This document shows positions 1 through 57,566 of a stretch of 57,566 nucleotides of DNA, in pieces (position 1 is the first letter of the stretch; each line of letters begins with the position of its first letter). The DNA is from Clostridia bacterium. Lineage in GTDB: Bacteria; Bacillota; DAOUPZ01. The notes beneath the pieces were generated by a model that saw only the letters and a list, made by a program, of their open reading frames with translations, was not told the origin of the DNA and made no database searches. A program made the translations under genes and the position numbers. Location of the stretch: positions 1-57,566 of the forward strand of contig DAOUPZ010000024.1 in assembly GCA_030625885.1 (NCBI GenBank), given 5' to 3'.

Positions 1-1376
1 GACACATTTACAATACCATTGGCATCAATATTAAACGTTACTTCAATTTGAGGAACACCGCGTGGTGCTGGTGGAATACCTGTCAGTTGGAAACGACCCA
101 GGGTTTTATTATCCCCAGCCATTGATCTTTCCCCTTGGAGAACATGTATATCTACTGCTGTCTGACCATCTGCTGCCGTTGAAAAGACCTGACTTTTCGA
201 TGTCGGTATCGTTGTATTTCTTTCAATCAACTTCGTAGACACGCCACCTAAAGTTTCAATCCCTAATGATAACGGTGTGACATCCAATAGCAAAATTTCA
301 TCTTTTACTTCACCGGATAATTTCCCTGCTTGAACAGCTGCACCTAATGCAACACATTCATCCGGATTGATGCCTTTAAATGGATCTTTATCTGTGATTT
401 TTTTAACTGCTTCTTGAACAGCAGGAATCCGAGTAGACCCCCCCACCAAAATGACTTTTTCAATATCTTTAGGGCTTAAATCGGCATCTTTCAAAGCCTG
501 TCGTAAAGGTCCCATTGTTTTCTCTACTAAATCAGCAGTTAATTCGTCAAATTTTGCCCGCGTTAATGTTATATCCATATGTTTAGGCCCGGAAGCATCT
601 GCTGTAATAAACGGCAAATTAATATTCGTACTAACAACGCTGGAAAGTTCAATTTTTGCTTTTTCAGCTGCTTCTTTTAACCGTTGCATTGCCATTTTGT
701 CTTTCTTTAAATCAATACCCTGATCCTTCTTAAATTCTTCCACCATATGATTCATAACACGCTCATCAAAATCGTCGCCACCCAACTGATTATTTCCGCT
801 GGTTGCAAGTACTTCTATAACTTTATCACCAATCTCTAATATAGAAACATCAAAAGTTCCGCCGCCTAAATCATATACCATAATCGTTTGTTCCTTATCA
901 TTATCAAACCCATAAGCCAAAGAAGCTGCCGTTGGCTCGTTGATAATCCGTAGTACTTCCAAACCAGCTATTTTGCCAGCATCTTTGGTAGCTTGACGTT
1001 GACTATCATTAAAATAAGCAGGAACAGTAATAACGGCTTTGGTAACTTTTTCCCCCAAATAATTCTCTGCATCTTGCTTTAATTTTTGCAGAATCATAGC
1101 AGAAATTTCTTGAGGTGTATAATTTTTACCCTCAATTTCCACTTTATAATTTGTCCCCATATGTCTTTTGATGGATGTGATTGTTTTGTCAGGATTGGTT
1201 ACAGCCTGACGTTTCGCAACTTGTCCAACCAATCTTTCTCCATCTTTAGAAAATGCGACTACTGAAGGAGTCGTACGATTACCTTCAGCATTAGGAATAA
1301 CCGTTGGATCCCCACCCTCCATCACTGCAACACAAGAATTAGTTGTACCTAAATCAATACCTATTACTTTACTCAT
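1..1376 (-). CDS. dnaK: Molecular chaperone DnaK (Hsp70), N-terminal 458 codons; gene runs off the left edge
   Basis: Reverse-strand reading from the ATG at 1376 gives the canonical Hsp70 opening ([18 protein letters not shown]), the phosphate-2 motif [12 protein letters not shown] and the adenosine motif [13 protein letters not shown], followed by the linker [17 protein letters not shown] and the start of the substrate-binding beta-domain. About 150 residues are missing compared with the usual ~610. DnaK is the cytosolic ATP-dependent folding chaperone working with GrpE and DnaJ. It is the third gene of hrcA-grpE-dnaK, 54 nt after grpE, with a good Shine-Dalgarno (AAGGAGGTAA) before the ATG. 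Expression is expected to follow the CIRCE/HrcA control upstream of hrcA. Confidence 0.97.
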
Positions 1377-1430
1377 TGTTTTTACCTCCTTAATGGTTAT
1401 ATAATATTAATTCAATGAAATGAATTCTCA

Positions 1431-2000
1431 TTACTTTGCTACGGTTACCTTGGTAGGACGAATCACTTTTGACTTCAAAGTATAGCCCTTTTGAAATTCA
1501 TCTACCACTTGATTAGATTCTACCTCATCTTTTTCAACTTGCATCATCGCTTCATGTTTATTAATATCAAACGGTTCCCCTACAGCTGAAATAGCTTCTA
1601 GTCCTTCTCCTGTTAAAATATCCATTAATTGTCGAAAAACCATTTGCATGCCCTCTTTTAAAACCTGCTTCGTGGATTCTTCATTCTCAAAAGCTTGTAA
1701 TGCGCGTTCAAAGTTATCAATAACAGGTAGGATTCCACAAATAAGTGTTTCTTTAGTCATCTGTCCAATTTGTTGTTTTTCCTTTTGCGAACGCCTTCTT
1801 AGATTGTCATAATCAGCTTGTAGTCGTTGCAACCGTATTATGTACTTCTCAACTTCTTCATTTTCAATCACTGCTTTCGCGTCTTCTACAATTTTATCAG
1901 CATTTTCTGTCGTCTCTACCTGTTCTTCGTTTAGAAGTACATCATCTTGCTTAATTTCCTCCTCAATATTCGTTTGACCCTCTGCTTCTTTTTCACACAT
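1431..2000 (-). CDS. grpE: Nucleotide exchange factor GrpE
   Basis: 189 residues, typical GrpE length. An acidic disordered N-terminus (about residues 1-50) is followed by the long dimerisation coiled coil (RLQADYDNLRRRSQKE) and the C-terminal beta-domain with the family signature near VGEPFDINKHEAMMQVE. GrpE dimers release ADP from DnaK and reset the chaperone cycle. The gene lies between hrcA (58 nt upstream) and dnaK (54 nt downstream) in the CIRCE-controlled operon. The ATG at 2000 is preceded by AGGTGATAAA. Confidence 0.97.
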   Translation of the reverse strand: MCEKEAEGQTNIEEEIKQDDVLLNEEQVETTENADKIVEDAKAVIENEEVEKYIIRLQRLQADYDNLRRRSQKEKQQIGQMTKETLICGILPVIDNFERALQAFENEESTKQVLKEGMQMVFRQLMDILTGEGLEAISAVGEPFDINKHEAMMQVEKDEVESNQVVDEFQKGYTLKSKVIRPTKVTVAK

Positions 2001-2058
2001 TTTATCACCTGCTTTATTATTTTATGCTAATTTAATACAACACTAACATTACATTTGA

Positions 2059-3090
2059 TCAATTTAAAATATTTTTAAGGATATTCTCTATATTCGTAGA
2101 AATATAATCTACCACCGCTACCACCTTATCATATTCCATTCGGGTAGGGCCTAATACACCTATTTTCCCGATTAATTGTCCATTTAAATGATAAGTTGCA
2201 GTAACTAAACTACAATCTTGTATAGGGAGACTTTCGTTTTCGCTGCCAATTGAAATAATCACTTTATTAGTTTGTTCCCGATCTAACAAACAAGCCATTA
2301 AATGTTCTTCTTCCAAAAACCTAATGATTTTTTTTACTTTTTCGCGGTCTTTAAACTCTGGAATATCTAAAATGTTAGAGGTTCCTCCAAGATATATCTT
2401 TTCTGTACAAAAACTATTTTCTTCAATCCCCTTCATGATATTCTGCATAATAATAGCCGCTTGTTGTTCTACAATTTCCTGATCCAAAATTGAAATTAAA
2501 TAGCGTTCTATCTCTTCAAGAGACATTCCTTTAAAATATTTGTTCAATAAGACAGAAATTTCGTCTAGTTTCTCTTCTTTTATACCAAAAGGAAACTCCA
2601 AAATCTTTTTTTCTATGGTACCCAGTTCAGTTATTAATACCAATAAGACGCGAAATCCATCTAATGATACCAGATGTCCATGGATATATTTATTGGTTTT
2701 CATATGTGGATGAGACACCATGGAGGTATAGGGGATAATGTGAGAGATAATCTTAGCCGTTTGTTGAACGATATTATCAATCTCATCTAATGCCTGCTGA
2801 TAACCTGTGTTGATATAATTCCTTTCTTTCTGTGTTAAGCTTTTAATCGGCATCAATTGATCAACATAAAACCGATATCCTTTTTGCGTAGGTGTACGAC
2901 CAGCAGACGTATGCGGTTGTTCTAAATACCCCATTTCCTCTAGATCGGACATTTCATTCCGAACAGTGGCAGCGCTGATACCTAAATTATAACTTTTTGC
3001 TATGGTTCGTGAACTTACTGGTTCAGCCTTATTAATGAAATCCTTGATAATAATCTCCAGTATTTTTCCTTGTCTACTGGTTAATTTCAC
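2059..3090 (-). CDS. hrcA: Heat-inducible transcription repressor HrcA
   Basis: 343 residues from a GTG start at 3088-3090 (MKLTSRQGKILEIII). An upstream in-frame GTG at 3123 would place the start inside the CIRCE operator. The chosen GTG has its own Shine-Dalgarno, AGAGGTG, at correct spacing, so the shorter form is preferred. An N-terminal winged-helix DNA-binding domain (SAATVRNEMSDLEEMGYL, recognition helix) is followed by the GAF-like/dimerisation HrcA domain. HrcA binds CIRCE and represses the hrcA-grpE-dnaK operon. GroEL normally keeps it active, so heat titrates GroEL and induces the operon. First gene of the operon. Confidence 0.95.
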   Translation of the reverse strand: MKLTSRQGKILEIIIKDFINKAEPVSSRTIAKSYNLGISAATVRNEMSDLEEMGYLEQPHTSAGRTPTQKGYRFYVDQLMPIKSLTQKERNYINTGYQQALDEIDNIVQQTAKIISHIIPYTSMVSHPHMKTNKYIHGHLVSLDGFRVLLVLITELGTIEKKILEFPFGIKEEKLDEISVLLNKYFKGMSLEEIERYLISILDQEIVEQQAAIIMQNIMKGIEENSFCTEKIYLGGTSNILDIPEFKDREKVKKIIRFLEEEHLMACLLDREQTNKVIISIGSENESLPIQDCSLVTATYHLNGQLIGKIGVLGPTRMEYDKVVAVVDYISTNIENILKNILN

Positions 3091-3116
3091 CGGCTTCACC
3101 TCTTTTCTATATCTTA

Positions 3117-3143
3117 TTAGCACTCTCTCTCGATGAGTGCTAA
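3117..3143. promoter_or_regulatory. CIRCE operator (HrcA-binding site)
   Basis: Perfect 9-bp inverted repeat with 9-nt spacer, TTAGCACTC-N9-GAGTGCTAA, identical to the CIRCE consensus. It sits between the -10 box (3157-3162) and the hrcA ribosome-binding site, in the 5' UTR, where HrcA binding blocks transcription and may also form a hairpin in the mRNA. Confidence 0.98.
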
Positions 3144-3156
3144 TATTCTTAATAAA

Positions 3157-3185
3157 AAAATACCATCACTTCATCTATTTGTCAA
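3157..3185 (-). promoter_or_regulatory. Sigma-A promoter of hrcA-grpE-dnaK
   Basis: On the minus strand: TTGACA (3180-3185), 17-nt spacer, TATTTT (3157-3162). The -35 is perfect and the -10 matches 5 of 6. Transcription should start near 3150, directly before the CIRCE at 3117-3143. Confidence 0.85.
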
Positions 3186-3263
3186 GACATAAATAGCAAA
3201 GAATATGTTTATCTTATATTGATGGATGTTTTATTCAAAATAAATTGCAATAAGTAGAAACTG

Positions 3264-3313
3264 GTAAAAGGTTGAAGGTAAAAGATTTTTAACTTTTACT
3301 TTCTACCTTTTAC
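3264..3313. repeat. Heptad-armed inverted repeat, copy A
   Basis: Two 21-nt arms around an 8-nt loop, 19 of 21 positions complementary. Each arm is three 7-nt units: GGTAAAA/GGTTGAA/GGTAAAA on the left, CTTTTAC/TTTCTAC/CTTTTAC on the right, followed by GTCTTT. Lies between hemW and the hrcA promoter. Same architecture as the elements at 31700, 37846, 39118 and 57186 although the sequences differ. Confidence 0.7.
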
Positions 3314-3326
3314 GTCTTTGGGGTTA

Positions 3327-4475
3327 CTACAACAAAAACTTTTCAAATACACAATTGCCTAACAATACACCTCTAGACGTCAGGTGTAAAAGTCCTTCCT
3401 CTTCTACCAGCAATCCCCATGTTTTTAAATCATTTATTACATCACCGTATACCCTTTCAATATTCAGTGCAAAACGATTATAAAAATATTCTCGACTAAT
3501 ACCATGGCGCATACGCAAGTGCATAATCATCGTTTCGGTCATTTCTGTATTGATATCAATATGCTCGTGCTTTTCTACAGGTGATTGTTCATTTTCCATA
3601 CACTTAATATAATCTTCCAATCCTTCTTTATTCTCCCAACGGGTCCCTCCCAGAAAAGACCATGCTCCGGCTCCGAACCCTATATACCCTTCGTTTCGCC
3701 AATAAATTTGGTTATGTACGCATTCGTACCCCGGTTTTGCAAAGTTGGAAATTTCATAATGATTATAACCTGATACTTTTAGGTAATCCATCGCCCATTC
3801 AAACATTTCCGCCTGCTCGTCATCACAAGGTAATGTAATCTTCCCCTGTTCCCGCCATTGGTGCAATGGCGTACCCGGTTCTACTTTTAAACCGTATACC
3901 GATAAATGTTCCGGCTCTAATGATACGGCTTGCTTAATCGTCTCCTGGAAATGATGTATATTCTGCTCTGGTAATCCAAACATTAAATCCAAATTAACAT
4001 TTTGATATCCTACTTCGCGAGCCATCTTGTAACTTTCCTGAACTATCTTAACCGTGTGAATTCTACCAATCTTTTTTAAAAATGAGTCATGAAAATCCTG
4101 CACCCCAAAGCTTAATCTATTCACACCGGTTTCACGCAATATGCCTAAATTATGTCGATCCACTGTCCCTGGATTACACTCTATGGTAATCTCTGCCTGG
4201 TCCAATACATTAAAATTTGTATGACAAATCTGCAACATGCCTTTCAGGCTTTCCCCTGAAAGGCATGTTGGCGTGCCACCTCCCAAAAAAATGGTAGCTA
4301 TATCATTAGAAAAATCCCCAGGTTTTTCAATTTCTTGCTTAACCGCGCTGACATAACGTTTCTTGATTTCTTTGCTTTGAACCTCATAAGAATTAAATGC
4401 ACAATAAGCACACTTCCGAACACAGAATGGAATATGTATATATATCCCTAATGATTCATTCATCTTTATCCACAC
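3327..4475 (-). CDS. hemW: Heme chaperone HemW-like radical SAM protein (formerly HemN-like)
   Basis: 382 residues. Radical SAM CxxxCxxC cluster motif in YIHIPFCVRKCAYCAF near the N-terminus, glycine-rich SAM motif IFLGGGTPTCL, and the HemN C-terminal domain (MRHGISREYF). HemW binds heme and is thought to deliver it to respiratory enzymes; it lacks coproporphyrinogen oxidase activity. Start is ambiguous: GTG at 4475 or the ATG four codons later (MNESLGIYIHIP); neither has a strong Shine-Dalgarno. The gene follows lepA by 3 nt, the conserved lepA-hemW-hrcA order, and may be cotranscribed with it. Confidence 0.93.
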   Translation of the reverse strand: MWIKMNESLGIYIHIPFCVRKCAYCAFNSYEVQSKEIKKRYVSAVKQEIEKPGDFSNDIATIFLGGGTPTCLSGESLKGMLQICHTNFNVLDQAEITIECNPGTVDRHNLGILRETGVNRLSFGVQDFHDSFLKKIGRIHTVKIVQESYKMAREVGYQNVNLDLMFGLPEQNIHHFQETIKQAVSLEPEHLSVYGLKVEPGTPLHQWREQGKITLPCDDEQAEMFEWAMDYLKVSGYNHYEISNFAKPGYECVHNQIYWRNEGYIGFGAGAWSFLGGTRWENKEGLEDYIKCMENEQSPVEKHEHIDINTEMTETMIMHLRMRHGISREYFYNRFALNIERVYGDVINDLKTWGLLVEEEGLLHLTSRGVLLGNCVFEKFLL

Positions 4476-4478
4476 TTT

Positions 4479-6293
4479 CTAATCCATCTTTAACACAGCC
4501 ATAAATGCTTCCTGCGGAATTTCCACTGACCCAACTTGCTTCATTCGTTTCTTTCCTTCTTTTTGCTTTTCTAATAATTTGCGCTTACGGGTAATATCTC
4601 CTCCATAACATTTTGCTAATACATTTTTGCGCAATGCTCTTACTGTTTCCCGGGCAATCACTTTATTGCCTACTGCTGCTTGAATAGGTACTTCAAACAT
4701 TTGTCGCGGAATAATATTTTTTAATTTTTCTACCATTATGCGTCCCCTATTATAGGCGCTATCTCTAAAAACAATAAACGATAAAGCATCTACTACTTCT
4801 GCATTGAGAAGAATATCAAGCTTAACAAGATCAGATTCTTTATAATCTGTCATTTCATAGTCAAAAGAAGCATAACCGCGAGTACGTGATTTCAATTGAT
4901 CATAAAAATCATAAATAATCTCTGCAAGCGGTAATTCATAAGATAATGTAACCCTTTTTTCATCCAAATATTCCATGTTAATGAAAGTGCCGCGTCTTTC
5001 TTGGCAAAGTTCCATGATCGCACCTACAAAATCCTGAGGAACAATAATGTTTGCTTTAATATACGGTTCAAATGTTTTAGAAATCGAATCAGGGTTAGGA
5101 AAATTAGTAGGATTTGAGATATTTACGATTTCCCCATTTGTTTTAACGATCCGATAAATAACACTAGGTGCCGTCGTAATCAAATTTAATTCATATTCAC
5201 GTTCCAAACGTTCTTGAATGATTTCCATATGTAAAAGACCTAAAAATCCACAACGAAAGCCAAACCCTAACGCAACTGATGTTTCCGGTTCATAAAAAAT
5301 AGCAGCATCATTCAGCTTTAATTTTTCCAAAGCATCCCGTAAGTCTTCGTAGTCACCCCCATCAACTGGGTAAAGACCACAGTAAACAACAGATTGAACT
5401 TCTTTGTATCCTGGCAAAGACGCTTCTGCTGGCCGGCTGGCATCTGTGATCGTATCCCCGACGCGGGTATCTTTTACGTTCTTAATGGCAGCTGCAACAT
5501 ATCCAACATCTCCAGGAGTTAGGGATTTAACTGATTTTAATGCAGGATAAAAAGCCCCCACTTCAGTGACCTCAAATACTTTCCCGGAAGCCATCATTTT
5601 TATATTCGTCCCCACATTTAAGGTGCCATTCATAATACGAACATTTGCAATAACCCCTTTATAAGGATCAAAATACGAATCAAAAATAAGCGCTTGTAAT
5701 GGGTCTTTTTCTTCCCCTTGCGGTACAGGTATTTTTTCAACAACAGCTTCCAATACTTCTTTTATGCCTATGCCTTCTTTAGCACTGACTAATAAGACAT
5801 CCTCACAATCCAATCCGATTAAATCTTCAATTTCTTTCTTAACCATAGGGACATCGGAACTGGGCAAATCAATCTTATTAATGACAGGAATAATTTCTAG
5901 ATCATGCTCTAAAGCCAAATACACATTAGCCAATGTTTGCGCTTCTACCCCCTGAGTAGCGTCCACAACCAGCAAAGCCCCCTCACAGGCTGCCAGACTT
6001 CGAGAAACTTCATAAGTAAAATCAACATGACCAGGCGTATCAATCAAGTTTAATTCATATGCTTCTCCATTATCTGCTTGATAATTAAGACGTACTGCCT
6101 GTGCTTTAATCGTAATTCCTCGCTCACGCTCTAAATCCATAGAATCTAAAAATTGTTCTTTAATATCTCTTTGAGAGATTGAACCTGTATATTCTAATAA
6201 CCGATCTGCCAATGTTGATTTACCATGGTCAATATGTGCAATAATACAAAAATTGCGAATATGTGTTTGTTTTACTTTTTTAATTTGAGTCAT
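4479..6293 (-). CDS. lepA: Elongation factor 4 (back-translocating GTPase LepA)
   Basis: 604 residues, standard EF4 length. G1 motif [14 protein letters not shown], switch [11 protein letters not shown]4 NKIDLP, then domains II, III and V and the LepA-specific C-terminal domain rich in basic residues ([18 protein letters not shown]). Binds the ribosome under ionic stress and promotes back-translocation or assembly. TGGAGGAATTATTATAC precedes the ATG. Upstream neighbour is the yqxA-position gene, separated by a terminator. Confidence 0.98.
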
Positions 6294-6402
6294 AGTATAA
6301 TAATTCCTCCATTATTATTTAATCATAGTCATTATTTCTTTCATCTATCCAACATCTGTCTATCTTATCTATTTTATATGATTATTTTTTTGATTACAAG
6401 AG

Positions 6403-6430
6403 CAAGAAAAACAGCATACGCTGTTTTTGT
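6403..6430 (-). terminator. Rho-independent terminator of the spoIIP/yqxA-position unit
   Basis: Stem AAAAACAGC / GCTGTTTTT with a 4-nt loop, just after the stop at 6441 on the minus strand and followed by TTTTTCTT. Confidence 0.7.
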
Positions 6431-6440
6431 AAATTTTTAT

Positions 6441-6785
6441 TTATTTTTTCACACCTTTCAAGCGAAACATATGATCAAAAACCATGGCATCTTTATTAAA
6501 TTGAAGGGTTACTCTTCCATCCCTTATCTTCATTCTTCCAACACTTAATAGCTGTCTTATATTAAGTACTTTGCCTAAAAAAGATATTTGGTAATTCCCT
6601 GGTTCAATCATTTCAAAACTCAATGCATGACCATCATACTGATAATTTGTTAAATCATTAATTCCCTTTTCCGCCCCAGTTATGCCTACAATCAATAAAA
6701 GAAGTATAACAATAATCCCTTTCCAAATAAAGATGAAATCACTCAAATAATCCTTATTATTTATTTTTCTTACCCATTTTAGCAT
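6441..6785 (-). CDS. Single-pass membrane protein at the yqxA position
   Basis: 114 residues from the ATG at 6785, which has AGGAG nine bases upstream; an earlier ATG at 6794 overlaps that Shine-Dalgarno. One N-terminal transmembrane segment (about residues 19-37, IFIWKGIIVILLLLIVGITG) is followed by a ~75-residue extracytoplasmic part ending in LQFNKDAMVFDHMFRLKG. Position between spoIIP and lepA equals that of B. subtilis yqxA (DUF3679), but I cannot confirm homology from sequence alone. Probably cotranscribed with spoIIP (48 nt gap), so a sporulation role is plausible but inferred. Confidence 0.75.
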   Translation of the reverse strand: MLKWVRKINNKDYLSDFIFIWKGIIVILLLLIVGITGAEKGINDLTNYQYDGHALSFEMIEPGNYQISFLGKVLNIRQLLSVGRMKIRDGRVTLQFNKDAMVFDHMFRLKGVKK

Positions 6786-6832
6786 GATCATCATCTCCTA
6801 TTCTTATCATTTCAGAATAAGAGAAAATTATG

Positions 6833-8047
6833 CTATGATTCAGGTATTTCTTGCAAAACTGCCTCTATAATATTAGCCAAAGCATCTGCGGATCTCTCTG
6901 CTTCTTCAATCTTATTCTCATGCCCACCCACTTCAAAAATCAAAGTATGCTCAAAAAAGTGCTGATTATATCGTCCTTTACCAATTATAATTCCTCGGGA
7001 TAATCCAGGATAAAGCACCTCCATCTTTGCTACAATCTGTTCTGCAAATGCATAATTTTTCTTCCAGTTGGGATGCTCTAAACCTAGTTTATCCGTCCCA
7101 ATAACGATCGCTACCTTAGCAAAGTCTTCCCCTTTTAATTTCACAGTTGCTGTATCTTTTGACAAAGAATCCCGATGTAAATCAATCAGCATTTCAAGCG
7201 AAGGATATTTATTGACCATCTCTTTTACTGTATAAATTGACTTTCCATAAGCTTTCATGAACTCGGGATAATCATGGATCTCTCCGGAATGTACCGTTTC
7301 AATTCCTTTTTTCTCCAATGCGTTTTTTAGAGTTTCACCTACTTTATAGACGTCACCATTTTGTCCCGCTGCATGCGTCATGGCTGAAGTTGGCACGTAG
7401 CATTCCGAATTATGCGTATGATAGATCCCTACCAACGGCTTCCCTTTTGGTAATTCCCGTTTTGGTAATTTTTTTTCAGATAGGCCTCTTTCTTTTGCTG
7501 CATTCTTTAAACGATCCCATAAACTGACTTCATGGCTTCGGCTGGATTGTTCCATTTCCTTACGAATTTCTCGAGGTAATTTGTGTTTAATAACATCGAA
7601 TTCTACATCCGCTGCCGTCATAATAGGCATCTCTGATTTCAAAAAAGTATGAGGCTTTGTAAGTTGTACATTCATCATACAATAAACCGTATTATTTAAT
7701 ATATCTGATGTTGTTCCAAAAGCACCTCGATATACCCTGTCTTTTGAACAAAGCAATGGAATCGATTCATTTAAAATGGCACGATAAAACTCTGATTCAT
7801 TATGGAAAGAATTGAACATTGACTTACGTTCAACCATTTTTTGATTATCAACTTGTCCTCCCAGCCCTCCCATAACTGGAACCGCTTCGAAATCTTCTGC
7901 AGAATTTCTTAATAGTATTGTAAAACTCAAAACAATACATATTAATATAATATTAAAAATAAAAATACTAATAATGGTTCTTCCACATACATAAACGCAA
8001 GGCACTTTAGCGCCTTTTTGCTGCAAATAGTTCAAAAATCGAATCAT
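6833..8047 (-). CDS. spoIIP: Stage II sporulation protein P (peptidoglycan amidase/endopeptidase of engulfment)
   Basis: 404 residues from the ATG at 8047, preceded by TTAGGAGGGG; an upstream in-frame GTG-type start at 8077 lacks such a site. N-terminal transmembrane helix (IISIFIFNIILICIVLSFTI), linker, then the SpoIIP zinc-amidase fold with VGIYHTHNSECYVP (metal-ligand His and Glu), LIDLHRDS (second His region) and IFEVGGHENK (catalytic Glu). SpoIIP, with SpoIID and SpoIIM, degrades septal peptidoglycan during forespore engulfment. The neighbourhood keeps the gpr/spoIIP/yqxA/lepA order of Bacillus, though holA and rpsT lie between gpr and spoIIP here. Confidence 0.95.
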   Translation of the reverse strand: MIRFLNYLQQKGAKVPCVYVCGRTIISIFIFNIILICIVLSFTILLRNSAEDFEAVPVMGGLGGQVDNQKMVERKSMFNSFHNESEFYRAILNESIPLLCSKDRVYRGAFGTTSDILNNTVYCMMNVQLTKPHTFLKSEMPIMTAADVEFDVIKHKLPREIRKEMEQSSRSHEVSLWDRLKNAAKERGLSEKKLPKRELPKGKPLVGIYHTHNSECYVPTSAMTHAAGQNGDVYKVGETLKNALEKKGIETVHSGEIHDYPEFMKAYGKSIYTVKEMVNKYPSLEMLIDLHRDSLSKDTATVKLKGEDFAKVAIVIGTDKLGLEHPNWKKNYAFAEQIVAKMEVLYPGLSRGIIIGKGRYNQHFFEHTLIFEVGGHENKIEEAERSADALANIIEAVLQEIPES

Positions 8048-8136
8048 TAAGCATTCCCCTCCTAAGTAAAAAACCATCTATTCTTCCCTTCTATACTCAT
8101 ATGCAATAAAAAAATAATTTATACCTATAGTTAACC

Positions 8137-8165
8137 TTGCATTTTTTAAAAACACATGATACAAT
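8137..8165 (+). promoter_or_regulatory. Probable promoter of rpsT
   Basis: TTGCAT (8137-8142), 17-nt spacer, TACAAT (8160-8165). The -10 matches 5 of 6, the -35 only the TTG. A ~60-nt leader precedes rpsT. Confidence 0.45.
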
Positions 8166-8231
8166 TATTTCATTGTGTAAGTATATATTGAAATAATATA
8201 TTAATGTTCTTTTCAAGGAGGTGAAAATCCC

Positions 8232-8504
8232 ATGCCTAACATAAAATCACAGATTAAACGTGTTAAAACTTCCCAAGCACAAAACCGTGTAAACGTTGCT
8301 GCTCGTTCAGCTTTAAAAACAGCTGTTAAAAACTTTGAAGTTGCTGTAGAGAACAACAATGTTGAAAGTGCTAAAGTAAGCTTACAAAAAGCTATTTGTA
8401 CGCTTGACAAAGCTGTGTCTAAGGGAATTATTCATAAAAATAAAGCATCCCGCAAAAAATCTCGCTTAACAAAAAGGCTTGGTAAATTAATTCAAGTAAG
8501 CTAA
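8232..8504 (+). CDS. rpsT: 30S ribosomal protein S20
   Basis: 90 residues, strongly basic, with the S20 signature MPNIKSQIKRVKTSQAQN and the helical-hairpin tail HKNKASRKKSRLTKRL. S20 binds 16S rRNA early in 30S assembly. Strong Shine-Dalgarno AAGGAGGTGAAAA. A single-gene plus-strand unit, convergent with holA; both share the hairpin at 8510-8540. Confidence 0.98.
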   Translation: MPNIKSQIKRVKTSQAQNRVNVAARSALKTAVKNFEVAVENNNVESAKVSLQKAICTLDKAVSKGIIHKNKASRKKSRLTKRLGKLIQVS

Positions 8505-8509
8505 AAAAG

Positions 8510-8540
8510 ATCCTCAGTGAAATCACTGAGGATTTTTATT
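8510..8540. terminator. Bidirectional terminator between rpsT and holA
   Basis: Perfect 10-bp stem ATCCTCAGTG / CACTGAGGAT with AAAT loop, followed by TTTTTATTTT on the plus strand and CTTTTTT on the minus strand. It serves rpsT, and its distal side abuts the holA stop. Confidence 0.9.
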
Positions 8541-9546
8541 TTCCGTTTAATTCAATGATAAGATTTTCTAAAACAATTTGCGGCTCTAATCCAGTTGATT
8601 TAAGAGCAATATCTGCCTCAAGTAGCAGCTCCATGCCTGAGGATAATTGTGAAAAAGAATAATTATTTGCCTGTTTTAAACATTTACTAATAACAAAAGG
8701 ATGCTGCCCGATAATTGAAGCAATCTCTTTACTTGAATATCCTTGCTTTTGCAGAGACTTACACTGAAAAATCAGGCGCACTTGTCGTGATATCATAAAT
8801 AACAGTTTTAATGGAGGCTCTCCCTGCTCAAGCATATCATGCAATACTTTAAGTGCTTCAGATGTTTTTCCCAAACCCACTGCATCTGTTAGCACAAAGA
8901 TATTATTTTCCATTTTTACAGCAACTAATTCATCAATATCTGCAGCTTGTATTTCCTCTTTATTTCCTATATACGCCACGATCTTCTTAATTTCTGAATC
9001 TAATCGATAAAGATCTAATATTCCTATCCTTTCAATCAAATATTGAGCATTACTTAATAATATTTTTTTTCCCATTATTTCAACTTGATTGGTTATCCAT
9101 TTTTCACACTGCTTCGCTGTAAGCGTTTTAAATTCAAAGATTTTACCACGTTTCTCAATCTCTTTAAATAGCTTCTTCCTTTTATCAATTTTTCCTTCTA
9201 CACTAAACATTAATATCGTCCATGGCGCTGGATTTTGCAAATAATCTAATAATGAAGAAATATCCTGTTCCTTATTTTTCTTATTTTGTGATTTCACTTT
9301 GGATGTTACAGGAATAATGCCTTTATAGTTTTTGACTAGCACAAGACGTTTATCACTCAAAAACGGGTAAGTTTCACACTGTCTAACAATCTCATTCTCA
9401 TCCATGTCTTTATTATCATAAATACTATAATTCATTTCTTTTTCTTGATTCTTAAATCCAATCTCTTTAATGAAGTTCTGAACTGCCTCTTTTAAAAGAA
9501 ATTGTTCTTCTCCGTAAAATAAATAAACTGGTAAAATTTTATTCAT
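8536..9546 (-). CDS. holA: DNA polymerase III subunit delta
   Basis: 336 residues from the ATG at 9546 (MNKILPVYLFYGEEQFLL), with AGAGGG upstream. A TTG ten codons earlier lies inside the preceding terminator and is rejected. N-terminal RecD-like ATPase-related fold (YLFYGEEQFLLKEAV; P-loop degenerate as usual for delta) and helical C-terminal clamp-loader domain with the Firmicute ending RQVRLIFQCKSLQKQGYSSKEIA. Delta opens the beta clamp. Gene order holA-rpsT is conserved in Bacillota. Confidence 0.95.
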   Translation of the reverse strand: MNKILPVYLFYGEEQFLLKEAVQNFIKEIGFKNQEKEMNYSIYDNKDMDENEIVRQCETYPFLSDKRLVLVKNYKGIIPVTSKVKSQNKKNKEQDISSLLDYLQNPAPWTILMFSVEGKIDKRKKLFKEIEKRGKIFEFKTLTAKQCEKWITNQVEIMGKKILLSNAQYLIERIGILDLYRLDSEIKKIVAYIGNKEEIQAADIDELVAVKMENNIFVLTDAVGLGKTSEALKVLHDMLEQGEPPLKLLFMISRQVRLIFQCKSLQKQGYSSKEIASIIGQHPFVISKCLKQANNYSFSQLSSGMELLLEADIALKSTGLEPQIVLENLIIELNGK

Positions 9547-9574
9547 AGCAGGAAATTTACCCTCTTTCCAAAAC

Positions 9575-9612
9575 AAGAAGTCCTACTTATCGGGGTAGGA
9601 CTTCTTATTTTA
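9575..9612 (-). terminator. Terminator after the DUF1858 gene
   Basis: 11-bp stem AAGAAGTCCTA / TAGGACTTCTT with an ~10-nt loop, followed by GTTTTGG on the minus strand, immediately upstream of holA. Confidence 0.75.
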
Positions 9613-9628
9613 ATAAAACATATTTTTT

Positions 9629-9823
9629 CTACTGAGCAACTTCATTAATCTTAGAAATTAAGTCGTTTACATCCACCCCATGAACAGCTGCTGCTTCTTC
9701 AATTGATTCCATCGTTGCACTAGGACACCCTAAACAATGCATACCAATTCCTAAAAATATTTCAGCTGTTAGCGGGTACTGTTTTAGGACTTCGCCAATT
9801 GTCATATCTTTTGTAATTTTCAT
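9629..9823 (-). CDS. DUF1858 (hybrid-cluster-protein-associated redox disulfide) domain protein
   Basis: 64 residues. Family features: MTIGEVLKQYPLTAEIFLGIGMHCLGC with the CLGCPSA dithiol motif, then SIEEAAAVHGVDVNDLISKIN. Members occur in anaerobes as small cytosolic proteins and are presumed to take part in thiol redox or metal chemistry; the function is not established. Monocistronic: own ribosome-binding site (AAAGGAGTTAACTG) and own terminator at 9575. Divergent from gpr. Confidence 0.88.
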   Translation of the reverse strand: MKITKDMTIGEVLKQYPLTAEIFLGIGMHCLGCPSATMESIEEAAAVHGVDVNDLISKINEVAQ

Positions 9824-9986
9824 TTCAGTTAACTCCTTTCACTTTTCTTTTCCTTGATATATTCAAGTTATACAATGAAATCCCTTCTTATTCTAATAAT
9901 TTTATAAAACAAAATAATTTCATAATAAATAGGGAAACATAACCATGTCCTAAGTATAAACTTTCACAGCAAGGGGGAACTAACAA

Positions 9987-10937
9987 ATGATAAAGTATTC
10001 ATCTGCTTACACGGATTTAGCCGTTGAAGCGCATCAAATGATTTCTGAAGAAAGAGGGAAAGAACTACCGGGCGTATCTGTGGAAACCGAAGAACATTCA
10101 TATGATTTTGTAACACGGGTAAAAGTTACCACAGAAGAAGGCGCAAAGTTAATCGGCAAATCAATTGGAAACTATATTACCATCGATGCGCCAAAATTAA
10201 GAAATCATGATCGAATCATTGATAAAGAAATCGGAAAAACAGTCGCTAGAGAACTGACCAGCATGAACCATCTACATGAGGATGCAACCATTTTAGTCGT
10301 TGGATTAGGAAACTGGAATGCTACCCCCGATGCTCTGGGACCACGTGTAGTTGATCAGGTATTGGTAACGAGACATCTCCATAACTATGCACCAGAACTC
10401 AAAGGGGGCACACGACCTTTATGTACTATTGCACCCGGCGTTTTGGGTATTACGGGCATCGAAACAGGGGAAATCATCAAAGGTATTGTGGATAAAATCA
10501 AACCCAATTTGGTAATTGCAGTTGATGCTTTAGCTGCTTCCAGTATTGAACGAATTGGTACAACGATTCAAATGGCAGATAGCGGAATTAGTCCTGGCTC
10601 AGGTGTCGGTAATAAGCGTATGGGAATTAATGAAAAAAGTATTGGTGTTCCTGTCATTGCTATTGGTGTACCGACCGTTGTTCATGCAGCTACGATTGCC
10701 TTTAATACACTTAACGCCATTATAGAATCTTCCAGTGAAACACACCGGGAAGAAATAAAAAAAGATGCCGATAAAATCTATGAAAAAGCAATTCCCAAAG
10801 ATGATGGCAGTTTGTTTGTTACGCCAAAGGATATTGATGTATTGATTAAGGATATATCGAGAATAATTGCTGGTAGTATCAATACAGCCTATCAGCCAGA
10901 TGTAGATCTAAAAGATATGATGACTTACCTTAATTAG
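9987..10937 (+). CDS. gpr: Germination protease GPR (SASP-specific aspartic endopeptidase)
   Basis: 316 residues. Contains the family core VGLGNWNATPDALGPRVVDQVLVTRHL and DALAASSIERIGTTIQ..GISPGSGVGNKR. GPR is made as an inactive zymogen in the forespore, self-processes, and cleaves alpha/beta SASPs at the Glu-|-(Ile/Val)-Ala site at germination. Start ATG has AAGGGGG at 8-nt spacing. A CATAATA box at about 9921 resembles a sigma-G -10, but no matching -35 is seen. The three SASP genes just downstream (11004-12025, opposite strand) carry the expected YE(I/V)A(Q/S)E cleavage motif, so enzyme and substrates are adjacent. Confidence 0.97.
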   Translation: MIKYSSAYTDLAVEAHQMISEERGKELPGVSVETEEHSYDFVTRVKVTTEEGAKLIGKSIGNYITIDAPKLRNHDRIIDKEIGKTVARELTSMNHLHEDATILVVGLGNWNATPDALGPRVVDQVLVTRHLHNYAPELKGGTRPLCTIAPGVLGITGIETGEIIKGIVDKIKPNLVIAVDALAASSIERIGTTIQMADSGISPGSGVGNKRMGINEKSIGVPVIAIGVPTVVHAATIAFNTLNAIIESSSETHREEIKKDADKIYEKAIPKDDGSLFVTPKDIDVLIKDISRIIAGSINTAYQPDVDLKDMMTYLN

Positions 10938-10964
10938 GCTTATGAAAGAAAATAATAAGTCAAA
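10936..10964. repeat. 29-bp direct repeat, copy 1
   Basis: AGGCTTATGAAAGAAAATAA followed by TAAGTCAAA; matches 27 of 29 bases with 11193-11221 in the same orientation. It overlaps the last base pairs of the gpr stop codon. The two copies bracket the gpr terminator and the 55-residue SASP gene. Confidence 0.85.
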
Positions 10965-10991
10965 TTGGAATATGCATTATTAACGAAATAA

Positions 10992-11027
10992 GAAAACAGC
11001 CTGCTAAAGGCTGTTTTCCCCTTTTTC
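10992..11027 (+). terminator. Terminator of gpr, embedded in the 3' end of the opposing SASP gene
   Basis: 9-bp stem AAAACAGCC / GGCTGTTTT with a 7-nt loop followed by CCCCTTTTTC. The loop contains the reverse-complement stop codon of the minus-strand SASP gene at 11004, so one stem arm is also coding sequence on the other strand. Confidence 0.75.
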
Positions 11028-11171
11028 AATCATCTTTCTGACGATCATTCCTGCTTCTCTGGCAGAAAGACTTTCCCAACCACCTGATTTGATTTTATCT
11101 GAAAGCCCTAATTCTTGTGCAATTTCATAACGAAATTTTTCGCTAGTTAATCTTTTTCTATTATTTGTCAT
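11004..11171 (-). CDS. Divergent alpha/beta-type small acid-soluble spore protein, 55 aa
   Basis: 55 residues from the ATG at 11171. It shares KFRYEIAQELGL (GPR-site segment) and REAG...RKMIEKGENSL with the two neighbouring SASPs, but the segment AGMIVRKMI replaces the usual AGSIGGxMVKRMI, so the paired glycines of the second DNA-binding helix-turn are missing. Alpha/beta SASPs coat forespore DNA and protect it from UV and hydrolysis. The weak GGGGGG ribosome site is unusual. It is flanked by 29-bp direct repeats, and its 3' end doubles as part of the gpr terminator. A degenerating or specialised paralogue. Confidence 0.85.
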   Translation of the reverse strand: MTNNRKRLTSEKFRYEIAQELGLSDKIKSGGWESLSAREAGMIVRKMIEKGENSL

Positions 11172-11192
11172 TAAAAATCCCCCCTTTTTTTA

Positions 11193-11221
11193 AGGCATAT
11201 GAAAGAAAATAATAAGCCAAA
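11193..11221. repeat. 29-bp direct repeat, copy 2
   Basis: AGGCATATGAAAGAAAATAA followed by TAAGCCAAA; 27 of 29 identical to 10936-10964. It sits 22 bp upstream of the divergent SASP start. Confidence 0.85.
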
Positions 11222-11345
11222 GATACGAGGTGCTAACTTGTTATTTTTTCGAATGTGCCTAAATCATATTATCAACTAATTATTTGTTTTTATGCTGGAA
11301 TGATCTATTAAAAAGACCATACGTAAGTTATCATGGAAAATATAA

Positions 11346-11379
11346 TAAACGGGTAAAAAGAATATTTTCACCCGTTTAT
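11346..11379 (-). terminator. Probable terminator of the 63-aa SASP gene
   Basis: Stem AAACGGGT / ACCCGTTT (extendable by A-T pairs) with a ~15-nt loop; the following minus-strand sequence TATTATATTTT is only moderately T-rich. Confidence 0.5.
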
Positions 11380-11400
11380 ACGCAAAATATGAATATAGAA

Positions 11401-11592
11401 CTAAAGATTGTTTTCAGCTCTTTCAATCATCTTTTTAACCATAGCACCGCCGATGGAACCTGCTTCTTTAGTAGTTAAAGTTTCAGGATTATCTAATTTA
11501 GCGCCTAAGCCTAATTCTTGAGCAACTTCATATTTAAATTGATTAAGGGCTTGTTTTTTTCCTGGAACAACTGCTTTGTTAGTATTTGTCAT
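11401..11592 (-). CDS. Alpha/beta-type small acid-soluble spore protein
   Basis: 63 residues ending in the SASP pattern NQFKYEVAQELGL...TTKEAGSIGGAMVKKMIERAENNL. The YEVAQE segment corresponds to the GPR cleavage site, and GSIGGxMVKKMI to the conserved DNA-binding helix. Ribosome site AAGGAGGTGAAATT. A sigma-G-like promoter lies at 11625-11653. Expressed in the forespore by family precedent. Confidence 0.95.
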   Translation of the reverse strand: MTNTNKAVVPGKKQALNQFKYEVAQELGLGAKLDNPETLTTKEAGSIGGAMVKKMIERAENNL

Positions 11593-11624
11593 GGAATTTC
11601 ACCTCCTTATTACTCTGTTGATAA

Positions 11625-11653
11625 TAGTATTACCCGCTGTTTTTTATGTATAC
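11625..11653 (-). promoter_or_regulatory. Candidate sigma-G promoter of the 63-aa SASP gene
   Basis: GTATA (11649-11653), 17-nt spacer, AATACTA (11625-11631) on the minus strand, close to the sigma-G pattern GHATR-N17/18-CATNHTA (one -10 mismatch). Start of transcription would be ~25 nt before the ATG. Confidence 0.5.
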
Positions 11654-11753
11654 TAGAAATTTATTCCGTTTCCGTCATGATTGTGAAACAACCCCCCTCT
11701 TCTCTTATTCATTTTTTTATAAAACACCTTTGCATGTAATGACGTTTTCACCA

Positions 11754-11786
11754 AAAAAAGCAGGCGATGTCCTCGCCTGCTTTTTT
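11754..11786 (-). terminator. Terminator of the 65-aa SASP gene
   Basis: 8-bp GC-rich stem GCAGGCGA / TCGCCTGC with 5-nt loop, flanked by A6 and T6, so it can act in both directions. Lies 42 nt after the SASP stop. Confidence 0.85.
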
Positions 11787-11827
11787 CATCTATTCAAACT
11801 CGCGCATGAAAATGACGTTTCTTTATA

Positions 11828-12025
11828 TTAAAGATTATTTTCAGATCTTTCAATCATTCTTTTAACCATAAGACCACCAATGGAGCCAGCTTCTTTTGTA
11901 GTTAAGCTATCCCAACCCTGGCTGTCAATTTTTGCAGATAAACCTAGTTCTGAAGCAATTTCATATTTGAATTGTTCCAAAGCAGCTTTTGCTTGAGGAT
12001 TTGCTAAACGATTTCCACGTGCCAT
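11828..12025 (-). CDS. Alpha/beta-type small acid-soluble spore protein
   Basis: 65 residues: EQFKYEIASELGL with a canonical GPR site (YEIASE), then LTTKEAGSIGGLMVKRMIERSENNL, the closest to consensus of the three. Ribosome site AAAGGAGGTGAGA. Upstream there is a sigma-G-like CATACTA -10 (12057-12063) with a GTATA at 15-nt spacing, shorter than usual; a 7-bp palindrome (ATACTAG-TC-CTAGTAT, 12047-12062) overlaps the expected start of transcription. Confidence 0.96.
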   Translation of the reverse strand: MARGNRLANPQAKAALEQFKYEIASELGLSAKIDSQGWDSLTTKEAGSIGGLMVKRMIERSENNL

Positions 12026-12099
12026 GCCGTCTCACCTCCTTTTTTTATACTAGTCCTAGTATGAACGAAAATTCAAAATATACTCTAGTAATATTTGTA

Positions 12100-14490
12100 T
12101 CAATTACTAGGGATAGGATACGCACGTGAAATCATTCTTTTAACAATAATATTTTCACCATCAGAAACAAATGTGATCCCCCCATCAACTTGTGTTAAAA
12201 ATATTTTGCAGTTTAAAGATCTCAATCGCTTAATAACCTCATCTGATGGATGACCGAAATTATTTTCCCCAACTGATATAGCACTAAACTGAGGCTTTAC
12301 GGCTTGCAAAAATTTCAAAGTACTAGAAGAATCACTACCATGATGCGCTACTTTTAAAATATCAGAAGTTAAATCAACATGACTTTTTAATAAGTATTCC
12401 TCAGCTTCTCTTTCCATATCACCCGTTAACAAACAGGTGATATTTTTATAGTGCAGTTTTAAAACTAACGAATGATTATTGATATTATCTCCTGCTATCT
12501 TTAACGAATTTTCATTTGGGTAAAGCACATCGAGGTACATATCAGAGGACCATTGAATACGATTACCTTGACCTATTGCTTTATAAGAAACGCCTTTTTC
12601 CTTTAAAATACCACTCATCTCATAAAAGAGATCGCTCTTTAAATTTTCTGCTGCTCCCATCACTACCCCAACGGGTATCTCCTGTAAAACGTAACTCAAT
12701 CCTCCAATATGATCTTCATGGGGATGAGAAACAATAATTGCATCAAGGGTATGAATGTGTTGACTATAAAGATACGGCACAATAATCCTTTCACCTGTAT
12801 CAAACCCCTGATGCTCTTCCCCACCGCTTCCCCCATCTAGTAAGATATGATGATGTTTCGGTGTTTCAATAATAATACTATCTCCTTGACCTACATCTAA
12901 AACCGTTATCTTTAAAGGTTGTGGAATAAAAAGCATAATGCTTTTAATAGAAATACTGGCAATGATAATCGCTAACAACCATTTATTCAATGGAGGACAC
13001 CCCATTTTATCCGTCCATGGTTTTTCTTGCCATCGATCAAATATTGCCATTAAAAAGGCATAGTATAAAATTATTTCCCACCCTGAAAAACACAATCCTT
13101 TAATTTGACCATAAGGAAAACTAGCAAATATATCTGAAATGATAATAATGCCTTTAAGCAACAGCCATAAATATGGAGCAAATATTTTTAATATGAAAAA
13201 AGGAACAAAAATGCTTATAAAAACAAGCATAAAGCCAAGATAAACAACTAAGCTGACCATGGGTACAACAATTAAATTGGCGATTAAACCGATTAAAGAA
13301 AATTGATGAAAGTATATCATCATAAGGGGTAATGTAACACTTTGTGCTGCTAAAGTAACACTCAAAGGAATTCTTAACCATTGTGGTAAAAAACAAAAGC
13401 ATTTTTGCAAAGGTGAAACAAGCAAAACAATGCCCAAAGTTGCAACAAACGAAAGTTGAAATCCAATATCAAAAAGTTGCTGCGGTTGAAATAAGAGAAT
13501 AAAAAAAGCAGCACAACAGATAGAATTGACGATTTCTGTATCCCGCTCCAGTATAATACCTCCGAGAACCAAAATGCCCATCAACCCGGCTCGTAGTACT
13601 GAAGGGTATCCTCCTGTCATTATGACATAAAAGATGATGATCATCATCGTCAATAAGGCTCGTGCCCTAGGCCTTACGCCTGCTTGCACCGTTATAAAAT
13701 AAAAAAAAGATAATAATACCCCTACATGAAAACCTGATATAGCAAACAAATGAAATATGCCTGAACTTTTAAAATTCTCTAAAATATCCACAGGAATTTC
13801 ACTGCGCTCACCAAAAACAATCCCATTTAACAATGCACCTTCTTCAAAAGGTAATAATTTACGAATAATGCGTTCTCTATTTTGCTTAAACAGGAAAATT
13901 TTTCCCAAAGCACTACTTTTTTCACCCATTTTCTTAATATTACTTTGTCCTGAAAATAAACAAGCAACGATTCGTTGCCGAAGCAAATATTTCCGATAAT
14001 CAAAACCGCCTGGATTACGCTTTCCTGAAGGGGTCTGTAATTTCCCTTTAATGCAAATAATATCACCATAATCATATAATGTCTTATGATCATCTTGGTT
14101 ATATACAGATACCTGTAAATAACCTTTAATTTTTTTGTTCTCTCCGTTAATTTGGTAAACTTTCAATTTATAAATCGACTTTTCTAAAGAATGATGGGAA
14201 ACATCCATAATGCGACCCTGAACTTCTACATTTTCGTTGTTATAGCTAATCATTTTATTCTCTAATAACCCTTTTATTTCCCATTGATAAAGGGTCATTC
14301 CCAAACAGAAACAAATCCAAATAATCAATCCCCTGCGCCAATGTTTTCTACCCGCTATCATTAATATGAACAAAAGAAAAAGGAGCACTGCTGTCTCCAT
14401 GAATAAGTGATTTAATAAATTGCTGACTATAATCCCTGCTATATATGCAATGGTCATTCCAATCATAGGACGGTAGTCATAATATGTCAT
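12100..14490 (-). CDS. comEC: DNA internalization-related competence protein ComEC/Rec2
   Basis: 796 residues from the ATG at 14490, which has AAGGGTG at 6-nt spacing; a GTG three codons earlier overlaps that site. N-terminal membrane helices and OB-like DUF4131 region, central Competence domain (LFAISGFHVGVLLSF, family signature), and C-terminal metallo-beta-lactamase-like domain with VSHPHEDHIGGL and VAHHGSDSS. ComEC forms the transmembrane DNA channel, and the MBL domain probably degrades the non-transported strand. Downstream of comEA as in other Bacillota. Confidence 0.97.
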   Translation of the reverse strand: MTYYDYRPMIGMTIAYIAGIIVSNLLNHLFMETAVLLFLLFILMIAGRKHWRRGLIIWICFCLGMTLYQWEIKGLLENKMISYNNENVEVQGRIMDVSHHSLEKSIYKLKVYQINGENKKIKGYLQVSVYNQDDHKTLYDYGDIICIKGKLQTPSGKRNPGGFDYRKYLLRQRIVACLFSGQSNIKKMGEKSSALGKIFLFKQNRERIIRKLLPFEEGALLNGIVFGERSEIPVDILENFKSSGIFHLFAISGFHVGVLLSFFYFITVQAGVRPRARALLTMMIIIFYVIMTGGYPSVLRAGLMGILVLGGIILERDTEIVNSICCAAFFILLFQPQQLFDIGFQLSFVATLGIVLLVSPLQKCFCFLPQWLRIPLSVTLAAQSVTLPLMMIYFHQFSLIGLIANLIVVPMVSLVVYLGFMLVFISIFVPFFILKIFAPYLWLLLKGIIIISDIFASFPYGQIKGLCFSGWEIILYYAFLMAIFDRWQEKPWTDKMGCPPLNKWLLAIIIASISIKSIMLFIPQPLKITVLDVGQGDSIIIETPKHHHILLDGGSGGEEHQGFDTGERIIVPYLYSQHIHTLDAIIVSHPHEDHIGGLSYVLQEIPVGVVMGAAENLKSDLFYEMSGILKEKGVSYKAIGQGNRIQWSSDMYLDVLYPNENSLKIAGDNINNHSLVLKLHYKNITCLLTGDMEREAEEYLLKSHVDLTSDILKVAHHGSDSSSTLKFLQAVKPQFSAISVGENNFGHPSDEVIKRLRSLNCKIFLTQVDGGITFVSDGENIIVKRMISRAYPIPSN

Positions 14491-14554
14491 GTCTCTCACC
14501 CTTGTTTTTCGCTTTAAATTCTTATTATCTACAAAAAATTGCTTTGCTTATCCC

Positions 14555-15157
14555 TTAATACAAAGTAATTTGTTCTTTAAAACTTTCGTATTTCTTATCT
14601 CCAATTCCACTGACCTTTTTTAAGTCTTCAAGATGATGAAATGGACCGTTGTCATTACGATAATCAACAATTCGCTGGGCTAACTTTTCACCAATACCAT
14701 CTAAGGCTTCCAGTTGCTCCACATTGGCCGTATTGATATTAACTTTACCATTTCCATTGACCTGTCCCATTGAAATGTCTCCTGTATCCCCATTCCCAAC
14801 TATACGGATTGTTGGAACCATAACCTGCTGCCCATCATATAAAGGCGCCGCTAGGTTAATCGCATCCAAACAGGCATATTCCGTTTCCCCTCCAGCTGTG
14901 CGAATAGCGTCAATGACCCGAGCGTCTTCTTTCATCTCATAAACATCCGGGCATTTAACTTCTCCACAGATATGCACTTTAATGATTCTTGAAGGTTGCT
15001 GAGCTTCTTTAGATATATCCGACGTATCATCCTGCTCTTCAATAATCCTCAAGTTCTCATTTTGACGACTCCAACCCTGATACCCTATAATACCCAGCAC
15101 AACAATCACTAGGGAAAACACACCAAGTAAAATCATTTTTCGTTTATCCATCAACAT
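14555..15157 (-). CDS. comEA: Competence protein ComEA, membrane-anchored DNA receptor
   Basis: 200 residues from the ATG at 15157, seven bases after AGAGGTGA. N-terminal membrane anchor (about residues 8-24, MILLGVFSLVIVVLGIIGY), SLBB domain (IKVHICGEVKCPDVYEM) and two helix-hairpin-helix motifs (NVEQLEALDGIGEKLAQRIV and LEDLKKVSGIGDKKYE). Binds incoming double-stranded DNA at the cell surface and hands it to ComEC, which lies 64 nt downstream in the same orientation. Confidence 0.96.
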   Translation of the reverse strand: MLMDKRKMILLGVFSLVIVVLGIIGYQGWSRQNENLRIIEEQDDTSDISKEAQQPSRIIKVHICGEVKCPDVYEMKEDARVIDAIRTAGGETEYACLDAINLAAPLYDGQQVMVPTIRIVGNGDTGDISMGQVNGNGKVNINTANVEQLEALDGIGEKLAQRIVDYRNDNGPFHHLEDLKKVSGIGDKKYESFKEQITLY

Positions 15158-15224
15158 TAATTTTTCACCTCTTAGCACTTTAGGTCATTGTTTCTATATA
15201 TTGTAAATTAATTCCTTCAATAAA

Positions 15225-15258
15225 ATAAAAAACTGTGATATTTATCACAGTTTTTTTT
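15225..15258 (-). terminator. Terminator of leuS
   Basis: 10-bp stem AACTGTGATA / TATCACAGTT with a 2-4-nt loop, flanked by A- and T-tracts; on the minus strand it follows leuS (stop at 15302) with T6. Confidence 0.8.
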
Positions 15259-15301
15259 ACATCTTTTAATCTTCTATCATAAACACGTATAGCCTAACAT
15301 C

Positions 15302-17770
15302 TTACTTAACAACGATATTGACTAATTTCTTAGGGATAGCAATCACCTTTACAATTTGTTTATCTTTAATAAAACCCTGTATTTTTTCACTATCTAACGC
15401 CAATTTCTCTAATTCAACTTTGTCAGTTTCAACTGAAACAACTATTTTATCTCTCACTTTACCATTGACCTGAACCACTACAGTCATTTCGTCTTTCTTT
15501 AATGCTTCTAATGACCAGGTTGGCCATACTTGATTATGAATACTATCCGCATGACCCATATTGTGCCATAAATCTTCTGTAATATGAGGCGCAAAGGGTG
15601 CTAAAAGCACTAAAAGTTTCTCAATACCTTCCTTGCGTACCAGAATATCCCCCTCTAGGTTTGCATTCAAACCATTCACTAATTCCATAATCGCACTAAT
15701 AGCCGTATTAAAATTCATGCGTTCTTCAATATCTTCAGTCACTCGCTTTACAACTTCATGAATGAGGCGATATAGTGCTTTGTCTTTTTTATCTAGTTTA
15801 CTGAGTTCAACTTGACCATCAACTGCTTTCAACGCTTCAGTTTGCCCTTTTACAAGACGCCATACACGATTAAGGAACCGGTAAGATCCTTCCACGCCCT
15901 GATCGCTCCATTCCAAGTCTCTTTCTGGAGGCGCAGCAAAAAGAATAAACAAGCGTGCCGTATCCGCACCATAAGCATTTATAATATCATCTGGACTTAC
16001 CACATTTCCTTTTGATTTAGACATCTTAGAGCCATCTTTAATAACCATGCCTTGTGTCAGTAATTGCTTAAAGGGCTCATCCACATCAGCCAAACCCGCA
16101 TCCCGAAGTACTTTTGTGAAAAACCGTGCATAAAGCAAATGAAGAATGGCATGTTCGATACCACCAATATATTGATCGACTGGCATCCAGTAATTCACCT
16201 TTTCTTTTGCAAAAGCTTCCTCTTCATTGCGAGGATCTGTATACCGCATAAAGTACCAAGAAGAACATATGAATGTATCCATTGTATCGGTTTCGCGGCG
16301 TGCAGGCTTACCGCATTTCGGACATATTGTCTGCATAAAAGAATCAGAAGTTGTTAGTGGTGAAGCACCACCTGCTTTAAATGCCACATCCTCCGGCAGC
16401 TTAACGGGTAATTGTTCCTCCGGAACCGGTACAATACCACATTCGTCACAGTAAATAACAGGAATAGGCGCGCCCCAATATCGTTGACGAGAAACCAGCC
16501 AATCTCGAAGACGATAATTTACAGTCTTTCTACCAAACCCCTGTTCTTCTAAATAATTAGCAATGGCGCTAATTGCATCCGTGTTCATCATGCCATTAAA
16601 GTGAGCTGAATCTGCCATGATTCCCGGCTGTGTATACGCTTGAGTCATTTCACCAGGGATCAATGTCTCTCCTTCAGGCTGAATGACAACTTTTAAATCC
16701 AAACTATATTTTTTCGCAAATTCGAAATCACGCTGATCATGCGTAGGAACAGCCATAACAGCCCCTGTCCCATAATCCATTAATACATAGTTAGCAATCC
16801 ATACAGGTACTTTATCTCCAGTAAGCGGATTAATAACATTAACCCCCAAGGGTATTCCAGTCTTCTCAACTTCGGTAGACACCCGATCCAATTCAGTTTG
16901 ATTACGCATCTTTTTGACAAATGAGAAAACTTCCTGCTCTCTTTCAGTTCCTTTTACCAGCTTTGCAACTAAAGGATGCTCTGGAGCCAATACCATATAA
17001 GTAACCCCGTACAGCGTATCCGGCCGTGTCGTAAACACAGTTACTTTTTCCTCTTGCCCTTCAATCGAGAAGTCAACTTCAGCGCCCGTACTACGACCAA
17101 TCCAGTTCTCTTGCATCGTGCGTACGCGTTCTGGCCATCCATCTAATAAATCTAAATCTTTTAATAATTCATCAGCATAATCCGTAATTTTAAAGAACCA
17201 TTGTTCTAAATCTTTTTTTACAACTTGAGAGTCACACCGCCAGCATTGTCCATCAATGACCTGTTCATTTGCCAGAACAGTTTGACACTCAGGACACCAG
17301 TTAACCGGTGATTTTTTCCGATAAGCAAGTCCTTTTTCAAGAAACTTTAAAAACATATATTGTGTCCATTTATAGTAACCAGGATGACAAGTGGCCACTT
17401 CGCGTTTCCAGTCATAACTTAATCCCAATTCCTTGAGTTGTTCACGCATATTATCAATGTTGCTCCACGTCCATTTTTGAGGATGAATCTGGTGCTTAAT
17501 TGCTGCATTTTCGGCCGGAAGGCCAAATGAATCCCATCCCATAGGATGGATTACATTAAATCCGCGCATCTTCTTAAAACGTGCAATCACATCCCCTATA
17601 GAATAATTCCGAACATGACCCATGTGCAATTTACCAGATGGATAAGGAAACATTTCCAGTACATAGTATTTTTTCTTATTCTCATCGTTTATAACTCGAA
17701 ACGTATCTTCTTCTTCCCACGTGCTTTGCCATTTCTTTTCTACTTCTTGGAAAGGATAGCGGTCTTCCAT
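15302..17770 (-). CDS. leuS: Leucine--tRNA ligase
   Basis: 822 residues, class Ia synthetase. HIGH-type motif [16 protein letters not shown], inserted CP1 editing domain ([19 protein letters not shown], with the conserved editing Asp region), zinc-ribbon-like [15 protein letters not shown]...CWRCD, KMSKS motif [15 protein letters not shown], and C-terminal anticodon-binding region ending [18 protein letters not shown]. Charges tRNA-Leu and edits mischarged norvaline/isoleucine. Its leader (17771-17865) has a terminator-like hairpin but no T-box signature. Monocistronic, with terminator at 15225. Confidence 0.98.
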
Positions 17771-17865
17771 TATTTTTCCCCCTCAGCTCAATTTATTAAT
17801 AAAAATTCTCATTCCCCAAGGTTTTCATACACTCAAGAATGAGAAGCGATATACGCTTTTTTCAC
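17771..17865 (-). promoter_or_regulatory. leuS mRNA leader with a terminator-like hairpin
   Basis: Within the ~95-nt leader a small hairpin AAGCG-TATAT-CGCTT precedes a stem TTCTCATTC / GAATGAGAA with a ~22-nt loop followed by TTTTTATT. This resembles an attenuator. The AGGGTGG T-box core expected for a Bacillota leuS leader is absent, and no leucine-rich leader peptide is apparent. Confidence 0.45.
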
Positions 17866-17871
17866 AGTAAT

Positions 17872-17899
17872 ATTATAACATAAATATATATACTGTCTA
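17872..17899 (-). promoter_or_regulatory. Sigma-A promoter of leuS
   Basis: TAGACA (17894-17899), 16-nt spacer, TATAAT (17872-17877) on the minus strand. Confidence 0.75.
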
Positions 17900-18082
17900 G
17901 TTGTATCTTATTTTTACACATAATTATGCAAATATACAAATGGAAATAAATTCTCATTAATGGTTTATTTCTGCTTAAAAGTTTGAAAGGAAAGCTGTAC
18001 ATAAAAATAATACAAACACAAATTCCAAACTCAAGGAATATAATGGTAATAGGCAGTGTTTGATAGAAAAGAGGTGTTAAAT

Positions 18083-18397
18083 ATGGGGGATTTATTTCAA
18101 TTAATGATCATTGCATTTTTAACAGAGACAATAACTGAAATTATTAAAGATTCTATTCCCTGTCAGTTCTCTAAAAAAATTAATAAATATATGTCAGTAG
18201 CAGTTGCGCTACTCTTTACCTTTGGCAGTAAATTAGATTTATTTTCTTTATTCGAAATGCAATTCCACATTCCGTATATTGGATATATTTTTTCTGGATT
18301 AATTGTTTCTAGAGGTTCTAATTACGTACATAATTTTCTCGGTCATGCTAATGATTTAAGACTTCACAGCAAAGAAAATCCAAATAATTCGCAATAA
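18083..18397 (+). CDS. Small membrane protein of unknown function
   Basis: 104 residues from the ATG at 18083, six bases after GAGGTG; a TTG-type start nine codons earlier has no ribosome site. Two hydrophobic segments (about 3-21 and 38-58 plus an IGYIFSGLIVS stretch near 70-80) and a hydrophilic tail NYVHNFLGHANDLRLHSKENP. The arrangement is reminiscent of small holin-like or mobile-element membrane proteins, but I recognise no family. The only plus-strand gene between leuS and DUF2164, convergent with the dehydrogenase. Confidence 0.65.
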   Translation: MGDLFQLMIIAFLTETITEIIKDSIPCQFSKKINKYMSVAVALLFTFGSKLDLFSLFEMQFHIPYIGYIFSGLIVSRGSNYVHNFLGHANDLRLHSKENPNNSQ

Positions 18398-18409
18398 CTA
18401 GCTCCTTAA

Positions 18410-18434
18410 AACAAAAAACCGTGTTTAAACACGG
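18410..18434 (-). terminator. Terminator of the 2-hydroxyacid dehydrogenase gene
   Basis: Palindromic stem CCGTGTTT / AAACACGG followed by TTTTTTGTTTT on the minus strand; it touches the stop codon at 18435. Confidence 0.8.
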
Positions 18435-19394
18435 CTATGATTTAACGATATGATGTGGTGTTTGACCTGTAAGAGCAAGACGAACATTTTCTGCAGCGCT
18501 TCGTGTCATTTCTTTCACTGAATCCTCTGAATAAAAAGCAACATGTGGGGTTATAATCACATTATCCAAAGTCAATATCTTATGATTCCAATTTGGAGGC
18601 TCAGGATCAAAAACATCCAAACCGGCGCCGGCTATACGACCTTCTTTTAGAGTTTCGTAAAGCGCATCCGTATCAACAATTCTCCCCCGTGCTGTGTTAA
18701 TGAAATATGCATGCGGTTTCATTTTCGAAAAATATTCTCTTCCAATCATTCGATGTGTCTCTGTCGTAAGCGGTAAATGAACAGAAACGATATCCGATTT
18801 TGCAAACACCTCATCCAAAGATGTAAAGTTGACCGAAAAATCCTTCTGCTCAAATTTCTGTATGTATTTATCATACGCTAAAAAATCAAATCCAAAAGAA
18901 GCCATTCGCTGACAAATCGTCTGCGCTATTTTCCCAAACCCAACAAATCCTACTGTAAGTCCCTTCATTCTATAAATCGGTTTATCAAACATGACCTTCC
19001 ATTCTTTATCTTTTACGATCTGGTTATAATCCAGCATCCTACGCACAAGCATAAACATTAATCCAATCGTATATTCTGCAACTTCGTGAAGACAGTAATC
19101 CGGCACATGAGATACAATAATTCCTTTGTCATTTAAAGCTTTAAGGTTAATATTATCAATACCAATATTATAAGAAGATACGATCTTGCATTGCTTCAGA
19201 TGGGCAGCAACTTTTTCACTGATGGGTGCATAATCTGTAATAATTGCATCTGCATCCCGTGCAACAGTAATAACTTCTTCTTCAGTTTCACACTGATATG
19301 ATTCTACTGTTGCGATGCCATTTAAAACTGATTTTTCCATTTCAGTTGTTTCCAGATCATGATCCGTAATAACAACCTTAAATTTTTTACCCAT
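18435..19394 (-). CDS. D-isomer-specific 2-hydroxyacid dehydrogenase
   Basis: 319 residues from the ATG at 19394, preceded by GGGAGGGG. Rossmann NAD-binding segment LTVGFVGFGKIAQTICQRM and the catalytic triad of the family: Arg in NTARGRIVD, Glu in FDPEPPN and His in TPHVAFYSEDS. Reduces 2-oxoacids to D-2-hydroxyacids (or the reverse). The exact substrate cannot be told; the lack of a C-terminal ACT domain argues against a classic long SerA. Stand-alone gene with its own terminator. Confidence 0.92.
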   Translation of the reverse strand: MGKKFKVVITDHDLETTEMEKSVLNGIATVESYQCETEEEVITVARDADAIITDYAPISEKVAAHLKQCKIVSSYNIGIDNINLKALNDKGIIVSHVPDYCLHEVAEYTIGLMFMLVRRMLDYNQIVKDKEWKVMFDKPIYRMKGLTVGFVGFGKIAQTICQRMASFGFDFLAYDKYIQKFEQKDFSVNFTSLDEVFAKSDIVSVHLPLTTETHRMIGREYFSKMKPHAYFINTARGRIVDTDALYETLKEGRIAGAGLDVFDPEPPNWNHKILTLDNVIITPHVAFYSEDSVKEMTRSAAENVRLALTGQTPHHIVKS

Positions 19395-19659
19395 AAACGC
19401 CCCTCCCATATATTAGATCATTATCCTTTCATTATTTAATATAACCCTTTTTATTTATGCTAAACACTTCATATACCCTAACTTATTATTAATTATTTTA
19501 TGCAATGACAAATGACTTAATACGATAACTCATCCTTTCCTGATTAAAAATAAACCTGCATGCTATGTTATAAACAAGATCATGCAGATATACTTATACA
19601 ATATTAATTTTTCTATATCTCTAAGTATTAAACGTTTGGAATGTTTTCATTCGCCCATT

Positions 19660-20376
19660 TCAGCACAGATTTTCAGAAATAATATTTCGTACGTTCTCTG
19701 CTAACGCTTTTGTATCTTTGTCTAAACCTTGCTCCATCTTTATTGCAGGGGAAATAACGACTTCCACCTCAGCAGGCTTGATAATAAAGCTTCCCTTTTT
19801 CATAATTTGGTTTGAACCCTTTATTGTCACAGGAACAATACATACGCCGGACTTGGTAGCAAGCTTGAACGCGCCGGGTTTAAATACCCCTAATGTCCCA
19901 TCCTTACTTCTAGTCCCTTCAGGAAATATCACGAGGGAATAACCCTCTTTCAATATTTTGGCTCCATGATTAATTGCTTTTATTGATTCTCTCGGATTAT
20001 CCCTATCCATAAATATGCAGTTCATGTATTTCATCCATGTACCAATAATCGGAAATTTTCGCAGTTCATTTTTCGCAACAAACGCTTTAGGCTTTTTTAT
20101 AAAACCCAGCAATATTGGAATATCAAAATTACCCTGATGATTGCTGACAAAAAGCACTGCCTCATCTTCAGGTATATGTTCTTCTCCTGTAACCTCCACC
20201 TTACACCCACTTAATGAAACGAGTGATCTTGCCCATCCTTTTGCCTTGTTACTAACAAGCGCATCGCGTTCAACAATATTGCCTGCTTTGTCCAGTGCTT
20301 TGATTCTACACAAAGATGGTTGTAAAGTAAATAAATGCCACCAAAAATAAATAAACCACACGATTGTTCTAACCAT
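19660..20376 (-). CDS. plsC: 1-acyl-sn-glycerol-3-phosphate acyltransferase (PlsC family)
   Basis: 238 residues. Acyltransferase block I NHQGNFDIP (HxxxxD catalytic), block II region FMDRDNPRESI, block III FPEGTRSKDG and block IV VPVTIKG. N-terminal hydrophobic segment (VRTIVWFIYFWWHLFTL) anchors it to the membrane. Makes phosphatidic acid from lysophosphatidic acid. Monocistronic; no recognisable partner nearby. Confidence 0.93.
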   Translation of the reverse strand: MVRTIVWFIYFWWHLFTLQPSLCRIKALDKAGNIVERDALVSNKAKGWARSLVSLSGCKVEVTGEEHIPEDEAVLFVSNHQGNFDIPILLGFIKKPKAFVAKNELRKFPIIGTWMKYMNCIFMDRDNPRESIKAINHGAKILKEGYSLVIFPEGTRSKDGTLGVFKPGAFKLATKSGVCIVPVTIKGSNQIMKKGSFIIKPAEVEVVISPAIKMEQGLDKDTKALAENVRNIISENLC

Positions 20377-20505
20377 AAAATCACTCCTATTTTAAATTAA
20401 ATTTTTCAATACCACCGGGCTTCTCCCCCAACTATAGAAACATTCTATCAAATAATGCTTCAAAATAAAAGCAATAAACTTCCCTTCCCTCTCTAAGGAT
20501 AAATA

Positions 20506-20534
20506 TTGAACACTTTGCAGTTTGTGGTTATACT
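20506..20534 (+). promoter_or_regulatory. Probable promoter of the DUF2164 gene
   Basis: TTGAAC (20506-20511), 17-nt spacer, TATACT (20529-20534); ~50 nt before the ATG. Confidence 0.5.
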
Positions 20535-20582
20535 GTATGTATGTATATTTAATACAAGCCATAAATATGGAGGAAATATGCT

Positions 20583-20819
20583 ATGCAAACCATTAACTTT
20601 TCAAAAGAGTTGAAAAAACAAATGATTGACGACATCAAAAAATATTTTTTAGAAGAAAGAGATGAAGAAATTGGTGATTTAGCTGCCGGACTATTTTTAG
20701 ACTTTATAACGAGAAAAATGGGGTCTGCATTTTACAATCAAGCTATTCAAGACGCACATTTATTTATAAACGAAAAGTTAGACGATTTGTATGCACTCGA
20801 AAAACATCCGTCGCTTTAA
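20583..20819 (+). CDS. DUF2164 family protein
   Basis: 78 residues. Matches the DUF2164 pattern: FSKELKKQMIDDIKKYFLEERDEEIGDLAAGLFLDFI and FYNQAIQDAHLFINEKLDDL. Small, helical, cytosolic; function unknown. Ribosome site GGAGGAAATATGCT. Followed 120 nt later by the kdd-like gene in the same direction. Confidence 0.88.
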   Translation: MQTINFSKELKKQMIDDIKKYFLEERDEEIGDLAAGLFLDFITRKMGSAFYNQAIQDAHLFINEKLDDLYALEKHPSL

Positions 20820-20939
20820 CTTGATCATAATTAAAGTTATTTTCTTATAAAACGATTGCAGAAGTTTACGCTATTGCAAAAATAGTATTTATTTCTAGGA
20901 TTTAAGAAAAAACCAAAATCAGCTTAGGAGTTGACCTTT

Positions 20940-21974
20940 ATGCAAAAAGGGAATAAATATGGTTTACACCGGGTTATTGAACCCCCTGGAACTTTACCTC
21001 AACCTGCCTGGAAGGTTGATAATACGCCCGTTATTTATGATAACGAAATTCTCATTGATGTCAATGTATTAAATATTACTGCTTCCGCTTTTACCAGAAT
21101 TGAAAAGGAAGCTGGTAAAGACGAGGAAAAAATTAAACAAATCATTTTAGACATTATCAGCGAACGCGGAAAATTCAACGACCCCGTAACCGGCTCTGGC
21201 GGAATTTTAATCGGTGAAGTAGCCCAAATCGGTTCTGCTTTACAGGGAAAGATAGATTTAGCCGTAGGTGAGGCCATTGCAACCCTGGTTTCTTTATCAG
21301 TAACACCACTCTATGTCGAAGAGATTACAGGCATCGATGTAAGTAAAGATCAAGTCTATGTAAAAGGAAAAGCAATCCTTTTCGAAAGTGGTATTTATGC
21401 AAAATTGCCACATGATTTGCCGGAAGCATTATCCGTGGCCATGCTGGATGTAGCAGGCGCTCCGGCGTGGATGGCAAAAATTGCAAAAGCTGGTGATATT
21501 GTGGTTGTTATCGGTACCGGTAAAGCCGGCATGCTCTGTCTGCATGAAGCAAAAAAACGCGCGGGCATAACGGGCAAAGTAATTGCCATAGATTATTTAA
21601 AGGAACAATGTGACCTTGTCGCCTCACTGGGGCTGGCTGATATAGTCATTCAAGGTAATGCTACCAAACCGCTTGAGATACTGGAAAAGGTATCTTCAGT
21701 TACAAATGGCAGAATGGCAGACGTTACCTTTAATACGGTTGACGTTGAAAATACAGAGATGGCTACGATTCTTTCTACAAAGGAACATGGTACCATCTAT
21801 TTCTTCAGTATGTCTATTTCTTTTACCAAAGCTGCCTTAGGTGCAGAAAGCATCGGCAAGGTAGTGAACATGCTGGTTGGTACCGGTTATACAGAAGGCC
21901 ATGCGGATATCACTTTGCAAATTTTACGGGAAAATCCAAGCCTTTATAATTACTTTACAAAACTGTATCAATAA
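20940..21974 (+). CDS. kdd: L-erythro-3,5-diaminohexanoate dehydrogenase-like protein
   Basis: 344 residues from the ATG at 20940 (TAGGAG nine bases upstream). Opening KGNKYGLHRVIEPPGTLPQPAWKVDN and segments SGGILIGEVAQIGSAL and VVVIGTGKAGMLCLHEAKK (NAD-binding fold) are characteristic of Kdd, which oxidatively deaminates 3,5-diaminohexanoate to 5-amino-3-oxohexanoate in anaerobic lysine fermentation. The other pathway genes (kamA, kamDE, kce, kal) are not in this window, so the assignment is by family and the pathway context is missing. A REP-like palindrome follows at 22002. Confidence 0.85.
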   Translation: MQKGNKYGLHRVIEPPGTLPQPAWKVDNTPVIYDNEILIDVNVLNITASAFTRIEKEAGKDEEKIKQIILDIISERGKFNDPVTGSGGILIGEVAQIGSALQGKIDLAVGEAIATLVSLSVTPLYVEEITGIDVSKDQVYVKGKAILFESGIYAKLPHDLPEALSVAMLDVAGAPAWMAKIAKAGDIVVVIGTGKAGMLCLHEAKKRAGITGKVIAIDYLKEQCDLVASLGLADIVIQGNATKPLEILEKVSSVTNGRMADVTFNTVDVENTEMATILSTKEHGTIYFFSMSISFTKAALGAESIGKVVNMLVGTGYTEGHADITLQILRENPSLYNYFTKLYQ

Positions 21975-22001
21975 GTTTTCCATAAAACTCATTTTAAAAT
22001 C

Positions 22002-22049
22002 TCGGGGACATTCCACGAAGTACGAATGGTGTGTCCCCATGTTGCAAGA
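22002..22049 (+). repeat. REP-like palindromic element, copy 1
   Basis: 48-bp imperfect palindrome beginning TCGGGGACATTCC and ending GGTGTGTCCCC followed by ATGTTGCAAGA. It differs from the inverted copy at 23738-23785 at only 3 positions. Lies 28 nt after the kdd stop and could also act as its transcript end. Confidence 0.85.
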
Positions 22050-22111
22050 GCATTTCTAAATGTAAAATCATTATTGAAAAGCATATAGCTGTTTAATATA
22101 AGGAGCACAAT

Positions 22112-22324
22112 ATGAATAATTTAAAGCTATTAAAATCAATAAAAAGTTATCTATTTGCGTTATCCTTTATATTTTGTTTTATTGGATGTTTTTTATATCT
22201 CAATAATAAAAGTCCACATTTACCATTCATTCTTCAGTTGACTTGCTTATTGATCTATTATCCTCTAGAACTTTACTACCATATTAACTATCGCAAAAAG
22301 CATTATGAAAACAAAGAAAAATAG
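22112..22324 (+). CDS. Small two-helix membrane protein of unknown function
   Basis: 70 residues; two transmembrane segments (about 12-28 and 39-55) and a charged lysine-rich tail (YRKKHYENKEK). Good ribosome site AAGGAG at 6 nt. No family recognised. Orphan gene between the inverted REP-like copies, so likely accessory content. Confidence 0.6.
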   Translation: MNNLKLLKSIKSYLFALSFIFCFIGCFLYLNNKSPHLPFILQLTCLLIYYPLELYYHINYRKKHYENKEK

Positions 22325-22347
22325 CAAGAGCCTAAAACCCTTGCTAT
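22321..22347 (-). terminator. Hairpin, probable minus-strand terminator
   Basis: Stem ATAGCAAG / CTTGCTAT with an 11-nt loop; T-tract TTTTTCTTTG on the minus strand. Near-identical to the terminator after tRNA-Ala (27712-27745). Its upstream minus-strand partner would be the 31-codon ORF at 22444. Confidence 0.5.
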
Positions 22348-22443
22348 CACTACATCAGTTGCACTCAAAATGAAAACAAAATAGTTTCTTGCATTGTATA
22401 TGCAATCCTCGGATTCATTCATTCTCTCTTTCAAATGCCCTTT

Positions 22444-22539
22444 CTAAGCCCGCTGGTTCCCCGTATCCTTAATACCCGTCGCCTGCGCTTCCCGCTCTCT
22501 TTCAAAGACCACCGTCTTTTTTTTGGTTTGCATTTTCAT
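22444..22539 (-). CDS. Possible 31-aa mini-protein
   Basis: Begins at the ATG at 22539; translation starts MKMQTKKKTVVFERERE and ends GIKDTGNQRA. A strong AAAGGAGG lies upstream but is better spaced for an ATG starting a 3-codon ORF (22545-22547) whose stop overlaps this start as ATGA, suggesting coupled initiation. A minus-strand terminator (22321-22347) follows. The region is more GC-rich than its surroundings. Highly charged, reminiscent of small spore proteins, but no family recognised. Confidence 0.4.
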   Translation of the reverse strand: MKMQTKKKTVVFEREREAQATGIKDTGNQRA

Positions 22540-22814
22540 ATACCCATTAGTTATTCCTCCTTTGAAATATATACGCAAGTTATTTGATTGACAGAAGCAG
22601 CCCCGGTATTAACATAAGCATCACCCGAGCTTATATGGGGATATCTTAAATGTGTCATGGTCTATATTATGATATATAATACAAATTTGTTACTTTTTTC
22701 CTAATGATGCCTTTCTCTAATAATAACAAACAAAAAAATATTTAGTAATATCTGTTGATTAAGTTAAATAGTAGTCTTAAAATAGTTATATACTTCATAA
22801 GAGAGGGTCGGATT

Positions 22815-22991
22815 ATGGATAAAAATAAAACGGGTAACACATTACAAAACATAGGTATCATATACAATTTTGCAAACATAATTATCTCTTACTTCATTCC
22901 TTTTGGAATCTTTAATGTTAAAAACCTTCATTTTACAATACTACCTGGCGTTTTAATTCTAGTCGTTGGTACTTTAATGAGGGAAAAATAA
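22815..22991 (+). CDS. Small membrane protein of unknown function
   Basis: 58 residues from the ATG at 22815, behind GAGAGGG. Two hydrophobic stretches (IGIIYNFANIIISYFIPFGI and FTILPGVLILVVGTLM). No family recognised; orphan gene in the accessory region. Confidence 0.45.
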   Translation: MDKNKTGNTLQNIGIIYNFANIIISYFIPFGIFNVKNLHFTILPGVLILVVGTLMREK

Positions 22992-23094
22992 ACTGATTTA
23001 TTTGAAGGGTAACTATAATAAAAAAGAAACTAGTTGGAGCTAAAATGTCCTTGACATAGGGTAAATTTTAACTTAAGTATAGCTTTTTAGCATT

Positions 23095-23266
23095 TCATAT
23101 TTTCCGGGCAAACCAGTATTTGCGCGATAAAGACATTTTCATGAAAAAATCCAGAAAAATATTAAGTATTCGTGCAATCACCTTCTCAGACTCAATTTCA
23201 GGTGAATTAAAGGCATATAAAAAGACTCAAACAAAAAAGGCCTGCCGTATTTGACAAGTCTAAAAT
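23095..23266 (-). pseudogene. Probable 3' remnant of a transposase-like gene
   Basis: The minus strand encodes an uninterrupted C-terminal-like stretch, VIARILNIFLDFFMKMSL then SRKYWFARKI and stop, with a frame change near 23224 continuing into VKYGRPFLFESFYMPL. No start codon. The sequence after the stop (23041-23094) is AT-rich and could be an element end. The composition suggests an insertion-sequence transposase end, but I cannot name the family. Confidence 0.3.
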
Positions 23267-23355
23267 TCAAAAAAATATACGATTACTAATCTCACTACAT
23301 TTCACCTTCTAAAATAATATCTATTTGAATAACAATCAAATATGGAGGTGAATAT

Positions 23356-23715
23356 GTGAATTATTTATTGTTTATTTTATTCACATTGTTATTTACATTA
23401 GGAACTGTAAATTATTTTCATTTAGATAAAAATTATTGGTTAATACTTTGTGTATTTTTACCTTGTTATAGCGGCTATAAGGTAGTTATAAAAAATAGCG
23501 ATCTTTTAGTTGATAATTTTGGAGATAATATACTCCATCTAGTTGATAATGTACACAATCTAGTTAATCATATACTCAATCAAATTAATAATATATTAAA
23601 AGGAATAACATCTTGTTTGATAAATTATAAGTTAACACTACTTATTCTTATCATAATTTTTGCAATCTTATTACTAAGTAATGGTTTATTATCTTGGTAT
23701 AAAAATCGTATATAA
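23356..23715 (+). CDS. Membrane protein with an amphipathic LVDN-repeat region, unknown function
   Basis: 119 residues from a GTG at 23356 just after TGGAGGTGAATAT (the ATG three bases earlier is followed directly by TGA). N-terminal two-segment hydrophobic region (1-20, 27-40), central repeat-like part NFGDNILHLVDNVHNLVNHI with leucine/asparagine spacing, and a C-terminal transmembrane helix (LTLLILIIIFAILLL). Possibly a pore-forming or toxin-like peptide, but that is speculation. The second REP-like copy follows 23 nt downstream. Confidence 0.5.
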   Translation: MNYLLFILFTLLFTLGTVNYFHLDKNYWLILCVFLPCYSGYKVVIKNSDLLVDNFGDNILHLVDNVHNLVNHILNQINNILKGITSCLINYKLTLLILIIIFAILLLSNGLLSWYKNRI

Positions 23716-23737
23716 AAATTTTAGCATTTAAGGTTGT

Positions 23738-23785
23738 TCTTGCAACATGGGGACACACCACTCGTACCTCATGGAATGTCCCCGA
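23738..23785 (-). repeat. REP-like palindromic element, copy 2 (inverted)
   Basis: Reverse complement of 22002-22049 with 3 differences in 48. Together the copies form terminal inverted repeats about 1.7 kb apart. Confidence 0.85.
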
Positions 23786-23943
23786 TCTTGCCTTCGCTTT
23801 TCCTGCAAGCCAGCAATGTAAATTCTTTATTGCATTATATATAGTTATATTCTTTGTTACAGTTTCAGTATAAGATTAGTTTTCGTAAAAAGAAAATGTT
23901 AATCAGTTAATTATTTGATAATGATATAGGACGATTTTTGAGC

Positions 23944-23976
23944 ATCATAACCACCCCTAAGAGGGGTGGTTATGAT
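23944..23976. repeat. Perfect 15-bp-stem hairpin
   Basis: ATCATAACCACCCCT / AGGGGTGGTTATGAT around a 3-nt AAG loop, followed by TTATTATAT. No gene ends directly before it on the plus strand; on the minus strand it follows the broken mini-gene at 24003 and may be its terminator or a mobile-element end hairpin. Confidence 0.7.
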
Positions 23977-24002
23977 TTATTATATGAGTATTTTTCACAG
24001 TA

Positions 24003-24112
24003 TCATAGATTTTGAAATTGTAGTTCGAGCTTCTGCAGCTCACGAAGGCGAACTTTTTCATTTGCTCGGTCTTTCATCTCTTTGATATTTGGATATAGTC
24101 ATCTTCTGTCAT
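24003..24112 (-). pseudogene. Frameshifted mini-gene (MTEDDY... / ...KVRLRELQKLELQFQNL)
   Basis: An ATG at 24112 with a well-spaced GAGGTG starts MTEDDYIQIS and stops early. Another frame continues NIKEMKDRANEKVRLRELQK to a stop at 24003, and a one-base shift near 24085-24095 would join them into a ~37-residue charged helix. Likely a degraded phage- or accessory-type small gene. Function unknown. Confidence 0.35.
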
Positions 24113-24174
24113 TGTTAACACCTCATGATAGTATTGGATATCTGTAGATGTTTTCCTGCTTATGGCATAAAAAC

Positions 24175-24200
24175 AAGGGCAGGAAATTAATCCTGCCCTT
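24175..24200 (-). terminator. Terminator after the frameshifted gene at 24217
   Basis: 10-bp stem AAGGGCAGGA / TCCTGCCCTT, 6-nt loop, followed by GTTTTTA on the minus strand. Confidence 0.7.
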
Positions 24201-24216
24201 TGCAATATTTTCAATA

Positions 24217-24488
24217 CTAATCATTATTGGCTTTTTCTTTAAACTTGTTATACCTCTTAATCTTTAACTCCTCCAATTCTTCTTCCTTTACATTATTTCT
24301 CAAATAACAATCAGCTATATTGATTAGGTTAGGTCTATCATCTCTGCATATTTGTGCTCTTGGTTATCATTGATAAGCATTGCTACTTCTTCCAAATGCT
24401 TTAATAATTGTTCTTGAATAAATACATTATCTTTCCATTTAGGTGATAATGAGACAACATCAAATAAAACAGAGTCCTTTTCATTCAT
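24217..24488 (-). pseudogene. Frameshifted small gene, unknown function
   Basis: The ATG at 24488 (AAAGG upstream) opens a 54-residue frame (MNEKDSVLFDVVSLSPKWKD ... EMIDLT) ending at 24324. A second frame overlaps it and continues RDDRPNLINIADCYLRNNVK then EEELEELKIKRYNKFKEK to a stop at 24217. Total length 272 nt is not a multiple of three, consistent with a single indel near 24335-24345. No slippery heptamer is evident at the junction, so decay is preferred over programmed frameshifting. Confidence 0.5.
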
Positions 24489-24544
24489 AGCAAACACAAC
24501 CTTTAATTTTTAAATAAATTATAGCATAAAAAAACAGGGCAGGA

Positions 24545-25384
24545 TCACTCCTGCACCTTCACAACATCTTCCCATTGCTCCCCAAATTCAGCTTTAAGCC
24601 TTTTAAGGCTTGCTTCAATTAATACTTTTATCTCTTCCTCGCTAATACACAACCCATGCTTTCCTGCCTCTGTCGCCAACCATTGAGCTGCTTGCTCGTA
24701 TTTTTGTGGTCCTTCAAAATCTCTGTAGAACTGCTGCACAAACTGTACTGCCAGCCTAGCCAATTCCTGCTTTGCTTCCAACTCTTTCTGAATTCCCTGC
24801 ATCTTCTCCACATCTAACACAAACCATTTAGTAGCTTTATCGTCTGGATTATGATCATCAGTAATTATCCCTTTCTCCTTAGCTTGTTTAATGATGTTTA
24901 ATTTCCATTGGTCAGGCATCTTTTTCTCTTCCTCCTTTTTGGCACTCCTGTAATGCTGAATGAATGCATCAGGCGTCTTCCAATTCCTAATTAGCGTTTT
25001 AACACTCTTTCCTACAACGTACTTTGGATCCTCAAAATGAGGGTAGTCAACAAAACTTTTAAAATCACCATCCCAGAAAAGGCCAAGACTTTTTCCCAAA
25101 GCCCCTACTTTTTTGTAAAGATCAATGCGGTTCCAATTCACTTTACCATCGACTTTAACAGCAATATCAAAGGCAACTCCCCAACAGTGGGGTGAATATG
25201 GGTATCTCGCATTTGTAACCTTTCTACCTGGCTTGGTCCGTCCTTCGGCATATAGATCTGTCTGCTCTTTTTTCGTCCGGAGCATTTGAGTAATAATGAT
25301 TTCTATGCCATTCTGCTTGCAAAGCTCAATTAGCTTACAGCATTTCTCTTCTATTTCTGGATGCAGTAGACTGATATCACGCAT
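24545..25384 (-). CDS. M15-family peptidoglycan peptidase (endolysin) with a Holin_LLH-like C-terminal region
   Basis: 279 residues. The N-terminal ~125 form a VanY/CwlK-type M15 peptidase: zinc motif YSPHCWGVAFD (His66, Asp73) and DYPHFE (His116), expected to cut L-Ala-D-Glu or D-Ala-D-Ala bonds. Residues ~158-192 (DQWKLNIIKQAKEKGIITDD) resemble a small wall-binding repeat. Residues ~203-271 (LARLAVQFVQQFYRDFEGPQ ... ISEEEIKVLIEASLKRLKAEF) resemble the cytoplasmic part of phage Holin_LLH proteins, without their membrane helix. Start has GGAGGTG. Directly follows the holin gene, ATG one base after its stop region. Only intact gene of the lysis cassette. Confidence 0.85.
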   Translation of the reverse strand: MRDISLLHPEIEEKCCKLIELCKQNGIEIIITQMLRTKKEQTDLYAEGRTKPGRKVTNARYPYSPHCWGVAFDIAVKVDGKVNWNRIDLYKKVGALGKSLGLFWDGDFKSFVDYPHFEDPKYVVGKSVKTLIRNWKTPDAFIQHYRSAKKEEEKKMPDQWKLNIIKQAKEKGIITDDHNPDDKATKWFVLDVEKMQGIQKELEAKQELARLAVQFVQQFYRDFEGPQKYEQAAQWLATEAGKHGLCISEEEIKVLIEASLKRLKAEFGEQWEDVVKVQE

Positions 25385-25611
25385 TATATTACACCTCCAA
25401 TATCATCAGTATTATTGTTCTTTCTACTTCTCACCCACCCAGTTCCAACCTTTTGGCCAGTTGCTCCTAATACTGCAGCAACTACAATATCAGCAAAATT
25501 AGTATCCATAGATCCATATCGCCAATACAGCACCAAACTACCAAGCCCCAGCATAATGGCCAGTATATCCACAACTGTTAGGCCATCGTCGTCATTCCAA
25601 AAAACTTTGAT
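25384..25611 (-). CDS. Holin-like small membrane protein; original start codon apparently lost
   Basis: The reading frame is open from the stop of the preceding gene. An AGGAGG at the end of the XhlA-like gene is well placed for a start at 25609-25611, but that codon is ATC, not ATG. From there 75 residues would be made (IKVFWNDDDGLTVVDILAIM...); a GTG at 25572 gives 62 residues (VDILAIMLGLGSLVLYWRYG). One N-terminal transmembrane helix, a second hydrophobic stretch FADIVVAAVLGATG and a basic tail. Lies between XhlA-like and endolysin genes as in Bacillota phages. Either weakly expressed from a non-canonical start or inactivated. Confidence 0.6.
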   Translation of the reverse strand: MKVFWNDDDGLTVVDILAIMLGLGSLVLYWRYGSMDTNFADIVVAAVLGATGQKVGTGWVRSRKNNNTDDIGGVI

Positions 25612-25612
25612 A

Positions 25613-25834
25613 CTACCTGCCTCCTAACTGCTGCACGTACCAAAACAAAAAGCCAATGACTGAACTTGAAAAAATATGTGTCATGGCTTTTATCCAACCT
25701 GCTAAATTATCTAATTTCGCGCATAGATTTTTCATTCTTTCTTCAAAAGTTGCATCCTTTGTTTATAGTCTTCCTATCCTTTTAGTGTGATCAGAAAGAA
25801 TAGTTATTACTTCTTCATGTCTCTCGCACGTCAT
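25613..25834 (-). pseudogene. XhlA-like phage lysis protein interrupted by an in-frame stop
   Basis: From an ATG at 25834 with AAGGAGGGG five bases upstream the frame reads MTCERHEEVITILSDHTKRI GRL, then TAA (25763-25765), then TKDATFEERMKNLCAKLDNL and a C-terminal transmembrane helix (HIFSSSVIGFLFWYV) to TAG at 25613. Total 73 codons plus stop, the size of haemolysin XhlA. XhlA-type proteins cooperate with holins in host lysis. The single nonsense codon replaces what would be one residue, so decay is recent. Confidence 0.7.
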
Positions 25835-25862
25835 TGTTTCCCCTCCTTTTGAGCATAAAAAA

Positions 25863-25881
25863 TAACGCCTATTGGGCGTTA
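25863..25881 (-). terminator. Hairpin with T-tract between the SLH gene and the lysis cassette
   Basis: Stem TAACGCC / GGCGTTA, 5-nt loop, followed by TTTTTTATG on the minus strand. Confidence 0.65.
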
Positions 25882-25915
25882 GCTTTCTTACCTAAGTTCT
25901 ACACATTTATATCTT

Positions 25916-25958
25916 CCAATAAAATCCCCCCATTCTATCAATGGAGGAATTTTATTGG
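25916..25958 (-). terminator. Long hairpin after the SLH-protein gene
   Basis: ~19-bp imperfect stem starting CCAATAAAAT and closing ATTTTATTGG, 12 nt past the SLH stop. Probably the first of two tandem terminators. Confidence 0.55.
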
Positions 25959-25969
25959 TTTAAATCATA

Positions 25970-27091
25970 TTACTGAGTTACCTGTCCAGAAGCACTATCT
26001 TCTGTAATTTCCTCTGTGTTATCAGAAGATTGTGTTTCTTCTTGAGTTGTTCCGCTTTCATCAGTCTGCTCAGTAGTTTCTGAATCCTCAGCAGGTTGTA
26101 TTGTTTGATCTGTTGTTTGATCTGTTGTTTGATCTGTTATTTCCTCTTCAGTTGTCTGGTCAAGTTCATCTTCAGCAGCAACATCATTTTCAACCATATC
26201 AGCTATTCTTGATAACATAGCCGCAAATTGAGCTCGAGTTACAGAACTGTTAGGATTAAATTTACCATCTGGAGTACCTTTGATAATTCCAGCTTCTTTT
26301 AGTGCCAAGATATAACCAATATCTTCAGAAGATATCAGATTTCCATCCACAAAATTCATCTCGGAAATATCAACAGGCTCCAAACCAAATGCTTTGGCTA
26401 GCATAACTGCTGACTGTGCTCTTGTAGCCTGTACCTGACTATGGAATCGATTTTGATTAATAATCTTTAGTCTAAAAGCTTTCTTAGCTGCATTTTTTGC
26501 CCAACCTGGTACTTCAGGAGCTTCCTCTTCCTCAGCAACTTCTTCTCCCTCAGCAACTTCTTCTCCCTCATCATTATTTTCTTCTTCAATAGCTTCTTCT
26601 TCAATAACTTCCTCATCGCTGACTTCATCTTCCAAATCCAAACTATCTGCTAAGCGCACTGCCATAACCATTGCTTCTGTACTACTAACAGATGCATCAG
26701 GTTTAAATGTATCATCCTCATAACCTTTAATAAACCCTAAACTCTGTGCCTTTTGGATAGCATCTTTAGCCCAGTGAGTTTCTACATCTTTAAGCTGACG
26801 CTTAATAGTCTGTTTTTTCTGTTCTTGGAATCGCTGACGAATTTTTTGTTTCTGTTCAGGTGTCATATTTTGAAGTTGAGTCTGAACTCTTTCCTTTACC
26901 TCTGTCCTTGCTTTATTTTCTAACTTTTCCTTTTTTACATCTACCTTTACTTTATACTCCCTTCCAGAATTGTTACCAGTTACAGGCTTGCTCTTAACAG
27001 AGTTTCCATTACCTGGAGCTGCAAAAACAGGATACACCACCATAGATAAAGAAATAACAATTGATAATAAAATCAAACCTACTTTTTTCAC
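25970..27091 (-). CDS. Secreted SLH-domain surface protein with acidic repetitive tail
   Basis: 373 residues from a GTG at 27091 with AAGGAGG eight bases upstream; an in-frame start at 27127 lacks one. Signal peptide (KKVGLILLSIVISLSMVVYPVFA), basic K/R/Q-rich region, then three SLH-type segments: THWAKDAIQKAQSLGFIKGY, WAKNAAKKAFRLKIINQNRF and LALKEAGIIKGTPDGKFNPN. SLH domains anchor proteins to wall polymers. Acidic spacer made of repeated EGEEVAE units between the first two. C-terminal Thr/Gln/Asp/Ser-rich tail with TTDQ repeats (12-bp DNA repeat at 26100-26138). May be a structural surface protein; no catalytic domain seen. Confidence 0.85.
   Translation of the reverse strand: MKKVGLILLSIVISLSMVVYPVFAAPGNGNSVKSKPVTGNNSGREYKVKVDVKKEKLENKARTEVKERVQTQLQNMTPEQKQKIRQRFQEQKKQTIKRQLKDVETHWAKDAIQKAQSLGFIKGYEDDTFKPDASVSSTEAMVMAVRLADSLDLEDEVSDEEVIEEEAIEEENNDEGEEVAEGEEVAEEEEAPEVPGWAKNAAKKAFRLKIINQNRFHSQVQATRAQSAVMLAKAFGLEPVDISEMNFVDGNLISSEDIGYILALKEAGIIKGTPDGKFNPNSSVTRAQFAAMLSRIADMVENDVAAEDELDQTTEEEITDQTTDQTTDQTIQPAEDSETTEQTDESGTTQEETQSSDNTEEITEDSASGQVTQ
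26100..26138. repeat. 12-bp tandem repeat coding for TTDQ units
   Basis: TGTTTGATCTGT repeated about three times within the SLH-protein gene; a slippage-prone tract that would change tail length in frame. Confidence 0.8.
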
Positions 27092-27226
27092 AATTAACGC
27101 CTCCTTTTCATTGATAGTAAAATACAATTTTTTTGAATAATAACTGCTACTAGTATATTTTATATTACATAGAAAAATTTTCTATTACAATAGGTAAAAT
27201 GAACCAAATTTTTGCATAGTTTTGCC

Positions 27227-27358
27227 CTAATATGATACTAAATACTCACTAACTGCAATACGATAATCTTCGGGAACAACACTTTTTGTACCACCTTCAA
27301 CTGGTTCTACAATCTTTACTAAGTATACATAAGCACAAATCAGATAACCTTTTAACAT
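27227..27358 (-). CDS. CD1375-like small protein, 43 aa
   Basis: From the ATG at 27358 (GGAGG eight bases upstream): MLKGYLICAYVYLVKIVEPV ... VVPEDYRIAVSEYLVSY. The pattern YL..AY..LVK...VPE.YR..V resembles the CD1375 family of mini-proteins found beside phage tail and lysis genes. It is on the same strand and just upstream of the SLH protein and lysis cassette, supporting a prophage origin. Function unknown. Confidence 0.55.
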   Translation of the reverse strand: MLKGYLICAYVYLVKIVEPVEGGTKSVVPEDYRIAVSEYLVSY

Positions 27359-27450
27359 AGTTAATTACCTCCATAAATAAAATTGACGAAAATAAAACAT
27401 ACGGATCAATTAATATCACAGTAGGTCAATTAGAAAGAACTAATCAAATC

Positions 27451-27609
27451 ATGGTTTACTATAAAAAGAGAGTAACTCATAAGGACAGAGTTACAACGGA
27501 GAAGAGTTTATTGTTTTTAATGAATAATACTGGAGAATTTTTACCCCTCCCCTTCTCTCGCAACCTAATAACACAACTAAAGCTACATCCTAGCGGTATA
27601 GTTTTTTAA
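27451..27609 (+). other. Open reading frame of doubtful coding status (remnant?)
   Basis: The plus-strand frame is open from ~27378 to TAA at 27609 but its only ATG is at 27451 (MVYYKKRVTHKDRVTTEKSL...), with no ribosome site. It reads like part of a protein (LLFLMNNTGEFLPLPFSR). Probably debris of an accessory gene; otherwise the 27359-27711 interval holds nothing I recognise. Confidence 0.25.
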
Positions 27610-27711
27610 CATTTGTACCATTTAAAAGTTTAATCTCAAAGAATATCATAAATTTACCTATAAATACATTGAACAAAAGTGCATCAAAATAAAAATTTAG
27701 GGCAAATAAAA

Positions 27712-27745
27712 AAATAGCAAGAGTCCGAAAACCCTTGCTATTACT
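27712..27745 (-). terminator. Terminator of the tRNA-Ala gene
   Basis: Stem ATAGCAAG / CTTGCTAT with an 11-nt loop followed by TTTTTTTA on the minus strand. Almost the same sequence recurs at 22321-22347. Confidence 0.85.
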
Positions 27746-27755
27746 GTGTTCTTAG

Positions 27756-27831
27756 TGGTGGAGATAAGGGGACTTGAACCCCTGACCTTCTGACTGCCAG
27801 TCAGACGCGCTCCCAGCTGCGCCATACCCCC
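27756..27831 (-). tRNA. tRNA-Ala (anticodon GGC)
   Basis: 76 nt with encoded CCA. Acceptor GGGGGTA / TATCTCC, containing the G3-U70 wobble pair that identifies tRNA-Ala; D-arm GCGCAGCTGGGAGCGC; anticodon stem TCTGA / TCAGA with loop CTGGCAG (anticodon GGC, reads GCC/GCU); T-arm with GGTTCAAGTCC. A one-gene transcription unit with a perfect promoter and terminator. Confidence 0.97.
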
Positions 27832-27865
27832 AATTTAATAATATATCTTATTACTTGCAAGAAAT

Positions 27866-27894
27866 ATTATAACAAAATTACATTTTCGTGTCAA
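27866..27894 (-). promoter_or_regulatory. Consensus sigma-A promoter of tRNA-Ala
   Basis: TTGACA (27889-27894), 17-nt spacer, TATAAT (27866-27871): perfect consensus, start of transcription ~28 nt before the tRNA. Confidence 0.93.
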
Positions 27895-27907
27895 CTTTGA
27901 GCTTATT

Positions 27908-28273
27908 CTAATCAGCTAATTCCAAATCACCTAATTCAACAACTTTAGCATCTTTCCAAAGTCGTTCCAATTCATAAAATTCGCGTTGTTCCTGAGCGAA
28001 AATATGAACCATCACATCAGCATAATCTAAAACGACCCATTTCGTCGCTTCCATTCCTTCACGGTTAATGGGATAAATATTCTTCTCTTCTAATTTATCC
28101 ATAACATTCTCAATAATTGCTTTAGTTTGCAGGTTATTATGTCCACTGCAGATTACAAAATAGTCGGCAATGGTCGTAATGTCTCTAATATCTAACACCA
28201 TCACATCATTTGCTTTTTTTTCCTCTGCTGCCTCGGCTATGATCTTTACTAACTCTAATCCCATTTCAGGCAT
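27908..28273 (-). CDS. rsfS: Ribosomal silencing factor RsfS
   Basis: 121 residues. RsfS/Iojap features: DVMVLDIRDITTIADYFVIC SG, NREGMEATKWVVLDYADVMV and HIFAQEQREFYELERLW. Binds L14 on the 50S subunit and blocks subunit joining under starvation. ATG preceded by GGAGGG. Follows yqeK-lcp in the conserved nadD-yqeK-(lcp)-rsfS neighbourhood. Confidence 0.97.
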   Translation of the reverse strand: MPEMGLELVKIIAEAAEEKKANDVMVLDIRDITTIADYFVICSGHNNLQTKAIIENVMDKLEEKNIYPINREGMEATKWVVLDYADVMVHIFAQEQREFYELERLWKDAKVVELGDLELAD

Positions 28274-28393
28274 TTATTTCCCTCCAAATTTTTATTTTTC
28301 ATTATTATTGTATTCTTCAATATATGTTTTGGTTCATAAGTCAAATTGTATAATGCTTATGTTTTAATTTGCTTAACCCAAATCCAAATTTCT

Positions 28394-29689
28394 TTAGCCA
28401 GTATAGTTTTCCCCAATAATAATTAATACATCACGTTTTATTTTATCATCCTCAATAAGATCTGCTGAACCAATCGCTTTTTCTATTGTCTCTGATACGG
28501 TTTTAAATCCGGGTTTATAATGAACTTGGCTTTTAGAATAATAGAAATGATCTGCATTACCTACCTCTTTCACCTCAAAACCCTTTTTTTCAAACTCTTT
28601 TTGAAGTATTGCGGCTTGGCCTTTCTGCCCATTTCCATTTTGAATCTCCAAAGTGACCTGAGCAAAATCAGTTTGTTCTTTAATTTGCTTATTATCGGAT
28701 TCCTTTTGCTTTTCTTTGCTATAAATACTATCAATCAGTTGCTCAATTTTAACATGATCGGCAAGCCAATAACTTCCTCCTCCAATACTGCCATCATTTC
28801 CAGGTAATCGGCTCGTTTGTATACTTTCTTTATCTATGCTGCCACCCGCTAACACTAATTTTAACATTTCGCCAGGCGATACATTTGTACGAACATATTC
28901 CGTCATTTCTCCTAAAATAGATGGATATTTAGGAATCATACTAGGCCGCAATACTTTATCTAATACCGCTTGGATAAATTTCTGCTGCCGTGCTATTCTT
29001 CCAATATCGCCCAACCCATCAGCACGGTACCGTACATATTGCTCTGCTTTTTTACCATTCAAATGTTGTTGCCCTTTCTGTAAATCAATCACTAAGTTTT
29101 GCACAGGATCTACATAATACATTCTTTTCTCGACATTGTAGTCTACACCACCAATAATATCTACAATGCGTCGAAAACCCGCATAGTTAGTAACTACATA
29201 ATAAGGAATATCAACATTTAAAACATTCTCCACTGTGGAGCGCGCTAAATCCGGCCCGCCATAAGCAAAAGCCGCATTGATTTTATCATGATGCTGTCTG
29301 GAACCCTCAATGGCTACACGTGTGTCCCGTGGGACAGATATTAAATCTAAGTCTTTGGTTTTTTTATTAAAACACACCAAAATCATTGTATCTGTACGGT
29401 GATTTCCTCCACCCGATAAACTGGATGAACCTTTGCCCCATCCATCAATTCCCAAAAACAAAATATTGATTATATCTGGATTTCCTTCTTTGGGATCTTC
29501 CGGTGATAGGCTTGGACCATCTACTGGGCGAGCTTCCGGTTTAACAAATATATTATCTAAAATCATAAAACCGCCAATACCAATTCCAATACAAAACATG
29601 AGAAAAGCTAATAACCCCACAAAAAAAACCTTTTTTATAGTTTTTCTTCGCATTCGCCGTGGATGTGACTTACTTGTCCTTTTTCTCAT
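28394..29689 (-). CDS. LytR-CpsA-Psr (LCP) family cell-wall glycopolymer ligase with LytR_C domain
   Basis: 431 residues from the ATG at 29689 (GGAGAGG upstream; an ATG seven codons earlier overlaps that site). Basic cytoplasmic start, one transmembrane helix (VFFVGLLAFLMFCIGIGIGG), LCP domain with TDTMILVCFNKKTKDLDLIS and the conserved VPRDTRV arginines, then a C-terminal LytR_C domain (VTLEIQNGNGQKGQAAILQ). LCP enzymes attach teichoic acids or other polymers to peptidoglycan. Between yqeK and rsfS, 8 nt after yqeK. Confidence 0.94.
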   Translation of the reverse strand: MRKRTSKSHPRRMRRKTIKKVFFVGLLAFLMFCIGIGIGGFMILDNIFVKPEARPVDGPSLSPEDPKEGNPDIINILFLGIDGWGKGSSSLSGGGNHRTDTMILVCFNKKTKDLDLISVPRDTRVAIEGSRQHHDKINAAFAYGGPDLARSTVENVLNVDIPYYVVTNYAGFRRIVDIIGGVDYNVEKRMYYVDPVQNLVIDLQKGQQHLNGKKAEQYVRYRADGLGDIGRIARQQKFIQAVLDKVLRPSMIPKYPSILGEMTEYVRTNVSPGEMLKLVLAGGSIDKESIQTSRLPGNDGSIGGGSYWLADHVKIEQLIDSIYSKEKQKESDNKQIKEQTDFAQVTLEIQNGNGQKGQAAILQKEFEKKGFEVKEVGNADHFYYSKSQVHYKPGFKTVSETIEKAIGSADLIEDDKIKRDVLIIIGENYTG

Positions 29690-29717
29690 CGTGTTCCATC
29701 CTCTCCGCATACTATTA

Positions 29718-30299
29718 CTACATATCGTATTTTCCCTTTTGCATATAATAATTTCTAGTTTTTAAAGTCAAAGGATGTATCACCTTGTGGCCGCGTATTA
29801 AATATATGAGACTAGATTGAGCAGTCAAGTAAACCGCTTTATCTAAATTGATTTCTGCACTTTCCCTTATAACGTGTATATATGAGAAAGAACGTGCTGG
29901 CTCAATGGTATCTGATACATAGATAATCTTAGCTAAATTACCCATCCCCGGTTTACCCATTGTATGTACTTCTATGGCTTCTAATATATCTGGATCATCA
30001 ATATCATATGTATTTTTTGCTCTCATTTTCCCTACCAAACCATGAAGCAATTTAGGGTAAGACTTCTGTATACAATCAACTGCTATCCCAAAACGGTATG
30101 CTTCTAACAATAACTTTTCCGGAGATAGCTCCCGTGCACAATCATGAAGCAATCCCGCTAAATAAGCATTTTGTTTATCAACGCCATGCGTAACGGCTAG
30201 TTTTTCAGCCGTTTCAGCAACACCCAAAGTATGGATATAACGTGCTGGAGATAACACCTCTTGCAATTTCTGCTGTATTCTTGTAATACTTTGAACCAT
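29718..30299 (-). CDS. yqeK: HD-domain symmetrical Ap4A hydrolase YqeK
   Basis: 193 residues. HD metal motifs: YIHTLGVAETAEKLA, LAGLLHDCARELS (His-Asp), LLHGLVGKMRAKN and EAIEVHTMGKPGM. YqeK cleaves diadenosine tetraphosphate to two ADP. Conserved partner of nadD (250 nt upstream) and rsfS. Confidence 0.93.
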   Translation of the reverse strand: MVQSITRIQQKLQEVLSPARYIHTLGVAETAEKLAVTHGVDKQNAYLAGLLHDCARELSPEKLLLEAYRFGIAVDCIQKSYPKLLHGLVGKMRAKNTYDIDDPDILEAIEVHTMGKPGMGNLAKIIYVSDTIEPARSFSYIHVIRESAEINLDKAVYLTAQSSLIYLIRGHKVIHPLTLKTRNYYMQKGKYDM

Positions 30300-30367
30300 T
30301 TATTCACCACCATCAAAATGATTATACTCTGATTAACGATTTATACCGTTATTTGTTACACATTTGT

Positions 30368-30401
30368 CATAAAAAAATTCCCAATTCAACAAATTGGGAA
30401 T
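30368..30401 (-). terminator. Terminator between nadD and yqeK
   Basis: 10-bp stem ATTCCCAATT / AATTGGGAAT with a 5-nt loop followed by T7 on the minus strand. Confidence 0.85.
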
Positions 30402-30547
30402 CGGTATCATACATATTATAACATAGTTGTCTTACTGGAACAAACCATATTTAAACTAAATTTGAGCGATATGGCTTGATGAATTAAAAAAGAATACAAA
30501 ACGTGCAATGTAAGTTTTGCATTGCGTTACATTTAGATACTTAATGG

Positions 30548-31216
30548 TTAACGATAAAGATGATGTTGATAAATAAAATATTCCACATTTTTAGGAACTA
30601 AATATCGAATAGATAATTCTTTCTTAATACGCATGCGAATATTTGTGGAGGAAATTTCAATGAGCGGCAAATGGGTAATATATATGCCCTTAGGCTGCCA
30701 ATCTTCCATCATTTGAGAAAGTGATGATCTAACCTGATCCAATTGATATCCAGATCGGATCACCGCAATAAACTCACAAAGCTCTACCAATTGCTTTGCT
30801 TCTTTCCATGTGTCCAATTCTAGAATGGCATCGGCACCCGTAATAAAAAACCATTCCACTTTTTCCTCATATTGATGCTCCAGTTGTCGTACGGTATCAA
30901 TTGCATATGAATAACCGACACGATGCAATTCACATGCGCAAATTTCAAAATAAGGGTTATCTTTAATGGCCATTTCAACCATATTAAATCGTGCCAGTGC
31001 ATCACACACTTTACGACCTTCTTTATGCGGTGGACACCCTGAAGGAATGAATAATATTTTATCTAAATTATATGCTTCACGTACCCATTCGGCAATGGTT
31101 AAATGGCCATGATGTATCGGGTCAAAGGTGCCGCCCATGATCCCAAATCGCTTCACACCTTCTTTTTTTGGCCGATTTAGTAACGCATCACTTCCTGTGT
31201 ATATGTTGGATATCAT
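30548..31216 (-). CDS. nadD: Nicotinate-nucleotide adenylyltransferase
   Basis: 222 residues from the ATG at 31216, seven bases after AAAGGAG; an upstream in-frame start at 31261 has no ribosome site. Nucleotidyltransferase motif GIMGGTFDPIHHGHLTIAE and C-terminal ISSTNIRMRI (ISSTxIR). Converts nicotinate mononucleotide and ATP to deamido-NAD. An N-terminal extension of about 22 residues precedes the fold. Ends in its own terminator. Confidence 0.95.
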   Translation of the reverse strand: MISNIYTGSDALLNRPKKEGVKRFGIMGGTFDPIHHGHLTIAEWVREAYNLDKILFIPSGCPPHKEGRKVCDALARFNMVEMAIKDNPYFEICACELHRVGYSYAIDTVRQLEHQYEEKVEWFFITGADAILELDTWKEAKQLVELCEFIAVIRSGYQLDQVRSSLSQMMEDWQPKGIYITHLPLIEISSTNIRMRIKKELSIRYLVPKNVEYFIYQHHLYR

Positions 31217-31279
31217 TCTATCCACTCCTTTCTCCAAGTCATTCATAAAATTATAACACATTTTTATGTATATACGCCA

Positions 31280-31312
31280 AGAACATAAGAAAACAGCCTA
31301 GGCTGTTTTCTT
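31280..31312 (-). terminator. Terminator of the 79-aa gene
   Basis: Perfect 12-bp stem AAGAAAACAGCC / GGCTGTTTTCTT with a 2-nt loop (26-nt palindrome), overlapping the stop codon. Confidence 0.75.
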
Positions 31313-31550
31313 ATTGTTTAAAATCATTTTTAGGGTAAGGTTCCTGTCCTTTTTTCTTTTGTCTATTGACACGATTAATATCATCCAAAAATTCATCATC
31401 TTCCTCATTAATAACAATCTCAGGACCACCCATTGTTATATTATCTCTTGTAAACGTATGTCCTGTCAAAATAGGAGTACCTGATCGTTCCGCTTCTGTA
31501 CGATCATCATGCTCTACATCAGAATTTAATTTTCTTTTGTGGTCAGACAT
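31311..31550 (-). CDS. Hydrophilic protein of unknown function
   Basis: 79 residues from the ATG at 31550, directly after AAGGAGGAATTTG. Charged, no membrane segment or cysteine; middle part GTPILTGHTFTRDNITMGGP, then an acidic stretch EEDDEFLDDINRV and a basic tail. No family recognised. Good ribosome site and own terminator argue it is real. Confidence 0.65.
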   Translation of the reverse strand: MSDHKRKLNSDVEHDDRTEAERSGTPILTGHTFTRDNITMGGPEIVINEEDDEFLDDINRVNRQKKKGQEPYPKNDFKQ

Positions 31551-31619
31551 CAAATTCCTCCTTCTCATATAGACATCATCACAAAACCCCATCATTCCAC
31601 CTCCACATTATTTACTCTA

Positions 31620-31646
31620 AACAAAAAATGAGCTTCAAAGCTCAAA
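31620..31646 (-). terminator. Terminator after the ykuS-like gene
   Basis: 7-bp stem TGAGCTT / AAGCTCA with a 2-nt loop, then TTTTTTGTTT on the minus strand. Confidence 0.65.
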
Positions 31647-31699
31647 TGTCCTATTTATAAAAATAGTGACATGTAGTAAGAAGCACATCGCCGTTTTTT

Positions 31700-31750
31700 A
31701 GCAAGTGGTAAGTAGCAAGTGTAAATCTTTTCCCACTTACCACTTACCCC
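31700..31750. repeat. Heptad-armed inverted repeat, copy B
   Basis: Left arm AGTGGTA/AGTAGCA/AGTG, right arm CACTTAC/CACTTAC/CCC, short T-rich loop. Partly complementary (about 11 of 13 in the core). Confidence 0.55.
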
Positions 31751-31779
31751 AAAAAACCGCAGGTTGTGAGCCACTTACC

Positions 31780-31818
31780 TTTTAACGAACGCCTTTTAAC
31801 GAACGCCTATTAACGCTC
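31780..31818. repeat. 14-bp tandem repeat at the 3' end of the ykuS-like gene
   Basis: TTTTAACGAACGCC occurs twice (31780-31793, 31794-31807) and continues into TATTAACGCTC, whose TTA is the stop codon of the gene. Confidence 0.8.
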
Positions 31819-32043
31819 AATATTATCCCATACTTCTTGAGGTGTTCTTCCTTTAGCGTTAATAATAGGTGCATTAATAAGAACATCCTGCATACCCATC
31901 AAGTTTTCATCACTTCCAGAAAGTACGACAGCATCGACTTTATTATTCTTTGCTGCTTGCACATCAATAACGCGACATCCTTTTTCTGCCAAAAAATTCT
32001 TTACTGAGGCAAGATTATCTTCTACAGCAATCACTTTATTCAT
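31810..32043 (-). CDS. UPF0180 (YkuS-like) family protein
   Basis: 77 residues from the ATG at 32043, after GGAGGTG. Pattern of UPF0180: VIAVEDNLASVKNFLAEKGC RV, DAVVLSGSDENLMGMQDV, APIINAKGRTPQEVWDNI. Small cytosolic protein, function unknown. 61 nt downstream of the phosphoribosyltransferase and probably cotranscribed. Confidence 0.8.
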   Translation of the reverse strand: MNKVIAVEDNLASVKNFLAEKGCRVIDVQAAKNNKVDAVVLSGSDENLMGMQDVLINAPIINAKGRTPQEVWDNIER

Positions 32044-32104
32044 CTTGTTCACCTCCACCACAATATTCAATGGATATGGTTAGTATGCTTCAACTCGTAA
32101 TTCT

Positions 32105-32749
32105 TTATGCTGGAACAAAGTTAAATTCTTTTAAACTTTCTTTTACTTCATCATCTTCCAATTGTTCAAAAGACTGATAAAACTGACCCACTGCATAAAA
32201 ATTATCGGATTTAATCAAACAAACAACTTCATCTGCTTCTCTTACTAACCGATCAATCGTATCCATTGGAGCAACCGGGACAGCTAATATGAGTTTAGAA
32301 ATGCCTTCTTTGTGTAAAGATTTTAATGCTGCTTGTATGGTAAAACCTGTCGCGATGCCATCATCCACTACGATTACAGTACGTTCTTTCATGGCAGGAT
32401 ATTCTTTTTTACCTCGATAAAATGCCATACGCCGCTTTATTTCTCTAATTTGTTTTTCTTTTTCCTCATCAATATAGGATTGATTCATACACATTTTTTT
32501 CACCAGTTCATTATTTAAAAGGAGTGTACCGTTGGGTGTAACAGCTCCAATCGCACATTCAGGATTAAAGGGTGCACCAATTTTACGCGTGATAATTAAG
32601 TCCAGTTCCCCATTTAATTTGCGGGCAATTTCAGCTCCCAAAGTAACGCCCCCACGTGGAATTGCCAATATCAATGGATCTTGGTTCTTATATTCTATTA
32701 ACGCTTCTGCTAATTTTATACCTGCTTCTCTTCGATCTTTAAATTTCAT
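32105..32749 (-). CDS. Phosphoribosyltransferase-family protein
   Basis: 214 residues. PRPP-binding loop VIVVDDGIATGFTIQAALKS and AIPRGGVTLGAEIARKLNGE, as in the stand-alone PRTase family annotated in many anaerobes (often beside dienelactone hydrolase domains). Substrate unknown; it lacks specific purine or pyrimidine PRTase signatures. Ribosome site AAAGGAGGGGTAC. Confidence 0.85.
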   Translation of the reverse strand: MKFKDRREAGIKLAEALIEYKNQDPLILAIPRGGVTLGAEIARKLNGELDLIITRKIGAPFNPECAIGAVTPNGTLLLNNELVKKMCMNQSYIDEEKEKQIREIKRRMAFYRGKKEYPAMKERTVIVVDDGIATGFTIQAALKSLHKEGISKLILAVPVAPMDTIDRLVREADEVVCLIKSDNFYAVGQFYQSFEQLEDDEVKESLKEFNFVPA

Positions 32750-32864
32750 GTACCCCTCCTTTTAACCTTAAAACCCCTCTGTATAACACGATATATTTTT
32801 AGTATAAACTTAAAAAAACATTTTATTCCCCAAAATGCGATTTCATTGTTAAACTATTTTATAT

Positions 32865-32900
32865 AAAAAAAGTCACTACTAATTATAATTAGTAGTGACT
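32865..32900 (-). terminator. Terminator of the 70-aa membrane protein gene
   Basis: Perfect 30-nt palindrome AGTCACTACTAATTA / TAATTAGTAGTGACT followed by T7 on the minus strand. Confidence 0.88.
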
Positions 32901-32907
32901 CTTCCCA

Positions 32908-33120
32908 TTATCCGGACTGAAATTTTCTCTTAATAAAATAATGTACGCCAACAAATGTAATACCAATTGCCCCTAAAGCCAAAGGAATACTTTCTGTAAA
33001 AAAATATACACCTGCACCTGCTAACCCCGTACTCAAACCATAAATACGTCCAATCGCTTTATCTTTTTGATATTTTTCCGGATTCTTTATATCTAACTTA
33101 AACCAATTTCTATTTAGCAT
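32908..33120 (-). CDS. Small membrane protein of unknown function
   Basis: 70 residues. Hydrophilic N-terminus (NWFKLDIKNPEKYQKDKAIG) then two hydrophobic segments (LSTGLAGAGVYFF and ALGAIGITFVGVHYF) and a basic end. AAGGAG seven bases before the ATG. No family recognised. Ends with a strong terminator. Confidence 0.65.
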   Translation of the reverse strand: MLNRNWFKLDIKNPEKYQKDKAIGRIYGLSTGLAGAGVYFFTESIPLALGAIGITFVGVHYFIKRKFQSG

Positions 33121-33180
33121 ACTAAGACTCCTTTCTTCAAAACGTATATCGCCTGCACTTTAAGGAAGGATTCAAACAAG

Positions 33181-33660
33181 CTACTTGCTGACATGTTTCC
33201 GCTTCTTCTTTATTTTCCCTTCCAGAGCCTTTTGAAACGAATTTCCAGGTTGAAATGTCAAATAATGATATGTCTCATCCTTTTTATAACCAATCACCCA
33301 GGGGGTCCCATTAAGTGGAAGTACAAATCGCCTTAATGATCCTTTTTTTTCTCCTGTGCTCATTTCTTTTTGCACCTGCCGGTCAAGTGGTTTAAAAAGG
33401 AAAATATCTCTAATAAAGAAAGAAAGCTCAATATTTTTTCGCCGATAGATTTCCAATTCTTCCCCACTGATCATAAACCGTATGCCAAAGTTAACAATAA
33501 TTCTAATAATCATAGAAGAAACATACCAAGCCATTACAGCTATAATCAGAAAATACCGCTTAATATCGAGTTGCATCATCATCAGCATACCTAAGAAAGG
33601 AACCATAACTAAAACAATAATCGGTAACGTACGAACTTTTTCTTCAGTTACTTTATTCAT
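33181..33660 (-). CDS. Two-helix membrane protein with a cytosolic C-terminal domain, unknown function
   Basis: 159 residues from the ATG at 33660 (TTAGGAG upstream). Transmembrane segments ~13-29 (LPIIVLVMVPFLGMLMMM) and ~36-58 (YFLIIAVMAWYVSSMIIRII), then a ~90-residue soluble part (SGEELEIYRRKNIELSFFIR, FVLPLNGTPWVIGYKKD) resembling membrane PH-like domains. The start lies 24 nt past the proA stop, suggesting cotranscription with proBA. Confidence 0.6.
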   Translation of the reverse strand: MNKVTEEKVRTLPIIVLVMVPFLGMLMMMQLDIKRYFLIIAVMAWYVSSMIIRIIVNFGIRFMISGEELEIYRRKNIELSFFIRDIFLFKPLDRQVQKEMSTGEKKGSLRRFVLPLNGTPWVIGYKKDETYHYLTFQPGNSFQKALEGKIKKKRKHVSK

Positions 33661-33683
33661 GGTTTTCGCTCCTAACTCCACAA

Positions 33684-34934
33684 TTATTTTCTAATTTGCC
33701 CATTGCCAAAAACAATAAATTTTGTGGAAGTCAGTTGCTCCATTCCCATAGGGCCTCTAGCATGTAATTTTTGTGTACTAATACCTATCTCAGCACCTAA
33801 ACCAAATTGCTCACCATCGCTAAACCGGGTAGATGCATTCACATAAACAACTGCCGAATCGACTTCTTTTAAAAAGCGCCGTGCCAAAGAGTAGTTTTCC
33901 GTAATAATGACTTCAGAATGTTTGGTGCTAAATGTTTCTATATGTTCGATCGCCTCATCAATATTAGAAACAATTTTCGCAGCTATAATCATATCTAAAT
34001 ATTCAGTCGCCCAATCCGCCTCAGAAGCAGGTGTAATATCCGGCAAAATTTCCAATGTCCGGCTACACCCTCGCAATTCCACACCTGCTTTTTGTAACAC
34101 ACTATATAACGCTGGTAAAAATTCTACAGCAACATTTTTATGAACTAAAACTGTTTCCAACGCATTACAAACACCAGGTCGATGCGTTTTGCCGTTAAAA
34201 ACAATTGCAAGCGCTTTTTCTAAGTCTGCATATGCATCAACATAGGCATGGCAGTTACCCATTCCCGTCTGAATAACCGGCACAGTGGCATGTTCAATCA
34301 CCGTATTAATAAGGCCTGCCCCACCTCGGGGAATCACAACATCGATCCATTCATTCAGTTTAAGCATCACAAGAACGCCTTCCCGAGACACATCTTCTAC
34401 AAGCTGAATAGCCCCTTGCGGAATACCTACACTTTCCCCAGCTTGTGCTAACAAAGAAGCAATTGCTATATTAGAATGAATCGCACTGGGATCCCCTCTA
34501 AGTATGACAGCATTTCCAGATTTAAGGCATAAACCTGCAGCATCAGCAGTTACATTAGGACGCGCTTCATAAATCATGCCGATCACACCTAAGGGCACCT
34601 TAACCTGGCCTACTTCCAATTCATTCGGCAGTTTTTTCATCCCCATAACATTACCAATAGGATCAGGTAAATCAGCCACTTGCCTTAATCCTGCTGCCAT
34701 ACCTTCGATGCGTTGCGCCGTTAGTTTAAGGCGGTCATAAAAAGCAGTTGATACCCCATTCTCTTTAGCCAATAGCAGATCTTTTTCATTAGCAAGCATT
34801 ATCTTTTCCTTATTCATTTCTAGACTCTGTGCCATCGCTAAAAGCGCTTCATTTTTACAAGCAGTAGATAAAGTAGCTAATTTTCGAGCAGCTATTTTCG
34901 CCTTTTTTGCTTTCTGAATAATTTCATTCTCCAT
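33684..34934 (-). CDS. proA: Glutamate-5-semialdehyde dehydrogenase (gamma-glutamyl phosphate reductase)
   Basis: 416 residues from the ATG at 34934, directly after GGGGGAG. Signature VIPRGGAGLINTVIEHATVP and the catalytic cysteine region THRPGVCNALETVLVH. Reduces gamma-glutamyl phosphate with NADPH, second step of proline synthesis. proB is 66 nt upstream in the same operon. Confidence 0.97.
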   Translation of the reverse strand: MENEIIQKAKKAKIAARKLATLSTACKNEALLAMAQSLEMNKEKIMLANEKDLLLAKENGVSTAFYDRLKLTAQRIEGMAAGLRQVADLPDPIGNVMGMKKLPNELEVGQVKVPLGVIGMIYEARPNVTADAAGLCLKSGNAVILRGDPSAIHSNIAIASLLAQAGESVGIPQGAIQLVEDVSREGVLVMLKLNEWIDVVIPRGGAGLINTVIEHATVPVIQTGMGNCHAYVDAYADLEKALAIVFNGKTHRPGVCNALETVLVHKNVAVEFLPALYSVLQKAGVELRGCSRTLEILPDITPASEADWATEYLDMIIAAKIVSNIDEAIEHIETFSTKHSEVIITENYSLARRFLKEVDSAVVYVNASTRFSDGEQFGLGAEIGISTQKLHARGPMGMEQLTSTKFIVFGNGQIRK

Positions 34935-35000
34935 CTTTTTCTCCCCCTTTACCTGATGACTACACATTTAGTATGAAACTTCCTCTGAAAAGTTTAAATA

Positions 35001-36128
35001 TCATAGCCGAGCCATATTATCTCGATGAACGACTGCATCAGAAACATAATAACCCAGTATGCTTTCAATATGTTTGGAGTGGTGTCCTTTTATTTTTTCT
35101 AAATCTTCTGCTGCGTAGTTCACTAGACCCCGTGCAATTTCATGATTGTCAATATCTTTAATCATAATACCATCACCTACCCCAAAATCACCTTCAACGT
35201 CTATAACACCTGATGGCAAAAGACTTTTACCTTGATGAGTAATTGCTTTCTTTGCACCTTCATCCACCTTAACACTCCCATGCATAGGCAGACCAAAAGC
35301 AATCCAATGTTTTCTTTTTTCCAGACGATTATCCTTAGGCAAAAAGAAAGTACCTATGGATTCGCCTTTCACTGCACTATGAATAATTTGTGGAAGAGAA
35401 CCATTTCCTATAACCATGCCAATTCCAGAAGCCATAGCAATTTGAGCAGCTTTCAGCTTACTTTCCATACCACCTGTTCCTCGCATACTGCCAGAACCGC
35501 CAGCCATATCAAATATCTTGCCATTCACCTCTGAAACACATGAGATTAATTTGGCGCTTTTATTAATTCGCGGATCGCAGTCATATAATCCTTCTGTATC
35601 CGTTAAAATAATTAATAAATCAGCATCCACCAGTTCGGCAACTAATACAGATAGTAAATCATTATCTGTAAACTTGATTTCTTCTACAACCACTGTATCA
35701 TTTTCATTAATAATCGGTATCACATGTAAAGAAAGTAAATGCTGCAATGTATTTCGGGCATTAAGATACCGCTTGCGATCACCCATATCATCCCGTGTTA
35801 ATAATACTTGGCCAGCTATATGACCATATTCCCCAAAGAATTTGGTATACATCTGCATTAAAGCACCCTGTCCTACTGATGAAGCCGCCTGCTTTTCTGG
35901 AATAGACAGCGCCCTTTCATGAAGACCTAAAACACCCATTCCTGCACCAACTGCTCCAGAACTGACGAGAATAACATCCAGTCCCTCATTCTTTAAATCA
36001 GCTAATTCTCTCACTAGCCGCTCCATAACAGCTAAATTCAATTTTCCCGTTTCATACGTCAAAGTACTGGTCCCTACTTTAACGACAACGCGTTTTATAG
36101 AATTAGAAAAATATTTCGTTCGCTCCAT
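35001..36128 (-). CDS. proB: Glutamate 5-kinase
   Basis: 375 residues: amino-acid kinase domain (VVKVGTSTLTYETGKLN, VILVSSGAVGAGMGVLG, INENDTVVVEEIKFTDND, GTGGMESKLKAAQIAMASG) and a C-terminal PUA domain (LPSGVIDVEGDFGVGDGIMI). Phosphorylates glutamate, the feedback-controlled first step of proline synthesis. Lies between yhbY (15 nt upstream) and proA. Confidence 0.97.
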   Translation of the reverse strand: MERTKYFSNSIKRVVVKVGTSTLTYETGKLNLAVMERLVRELADLKNEGLDVILVSSGAVGAGMGVLGLHERALSIPEKQAASSVGQGALMQMYTKFFGEYGHIAGQVLLTRDDMGDRKRYLNARNTLQHLLSLHVIPIINENDTVVVEEIKFTDNDLLSVLVAELVDADLLIILTDTEGLYDCDPRINKSAKLISCVSEVNGKIFDMAGGSGSMRGTGGMESKLKAAQIAMASGIGMVIGNGSLPQIIHSAVKGESIGTFFLPKDNRLEKRKHWIAFGLPMHGSVKVDEGAKKAITHQGKSLLPSGVIDVEGDFGVGDGIMIKDIDNHEIARGLVNYAAEDLEKIKGHHSKHIESILGYYVSDAVVHRDNMARL

Positions 36129-36143
36129 CTCTATCCTCTTCCT

Positions 36144-36437
36144 CTAATGTGGTAACTCAATTGTCGGTTTTTCTTCTGATTCTTTATAGATTAATATTTT
36201 GCTTCCAATCGTTTGAACGACATCTGCGCCCGCTTCAGCAGCAATTTGATCCGCTACTTCACGTACAGAAGCCATGCAATTATTTAATACTTTCATCTTT
36301 ATTAATTCTCTAGCCTCCAATGTTTCTACCACCTGGACAATTAATGATTCTGTTACACCCGCTTTTCCTACTTGAACAATAGGTTCCATTGTATTTCCTA
36401 ATCCTCTTAAATAACTCCGTTGTTTACTCGTTAGCAT
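36144..36437 (-). CDS. yhbY: CRS1/YhbY-type RNA-binding protein
   Basis: 97 residues from the ATG at 36437 (GGGGGGTG upstream; a GTG three codons earlier forms part of that site). CRM fold: LTSKQRSYLRGLGNTMEPIV QVGKAGVT, conserved GxxG-like loop VGKAG, and LIKMKVLNNC. Associated with pre-50S ribosome maturation. Sits between obgE and proB. Confidence 0.94.
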   Translation of the reverse strand: MLTSKQRSYLRGLGNTMEPIVQVGKAGVTESLIVQVVETLEARELIKMKVLNNCMASVREVADQIAAEAGADVVQTIGSKILIYKESEEKPTIELPH

Positions 36438-36484
36438 GGTTTTCACCCCCCATTATTTGAATAATCCTCTTATATTGAATCTTC

Positions 36485-37804
<1,320 letters not shown>

Positions 37805-37845
37805 TTAGTATTCACGTCTACAGGACTTTTATGCTTTATTAATTA

Positions 37846-37904
37846 GTAGAAAGCTGAAGGTTAAAGGTAGAAGGTTTTTAAATTTTTTACCTTCCACATT
37901 CTAC
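37846..37904. repeat. Heptad-armed inverted repeat, copy C
   Basis: Left arm contains GGTTAAA/GGTAGAA/GGT preceded by GTAGAAAGCTGAA; right arm TTTTTAC/CTTCCAC/ATTCTAC followed by GTCTTT, the same trailing GTCTTT as copy A. Imperfect stem with one indel. Between rpmA and obgE. Confidence 0.6.
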
Positions 37905-37929
37905 GTCTTTTTTCTTTCTCTAATACATA

Positions 37930-37962
37930 TGAAGAAACCCAGCACCTGAGTGCTGGGCTATA
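37930..37962 (-). terminator. Terminator of rplU-prp-rpmA
   Basis: 8-bp GC-rich stem CCCAGCAC / GTGCTGGG with 4-nt loop, then TTTCTTC on the minus strand, 10 nt after the rpmA stop. Confidence 0.8.
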
Positions 37963-37971
37963 CATCATTCA

Positions 37972-38262
37972 TTACATAACAAATCGTTCTTCATAGATGC
38001 TAACTTGTTTACTATTTTTCCCTTTTCTTTCGTACTTAACATAGCCATCCATTTTTGCAAACAAGGTATCATCTTTTCCTAAACCAACATTAGTACCAGG
38101 TTTGATTCTTGTCCCTCTTTGACGAACTAAGATACTCCCAGAAGTAACAAATTCACCGTCGTATTCCTTAATTCCTAGACGTTGTGCATTACTGTCACGA
38201 CCATTTCTAGTACTACCCATACCTTTTTTATGCGCGAATAATTGAAGGTTTAATTTTATCAT
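37972..38262 (-). CDS. rpmA: 50S ribosomal protein L27
   Basis: 96 residues. Begins [20 protein letters not shown]: the N-terminal extension ending LQLF is the Prp cleavage site of Bacillota, exposing AHKKG, which reaches the peptidyl-transferase centre. Followed by the L27 core [20 protein letters not shown]. Directly downstream of prp (3 nt). Confidence 0.98.
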
Positions 38263-38265
38263 TTG

Positions 38266-38601
38266 TTACACCTCCCTCATCATTACAATATTTATACTTT
38301 CAGGATACTGTTTATTTATTTCTTGAAGTCCAATCAACATCGTTTCCAATATAGCTGCCGCTTTTTCTGCTTTTAAGGCATCCAGTTTTTGTCTCAAATG
38401 ACATTTCAAAAATCCATCTTTAATTTCTACCTTAGGTGATAGGTTTAAATATCCTTCTAATCCCATCACTGCAGTCTGCAATAGAATAGAAATAGCTGCA
38501 CATACTATGTCTTGGCCTTGATATCCATAACCAGAATGACCAAAAGCTTCAAATGAAACGATTTGCTCTATATCATTACGCCAAACCTTGACGTTTACCA
38601 T
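38266..38601 (-). CDS. prp: Ribosomal-processing cysteine protease Prp
   Basis: 111 residues. Catalytic His and Cys in FGHSGYGYQGQDIVCAAIS (His22, Cys34). Removes the N-terminal extension of L27 before its incorporation into the ribosome. Located between rplU and rpmA, its substrate gene, as in all extension-bearing Bacillota. Confidence 0.96.
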   Translation of the reverse strand: MVNVKVWRNDIEQIVSFEAFGHSGYGYQGQDIVCAAISILLQTAVMGLEGYLNLSPKVEIKDGFLKCHLRQKLDALKAEKAAAILETMLIGLQEINKQYPESINIVMMREV

Positions 38602-38622
38602 GCTGAAAGTTCGCCCCTTACC

Positions 38623-38937
38623 TTAAGCTTCAATTTTTTCAATAACAACTTTTGTATAAGGCTGACGATGACCTTTTTTCTTACGGTAGTCTTTTTTAGC
38701 TTTAAACTTGAAAATAACAACTTTTTTATCTTTTCCTTGTTCAATAACTTTTGCAGTTACTTTGGCACCTTCAACAAAAGGTTTTCCAACAGTTAGTTCA
38801 TTATTGTCATTGGAAACAGCTAATATGTTATTAAATTCTACCATTTCTCCTGTTTCAAACGGCATCTTTTCTACTTTTACCCAATCGCCTTCTTGCACTT
38901 TAAATTGTTTTCCGCCCGTTTCTAAAATTGCGTACAT
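38623..38937 (-). CDS. rplU: 50S ribosomal protein L21
   Basis: 104 residues from the ATG at 38937 ([20 protein letters not shown]), with TTAGGAGGTGG upstream. The frame stays open to 39078 through the leader, but that upstream part starts at the promoter -35 and is not coding. C-terminal [20 protein letters not shown] is the L21 signature. First gene of rplU-prp-rpmA. Confidence 0.98.
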
Positions 38938-39044
38938 GTCTTGTCCACCTCCTAATCTAGACTCACCGAAATCTAGGCAAACATCTTCATCAATGTTATT
39001 TATGACCCGCTTCGTGTGGTTGAGATAGCACGGTAGCACTATCT
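38938..39044 (-). promoter_or_regulatory. rplU 5' leader, candidate L21 autoregulatory RNA
   Basis: ~105-nt leader with two hairpins: GATAG..CTATC near the 5' end and CTAGA / TCTAG just before the Shine-Dalgarno. Position and length fit the L21 leader family of Bacillota, but I did not check covariation. Confidence 0.5.
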
Positions 39045-39049
39045 TTGCT

Positions 39050-39078
39050 ATTATAGCATAGTTCCAAACAAGTGTCAA
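39050..39078 (-). promoter_or_regulatory. Consensus sigma-A promoter of rplU-prp-rpmA
   Basis: TTGACA (39073-39078), 17-nt spacer, TATAAT (39050-39055): perfect consensus, appropriate for a ribosomal protein operon. Confidence 0.93.
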
Positions 39079-39117
39079 TGTCGTGTTTTATTGTAAATCA
39101 TTAGCAATAATGACGGT

Positions 39118-39175
39118 TTGGCAGGTAGCAACTAGCAGGTATCTTTCCCCCTACCTGCTAACTGCTACCTGCCAA
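39118..39175. repeat. Heptad-armed inverted repeat, copy D
   Basis: Two 24-nt arms with 2 mismatches and a ~10-nt pyrimidine loop; left arm CAGGTAG/CAACTAG/CAGGTA, right arm CTACCTG/CTAACTG/CTACCTG. Begins 4 nt beyond the rng stop, so it could end that transcript, though no T-tract follows on the minus strand. Confidence 0.75.
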
Positions 39176-39178
39176 GAA

Positions 39179-40882
39179 TCATCTCAAAATCAATACCGCT
39201 TTAGCATAGGTTCTATTGACACGAGTAATCTCTACTTTTACTCGCTCTCCAATAAATTTCCCACCACCCTCAATATCAATAACATAACCTTCTAACTTCG
39301 TAATACCATTATATGGATTTGATGCATGGGGTTCTTTTACTTCTAAATCAATAATTTGACCTTGTTGTACTGGCAATGCTTTTTTTTCAACTTCTTCTTT
39401 GGAACCAATACTCATAATTTCAAGTTCTTCAATCGGCAATTCATCTTTTCCCTTAATAAATATGTTTTTTTGCGTCTGTTCTTCAAACTTATCAAGACCC
39501 GCACCCCCTGATCCAATTAATACGGATGCAACCAAAGGATGTACTGCCACAAGCACAGCTTCTGCTGCAGTTTGTTGCAAAACACTATTCAACTTTCGTT
39601 TTACTCGTGCTGCCATTGTCTTTTCATCTAAAACAGTTCCCCGTCCATCACATTCAGGACAAGTTTTCAATAGGGTATGACTAAGACTCTTCCCTGATTT
39701 CTTTCGCGTCATTTCTACAAGTCCTAAAATCGTTAACCCTAAAACATTGACTTTAACTCGATCTCTTTTTGTTGCTTCTGTTAAAGTGTCAAGAACTTTA
39801 TCTTTGTGTTCCTGCGTTTCCATATCAATGAAATCAATAATAATTATACCACCAAAGTTACGCAGCCGAATTTGGCGGGCTATTTCTTTAGCTGCCTCTA
39901 CATTGGTCTTTACGACTGTATCTGCCAGATTAATGCCGCCAACATATTTACCTGTATTCACGTCAATAGATATAAGCGCTTCCGTTTCATCAATAACAAG
40001 ATAGCCTCCATTTTTCAGCCATACTTTTCTTTTAAGCGCTTTATCAATTTCTCCTTGTATCCCAAAGGTATCAAAAACATTTGGTTTCTTCGTATACAAT
40101 TGAACACGTGGTTTTAAATGGGAGGCAATATAATCTAAAGTATCTAATGTGTTCTCATAATCACTATGGGAATCAATAACTAAACGATCCACCTCTATAC
40201 TAAAAAAATCACGTATCATTCGATTAATTAAATCTAGATCTTTATAAATAAGCTCTGGTGCCTTCGCCTTTTTATCTTTTTGCTGAACTTTGCGCCATAA
40301 CTTCACTAAAAAATCAATATCTTGTGCAATTTCCTTTTCTGTCTTTCCTTCAGCAACGGTACGAACAATAAGTCCCATCCCAAAAGGCTTAATTTTTTCG
40401 GCAATTTGATGTAAACGTTCCCGTTCTGCCTCATCTTCTATTCGCCTAGAAATACCAATATAATCCACCGTAGGCATTAAGACAAGATATCTTCCTGGTA
40501 ATGTAATATGAGTTGTAATTCTAGCACCTTTAGTCCCTACCGGTTCTTTTGTTACTTGAACAACAACTTCCTGGCCTACATGCAACACATCAGCTACTGA
40601 AAGTTTTGACGTATCAAACTCAAATCCTTCTTCATCAAAGTGCCCATTTTTTACCGGAACCGCATCAGCAACGTATAAAAATGCGTTTTTTTCTAAACCA
40701 ACATTGACAAATGCCGCTTGCATACCAGGCAAAACATTTTCTACCTTACCTTTATAAATATTACCTACAATCCGATGATTAACAGCTGTTTCATAATATA
40801 ATTCAGCCAAAACATCATCTTCTAATATTGCTACCCGCGTTAAATCTTCTTCAACATTAACCACTATTTCTAATGACATCAT
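39179..40882 (-). CDS. rng: Ribonuclease G/E family endoribonuclease
   Basis: 567 residues from the ATG at 40882 (GGGGAG upstream; adjacent ATG codons at 40888 and 40879 are possible). S1 domain (~35-110, GNIYKGKVENVLPGMQAAFV NVG), RNase H/DNase-like catalytic core (ALISIDVNTGKYVGG, IIIIDFIDM with the Mg-binding Asp residues), Zn-link CPECDGRGTV, and small domain. Cuts single-stranded A/U-rich RNA, maturing 16S rRNA 5' ends. Downstream of the TIGR03960/03936 pair. Confidence 0.96.
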   Translation of the reverse strand: MMSLEIVVNVEEDLTRVAILEDDVLAELYYETAVNHRIVGNIYKGKVENVLPGMQAAFVNVGLEKNAFLYVADAVPVKNGHFDEEGFEFDTSKLSVADVLHVGQEVVVQVTKEPVGTKGARITTHITLPGRYLVLMPTVDYIGISRRIEDEAERERLHQIAEKIKPFGMGLIVRTVAEGKTEKEIAQDIDFLVKLWRKVQQKDKKAKAPELIYKDLDLINRMIRDFFSIEVDRLVIDSHSDYENTLDTLDYIASHLKPRVQLYTKKPNVFDTFGIQGEIDKALKRKVWLKNGGYLVIDETEALISIDVNTGKYVGGINLADTVVKTNVEAAKEIARQIRLRNFGGIIIIDFIDMETQEHKDKVLDTLTEATKRDRVKVNVLGLTILGLVEMTRKKSGKSLSHTLLKTCPECDGRGTVLDEKTMAARVKRKLNSVLQQTAAEAVLVAVHPLVASVLIGSGGAGLDKFEEQTQKNIFIKGKDELPIEELEIMSIGSKEEVEKKALPVQQGQIIDLEVKEPHASNPYNGITKLEGYVIDIEGGGKFIGERVKVEITRVNRTYAKAVLILR

Positions 40883-40921
40883 TCTCATCTCCCCAAAATT
40901 TCAAATAAACCTAAACTGCCT

Positions 40922-41620
40922 CTACATGATTTCCCAAGGGGTTATGACCTTTGAACCTTCTTGTAAATATAAAGCAATACGATGTACACGTATCCATTCA
41001 GGCTCAACATTCAATAATTCATACTTGAGCATTCCCTCTATCACCTGTTCAGGTCTAACATTTCCAGTATTCCCAGTTACAAGCACCAACTCCAATGTAA
41101 AAACATCATTCTCTTGGGAAATAACAGTCATATCCTCAATCAAGGGGCGAATATTGATTTCTTTCATCCCCCTTTTTGTCTTTTTCGTGAGTGAAATAAC
41201 TTCTTTTTTTAAGTAACTATGAATCGCATCCTCTAAATATTCTTGCTCCATACCTGTTAACATCAACTTAACCTGATATACTATTCTATTTAATTTTCCC
41301 TGTAATGAAGGTATTTTCACGGGCATCTCTCGTGCTTCAATAACATGAAACCCAGGTGGCAACTGTTTGTTTAAATGCGCCATAAATGTTTCAGGTTCTA
41401 AAGACATCTTTAACTCAAAATCAATATACTCGACTTCACTTGTAGCTCCCACAGGTAATATGGACCCAAATGAAATTTTTAAATGAGGGTTAAACCCTTG
41501 TGTTAGCGCTACAGGCAATCTTGCACGACGAATTACCCGCGTTAATACACGCAAAAAATCTAAATGAGATACAAACCTAACACGATCATCCTTTGAAAGT
41601 CGAACTCTAATCCGTTGCAT
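40922..41620 (-). CDS. TIGR03936 / DUF2344 family protein
   Basis: 232 residues from the ATG at 41620 (GGCGGTGAG upstream), overlapping the end of the radical SAM gene by 14 nt. Family features: MQRIRVRLSKDDRVRFVSHL DFLR and GFNPHLKISFGSILPVG. Nearly always adjacent or fused to TIGR03960 radical SAM proteins; joint function unknown, possibly tRNA or ribosome modification. The overlap suggests translational coupling. Confidence 0.93.
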   Translation of the reverse strand: MQRIRVRLSKDDRVRFVSHLDFLRVLTRVIRRARLPVALTQGFNPHLKISFGSILPVGATSEVEYIDFELKMSLEPETFMAHLNKQLPPGFHVIEAREMPVKIPSLQGKLNRIVYQVKLMLTGMEQEYLEDAIHSYLKKEVISLTKKTKRGMKEINIRPLIEDMTVISQENDVFTLELVLVTGNTGNVRPEQVIEGMLKYELLNVEPEWIRVHRIALYLQEGSKVITPWEIM

Positions 41621-43502
41621 CAGAATGCTCACCGCCTATAATCTTCATTTCTACGTCTAAGGTATTGCATAACCCACATCCTATACATTGTTCAAAACGA
41701 CAATCGGGCGTTAATTGAATTTTATAAGCTTTTTCTCTTTCTTTCCATAAATATTGTTTGCTTACACCGCAAAGAATATGATCCCATGGGAGAACTTCAT
41801 CATATTCTCGCTGACGATTAGCATAAAAGTAAGGATCTAAATTTACCTCTTTAAAAGCCTGCATCCATTTATCATACTGAAAATAATCAGTCCACCCATC
41901 AAATTTGCACCCTAGTTCCCAAGCATGATAAAGTGCTTGAGATACTTTTCGATCCCCTCGAGCAAATACTGCCTCCACAAAACTTAGCTCCGCATCATGA
42001 TAGTTGTATTTAACTTGCTTTCGAGGCAAATGCTGTTTTAAATATAATTGCTCTTCTTTCAATTCGTCAATCGAAAATTGGGCTTCCCATTGAAAGGGTG
42101 TATCACATTTGGGTACAAAAGAAGATGTACTTACGGTAATATTAACTTTTTTACCTTTCCGCTTTCCTTCTCTCAATAAGCCTTGATCTAATTTAATGAT
42201 TTTTTCCACAAGATTTACGATACCATCTAGATCTTCTTGAGCTTCTGTTGGTAATCCTATCATAAAATAGAGCTTAAACGATGACCAACCGGCTTTTAGT
42301 GCACTTTCTGTTGCTGATAATAGATCCTCTTCCGTTACACCCTTGTTAATGACATCTCTTAAACGCTGCGTACCTGCTTCTGGAGCAAAAGTCAGACCTG
42401 TTTTGCGAACACGTTGTACTTCCTCAGCTAAATCAAGGGAAAATGCATCAACACGTTGTGAAGGAAGCGAAATACCGACTCCAAATTCTCCGTACTGATC
42501 AATTAAATCCTTAGTTAATTGACCCACTTGTGAATAATCACTCGACGAAAGAGAAGTTAAAGATATTTCATCATATCCAGTATTATTAAATATCTTAGAT
42601 GCTTGTTCTTTTAATACCTGAGGCGATTTTTCTCTTATTGGCCGATAAATCATCCCTGCCTGGCAAAAACGACATCCCCTGGTACACCCTCGAAACAATT
42701 CCAACACCATTCGGTCATGAACAATATCCATATACGGCACAATAGGACAAGTCGGATAGTCTACAGCATTTAAATCTTTAACAACCCTTTTTTGAATCAT
42801 AGTACTTACATTTGAAGCATTTGCCTCCAATTCTTTCAATGTACCATCCATATTGTAAGAAGGTTTGTAAAAACATGGGACATATACTCCCTTAATCGCC
42901 GCTAAAGATTCCAGTAGATCTAATTTACTTGTGCTTTTTGATTGTTTCCAGTCTTTATAGCAATCAAAAAGTTCCTGCATGACTTCTTCACCTTCACCAA
43001 TAACAAACAGATCAAAAAAATCCGCCAAAGGTTCGGGATTAAACGCGCAAGGGCCTCCTGCAATAATCAGAGGCATATGATCCTGTCGTTCACGCGACCA
43101 TTTTGGTATACCCGCCAAATCTAACATGTTTAGAATATTAGAATAGCTCATTTCATATTGAAGCGTAAACCCAATCATATCAAATTGGTCAAGAGGCGTC
43201 TTGGTCTCCAGACTAAATAACGGTATCTTCAACTCCCGCATTTTCTCTTCCATATCGACCCATGGCGTATAGACCCTTTCCAGCACAGCATCATTTCGCT
43301 TGTTAAGAGTGGAATAAAGAATATGAGATCCCAAATGAGACATACCCACTTCGTAAACATCAGGAAATGCAAAAGCAAAAGTTATATCCACATCTTCATG
43401 GTTTTTATGAATTGCGTTCAACTCATTGCCCAGATATCGAGTCGGTTTTGCCACAAAAGGAAAAATTGTATCTTCAATAACACGTGTGAGATATTTATTC
43501 AC
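41607..43502 (-). CDS. TIGR03960 family B12-binding-type radical SAM protein
   Basis: 631 residues from a GTG at 43502 (AAAGGAGAAGACTCT upstream; an in-frame ATG at 43520 overlaps the site). Cobalamin-binding-like N-terminal domain (ADFFDLFVIGEGEEVMQELF), radical SAM cluster RGCTRGCRFCQAGMIYRP, and a C-terminal cysteine set CRFEQCIGCGLCN. Pairs with the DUF2344 gene that overlaps it. Substrate unknown. Confidence 0.95.
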   Translation of the reverse strand: MNKYLTRVIEDTIFPFVAKPTRYLGNELNAIHKNHEDVDITFAFAFPDVYEVGMSHLGSHILYSTLNKRNDAVLERVYTPWVDMEEKMRELKIPLFSLETKTPLDQFDMIGFTLQYEMSYSNILNMLDLAGIPKWSRERQDHMPLIIAGGPCAFNPEPLADFFDLFVIGEGEEVMQELFDCYKDWKQSKSTSKLDLLESLAAIKGVYVPCFYKPSYNMDGTLKELEANASNVSTMIQKRVVKDLNAVDYPTCPIVPYMDIVHDRMVLELFRGCTRGCRFCQAGMIYRPIREKSPQVLKEQASKIFNNTGYDEISLTSLSSSDYSQVGQLTKDLIDQYGEFGVGISLPSQRVDAFSLDLAEEVQRVRKTGLTFAPEAGTQRLRDVINKGVTEEDLLSATESALKAGWSSFKLYFMIGLPTEAQEDLDGIVNLVEKIIKLDQGLLREGKRKGKKVNITVSTSSFVPKCDTPFQWEAQFSIDELKEEQLYLKQHLPRKQVKYNYHDAELSFVEAVFARGDRKVSQALYHAWELGCKFDGWTDYFQYDKWMQAFKEVNLDPYFYANRQREYDEVLPWDHILCGVSKQYLWKEREKAYKIQLTPDCRFEQCIGCGLCNTLDVEMKIIGGEHSDATD

Positions 43503-43601
43503 AGAGTCTTCTCCTTTCATTACTACATAATTTTTTCATGGTCTGCTATGAATTAGTTTCTTTAACTATAAGAAGTTCTATGCTTTTTCTTTAATTCCTT
43601 T

Positions 43602-44498
43602 TTAATCCAAAAATTTTACTTTGTTTTGGTAAAGTATTTGTTTCATTGTAATGCTAATCCCTTTTTCCATTAATATATCAACAACCTGAGATTCAGTAAT
43701 CATGCCCGCTATTTCCCAATGATGATTCATAATTACAAACGTGTGATACTTTTGTGGTAATGCATAATTAATGACTTCCCCTACAGGCGTCGTTTCCAAA
43801 ACAACTAATTGTTCCCCTGAAATGATACCTTTCTTTAATAGATCTTCTTTCTTCTTCGTATAATTCTTCATAATAACATATAATGTCATCTGTTTCTCTT
43901 GATTGCTGGCACCGAAAAGAAAAATAGCAATTACAATCACCAAAGCATTGACATAACCCAAGTAAAAGCCAATACTTCCCCCTATCATTAAAATAACACT
44001 TATAAATCGACTCATTCCAAAAGCCTTTTCTGATGCTTTTTTAAATCCAATTTTTCGTGCAAGAAGAGAACGATAAATTCTCCCCCCATCTAGAGGCAAT
44101 GCGGGTATGAAATTAAATAGGGCCATAAATAAGTTAACTTTAATAAAAAAAAATGTGAGATCAGGATTCCAAACATGACAATACTGCATCAACCACCCTA
44201 CTCCCATTAAAGCTAAATTATTTAGAGGCCCTGCAATCGCTATATTAAATTCAGAATGCACATCACATCCTAGCATATTATCAATTTTTGCTACTCCTCC
44301 GAAAGGCATGACCTCTATTTCAATAACATGATACCCTTCATTTATAGCCACAAATACATGTGCCATTTCATGCAAAAAGGCTACTCCAAAAACAATTAAT
44401 GCTTGGGGTAATAAATCAATCATTGCATATACAAGCATTAAAAAAACGAACCATTTATTTAATTTGATTTTCACGCCTACAATTTTCCCAATGATCAT
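43602..44498 (-). CDS. spoIVFB: Site-2-type intramembrane metalloprotease, SpoIVFB-like
   Basis: 298 residues. Several membrane helices with zinc motif FLHEMAHVFVA (HExxH) and the third-ligand segment NFIPALPLDGGRI, then a C-terminal CBS-like domain (VGEVINYALPQKYHTFVIMN). SpoIVFB cleaves pro-sigma-K in the mother cell. Assigned as SpoIVFB from order: 28 nt after the M23 gene and in the minCD-spoIVFA-spoIVFB-rplU neighbourhood of B. subtilis. Confidence 0.9.
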   Translation of the reverse strand: MIIGKIVGVKIKLNKWFVFLMLVYAMIDLLPQALIVFGVAFLHEMAHVFVAINEGYHVIEIEVMPFGGVAKIDNMLGCDVHSEFNIAIAGPLNNLALMGVGWLMQYCHVWNPDLTFFFIKVNLFMALFNFIPALPLDGGRIYRSLLARKIGFKKASEKAFGMSRFISVILMIGGSIGFYLGYVNALVIVIAIFLFGASNQEKQMTLYVIMKNYTKKKEDLLKKGIISGEQLVVLETTPVGEVINYALPQKYHTFVIMNHHWEIAGMITESQVVDILMEKGISITMKQILYQNKVKFLD

Positions 44499-44526
44499 TC
44501 ATATGCCCCACTTTCAGACATAGCTA

Positions 44527-45372
44527 TTACTCTTTAAATTGAATAAACGTTTCTGGATCAATGTTTTCGTCATCTTTTAAAATTTCAAAATGCAAATGAG
44601 GCCCCGTGGAGATACCACTTTGCCCAACTTCAGCAATTACTTCTCCTTTTTCTACTTTCTGCTCTTCTTTAACCAGGATTTTCAAACAATGTCCATATCG
44701 CGTTTCAAGACCTTCGCTATGATCAATTTTTACCACCCATCCAGATGTTTTAGTAAAGGAAACTTCTTTAACAGTACCCGCTAAAACAGCCTTAATGGAT
44801 TTGCCTTCGGGTGCTGCAACGTCCACCCCTTCATGAAACCGTTTTTCGTTATAGATTGGATGAATTCGCCAACCATATGGAGAAGATAATATACCATCAA
44901 CAGGAACCACCATAACTTGATCTTGTGAGTTTGTTTGTAACTCTAATACATCACTTTTTTTTTTGTTTTCATCATTATCTATCACATCTTTTGATTCCAA
45001 TTTGATGTTCTGCTTTTCCAAAAGTGTATTGGCAGCACTTTCTTCATCCTTATATTGATAGTCACCAGAAAAGTCTTCTTTTTTCCATTCTTGAATCAAT
45101 GGTGTTAAAGGACCTAAATGTTCTTCGAAAACTGGTATATTAAGCGTATTTTTCGGAATATGCCACTGTTTTATCTTTTTTATTGCAGGCACAATTTGAT
45201 AGTTAATTGTCATTGCATGAAAAATCTTTTTTTCAAACTGCTTAGCTAAAGGATTACTTATCTTATTCAATGAAAAAAGCACTAGAAATATTACGATGCA
45301 TATTAGCGTTTGTCTAATAAATTTTAAAAATCTTTTATAGCTCGAAATTGAATTTGATATTTTATGTTCCAT
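44527..45372 (-). CDS. spoIVFA: Membrane-anchored M23 (LytM) protein, SpoIVFA-like
   Basis: 281 residues from the ATG at 45372 (GGGAGG upstream). One N-terminal transmembrane helix (LICIVIFLVLFSLNKI), ~120-residue linker, C-terminal LytM domain with FHEGVDVAAPEG, ETRYGHCLK and HLHFEIL, i.e. the zinc-binding His/Asp/His residues are present. In Bacillus SpoIVFA holds SpoIVFB inactive until SpoIIIA-channel and protease signals release it. Here the LytM site looks intact, so it may also cut peptidoglycan. Confidence 0.82.
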   Translation of the reverse strand: MEHKISNSISSYKRFLKFIRQTLICIVIFLVLFSLNKISNPLAKQFEKKIFHAMTINYQIVPAIKKIKQWHIPKNTLNIPVFEEHLGPLTPLIQEWKKEDFSGDYQYKDEESAANTLLEKQNIKLESKDVIDNDENKKKSDVLELQTNSQDQVMVVPVDGILSSPYGWRIHPIYNEKRFHEGVDVAAPEGKSIKAVLAGTVKEVSFTKTSGWVVKIDHSEGLETRYGHCLKILVKEEQKVEKGEVIAEVGQSGISTGPHLHFEILKDDENIDPETFIQFKE

Positions 45373-45474
45373 ATGCAACCTCCCAAAGTCATAAATGATC
45401 GTTGTAAATATTCACTCAACATAGTTATATATATTACAACGTCAGATGTATTATGACCTCAAAGGGACAGGTTA

Positions 45475-45504
45475 TAAAAAAACTGAGTCTAATAATGACT
45501 CAGC
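45475..45504 (-). terminator. Terminator of rodA
   Basis: 7-bp stem CTGAGTC / GACTCAG, 7-nt loop, followed by T6 on the minus strand, right at the rodA stop. Confidence 0.85.
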
Positions 45505-46601
45505 TAAAACATAATTTTCTGTCGACGCATCCTCACGTTTAAAATGATTCCTAATGCAATCATGTTAGCTAATGTAGAACTCCCCCCATAACTCATAAAC
45601 GGAAGCGGAATACCTGTAATAGGCATCAGCCCAATCGTCATCCCTACATTTTCAAGAATATGAAATGTATACATAGAAAGAACGCCAACTACCAATAGTG
45701 TTCCAAACTTATCCTTCGCTGCCATGGCAATTTTAATGCCTTTCCATAACAAAAAAAGATAGAGACTCAAAAGAACAATTGCACCTATAAAACCTAGTTC
45801 CTCGCCAATAACCGAAAAAATAAAGTCTGTATGCTGCTCTGGTAAAAAATTCAATAAGTTCTGTGTTCCTTTAAACAATCCTTTTCCCATCAAGCCACCT
45901 GACCCTACCGCGATCTTAGACTGAATCACATGATAACCAGCCCCCAGAGGATCAACATTAGGGTCAATAAAGACAATTAAACGGTTTTTTTGGTACTTAT
46001 CTAAAAAATTCCATAATATCGGTAACGCTGCGATGCCACTCCCTGCAATCAACATCAATTTTTTTATCGGAACACCACCCGCAAAGAGCATCCCAAATAA
46101 GATAGCAAAAAAAACCAGAGCTGTCCCCAAATCGGGTTGCTTTAAAATAAATAAAAGTGGTATCCCAACATACAAAAATGCAAGAAAGATTCCTCTCCAT
46201 GTTTTAATTAAAGTCTCATTTTCTGATAAGTATTTTGCTAATATAATGATAATGATGATCTTAGAAAATTCAGATGGCTGCATAGAAAACGGTCCAATAT
46301 CAATCCAACTTTTGGCACCACCATGTTCAGCTCCAATAAGCAAAACTGCTAAAAGCAATACGATCATAAAACCATATAAATAGCGCGAGGCCTTTTTAAT
46401 AACATTATAATCGATAGATAAAATAAATATTAAGATCGATATTCCAAGAATATCCCATACAATTTGTCTTTTTAAATAATAATAAACATCCGCGAATTGA
46501 CCAAATGATGCACTGGTAATAATGAATAAGCTGTAACTCAATAGTATACACACCGTTATGACAACGGAATAATCCAAATTTTTTAATAACTTTCTATCCA
46601 T
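45504..46601 (-). CDS. rodA: Peptidoglycan polymerase RodA (SEDS family)
   Basis: 365 residues, ~10 membrane helices. SEDS motifs KQPDLGTALVFFAILFG, GSGGLMGKGLFKGTQ..FLPEQHTDFIFSVIGEE and GIPLPFMSYGGSS. RodA polymerises glycan strands for side-wall growth together with the class B PBP2 encoded at 48871. Separated from minE by a hairpin, with own terminator. RodA rather than FtsW/SpoVE is favoured by the mre/PBP2 neighbourhood. Confidence 0.94.
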   Translation of the reverse strand: MDRKLLKNLDYSVVITVCILLSYSLFIITSASFGQFADVYYYLKRQIVWDILGISILIFILSIDYNVIKKASRYLYGFMIVLLLAVLLIGAEHGGAKSWIDIGPFSMQPSEFSKIIIIIILAKYLSENETLIKTWRGIFLAFLYVGIPLLFILKQPDLGTALVFFAILFGMLFAGGVPIKKLMLIAGSGIAALPILWNFLDKYQKNRLIVFIDPNVDPLGAGYHVIQSKIAVGSGGLMGKGLFKGTQNLLNFLPEQHTDFIFSVIGEELGFIGAIVLLSLYLFLLWKGIKIAMAAKDKFGTLLVVGVLSMYTFHILENVGMTIGLMPITGIPLPFMSYGGSSTLANMIALGIILNVRMRRQKIMF

Positions 46602-46680
46602 ATCTTCCCCCTAGATTCTTCACAAAAATAATATATACAAACCATTTTATTATATCATAATTTCAAAATAAAATTCCATA

Positions 46681-46720
46681 AAAAAAGAAAAATAGCGTTT
46701 ACACTATTTTTCTTTTTTTA
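46681..46720 (-). terminator. Terminator of minCDE
   Basis: A/T-rich 15-bp stem AAAAAAGAAAAATAG / CTATTTTTCTTTTTT with 8-nt loop, 30 nt after the minE stop. Confidence 0.65.
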
Positions 46721-46751
46721 TATTTTAATATTTTAAATTCTATGCTATAAA

Positions 46752-47015
46752 TTACAAACTTCTCTTAACCTGAACAATAGGGATGTTTGCGACTAACGCG
46801 ACAGAATCATCTACATTACTTAAGTTAACCTCTAAAGCTTCCTGATCAACTTCTAAATATTTATTAATAACTGTAATTAAGTCTTCTTTTAATGATTGAA
46901 GTAGTTCCGGTGACATATTAGCACGATCATGAATTAAAACCAGACGCAATCTTTCTTTAGCAACATCTTTACTATTGGTATCTTTTTGAAAAAGCTTAGA
47001 AAATATATCTAACAT
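46752..47015 (-). CDS. minE: Cell division topological specificity factor MinE
   Basis: 87 residues: membrane-targeting start MLDIFSKLFQKD, MinD-contact segment AKERLRLVLIHDRANMSPEL, dimer domain VINKYLEVDQEALEVNL. Stimulates MinD ATPase to create pole-to-pole oscillation. Its presence means an E. coli-type Min system rather than the DivIVA/MinJ type. 22 nt after minD. Confidence 0.97.
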   Translation of the reverse strand: MLDIFSKLFQKDTNSKDVAKERLRLVLIHDRANMSPELLQSLKEDLITVINKYLEVDQEALEVNLSNVDDSVALVANIPIVQVKRSL

Positions 47016-47037
47016 TTATTCCTCCCCCCCTATACGC

Positions 47038-47835
47038 TTAACTTCCCAGGCCAATCAATTTTTTCAGTTTTCCAAAAAAAGTTGTTTCTGCCTCCATTGG
47101 CATGAGGGGTACATCCTCACCTAAAATACGTCTAACAATATTCTTATAAGATTTACTAGATAATGATATTTCATCTAATATTGCAGGTTCCCCTCGATTT
47201 GTGGAAATAACAATCTTCTCATCATCAGGAACCACCCCTAATAATTCAATGGCTAAAATATCAATCATATCATTGATGTTCATCATATCTTTTTGAGCTA
47301 CTAAATTAAGCTTTATACGGTTAACAACCAGTTTAGGATTACGTATTTCAGCTGCTTCTAATAATCCGATAATTCGGTCTGCATCGCGAACAGCAGAAAC
47401 TTCTGGCGTGGTCACAATAACAGCCCAATCAGCGCCACTAATAGCATTCTTAAAACCTTGCTCAATTCCCGCTGGACAGTCAATCAAAATATAATCAAAA
47501 TCCTTTTTTAATTCTACACACAATTTCTTCATCTGATCCGGTGAAACAGCATCTTTATCTCGCGTTTGTGCAGCAGGAAGTAAATATAAATTATCAAAAC
47601 GCTTGTCCTTAATTAAAGCTTGTCGCAAACGACAATTTTCTTCCACTACATCCACCAAATCATAAACAATCCTATTTTCCAATCCCATTACTAGATCAAG
47701 GTTTCTAAGTCCAATATCCGCATCTATTAATACAACTTTTTTTCCATTAATCGCTAATCCTGTACCCAAATTAGCAGTTGTTGTCGTTTTGCCAACACCA
47801 CCTTTTCCGGATGTTATAACAATAACTTCTCCCAT
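47038..47835 (-). CDS. minD: Septum site-determining ATPase MinD
   Basis: 265 residues. Deviant Walker A GKGGVGKTTTTANLG, Walker B YILIDCPAGIEQGF, and C-terminal amphipathic membrane-targeting helix FFGKLKKLIGLG. Recruits MinC to the membrane to block FtsZ rings away from mid-cell. Good AGGAGG before the ATG. A 161-bp palindromic element separates it from minC. Confidence 0.98.
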   Translation of the reverse strand: MGEVIVITSGKGGVGKTTTTANLGTGLAINGKKVVLIDADIGLRNLDLVMGLENRIVYDLVDVVEENCRLRQALIKDKRFDNLYLLPAAQTRDKDAVSPDQMKKLCVELKKDFDYILIDCPAGIEQGFKNAISGADWAVIVTTPEVSAVRDADRIIGLLEAAEIRNPKLVVNRIKLNLVAQKDMMNINDMIDILAIELLGVVPDDEKIVISTNRGEPAILDEISLSSKSYKNIVRRILGEDVPLMPMEAETTFFGKLKKLIGLGS

Positions 47836-47866
47836 TCAATCGCCTCCTATCGTCATAAGAACATTC

Positions 47867-48027
47867 AGGCATCTCCAAAAAAAATAACTAGCCAGTATGA
47901 CAGCCTATTTTGAACTATACTGCGTTATCAGAACCTACTGATAGCTCTGCTATCAGCAGAACCTAATGCCTTGTCTATCTCAAAATATTTCTACCATCCT
48001 TGACTCGTTATTTCCTTTGCGATGCCT
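47867..48027. repeat. MITE-like 161-bp palindromic element between minC and minD
   Basis: Ends AGGCATCTCC...AAATAAC and, inverted, GTTATTTCC...GATGCCT: imperfect terminal inverted repeats of ~20 bp. Inner halves remain complementary (TATTTTGA / TCAAAATA; TTATCAGAACCT / AGAACCTAATG) down to a perfect CTGATAGC-TCT-GCTATCAG hairpin at 47938-47956. The whole element can fold as one long hairpin. Its right end contains the minC stop codon (48026-48028). Confidence 0.75.
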
Positions 48028-48751
48028 AACTCCCATAACTATCTCGATTTGGTATATATTTTTCAATCATAATGGTTCCATCTTTAACACGTGCAATTTC
48101 AGGCTCTACAATCTGTTGCATTTCCCCATCCGGTGCTCGAGTAATATACTGTGCAATACGTAATTGCATAGGCTTAAGATAAAAGGCAGTTACAACTGCA
48201 TTATCATTTCCCTTAGCGCCGGCATGCGCGATCCCCCGCAAGGTACCCATAACAATAATATCTCCCCCTGCAATAATTTCAGACCCCGGATTCACATCAC
48301 CTAAAATAATAACATTTCCATCAAACTCTACTCGCTGTCCGGAACGTATCGTTCGTTTTATCAGTAATGCATTTGCTCCATTTTGAATATAATGATTATT
48401 ATTCATATCTTTTTTCCCTGTTATATTATCTTTCTTAAGTTTATTTTTAGACTCTTTTTCCCATAAATCATGTGAAGCAGGGCAATATTTCCATTGCCAC
48501 TCCCTTCCTTCTACTCTAATAAGTTCTAAGTGATAACGTTCAACAATAATTTCCTTAATATTATCTAATTCTGTTTTGTCTAAATCGCGATCACCTACGT
48601 CGAAAATAACCTGTGCTCCATTGAAAAAATACTGAGCCTCACCAATTGCTTTGTCAATTTCTTCATAAATTTGAGATAAAGGATAAGATTCATTAACAAT
48701 AATCCAAATTCCTTCTTTAGTTCCTTTAAATACAATGTTTTTTTCCTTCAT
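48026..48751 (-). CDS. minC: Septum site-determining protein MinC
   Basis: 241 residues from the ATG at 48751 (AAGGGGAG upstream). N-terminal FtsZ-inhibiting domain (~1-100), linker, C-terminal beta-helix MinD-binding domain with GDVNPGSEIIAGGDIIVMGT LRGIAHAG. Inhibits FtsZ polymerisation. The stop codon lies in the terminal repeat of the palindromic element at 47867-48027. Confidence 0.96.
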   Translation of the reverse strand: MKEKNIVFKGTKEGIWIIVNESYPLSQIYEEIDKAIGEAQYFFNGAQVIFDVGDRDLDKTELDNIKEIIVERYHLELIRVEGREWQWKYCPASHDLWEKESKNKLKKDNITGKKDMNNNHYIQNGANALLIKRTIRSGQRVEFDGNVIILGDVNPGSEIIAGGDIIVMGTLRGIAHAGAKGNDNAVVTAFYLKPMQLRIAQYITRAPDGEMQQIVEPEIARVKDGTIMIEKYIPNRDSYGS

Positions 48752-48837
48752 GTCTCTCCCCTTCACCATTGGGAATATAATTATCTATTCAATTATTGAA
48801 ATATTCTTCATAAATATCCTAATTCCTGCCTTAAATG

Positions 48838-48863
48838 AAAAAAAGTGCCTAGCACTTTTTTCT
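48838..48863 (-). terminator. Terminator after mrdA
   Basis: Stem AAAAAGTGC / GCACTTTTT around a CTA loop with T7 on the minus strand, 8 nt past the stop. Confidence 0.8.
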
Positions 48864-48870
48864 CATTTTT

Positions 48871-50874
48871 TTATTCCCCTGTACCTACAATAGGCAAATT
48901 ACTATCCTCTTCAGATATGTTTGAATGTTCCTGTAAAGACGGTTGCTGGTTTTCTTCAGATGTAACTTGAGATTCTATGGCTTCAGATGGAGGCGGTGTT
49001 TGAACTGCTTCATTCTGTGCAGGAACAGGTTGAGGCTGCTGAGGTAATGGTTGAGATGGACTAATATCTTGTTCCTGAGGTTTTTCAATACCGAAAAAAG
49101 CATCCAACATCGCTCTGGCAATCGGACCTGCAGCAGAACCACCATGACCCCCTTGTTCAACGAGGATTGCAATAGCAATTTGCGGATCATCCACAGGCGC
49201 AAAGCAAACAAACCAGCCATGATCATCTCCTTGTGAATTCTGGGCTGTCCCAGTTTTGCCCCCTACTGGAATAGGAAAATCTTTGAAATAATTATAAGCC
49301 GTTCCACCGGGTTGGGTCACCCTACTCATACCTTCTTTAATAATTTCAAAAGTTTCCTTTTTAATAGGTAATTGTCTTCTCACTTGAGGATCATATTGTT
49401 TTAATAATTTACCTTCAGGCGTAACAATTCGATCTAACACATAAGGCCTATAAAGCGTTCCCTCGTTTGCAATCGTAGCAATATAATTCACAATTTGTAG
49501 AGGTGTATAACTATGAAACCCTTGACCAATAGCAATACTGAGTGTTTCCCCAGGATACCATGGTTCATTATACGTTTCTTGTTTCCATTCTTTTGAAGGA
49601 ACGACACCGGGTTTTTCCTCTGGTATCAATGCCAACCCTGTCTTTTCACCCAATCCAAACATTTTTGCATATCTGCTAATCACATCAATCCCTAAACGAT
49701 TTCCCATTTCATAGAAATAGACATTACAGGATTGCTGAAGTGCTTTATAAATATCCACTTTTCCATGCCCGCTAGATTTCCAACAACGCGGTTTATGCCA
49801 CAACCAATATCTTCCTGTACAGGTTATCGTTTCATCTGATGTTACCTGACCCTCTTCTAAAGCAGCAATACCCATTAAAGGTTTAAAAGGAGAACCTGGT
49901 GGGTATTCCCCTATCGTAACATTATTATTTGACCATCCAGTACCTTGCATTTCTTCCCATTTCTTTTTAGGTAGTCCCTTGATAAATAAATTAGGATCAA
50001 AAGAAGTTTTACTGGACATGGCTAAAATCTTGCCGTTTTTAGGATTAATGGCGACTGCAGCCGCTTTCTGCGCATTGGGAAATCCGTTTTTTTGCACATG
50101 TTCCATCGTCTCTTGCATGGATTTTTCAGTTGCGATCTGTAGCGTTTTATCAATCGTCAAATAAAGATCATTTCCCGGAATAGGGTTTTTCTGCCCTAAT
50201 ATTTTCACTGGTCGTCCTCGGTTATCCACTTCCACCTGTTGTCCACCGTCTACACCACGGATTAATTTATCATAAAGCTTTTCTAATCCCATTTTGCCAA
50301 TAATATCCCCTATTTTATAACCATCTTTTTTCATAACCTTTAGTTCCTCTTCGTCGATTCCCCGCACATATCCAATTAAGTGAGAGGCAAAATCCCCTTG
50401 GAGATAATCTCTAACTGGTTGCTCTTCAATCATAACGCCAGGTAATTCAAGACTCTTTTCTTCGATTTTTACCAGCGTCTCATCAGAAATATCCGTTTTG
50501 ACCGGAATCGGATAATACGAGGGTAATTTCTTCTTTTGAGCCGCCTCAACTTGTTCCCTAATATCTTTATGTGTCATATTAAGTAGTGGACTCAATTCTC
50601 CAATAACCGCTTCCATATTTTTAATTTCCATGGGAACCAGTGAGACAGTATAGGCATAACGTGTTGATACAATAGGCTCATTATCAGAATCAAACATCTG
50701 TCCTCTAGGTGCACGCTGCGTAATTAAGCGAATACGATTCCCTTCAGATAAACGTTGGAATTCTTCATTTTGTAAGATTTGTAAATATCCTAAACGGAGA
50801 CTTATAACTACAAAAATTGTAATAATAAAAGCTAACAAAACTTTCAAACGACTCTCTAATTTCATTGAAGTCAT
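48871..50874 (-). CDS. mrdA: Penicillin-binding protein 2 (class B transpeptidase of elongation)
   Basis: 667 residues. Transmembrane helix (VLLAFIITIFVVISLRLGYL), PBP dimerisation domain (~55-230), transpeptidase with SxxK in PPGSPFKPLMGI, SxN in QQSCNVYFYE and KTG in VGGKTGTAQN. Pro/Gln/Ser-rich C-terminal tail of ~75 residues (PQPVPAQNEAVQTPPPSEAI), unusual but seen in Clostridia. Cross-links side-wall peptidoglycan with RodA/MreBCD. Downstream of mreD. Confidence 0.95.
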   Translation of the reverse strand: MTSMKLESRLKVLLAFIITIFVVISLRLGYLQILQNEEFQRLSEGNRIRLITQRAPRGQMFDSDNEPIVSTRYAYTVSLVPMEIKNMEAVIGELSPLLNMTHKDIREQVEAAQKKKLPSYYPIPVKTDISDETLVKIEEKSLELPGVMIEEQPVRDYLQGDFASHLIGYVRGIDEEELKVMKKDGYKIGDIIGKMGLEKLYDKLIRGVDGGQQVEVDNRGRPVKILGQKNPIPGNDLYLTIDKTLQIATEKSMQETMEHVQKNGFPNAQKAAAVAINPKNGKILAMSSKTSFDPNLFIKGLPKKKWEEMQGTGWSNNNVTIGEYPPGSPFKPLMGIAALEEGQVTSDETITCTGRYWLWHKPRCWKSSGHGKVDIYKALQQSCNVYFYEMGNRLGIDVISRYAKMFGLGEKTGLALIPEEKPGVVPSKEWKQETYNEPWYPGETLSIAIGQGFHSYTPLQIVNYIATIANEGTLYRPYVLDRIVTPEGKLLKQYDPQVRRQLPIKKETFEIIKEGMSRVTQPGGTAYNYFKDFPIPVGGKTGTAQNSQGDDHGWFVCFAPVDDPQIAIAILVEQGGHGGSAAGPIARAMLDAFFGIEKPQEQDISPSQPLPQQPQPVPAQNEAVQTPPPSEAIESQVTSEENQQPSLQEHSNISEEDSNLPIVGTGE

Positions 50875-50997
50875 TTTTATCTTCCCCTTCTAGTCAAAAA
50901 CTTTTATATCTTAATATATAAGCAATCTATTTACTTCTTAGAAATAGTTCAATTAAAAAAGGAAGGCATTATTTGCTCTTCCTCATTTAATTTACTA

Positions 50998-51507
50998 TTA
51001 TATTATACCATATGGATACATTCTTAGATACTTAAAAATAGGCAATCGATAAATCAAGTAATAAACAAAAGGCGCCATAATTGCATTATAAATTGCTTCT
51101 GGAAAAACAACAACGCCAAAGCTCGAAATAAAGGACACTGAGATACCACTATAACGTAACAATATGTACTCCAAAAAACCTTTTATAAAGGTACCGACAA
51201 AGCAAAAAACCAAGGGTAACAAAAAATTATCCTTAAAAACCTTTTTTTCCATCAAACCTGATGAAAATCCTATCAAGGTATAAACACTTGCATAAATGCC
51301 TACTGTTCCCCCTGTTGAAATGTCAAGTAATAACCCTGCTATAAATCCAAATAGCGTTCCCATTTTAAAGCCCAGCAAAACACTGATCGCAATAATGACC
51401 ATCAAGACAATATCAGGATGAACATTAATTATTTTCAGGAAAGGCACTAAGGTTGATTGAAGTATAATACAACCCATAACTAAAATCATTAGCCTCCAAT
51501 ATTTCAT
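50998..51507 (-). CDS. mreD: Rod shape-determining protein MreD
   Basis: 169 residues, 5-6 membrane helices with the MreD pattern LVPFLKIINVHPDIVLMVII and GFIAGLLLDISTGG. Membrane part of the elongasome. Starts 3 nt after mreC. Confidence 0.93.
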   Translation of the reverse strand: MKYWRLMILVMGCIILQSTLVPFLKIINVHPDIVLMVIIAISVLLGFKMGTLFGFIAGLLLDISTGGTVGIYASVYTLIGFSSGLMEKKVFKDNFLLPLVFCFVGTFIKGFLEYILLRYSGISVSFISSFGVVVFPEAIYNAIMAPFVYYLIYRLPIFKYLRMYPYGII

Positions 51508-51510
51508 GGT

Positions 51511-52407
51511 TTACTGCCCTCCAATTGATTCACTCATTTCTTCAGGAGAAGGTATTTCAGGTATTTCCTTAAGCACACGTTTAATTAAAAAAACCTTCTC
51601 AAGTGTATTAAAATCTGCATAAGGCTTAATCATTGCCTCCGTAGAAATCCCTTGCAAACCGTTTTTTACACTACTAACTTCTCCGATGATAATCCCCTTT
51701 GGAAAAATACCGAGGCCTGACGTAGTCACTGTTTGTCCTTTCTTTACTTTTGCGCTACGGGGAAGACGTTCCATAATACACTGAATTTTTGTATTAGAGG
51801 CCACGCCTCTAATCACACCCGTCTCCCGCGTTTCCTCAATTCTTCCACCTACTCTACTATACTGATCGATGAGGGGTAAAACAACCGCATAGCGATCTCC
51901 CACTGAGAAAACTCTTCCAACCAGTTCCATCCCAAGTGAAACAACTGTCATATCCTTTTCTATTCCATTTTTAATTCCTTTATTAATTATAAACGACCCT
52001 TGCCAATTAGAAGGGGAGCGATTTATAACCTCTGCTACCATTAAATCAAAATTCTCATTATTAGCCTTCAATTCGGCCATTTGGCGAAGTTCATTGTTCT
52101 CCAATTGTACTTCTTTTAGTTTATGCGATAAGGCTTCATAATCTTGCATTCTTTCTTCTAACACTTTATTTTCTTTATGTGTATTAAGTAAGCTAACCAT
52201 TCCATCAAACGAATTTTTTACTGCTTCTGTCGCATCCGTTAACACATTTTCTACCGGACGAAAAATGGTTGAAATCACTTGTTCTACCTTACTAAAACGT
52301 TCCCGTTCAATACCAGTATGTTTAATCACGACACTCATTAATATTGCAAAAACAATCACTATTACCAAAAGATATCTATTTCTCCACATCCATCTCACAT
52401 GAGACAC
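51511..52407 (-). CDS. mreC: Rod shape-determining protein MreC
   Basis: 298 residues: N-terminal helix (YLLVIVIVFAILMSVVI), coiled coil (~70-112, KVLEERMQDYEALSHKLKEV), double beta-barrel (VINRSPSNWQGSFIINKG, VSLGMELVGRV, YSRVGG). Scaffolds PBP2/RodA outside the membrane. Follows mreB by 7 nt. Confidence 0.96.
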   Translation of the reverse strand: MSHVRWMWRNRYLLVIVIVFAILMSVVIKHTGIERERFSKVEQVISTIFRPVENVLTDATEAVKNSFDGMVSLLNTHKENKVLEERMQDYEALSHKLKEVQLENNELRQMAELKANNENFDLMVAEVINRSPSNWQGSFIINKGIKNGIEKDMTVVSLGMELVGRVFSVGDRYAVVLPLIDQYSRVGGRIEETRETGVIRGVASNTKIQCIMERLPRSAKVKKGQTVTTSGLGIFPKGIIIGEVSSVKNGLQGISTEAMIKPYADFNTLEKVFLIKRVLKEIPEIPSPEEMSESIGGQ

Positions 52408-52414
52408 GTCCTTC

Positions 52415-53497
<1,083 letters not shown>

Positions 53498-54202
53498 TTA
53501 TAACATCCCTTTTTCACGTAAACTTATGTATTTATTATCACCAAATATAATATGGTCTAATACACGAATCCCAACTAATTCTCCAACTTCACATAATCGT
53601 TTCGTAATTTGCAAATCTTCATTGCTTGGAGACGGATCACCGCTGGGGTGATTATGTGCTAAAATCAAAGCAGCACTACTGTGTTTAATGGCTTCCTTAT
53701 ATAGTTCCCTTGGATGAACCAACGAAGCATTTAAGTGCCCAATTGAAATGGTTTCAACTTTTATCACCACATTTTTAGTGTTTAGAAGTACAGCTTTAAA
53801 GTGTTCCTTTTCCAAAAAACGCATTTCCTGCATTAATAAATTTGCAACACTTTCAGGAGATCGAATCACCATTTCTACGCCTGAACTTGTAGCCGCCAAC
53901 CGCTTTCCCAATTCAAAAACAGCCTTGAGTTGAGTTGCTTTTGCCATTCCGATTCCGTTGATTCTACTTAATTCCTCTACACTCGCTTTTAATAAAGGCT
54001 GAATGCCTCCAAAAACTGAAAGCAGCTGTTCAGCAATTTGCACGGCACTTTGCGCATGCGTTCCAGTCCGGATAATAATTGCAATCAATTCAGAAAGCGA
54101 TAGGTATTCTGCACCCAATTTAAGTAAACGTTCTCGTGGTCTTTCCTCACAAGGTAAATCTTTAATTGTCACATGATATCCTACTTCTTCAAGCTTCGTC
54201 AT
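53498..54202 (-). CDS. radC: RadC/JAB domain protein
   Basis: 234 residues. N-terminal helix-hairpin-helix (RINGIGMAKATQLKAVFELG) and C-terminal JAMM metalloprotease-like fold with ILAHNHPSGDPSPSNEDLQI (HxH...D). Cellular role still uncertain despite the name. Overlaps maf by 14 nt; conserved maf-radC-mreB order. Confidence 0.96.
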   Translation of the reverse strand: MTKLEEVGYHVTIKDLPCEERPRERLLKLGAEYLSLSELIAIIIRTGTHAQSAVQIAEQLLSVFGGIQPLLKASVEELSRINGIGMAKATQLKAVFELGKRLAATSSGVEMVIRSPESVANLLMQEMRFLEKEHFKAVLLNTKNVVIKVETISIGHLNASLVHPRELYKEAIKHSSAALILAHNHPSGDPSPSNEDLQITKRLCEVGELVGIRVLDHIIFGDNKYISLREKGML

Positions 54203-54788
54203 GTTGCCAATACACCTCTTTATGGATACCAGCCTTTTCTAACATAGCGGCAGTCTTTCTTAATGGAAGCCCCACAACATTTGAATAAGATCCTTCAATC
54301 TTTTGAATAAAAACGGCAGCCTTTCCTTGAATACCATAAGCGCCAGCTTTATCAAATGGTTCACCCGTATTAATATAGGCCATCATTTCTTGTGTTTGCA
54401 AAGGCGCAAAAAGCACTTTGGTTTTTTCATAATCTAAATCATATGAGCCGATCTCAGCATTAACCAAAGCGATCCCTGTTATAACCCAATGACTCTGATT
54501 ACTCAGTTTCTTTAGCATTTCAAATGCATCTTGGGTGTCTTTGGGTTTTCCTAAAATTTCGTTTCCCAAAACAACAATCGTATCTGCCCCTAAAACCCAG
54601 CCTTTTTCAATGCTTTTTGCCACTTCCATTGCCTTACGGAGTGCTAACGCTTCTACAACTTTTTCTGGGGAGCATGTTTTCTCAATGGTTTCATCTACCC
54701 TGCTTGTTATAACTGTAAACGGCACACCGATTTGCTCCAGAAGTTCTTTTCTCCTTGGTGAAGCTGATGCTAAAACAACAGAATTCAT
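54189..54788 (-). CDS. maf: Maf-family nucleoside triphosphate pyrophosphatase
   Basis: 199 residues. Opening LASASPRRKELLEQIGVPFT and VLGADTIVVLG are the Maf/HAM1-like nucleotide-binding motifs. Hydrolyses non-canonical dTTP/UTP-type nucleotides. Start codon overlaps the DUF4321 stop. Confidence 0.96.
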   Translation of the reverse strand: MNSVVLASASPRRKELLEQIGVPFTVITSRVDETIEKTCSPEKVVEALALRKAMEVAKSIEKGWVLGADTIVVLGNEILGKPKDTQDAFEMLKKLSNQSHWVITGIALVNAEIGSYDLDYEKTKVLFAPLQTQEMMAYINTGEPFDKAGAYGIQGKAAVFIQKIEGSYSNVVGLPLRKTAAMLEKAGIHKEVYWQHDEA

Positions 54789-55036
54789 TATATCACCTTC
54801 TTAAACAATAGAAAAGCCAATACCATACCAATTACACTCGCAACATTCAACTTTAAAGTAAAGCCAAATGTTAATGTAATAATCTTTAAATCCAAAATTA
54901 ATGGTGAGGTTAACCCAGCTGTTATACCTTTACTTAACAGCGGAAACGTTGTAGAAAAAGCTTCTCCTAATATTGATCCAAGAAGAACACCAATAATCAT
55001 GATAATTATGAGTTTCCATCCATTCACGCTCTTCAT
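54788..55036 (-). CDS. DUF4321 membrane protein
   Basis: 82 residues, two to three membrane segments (LIIIMIIGVLLGSILGEAF, LNVASVIGMVLAFLLFKK) with the DUF4321 middle LDLKIITLTFGFTLKLN. Function unknown; typically found next to maf in Clostridia. Confidence 0.88.
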   Translation of the reverse strand: MKSVNGWKLIIIMIIGVLLGSILGEAFSTTFPLLSKGITAGLTSPLILDLKIITLTFGFTLKLNVASVIGMVLAFLLFKKVI

Positions 55037-55103
55037 ATAACCTCCCGTATAGATACGATAAGTAAATTTCCCAACATGATCGAAAGCTTAATTATTAAAA
55101 AAC

Positions 55104-55625
55104 CTATATTGTCATGTTTAAAGACAGTCTTTTCAAGTGATTTCCTACCATTTTTGCAATAATTCCTGTTCCAATTCCCATAGGTAATGCCCAAAAAAGC
55201 AAGAAAGGTAAATAATAAAAAATACCAACTGTTTCTACAATAAAATAGGCAACACATAATTGTGTTACATTATGAATGACTGCACCAACAACGCTAACAC
55301 CGATAATACTTAAACTCAGTACAAAACGAATAAGAAGTGCCATAGCCAACGTACTGACAAGCGCACCTGAAAAACTTAGGAAAAAAGAGGTTGTCAAAAA
55401 AGTACCACCAATCAAAGAACCAATCAAAACGCGCAAAATTGAGATCATTATTCCTTCCTTGAATCCAAATAACATCAAAGCAAGAAGTGTTACAACATTA
55501 GCCAGTCCTAATTTAACACCTGGCAGAGATAATGGGTTGGGAATAAAAGCTTCTATTACATGAAGGACTGAGGCTAACGCAACCAGTAATGCAATAAATA
55601 CCATTTTCTTTGTTTTTCCCATCAT
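55104..55625 (-). CDS. Gx transporter / heptaprenyl diphosphate synthase component I-like membrane protein
   Basis: 173 residues, about five membrane helices. Motif pattern EAFIPNPLSLPGVKLGLANV and SGALVSTLAMALL is typical of COG4769 proteins. Despite the annotation, the fold resembles ECF-type S components. Next to the NusG-II and ApbE genes, a common set near Rnf clusters. Confidence 0.88.
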   Translation of the reverse strand: MMGKTKKMVFIALLVALASVLHVIEAFIPNPLSLPGVKLGLANVVTLLALMLFGFKEGIMISILRVLIGSLIGGTFLTTSFFLSFSGALVSTLAMALLIRFVLSLSIIGVSVVGAVIHNVTQLCVAYFIVETVGIFYYLPFLLFWALPMGIGTGIIAKMVGNHLKRLSLNMTI

Positions 55626-55634
55626 AACGACCCC

Positions 55635-56009
55635 TTATTGCGTAATATCATCAATACTTTCATCGTTACCTTTAATTTTTATGACAATTTCATTTGGAAC
55701 ACATACAATGGCTTCACCTGATCGTTCGATCCATCCACGATTTATACAAACCCGATCAGGACATGGCGATTCTACCATACGAATACGGCTATTCTCCACC
55801 TCAATTATACTTAACCCTTGCGCACCTTGTATGTGCAAATCTTTTGCCTTCTCTACCTTTGACAGGTCAATTGTCTCAACAATATCACCTTTGACTTGAA
55901 TAATTGCAACAACAGACTGCCCTTGAGAATGAAACCCTTTCACAAGAAACAACGCAATCAAACCACTCAGTAATACCCCTAACATTAAAATTTTATCCAT
56001 TTTTGTCAT
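55635..56009 (-). CDS. NusG domain II-containing secreted/membrane protein
   Basis: 124 residues: one membrane helix (ILMLGVLLSGLIALFLV) and an extracytoplasmic NusG_II domain (GLSIIEVENSRIRMVESPCP DRVCINRGW, with paired cysteines; IVCVPNEIVIKI). Function unknown; overlaps apbE by 17 nt, implying coupled translation and a link to extracytoplasmic flavoprotein maturation. Confidence 0.9.
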   Translation of the reverse strand: MTKMDKILMLGVLLSGLIALFLVKGFHSQGQSVVAIIQVKGDIVETIDLSKVEKAKDLHIQGAQGLSIIEVENSRIRMVESPCPDRVCINRGWIERSGEAIVCVPNEIVIKIKGNDESIDDITQ

Positions 56010-57063
56010 AGGTATACTCCTTACTAGGTTGAATCTCTACTTTATTACTCATTCCTGAAGAAGTAACAATTTTATTATCAGCTCCAACGAAACAGGCTTC
56101 TACGCCCTCTAACTGTTCTACTAATTCCAATCCCTTTTGGGATCCCATCACAAATAATACAGTAGATAAAACATCTGCCTTTGCAGAGTTCTTGGTAATA
56201 ACCGTTATACTCATGGTGTTCCGAGATGGCTTACCTGTTTTAGGTGAAAGAATATGATGATAACGTATACCATTTTCCTCAAAATAGCGTTGGTAATCTC
56301 CTGATGTCACAGCAGCTTCATCAATTAAAGATAAAACCCCTACCAGATTCTTGCTATTTCTAGGATCCTGTATACCAATTCTCCAAGCCTGTCCATCATA
56401 TTTTTTCCCAATAACATCTATATTGCCGCCTGCATTAATAATAGCATGCTCAATACCTGTTTCTACTAATACAGAAGCTGCCTTCTCCGTTGCATAACCC
56501 TTGGCTATTGCCCCTAAATCAATTTTCATACCGTCCTCTTGCAGAAATACTGTTTTTTCACTTTCATTCAAAATAATTTTATTACTATTGACTAGTATCA
56601 TTTTTTCTTGAAGCTCAGCATCCAAAGGAATATGTTTCTCCTCATTTCCAAATCCCCACAAATCCATCACAGGTCCAATCGTAATATCAAATAATCCATC
56701 TGTTAATTCATAATACGATTTGGCCACTTCAATCATCTCATAAACATCTTCGCTAACCTTGACAGGCTGTTTCCCTGCTGCTTGGTTAATTCTGTAAACA
56801 TCGCTAAACTCTACTTCCCCTGTCCCTTCCTGAGCAAATCGGTCGGTTAATCGTTCAATCCGTTTCATCTCTGCAAAAGCACTTAAGACCGCTTTTTTTA
56901 CCTCTTCTTCATCATTTCCATAGGCTTTAATACTAACAATCGTATCCATTAGAAATTGTTCACTGGTATATTCTACAGGTGTTGCCACAAAAGAACAACC
57001 TTCTAACCCAATAATAAGAAGAATACTTAGAAAAATAAAAAGAGACCGATGTTTTTTAAGCAT
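55993..57063 (-). CDS. apbE: FAD:protein FMN transferase ApbE (lipoprotein)
   Basis: 356 residues from the ATG at 57063 (GTGAGGAG upstream). Lipoprotein signal with LEGC lipobox, then the ApbE domain: MDTIVSIKAYGNDEEE, LGAIAKGYATEKAA, INAGGNIDVIG, AAVTSGDYQRYFEENG. Covalently attaches FMN to threonine of RnfG/RnfD-type subunits. Partial iron-sulfur gene just upstream fits an Rnf neighbourhood. Confidence 0.94.
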   Translation of the reverse strand: MLKKHRSLFIFLSILLIIGLEGCSFVATPVEYTSEQFLMDTIVSIKAYGNDEEEVKKAVLSAFAEMKRIERLTDRFAQEGTGEVEFSDVYRINQAAGKQPVKVSEDVYEMIEVAKSYYELTDGLFDITIGPVMDLWGFGNEEKHIPLDAELQEKMILVNSNKIILNESEKTVFLQEDGMKIDLGAIAKGYATEKAASVLVETGIEHAIINAGGNIDVIGKKYDGQAWRIGIQDPRNSKNLVGVLSLIDEAAVTSGDYQRYFEENGIRYHHILSPKTGKPSRNTMSITVITKNSAKADVLSTVLFVMGSQKGLELVEQLEGVEACFVGADNKIVTSSGMSNKVEIQPSKEYTYDKNG

Positions 57064-57185
57064 GTGATCATGACTCCTCACTCTTAATATTTCTGTTACA
57101 ACTTATCACAATTTCACTATTATAGTTTATCATTTTAACTATATGATGACAAGCTTTTGTATGCAAAACAGGCAAAGGCTGTTTT

Positions 57186-57367
57186 ACAGCAGGTAGCACG
57201 TTCGCTTCACTCACTGTAGCAGGTAGCAGGTAGGTCTTAACTTGATATTTTTCTGCTTATTTCAGTAAAGTTTTTTACTAAATTTCAATTCACAACCAAC
57301 ACTTACTGAAAATCATCAATCTTTCTAGTAATACCCTACCTGCTACCTGCTGTTCGCTACCTGTCTG
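57186..57367. repeat. Heptad-armed inverted repeat, copy E (long form)
   Basis: Left arm CAGGTAG/CAGGTAG/G at 57217-57234 preceded by another CAGGTAG at 57189; right arm CTACCTG/CTACCTG/CTGTTCG/CTACCTG at 57336-57363. The ~100-nt middle carries a nested stem TTTCAGTAA / TTACTGAAA. The 57064-57427 gap holds only this element and a terminator. Confidence 0.7.
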
Positions 57368-57375
57368 ATTAAATA

Positions 57376-57416
57376 AAAAAGCAGGACTGAATGAAATCAT
57401 CCAGTCCTGCTAAAAA
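57376..57416 (-). terminator. Terminator of the 4Fe-4S protein gene
   Basis: 9-bp stem GCAGGACTG / CAGTCCTGC with a 12-nt loop followed by TTTTTTATTT on the minus strand. Confidence 0.88.
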
Positions 57417-57427
57417 ATACGCTTGAA

Positions 57428-57566
57428 TTAATCTTTCACCATCTCAATGGCATCTTTCTTACATTTCTCTACGCATAAACCACAAGCCACACATTTATCG
57501 CGGTCAACAACATGCTTTTGCTTGACTTCACCGCTAATGGCATCTACAGGGCATACCCGCTTACAT
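57428..57566 (-). CDS. C-terminal end of a 4Fe-4S ferredoxin-domain protein; gene runs off the right edge
   Basis: The last 45 residues hold the tail of one cluster motif (CKRVCPVDAISG) and a full second one (CVACGLCVEKCKKDAI), ending MVKD. Two-cluster C-termini of this kind occur in RnfB and in NuoF/HydB-type subunits; beside apbE, RnfB is attractive but unproven. Own strong terminator follows. Confidence 0.85.
   Translation of the reverse strand, partial: CKRVCPVDAISGEVKQKHVVDRDKCVACGLCVEKCKKDAIEMVKD

Follow-up and report, generated by a model that had tools for sequence, protein, structure and literature searches.

An old insertion, probably of a non-autonomous MITE-type element, between minC and minD of a Clostridia bacterium

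The window analysed here is the whole 57,566-nt stretch of contig DAOUPZ010000024.1 from a Clostridia bacterium (assembly GCA_030625885.1). It carries minC, minD and minE on the minus strand, in an arrangement that suggests cotranscription of minC and minD. The gap between these two genes is 190 nt long and contains a near-palindrome of 159 bp, GGCATC...GATGCC, at window positions 47868–48026. The locus is organized as follows.

46752–47015, minus strand: minE, the next gene of the operon (MinE by Pfam)
47038–47835, minus strand: minD, encoding a MinD-type ATPase by Pfam, with its own AGGAGG at 47843–47848, outside the element
47865–47867, plus strand: target-site copy on the minD side, TCA on the plus strand (TGA on the minus), with one mismatch to the other copy
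47868–48026, minus strand: the 159-bp element, GGC...GCC, a MITE copy of a diverged subfamily, predicted to be transcribed on the minus strand as minC–minD intercistronic RNA
47868–47893, plus strand: left terminal inverted repeat, GGCATCTCCAAAAAAAATAACTAGCC
47938–47956, no strand: central perfect hairpin, CTGATAGC-TCT-GCTATCAG
48002–48026, minus strand: right terminal inverted repeat, read from its end as GGCATCGCAAAGGAAATAACGAGTC
48027–48029, plus strand: target-site copy on the minC side, TAA on the plus strand (TTA on the minus), giving the TA of the minC stop TAG
48026–48769, minus strand: minC (MinC_N and MinC_C by Pfam), with its stop TAG at 48026–48028 split between target-site copy and element

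A preliminary description had reported a MITE-like palindrome of 161 bp between minC and minD, at 47867–48027. The palindrome is indeed there, although those limits take in one flanking base too many on each side. Its perfect core hairpin was correctly recognized and occupies the exact centre of the element. The terminal inverted repeats, given as about 20 bp, are likewise present but imperfect, with 13 of the first 20 positions matching in an ungapped comparison.

The 3′ end of minC reads GGG AGT TAG GCATCG on the minus strand. The TA of the stop codon (48027–48028) belongs to the duplicated TTA and the G (48026) is the last base of the element, in agreement with the earlier claim that the end of the element supplies or overlaps this codon. 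Removal in silico of the element together with one 3-bp copy yields GGG AGT TAA TGTTCTTATGACGATAGGAGGCGATTGA ATG, a reconstructed ancestral junction in which minC stops with TAA, the spacer measures 28 nt and the AGGAGG of minD is intact. Among Sporomusaceae relatives located through MinD (L027, L028, L030, L031, L034, L036, L048, L049 and L097), the minC–minD spacer measures −1 to 52 nt and the element is absent. In some Clostridia that are more distant, the spacers are longer and unrelated. A literature search returned no relevant paper on a MITE at minC/minD.

A BLAST search of the element against its own genome (3.1 Mb, 39 contigs), the check suggested at the outset, matched many dispersed copies. 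Extending the search with other members, followed by curation by script, gave about 33 two-ended copies, together with solitary and degenerate ends. The ends are of the GGCAYAT.../...RTGCC type in 33 curated copies, with 9–17 of the first 20 positions matching ungapped, and have the sequence GGCAYATTCAAAAAAATAACAAG... and its imperfect inverse. Three forms are present: a long form of 126–159 bp, a short form of 55–80 bp, several members of which are about 67 bp and consist of the two ends joined with the middle lost, and an amplified form of 216 bp (L008) with repeats of the central hairpin unit. In this last copy (L008:1381–1596) the unit of about 29 bp stands in tandem, and one strand folds with −96 kcal/mol. 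All lengths (55–216 bp) are too short to hold a transposase gene and fall below the 500 bp used as the upper size of MITEs.

Two further members of the family occur in the window.

10934–10966, plus strand: solitary family end, TTAGGCTTATGAAAGAAAATAATAAGTCAAA, on the other side of a small gene at about 11000–11172
11194–11259, plus strand: second family copy, short (66 bp), with TAA on either side on the plus strand

Both have the same direction, and the small gene between them is on the minus strand. This gene is one of three similar repeats at 11004–11977 and resembles, by eye, a small acid-soluble spore protein gene.

The two 3-bp flanks are identical in 24 of the 34 curated places, and every identical pair is either TTA or TAA; a single copy combines the two triplets, one flank being TTA and the other TAA. 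Because both triplets occur and the two sides agree, this is a true 3-bp target-site duplication rather than sequence shared by the ends. At minC, read on the minus strand, the flanks are TTA (minC side) and TGA (minD side), a mismatch of one substitution that is consistent with age. The nearest copy to the minC element (L002) is 78% identical to it, most other full-length copies are about 88–95% identical to the L004 copy, and two 80-bp copies (L005 and L006) have end variants in common with the minC element. Its decayed duplication and its identity of only 78% to L002 show that the minC copy is old; it belongs to a diverged, probably older subfamily.

The copies are dispersed, mostly intergenic and adjoin unrelated genes; the 32 that could be placed lie in 22 tandem, 7 divergent and 3 convergent spacers. 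In the tandem spacers their orientation relative to the flanking genes is 12 versus 10, and there is no strand bias. A stop codon is hit by 10 of the 32 copies, where TWA targeting of the same spacers predicts 8.4 (p = 0.25). The expected number was obtained by listing the TWA sites of each reconstructed spacer and counting how many of them overlap a stop codon; gene ends were taken by a simple longest-ORF rule, so that individual stop-codon cases may err. The stop-codon position of the minC copy is therefore not special, being at chance level for a TWA-targeting element; it follows from TWA targeting in short spacers and from GG ends that preserve TAA and TAG. Insertion into pre-existing hairpins was also considered and rejected, as there is no clear excess over other nearby TWA sites; with the element removed, the minC site can itself fold into a small stem.

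We consider it highly probable that the minC–minD segment is a passive, old insertion of one copy of a non-autonomous, MITE-type transposon family. The assignment to MITEs follows from the copies with the same ends, the 3-bp TTA/TAA duplications, the length variants, the lack of room for a transposase and the absence from the sampled relatives. The original label 'MITE-like' thus holds, through the many copies, terminal inverted repeats, target-site duplications and absence from relatives; the element is neither single-copy nor an ordinary spacer in all relatives, whose own spacers are short. The length variants arose by internal deletion or amplification. The minC copy would have inserted at the 3′ end of the gene, into AG[TTA]A, changing the ancestral stop from TAA to TAG and lengthening the spacer from 28 to 190 nt. 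Nearly every copy starts with GG, so that a TAA target is kept as it is and a TTA that overlaps a TAA stop turns into TAG; with this start, the protein is the same before and after insertion at a stop codon. The consequence is likely to be passive, with the MinC protein unaltered and minD keeping its own ribosome-binding site. The shared mRNA would gain a long hairpin, which would break any translational coupling of minC and minD, might slow 3′-to-5′ decay of minC mRNA, or might be a substrate of RNase III. Such effects on the mRNA are probably tolerated rather than selected.

Folding throughout the length of the element, as described earlier, is confirmed on both strands. The 161 bases 47867–48027 fold with −42 kcal/mol on the plus strand (z = −6.1), the strand read in the preliminary description; the strand relevant to the RNA is the minus strand, which is more stable (−64 kcal/mol, z = −8.4). 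In neither case did any shuffled sequence come near. In most long copies (L001, L003, L004, L008, L009 and others) the same strand is the more stable one, with mismatches that are G-U there and not A-C. This asymmetry looks inherited rather than selected, given the balanced direction of the genes around the copies.

The stability of the mRNA-strand fold is one argument for co-option, in which the folded intercistronic RNA would set the MinC:MinD ratio through processing by RNase III or otherwise, by stabilizing the minC portion of the mRNA or by uncoupling the translation of minD. The insertion is old with its fold still kept, it expanded to 190 nt a spacer that the Sporomusaceae relatives keep short, and there are precedents in the Correia/NEMIS and ERIC elements (PMC10969869, PMC2229807). 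That the old minC copy still folds strongly might be a sign that the fold was retained to some degree. However, the family occurs in either orientation and in all three kinds of spacer (tandem, divergent and convergent), its location on stop codons is at chance level, and several other diverged copies (L002, L149, L151 and L153) fold weakly, with z of about −1.2 to −3.7. Compensatory changes affect only 3 of the 25 consensus pairs in an alignment of 17 long copies, which is little covariation. No promoter- or terminator-like signal was listed inside the element. The balance of orientations, the scarce compensatory changes and the lack of such signals agree with a selfish element that is left to drift once inserted. 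Co-option is thus improbable in our assessment, and we likewise doubt its specific form, a MITE copy kept in a spacer that was ancestrally short as a functional intercistronic hairpin setting the MinC:MinD ratio, for example by RNase III cleavage. The preliminary description had suggested that the folded segment alters minC/minD stoichiometry or serves as an RNase target; such an effect is possible but, beyond its plausibility, unsupported by these results.

A passive MITE insertion implies a transposase that once moved the family ends. Searches of the draft genome with PF01609, PF13359, PF13340, PF00665, PF13586 and PF13751 gave no match, and no long element with matching ends, which could be the autonomous partner, was found in it. 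The solitary ends on contigs C6, C37 and C15 adjoin ordinary genes and no transposase, and the neighbours of a copy truncated at the end of contig C39 are ordinary genes as well. MITEs can be orphaned, a parent insertion sequence being usual but not strictly required; the absent parent therefore lowers confidence in the transposase class only, for which the 3-bp TWA duplication is then the one line of evidence. This duplication points to a DDE transposase of the IS5/PIF-Harbinger type, which may since have been lost or may not have been assembled.

The genome contains two Y1_Tnp (Y1-type transposase) genes, and the repeats are palindromic and extragenic, as would be expected if the family were REPIN-like and owed its spread to a REP-associated tyrosine transposase (RAYT) and not to a DDE enzyme. 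Y1 transposition makes no target-site duplication, however, and such duplications flank 24 of the 34 copies; the precise GGC...GCC ends also lack the REP doublet architecture. A RAYT/REPIN origin is very unlikely and was rejected on account of the duplications. That the segment is instead a structured RNA under conservation, or just a long spacer of the ordinary kind, as the strong fold and the operon position might suggest, is practically excluded by the many dispersed copies beside unrelated genes, the flanking duplications, the absence from relatives and the lack of any match to an Rfam covariance model up to E = 1.

Two other repeats were observed in the window. The segments 22002–22067 and 23720–23785 are 66-nt inverted repeats, 85% complementary and 1.65 kb apart; the palindrome GGGGACATTCCACGAAGTACGAATGGTGTGTCCCC that they contain resembles repeats near Y1-type (RAYT) transposase genes. 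A second palindromic repeat consists of inverted arrays of a TAGCAGG-type 7-bp unit at 39118–39175 and 57217–57352, with 6 matches against 0.06 expected.

The closest parallels to the MITE family among known systems are as follows. The Chunjie MITE of Geobacter uraniireducens (cited in PMC10969869) also exists in tens of copies of differing size, with direct repeats and numerous partial copies, and one copy lies inside an operon, according to the title of its paper without disturbing the operon structure; at 178–235 bp and in an unrelated host it differs from the present family, a comparison made by description only. Correia/NEMIS elements of Neisseria resemble it in their size (100–200 bp), terminal inverted repeats, stable transcript hairpin and intergenic position, but are listed with 5′-TA-3′ as termini and target-site duplication, in place of the 3-bp TTA/TAA duplication seen here, and they undergo processing by RNase III and, in one form, carry an IHF site (PMC2229807); cleavage of Correia elements by RNase III has been reported (PMC10969869). 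RUP of Streptococcus pneumoniae is a similar intergenic MITE of about 107 bp with many copies, but has a TA target and an IS630-type partner, whereas here the target is a 3-bp TWA and no partner was found (PMC2229807). PIF/Harbinger transposons and their MITEs share the 3-bp TWA duplication and AT-rich targets but are eukaryotic; their transposases are related to the bacterial IS5 ones, and the IS5 target is given as ANT (PMC4482050). REPIN/RAYT systems share extragenic palindromes and folded transcripts, but lack a target duplication and have another end architecture.

No relatives of the family were detected in 398 genomes of the phylum, which are related to the host at phylum level only. 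Viral contigs gave no match to the exact end patterns, and phages and plasmids gave chance-level matches of 31–37 bp only. The family is new, in that it is not found in the collections searched, and of a well-known kind.

The element at minC introduces a MITE family whose TTA/TAA duplication is clean, from a lineage close to the Sporomusaceae that has been little sampled. A regulatory meaning of stop-codon positions needs a calculation of chance first. The family also provides a rule for elements that end on stop codons: TWA targeting and GG ends keep TAA and TAG stops, which is why such insertions would survive in tight operons.
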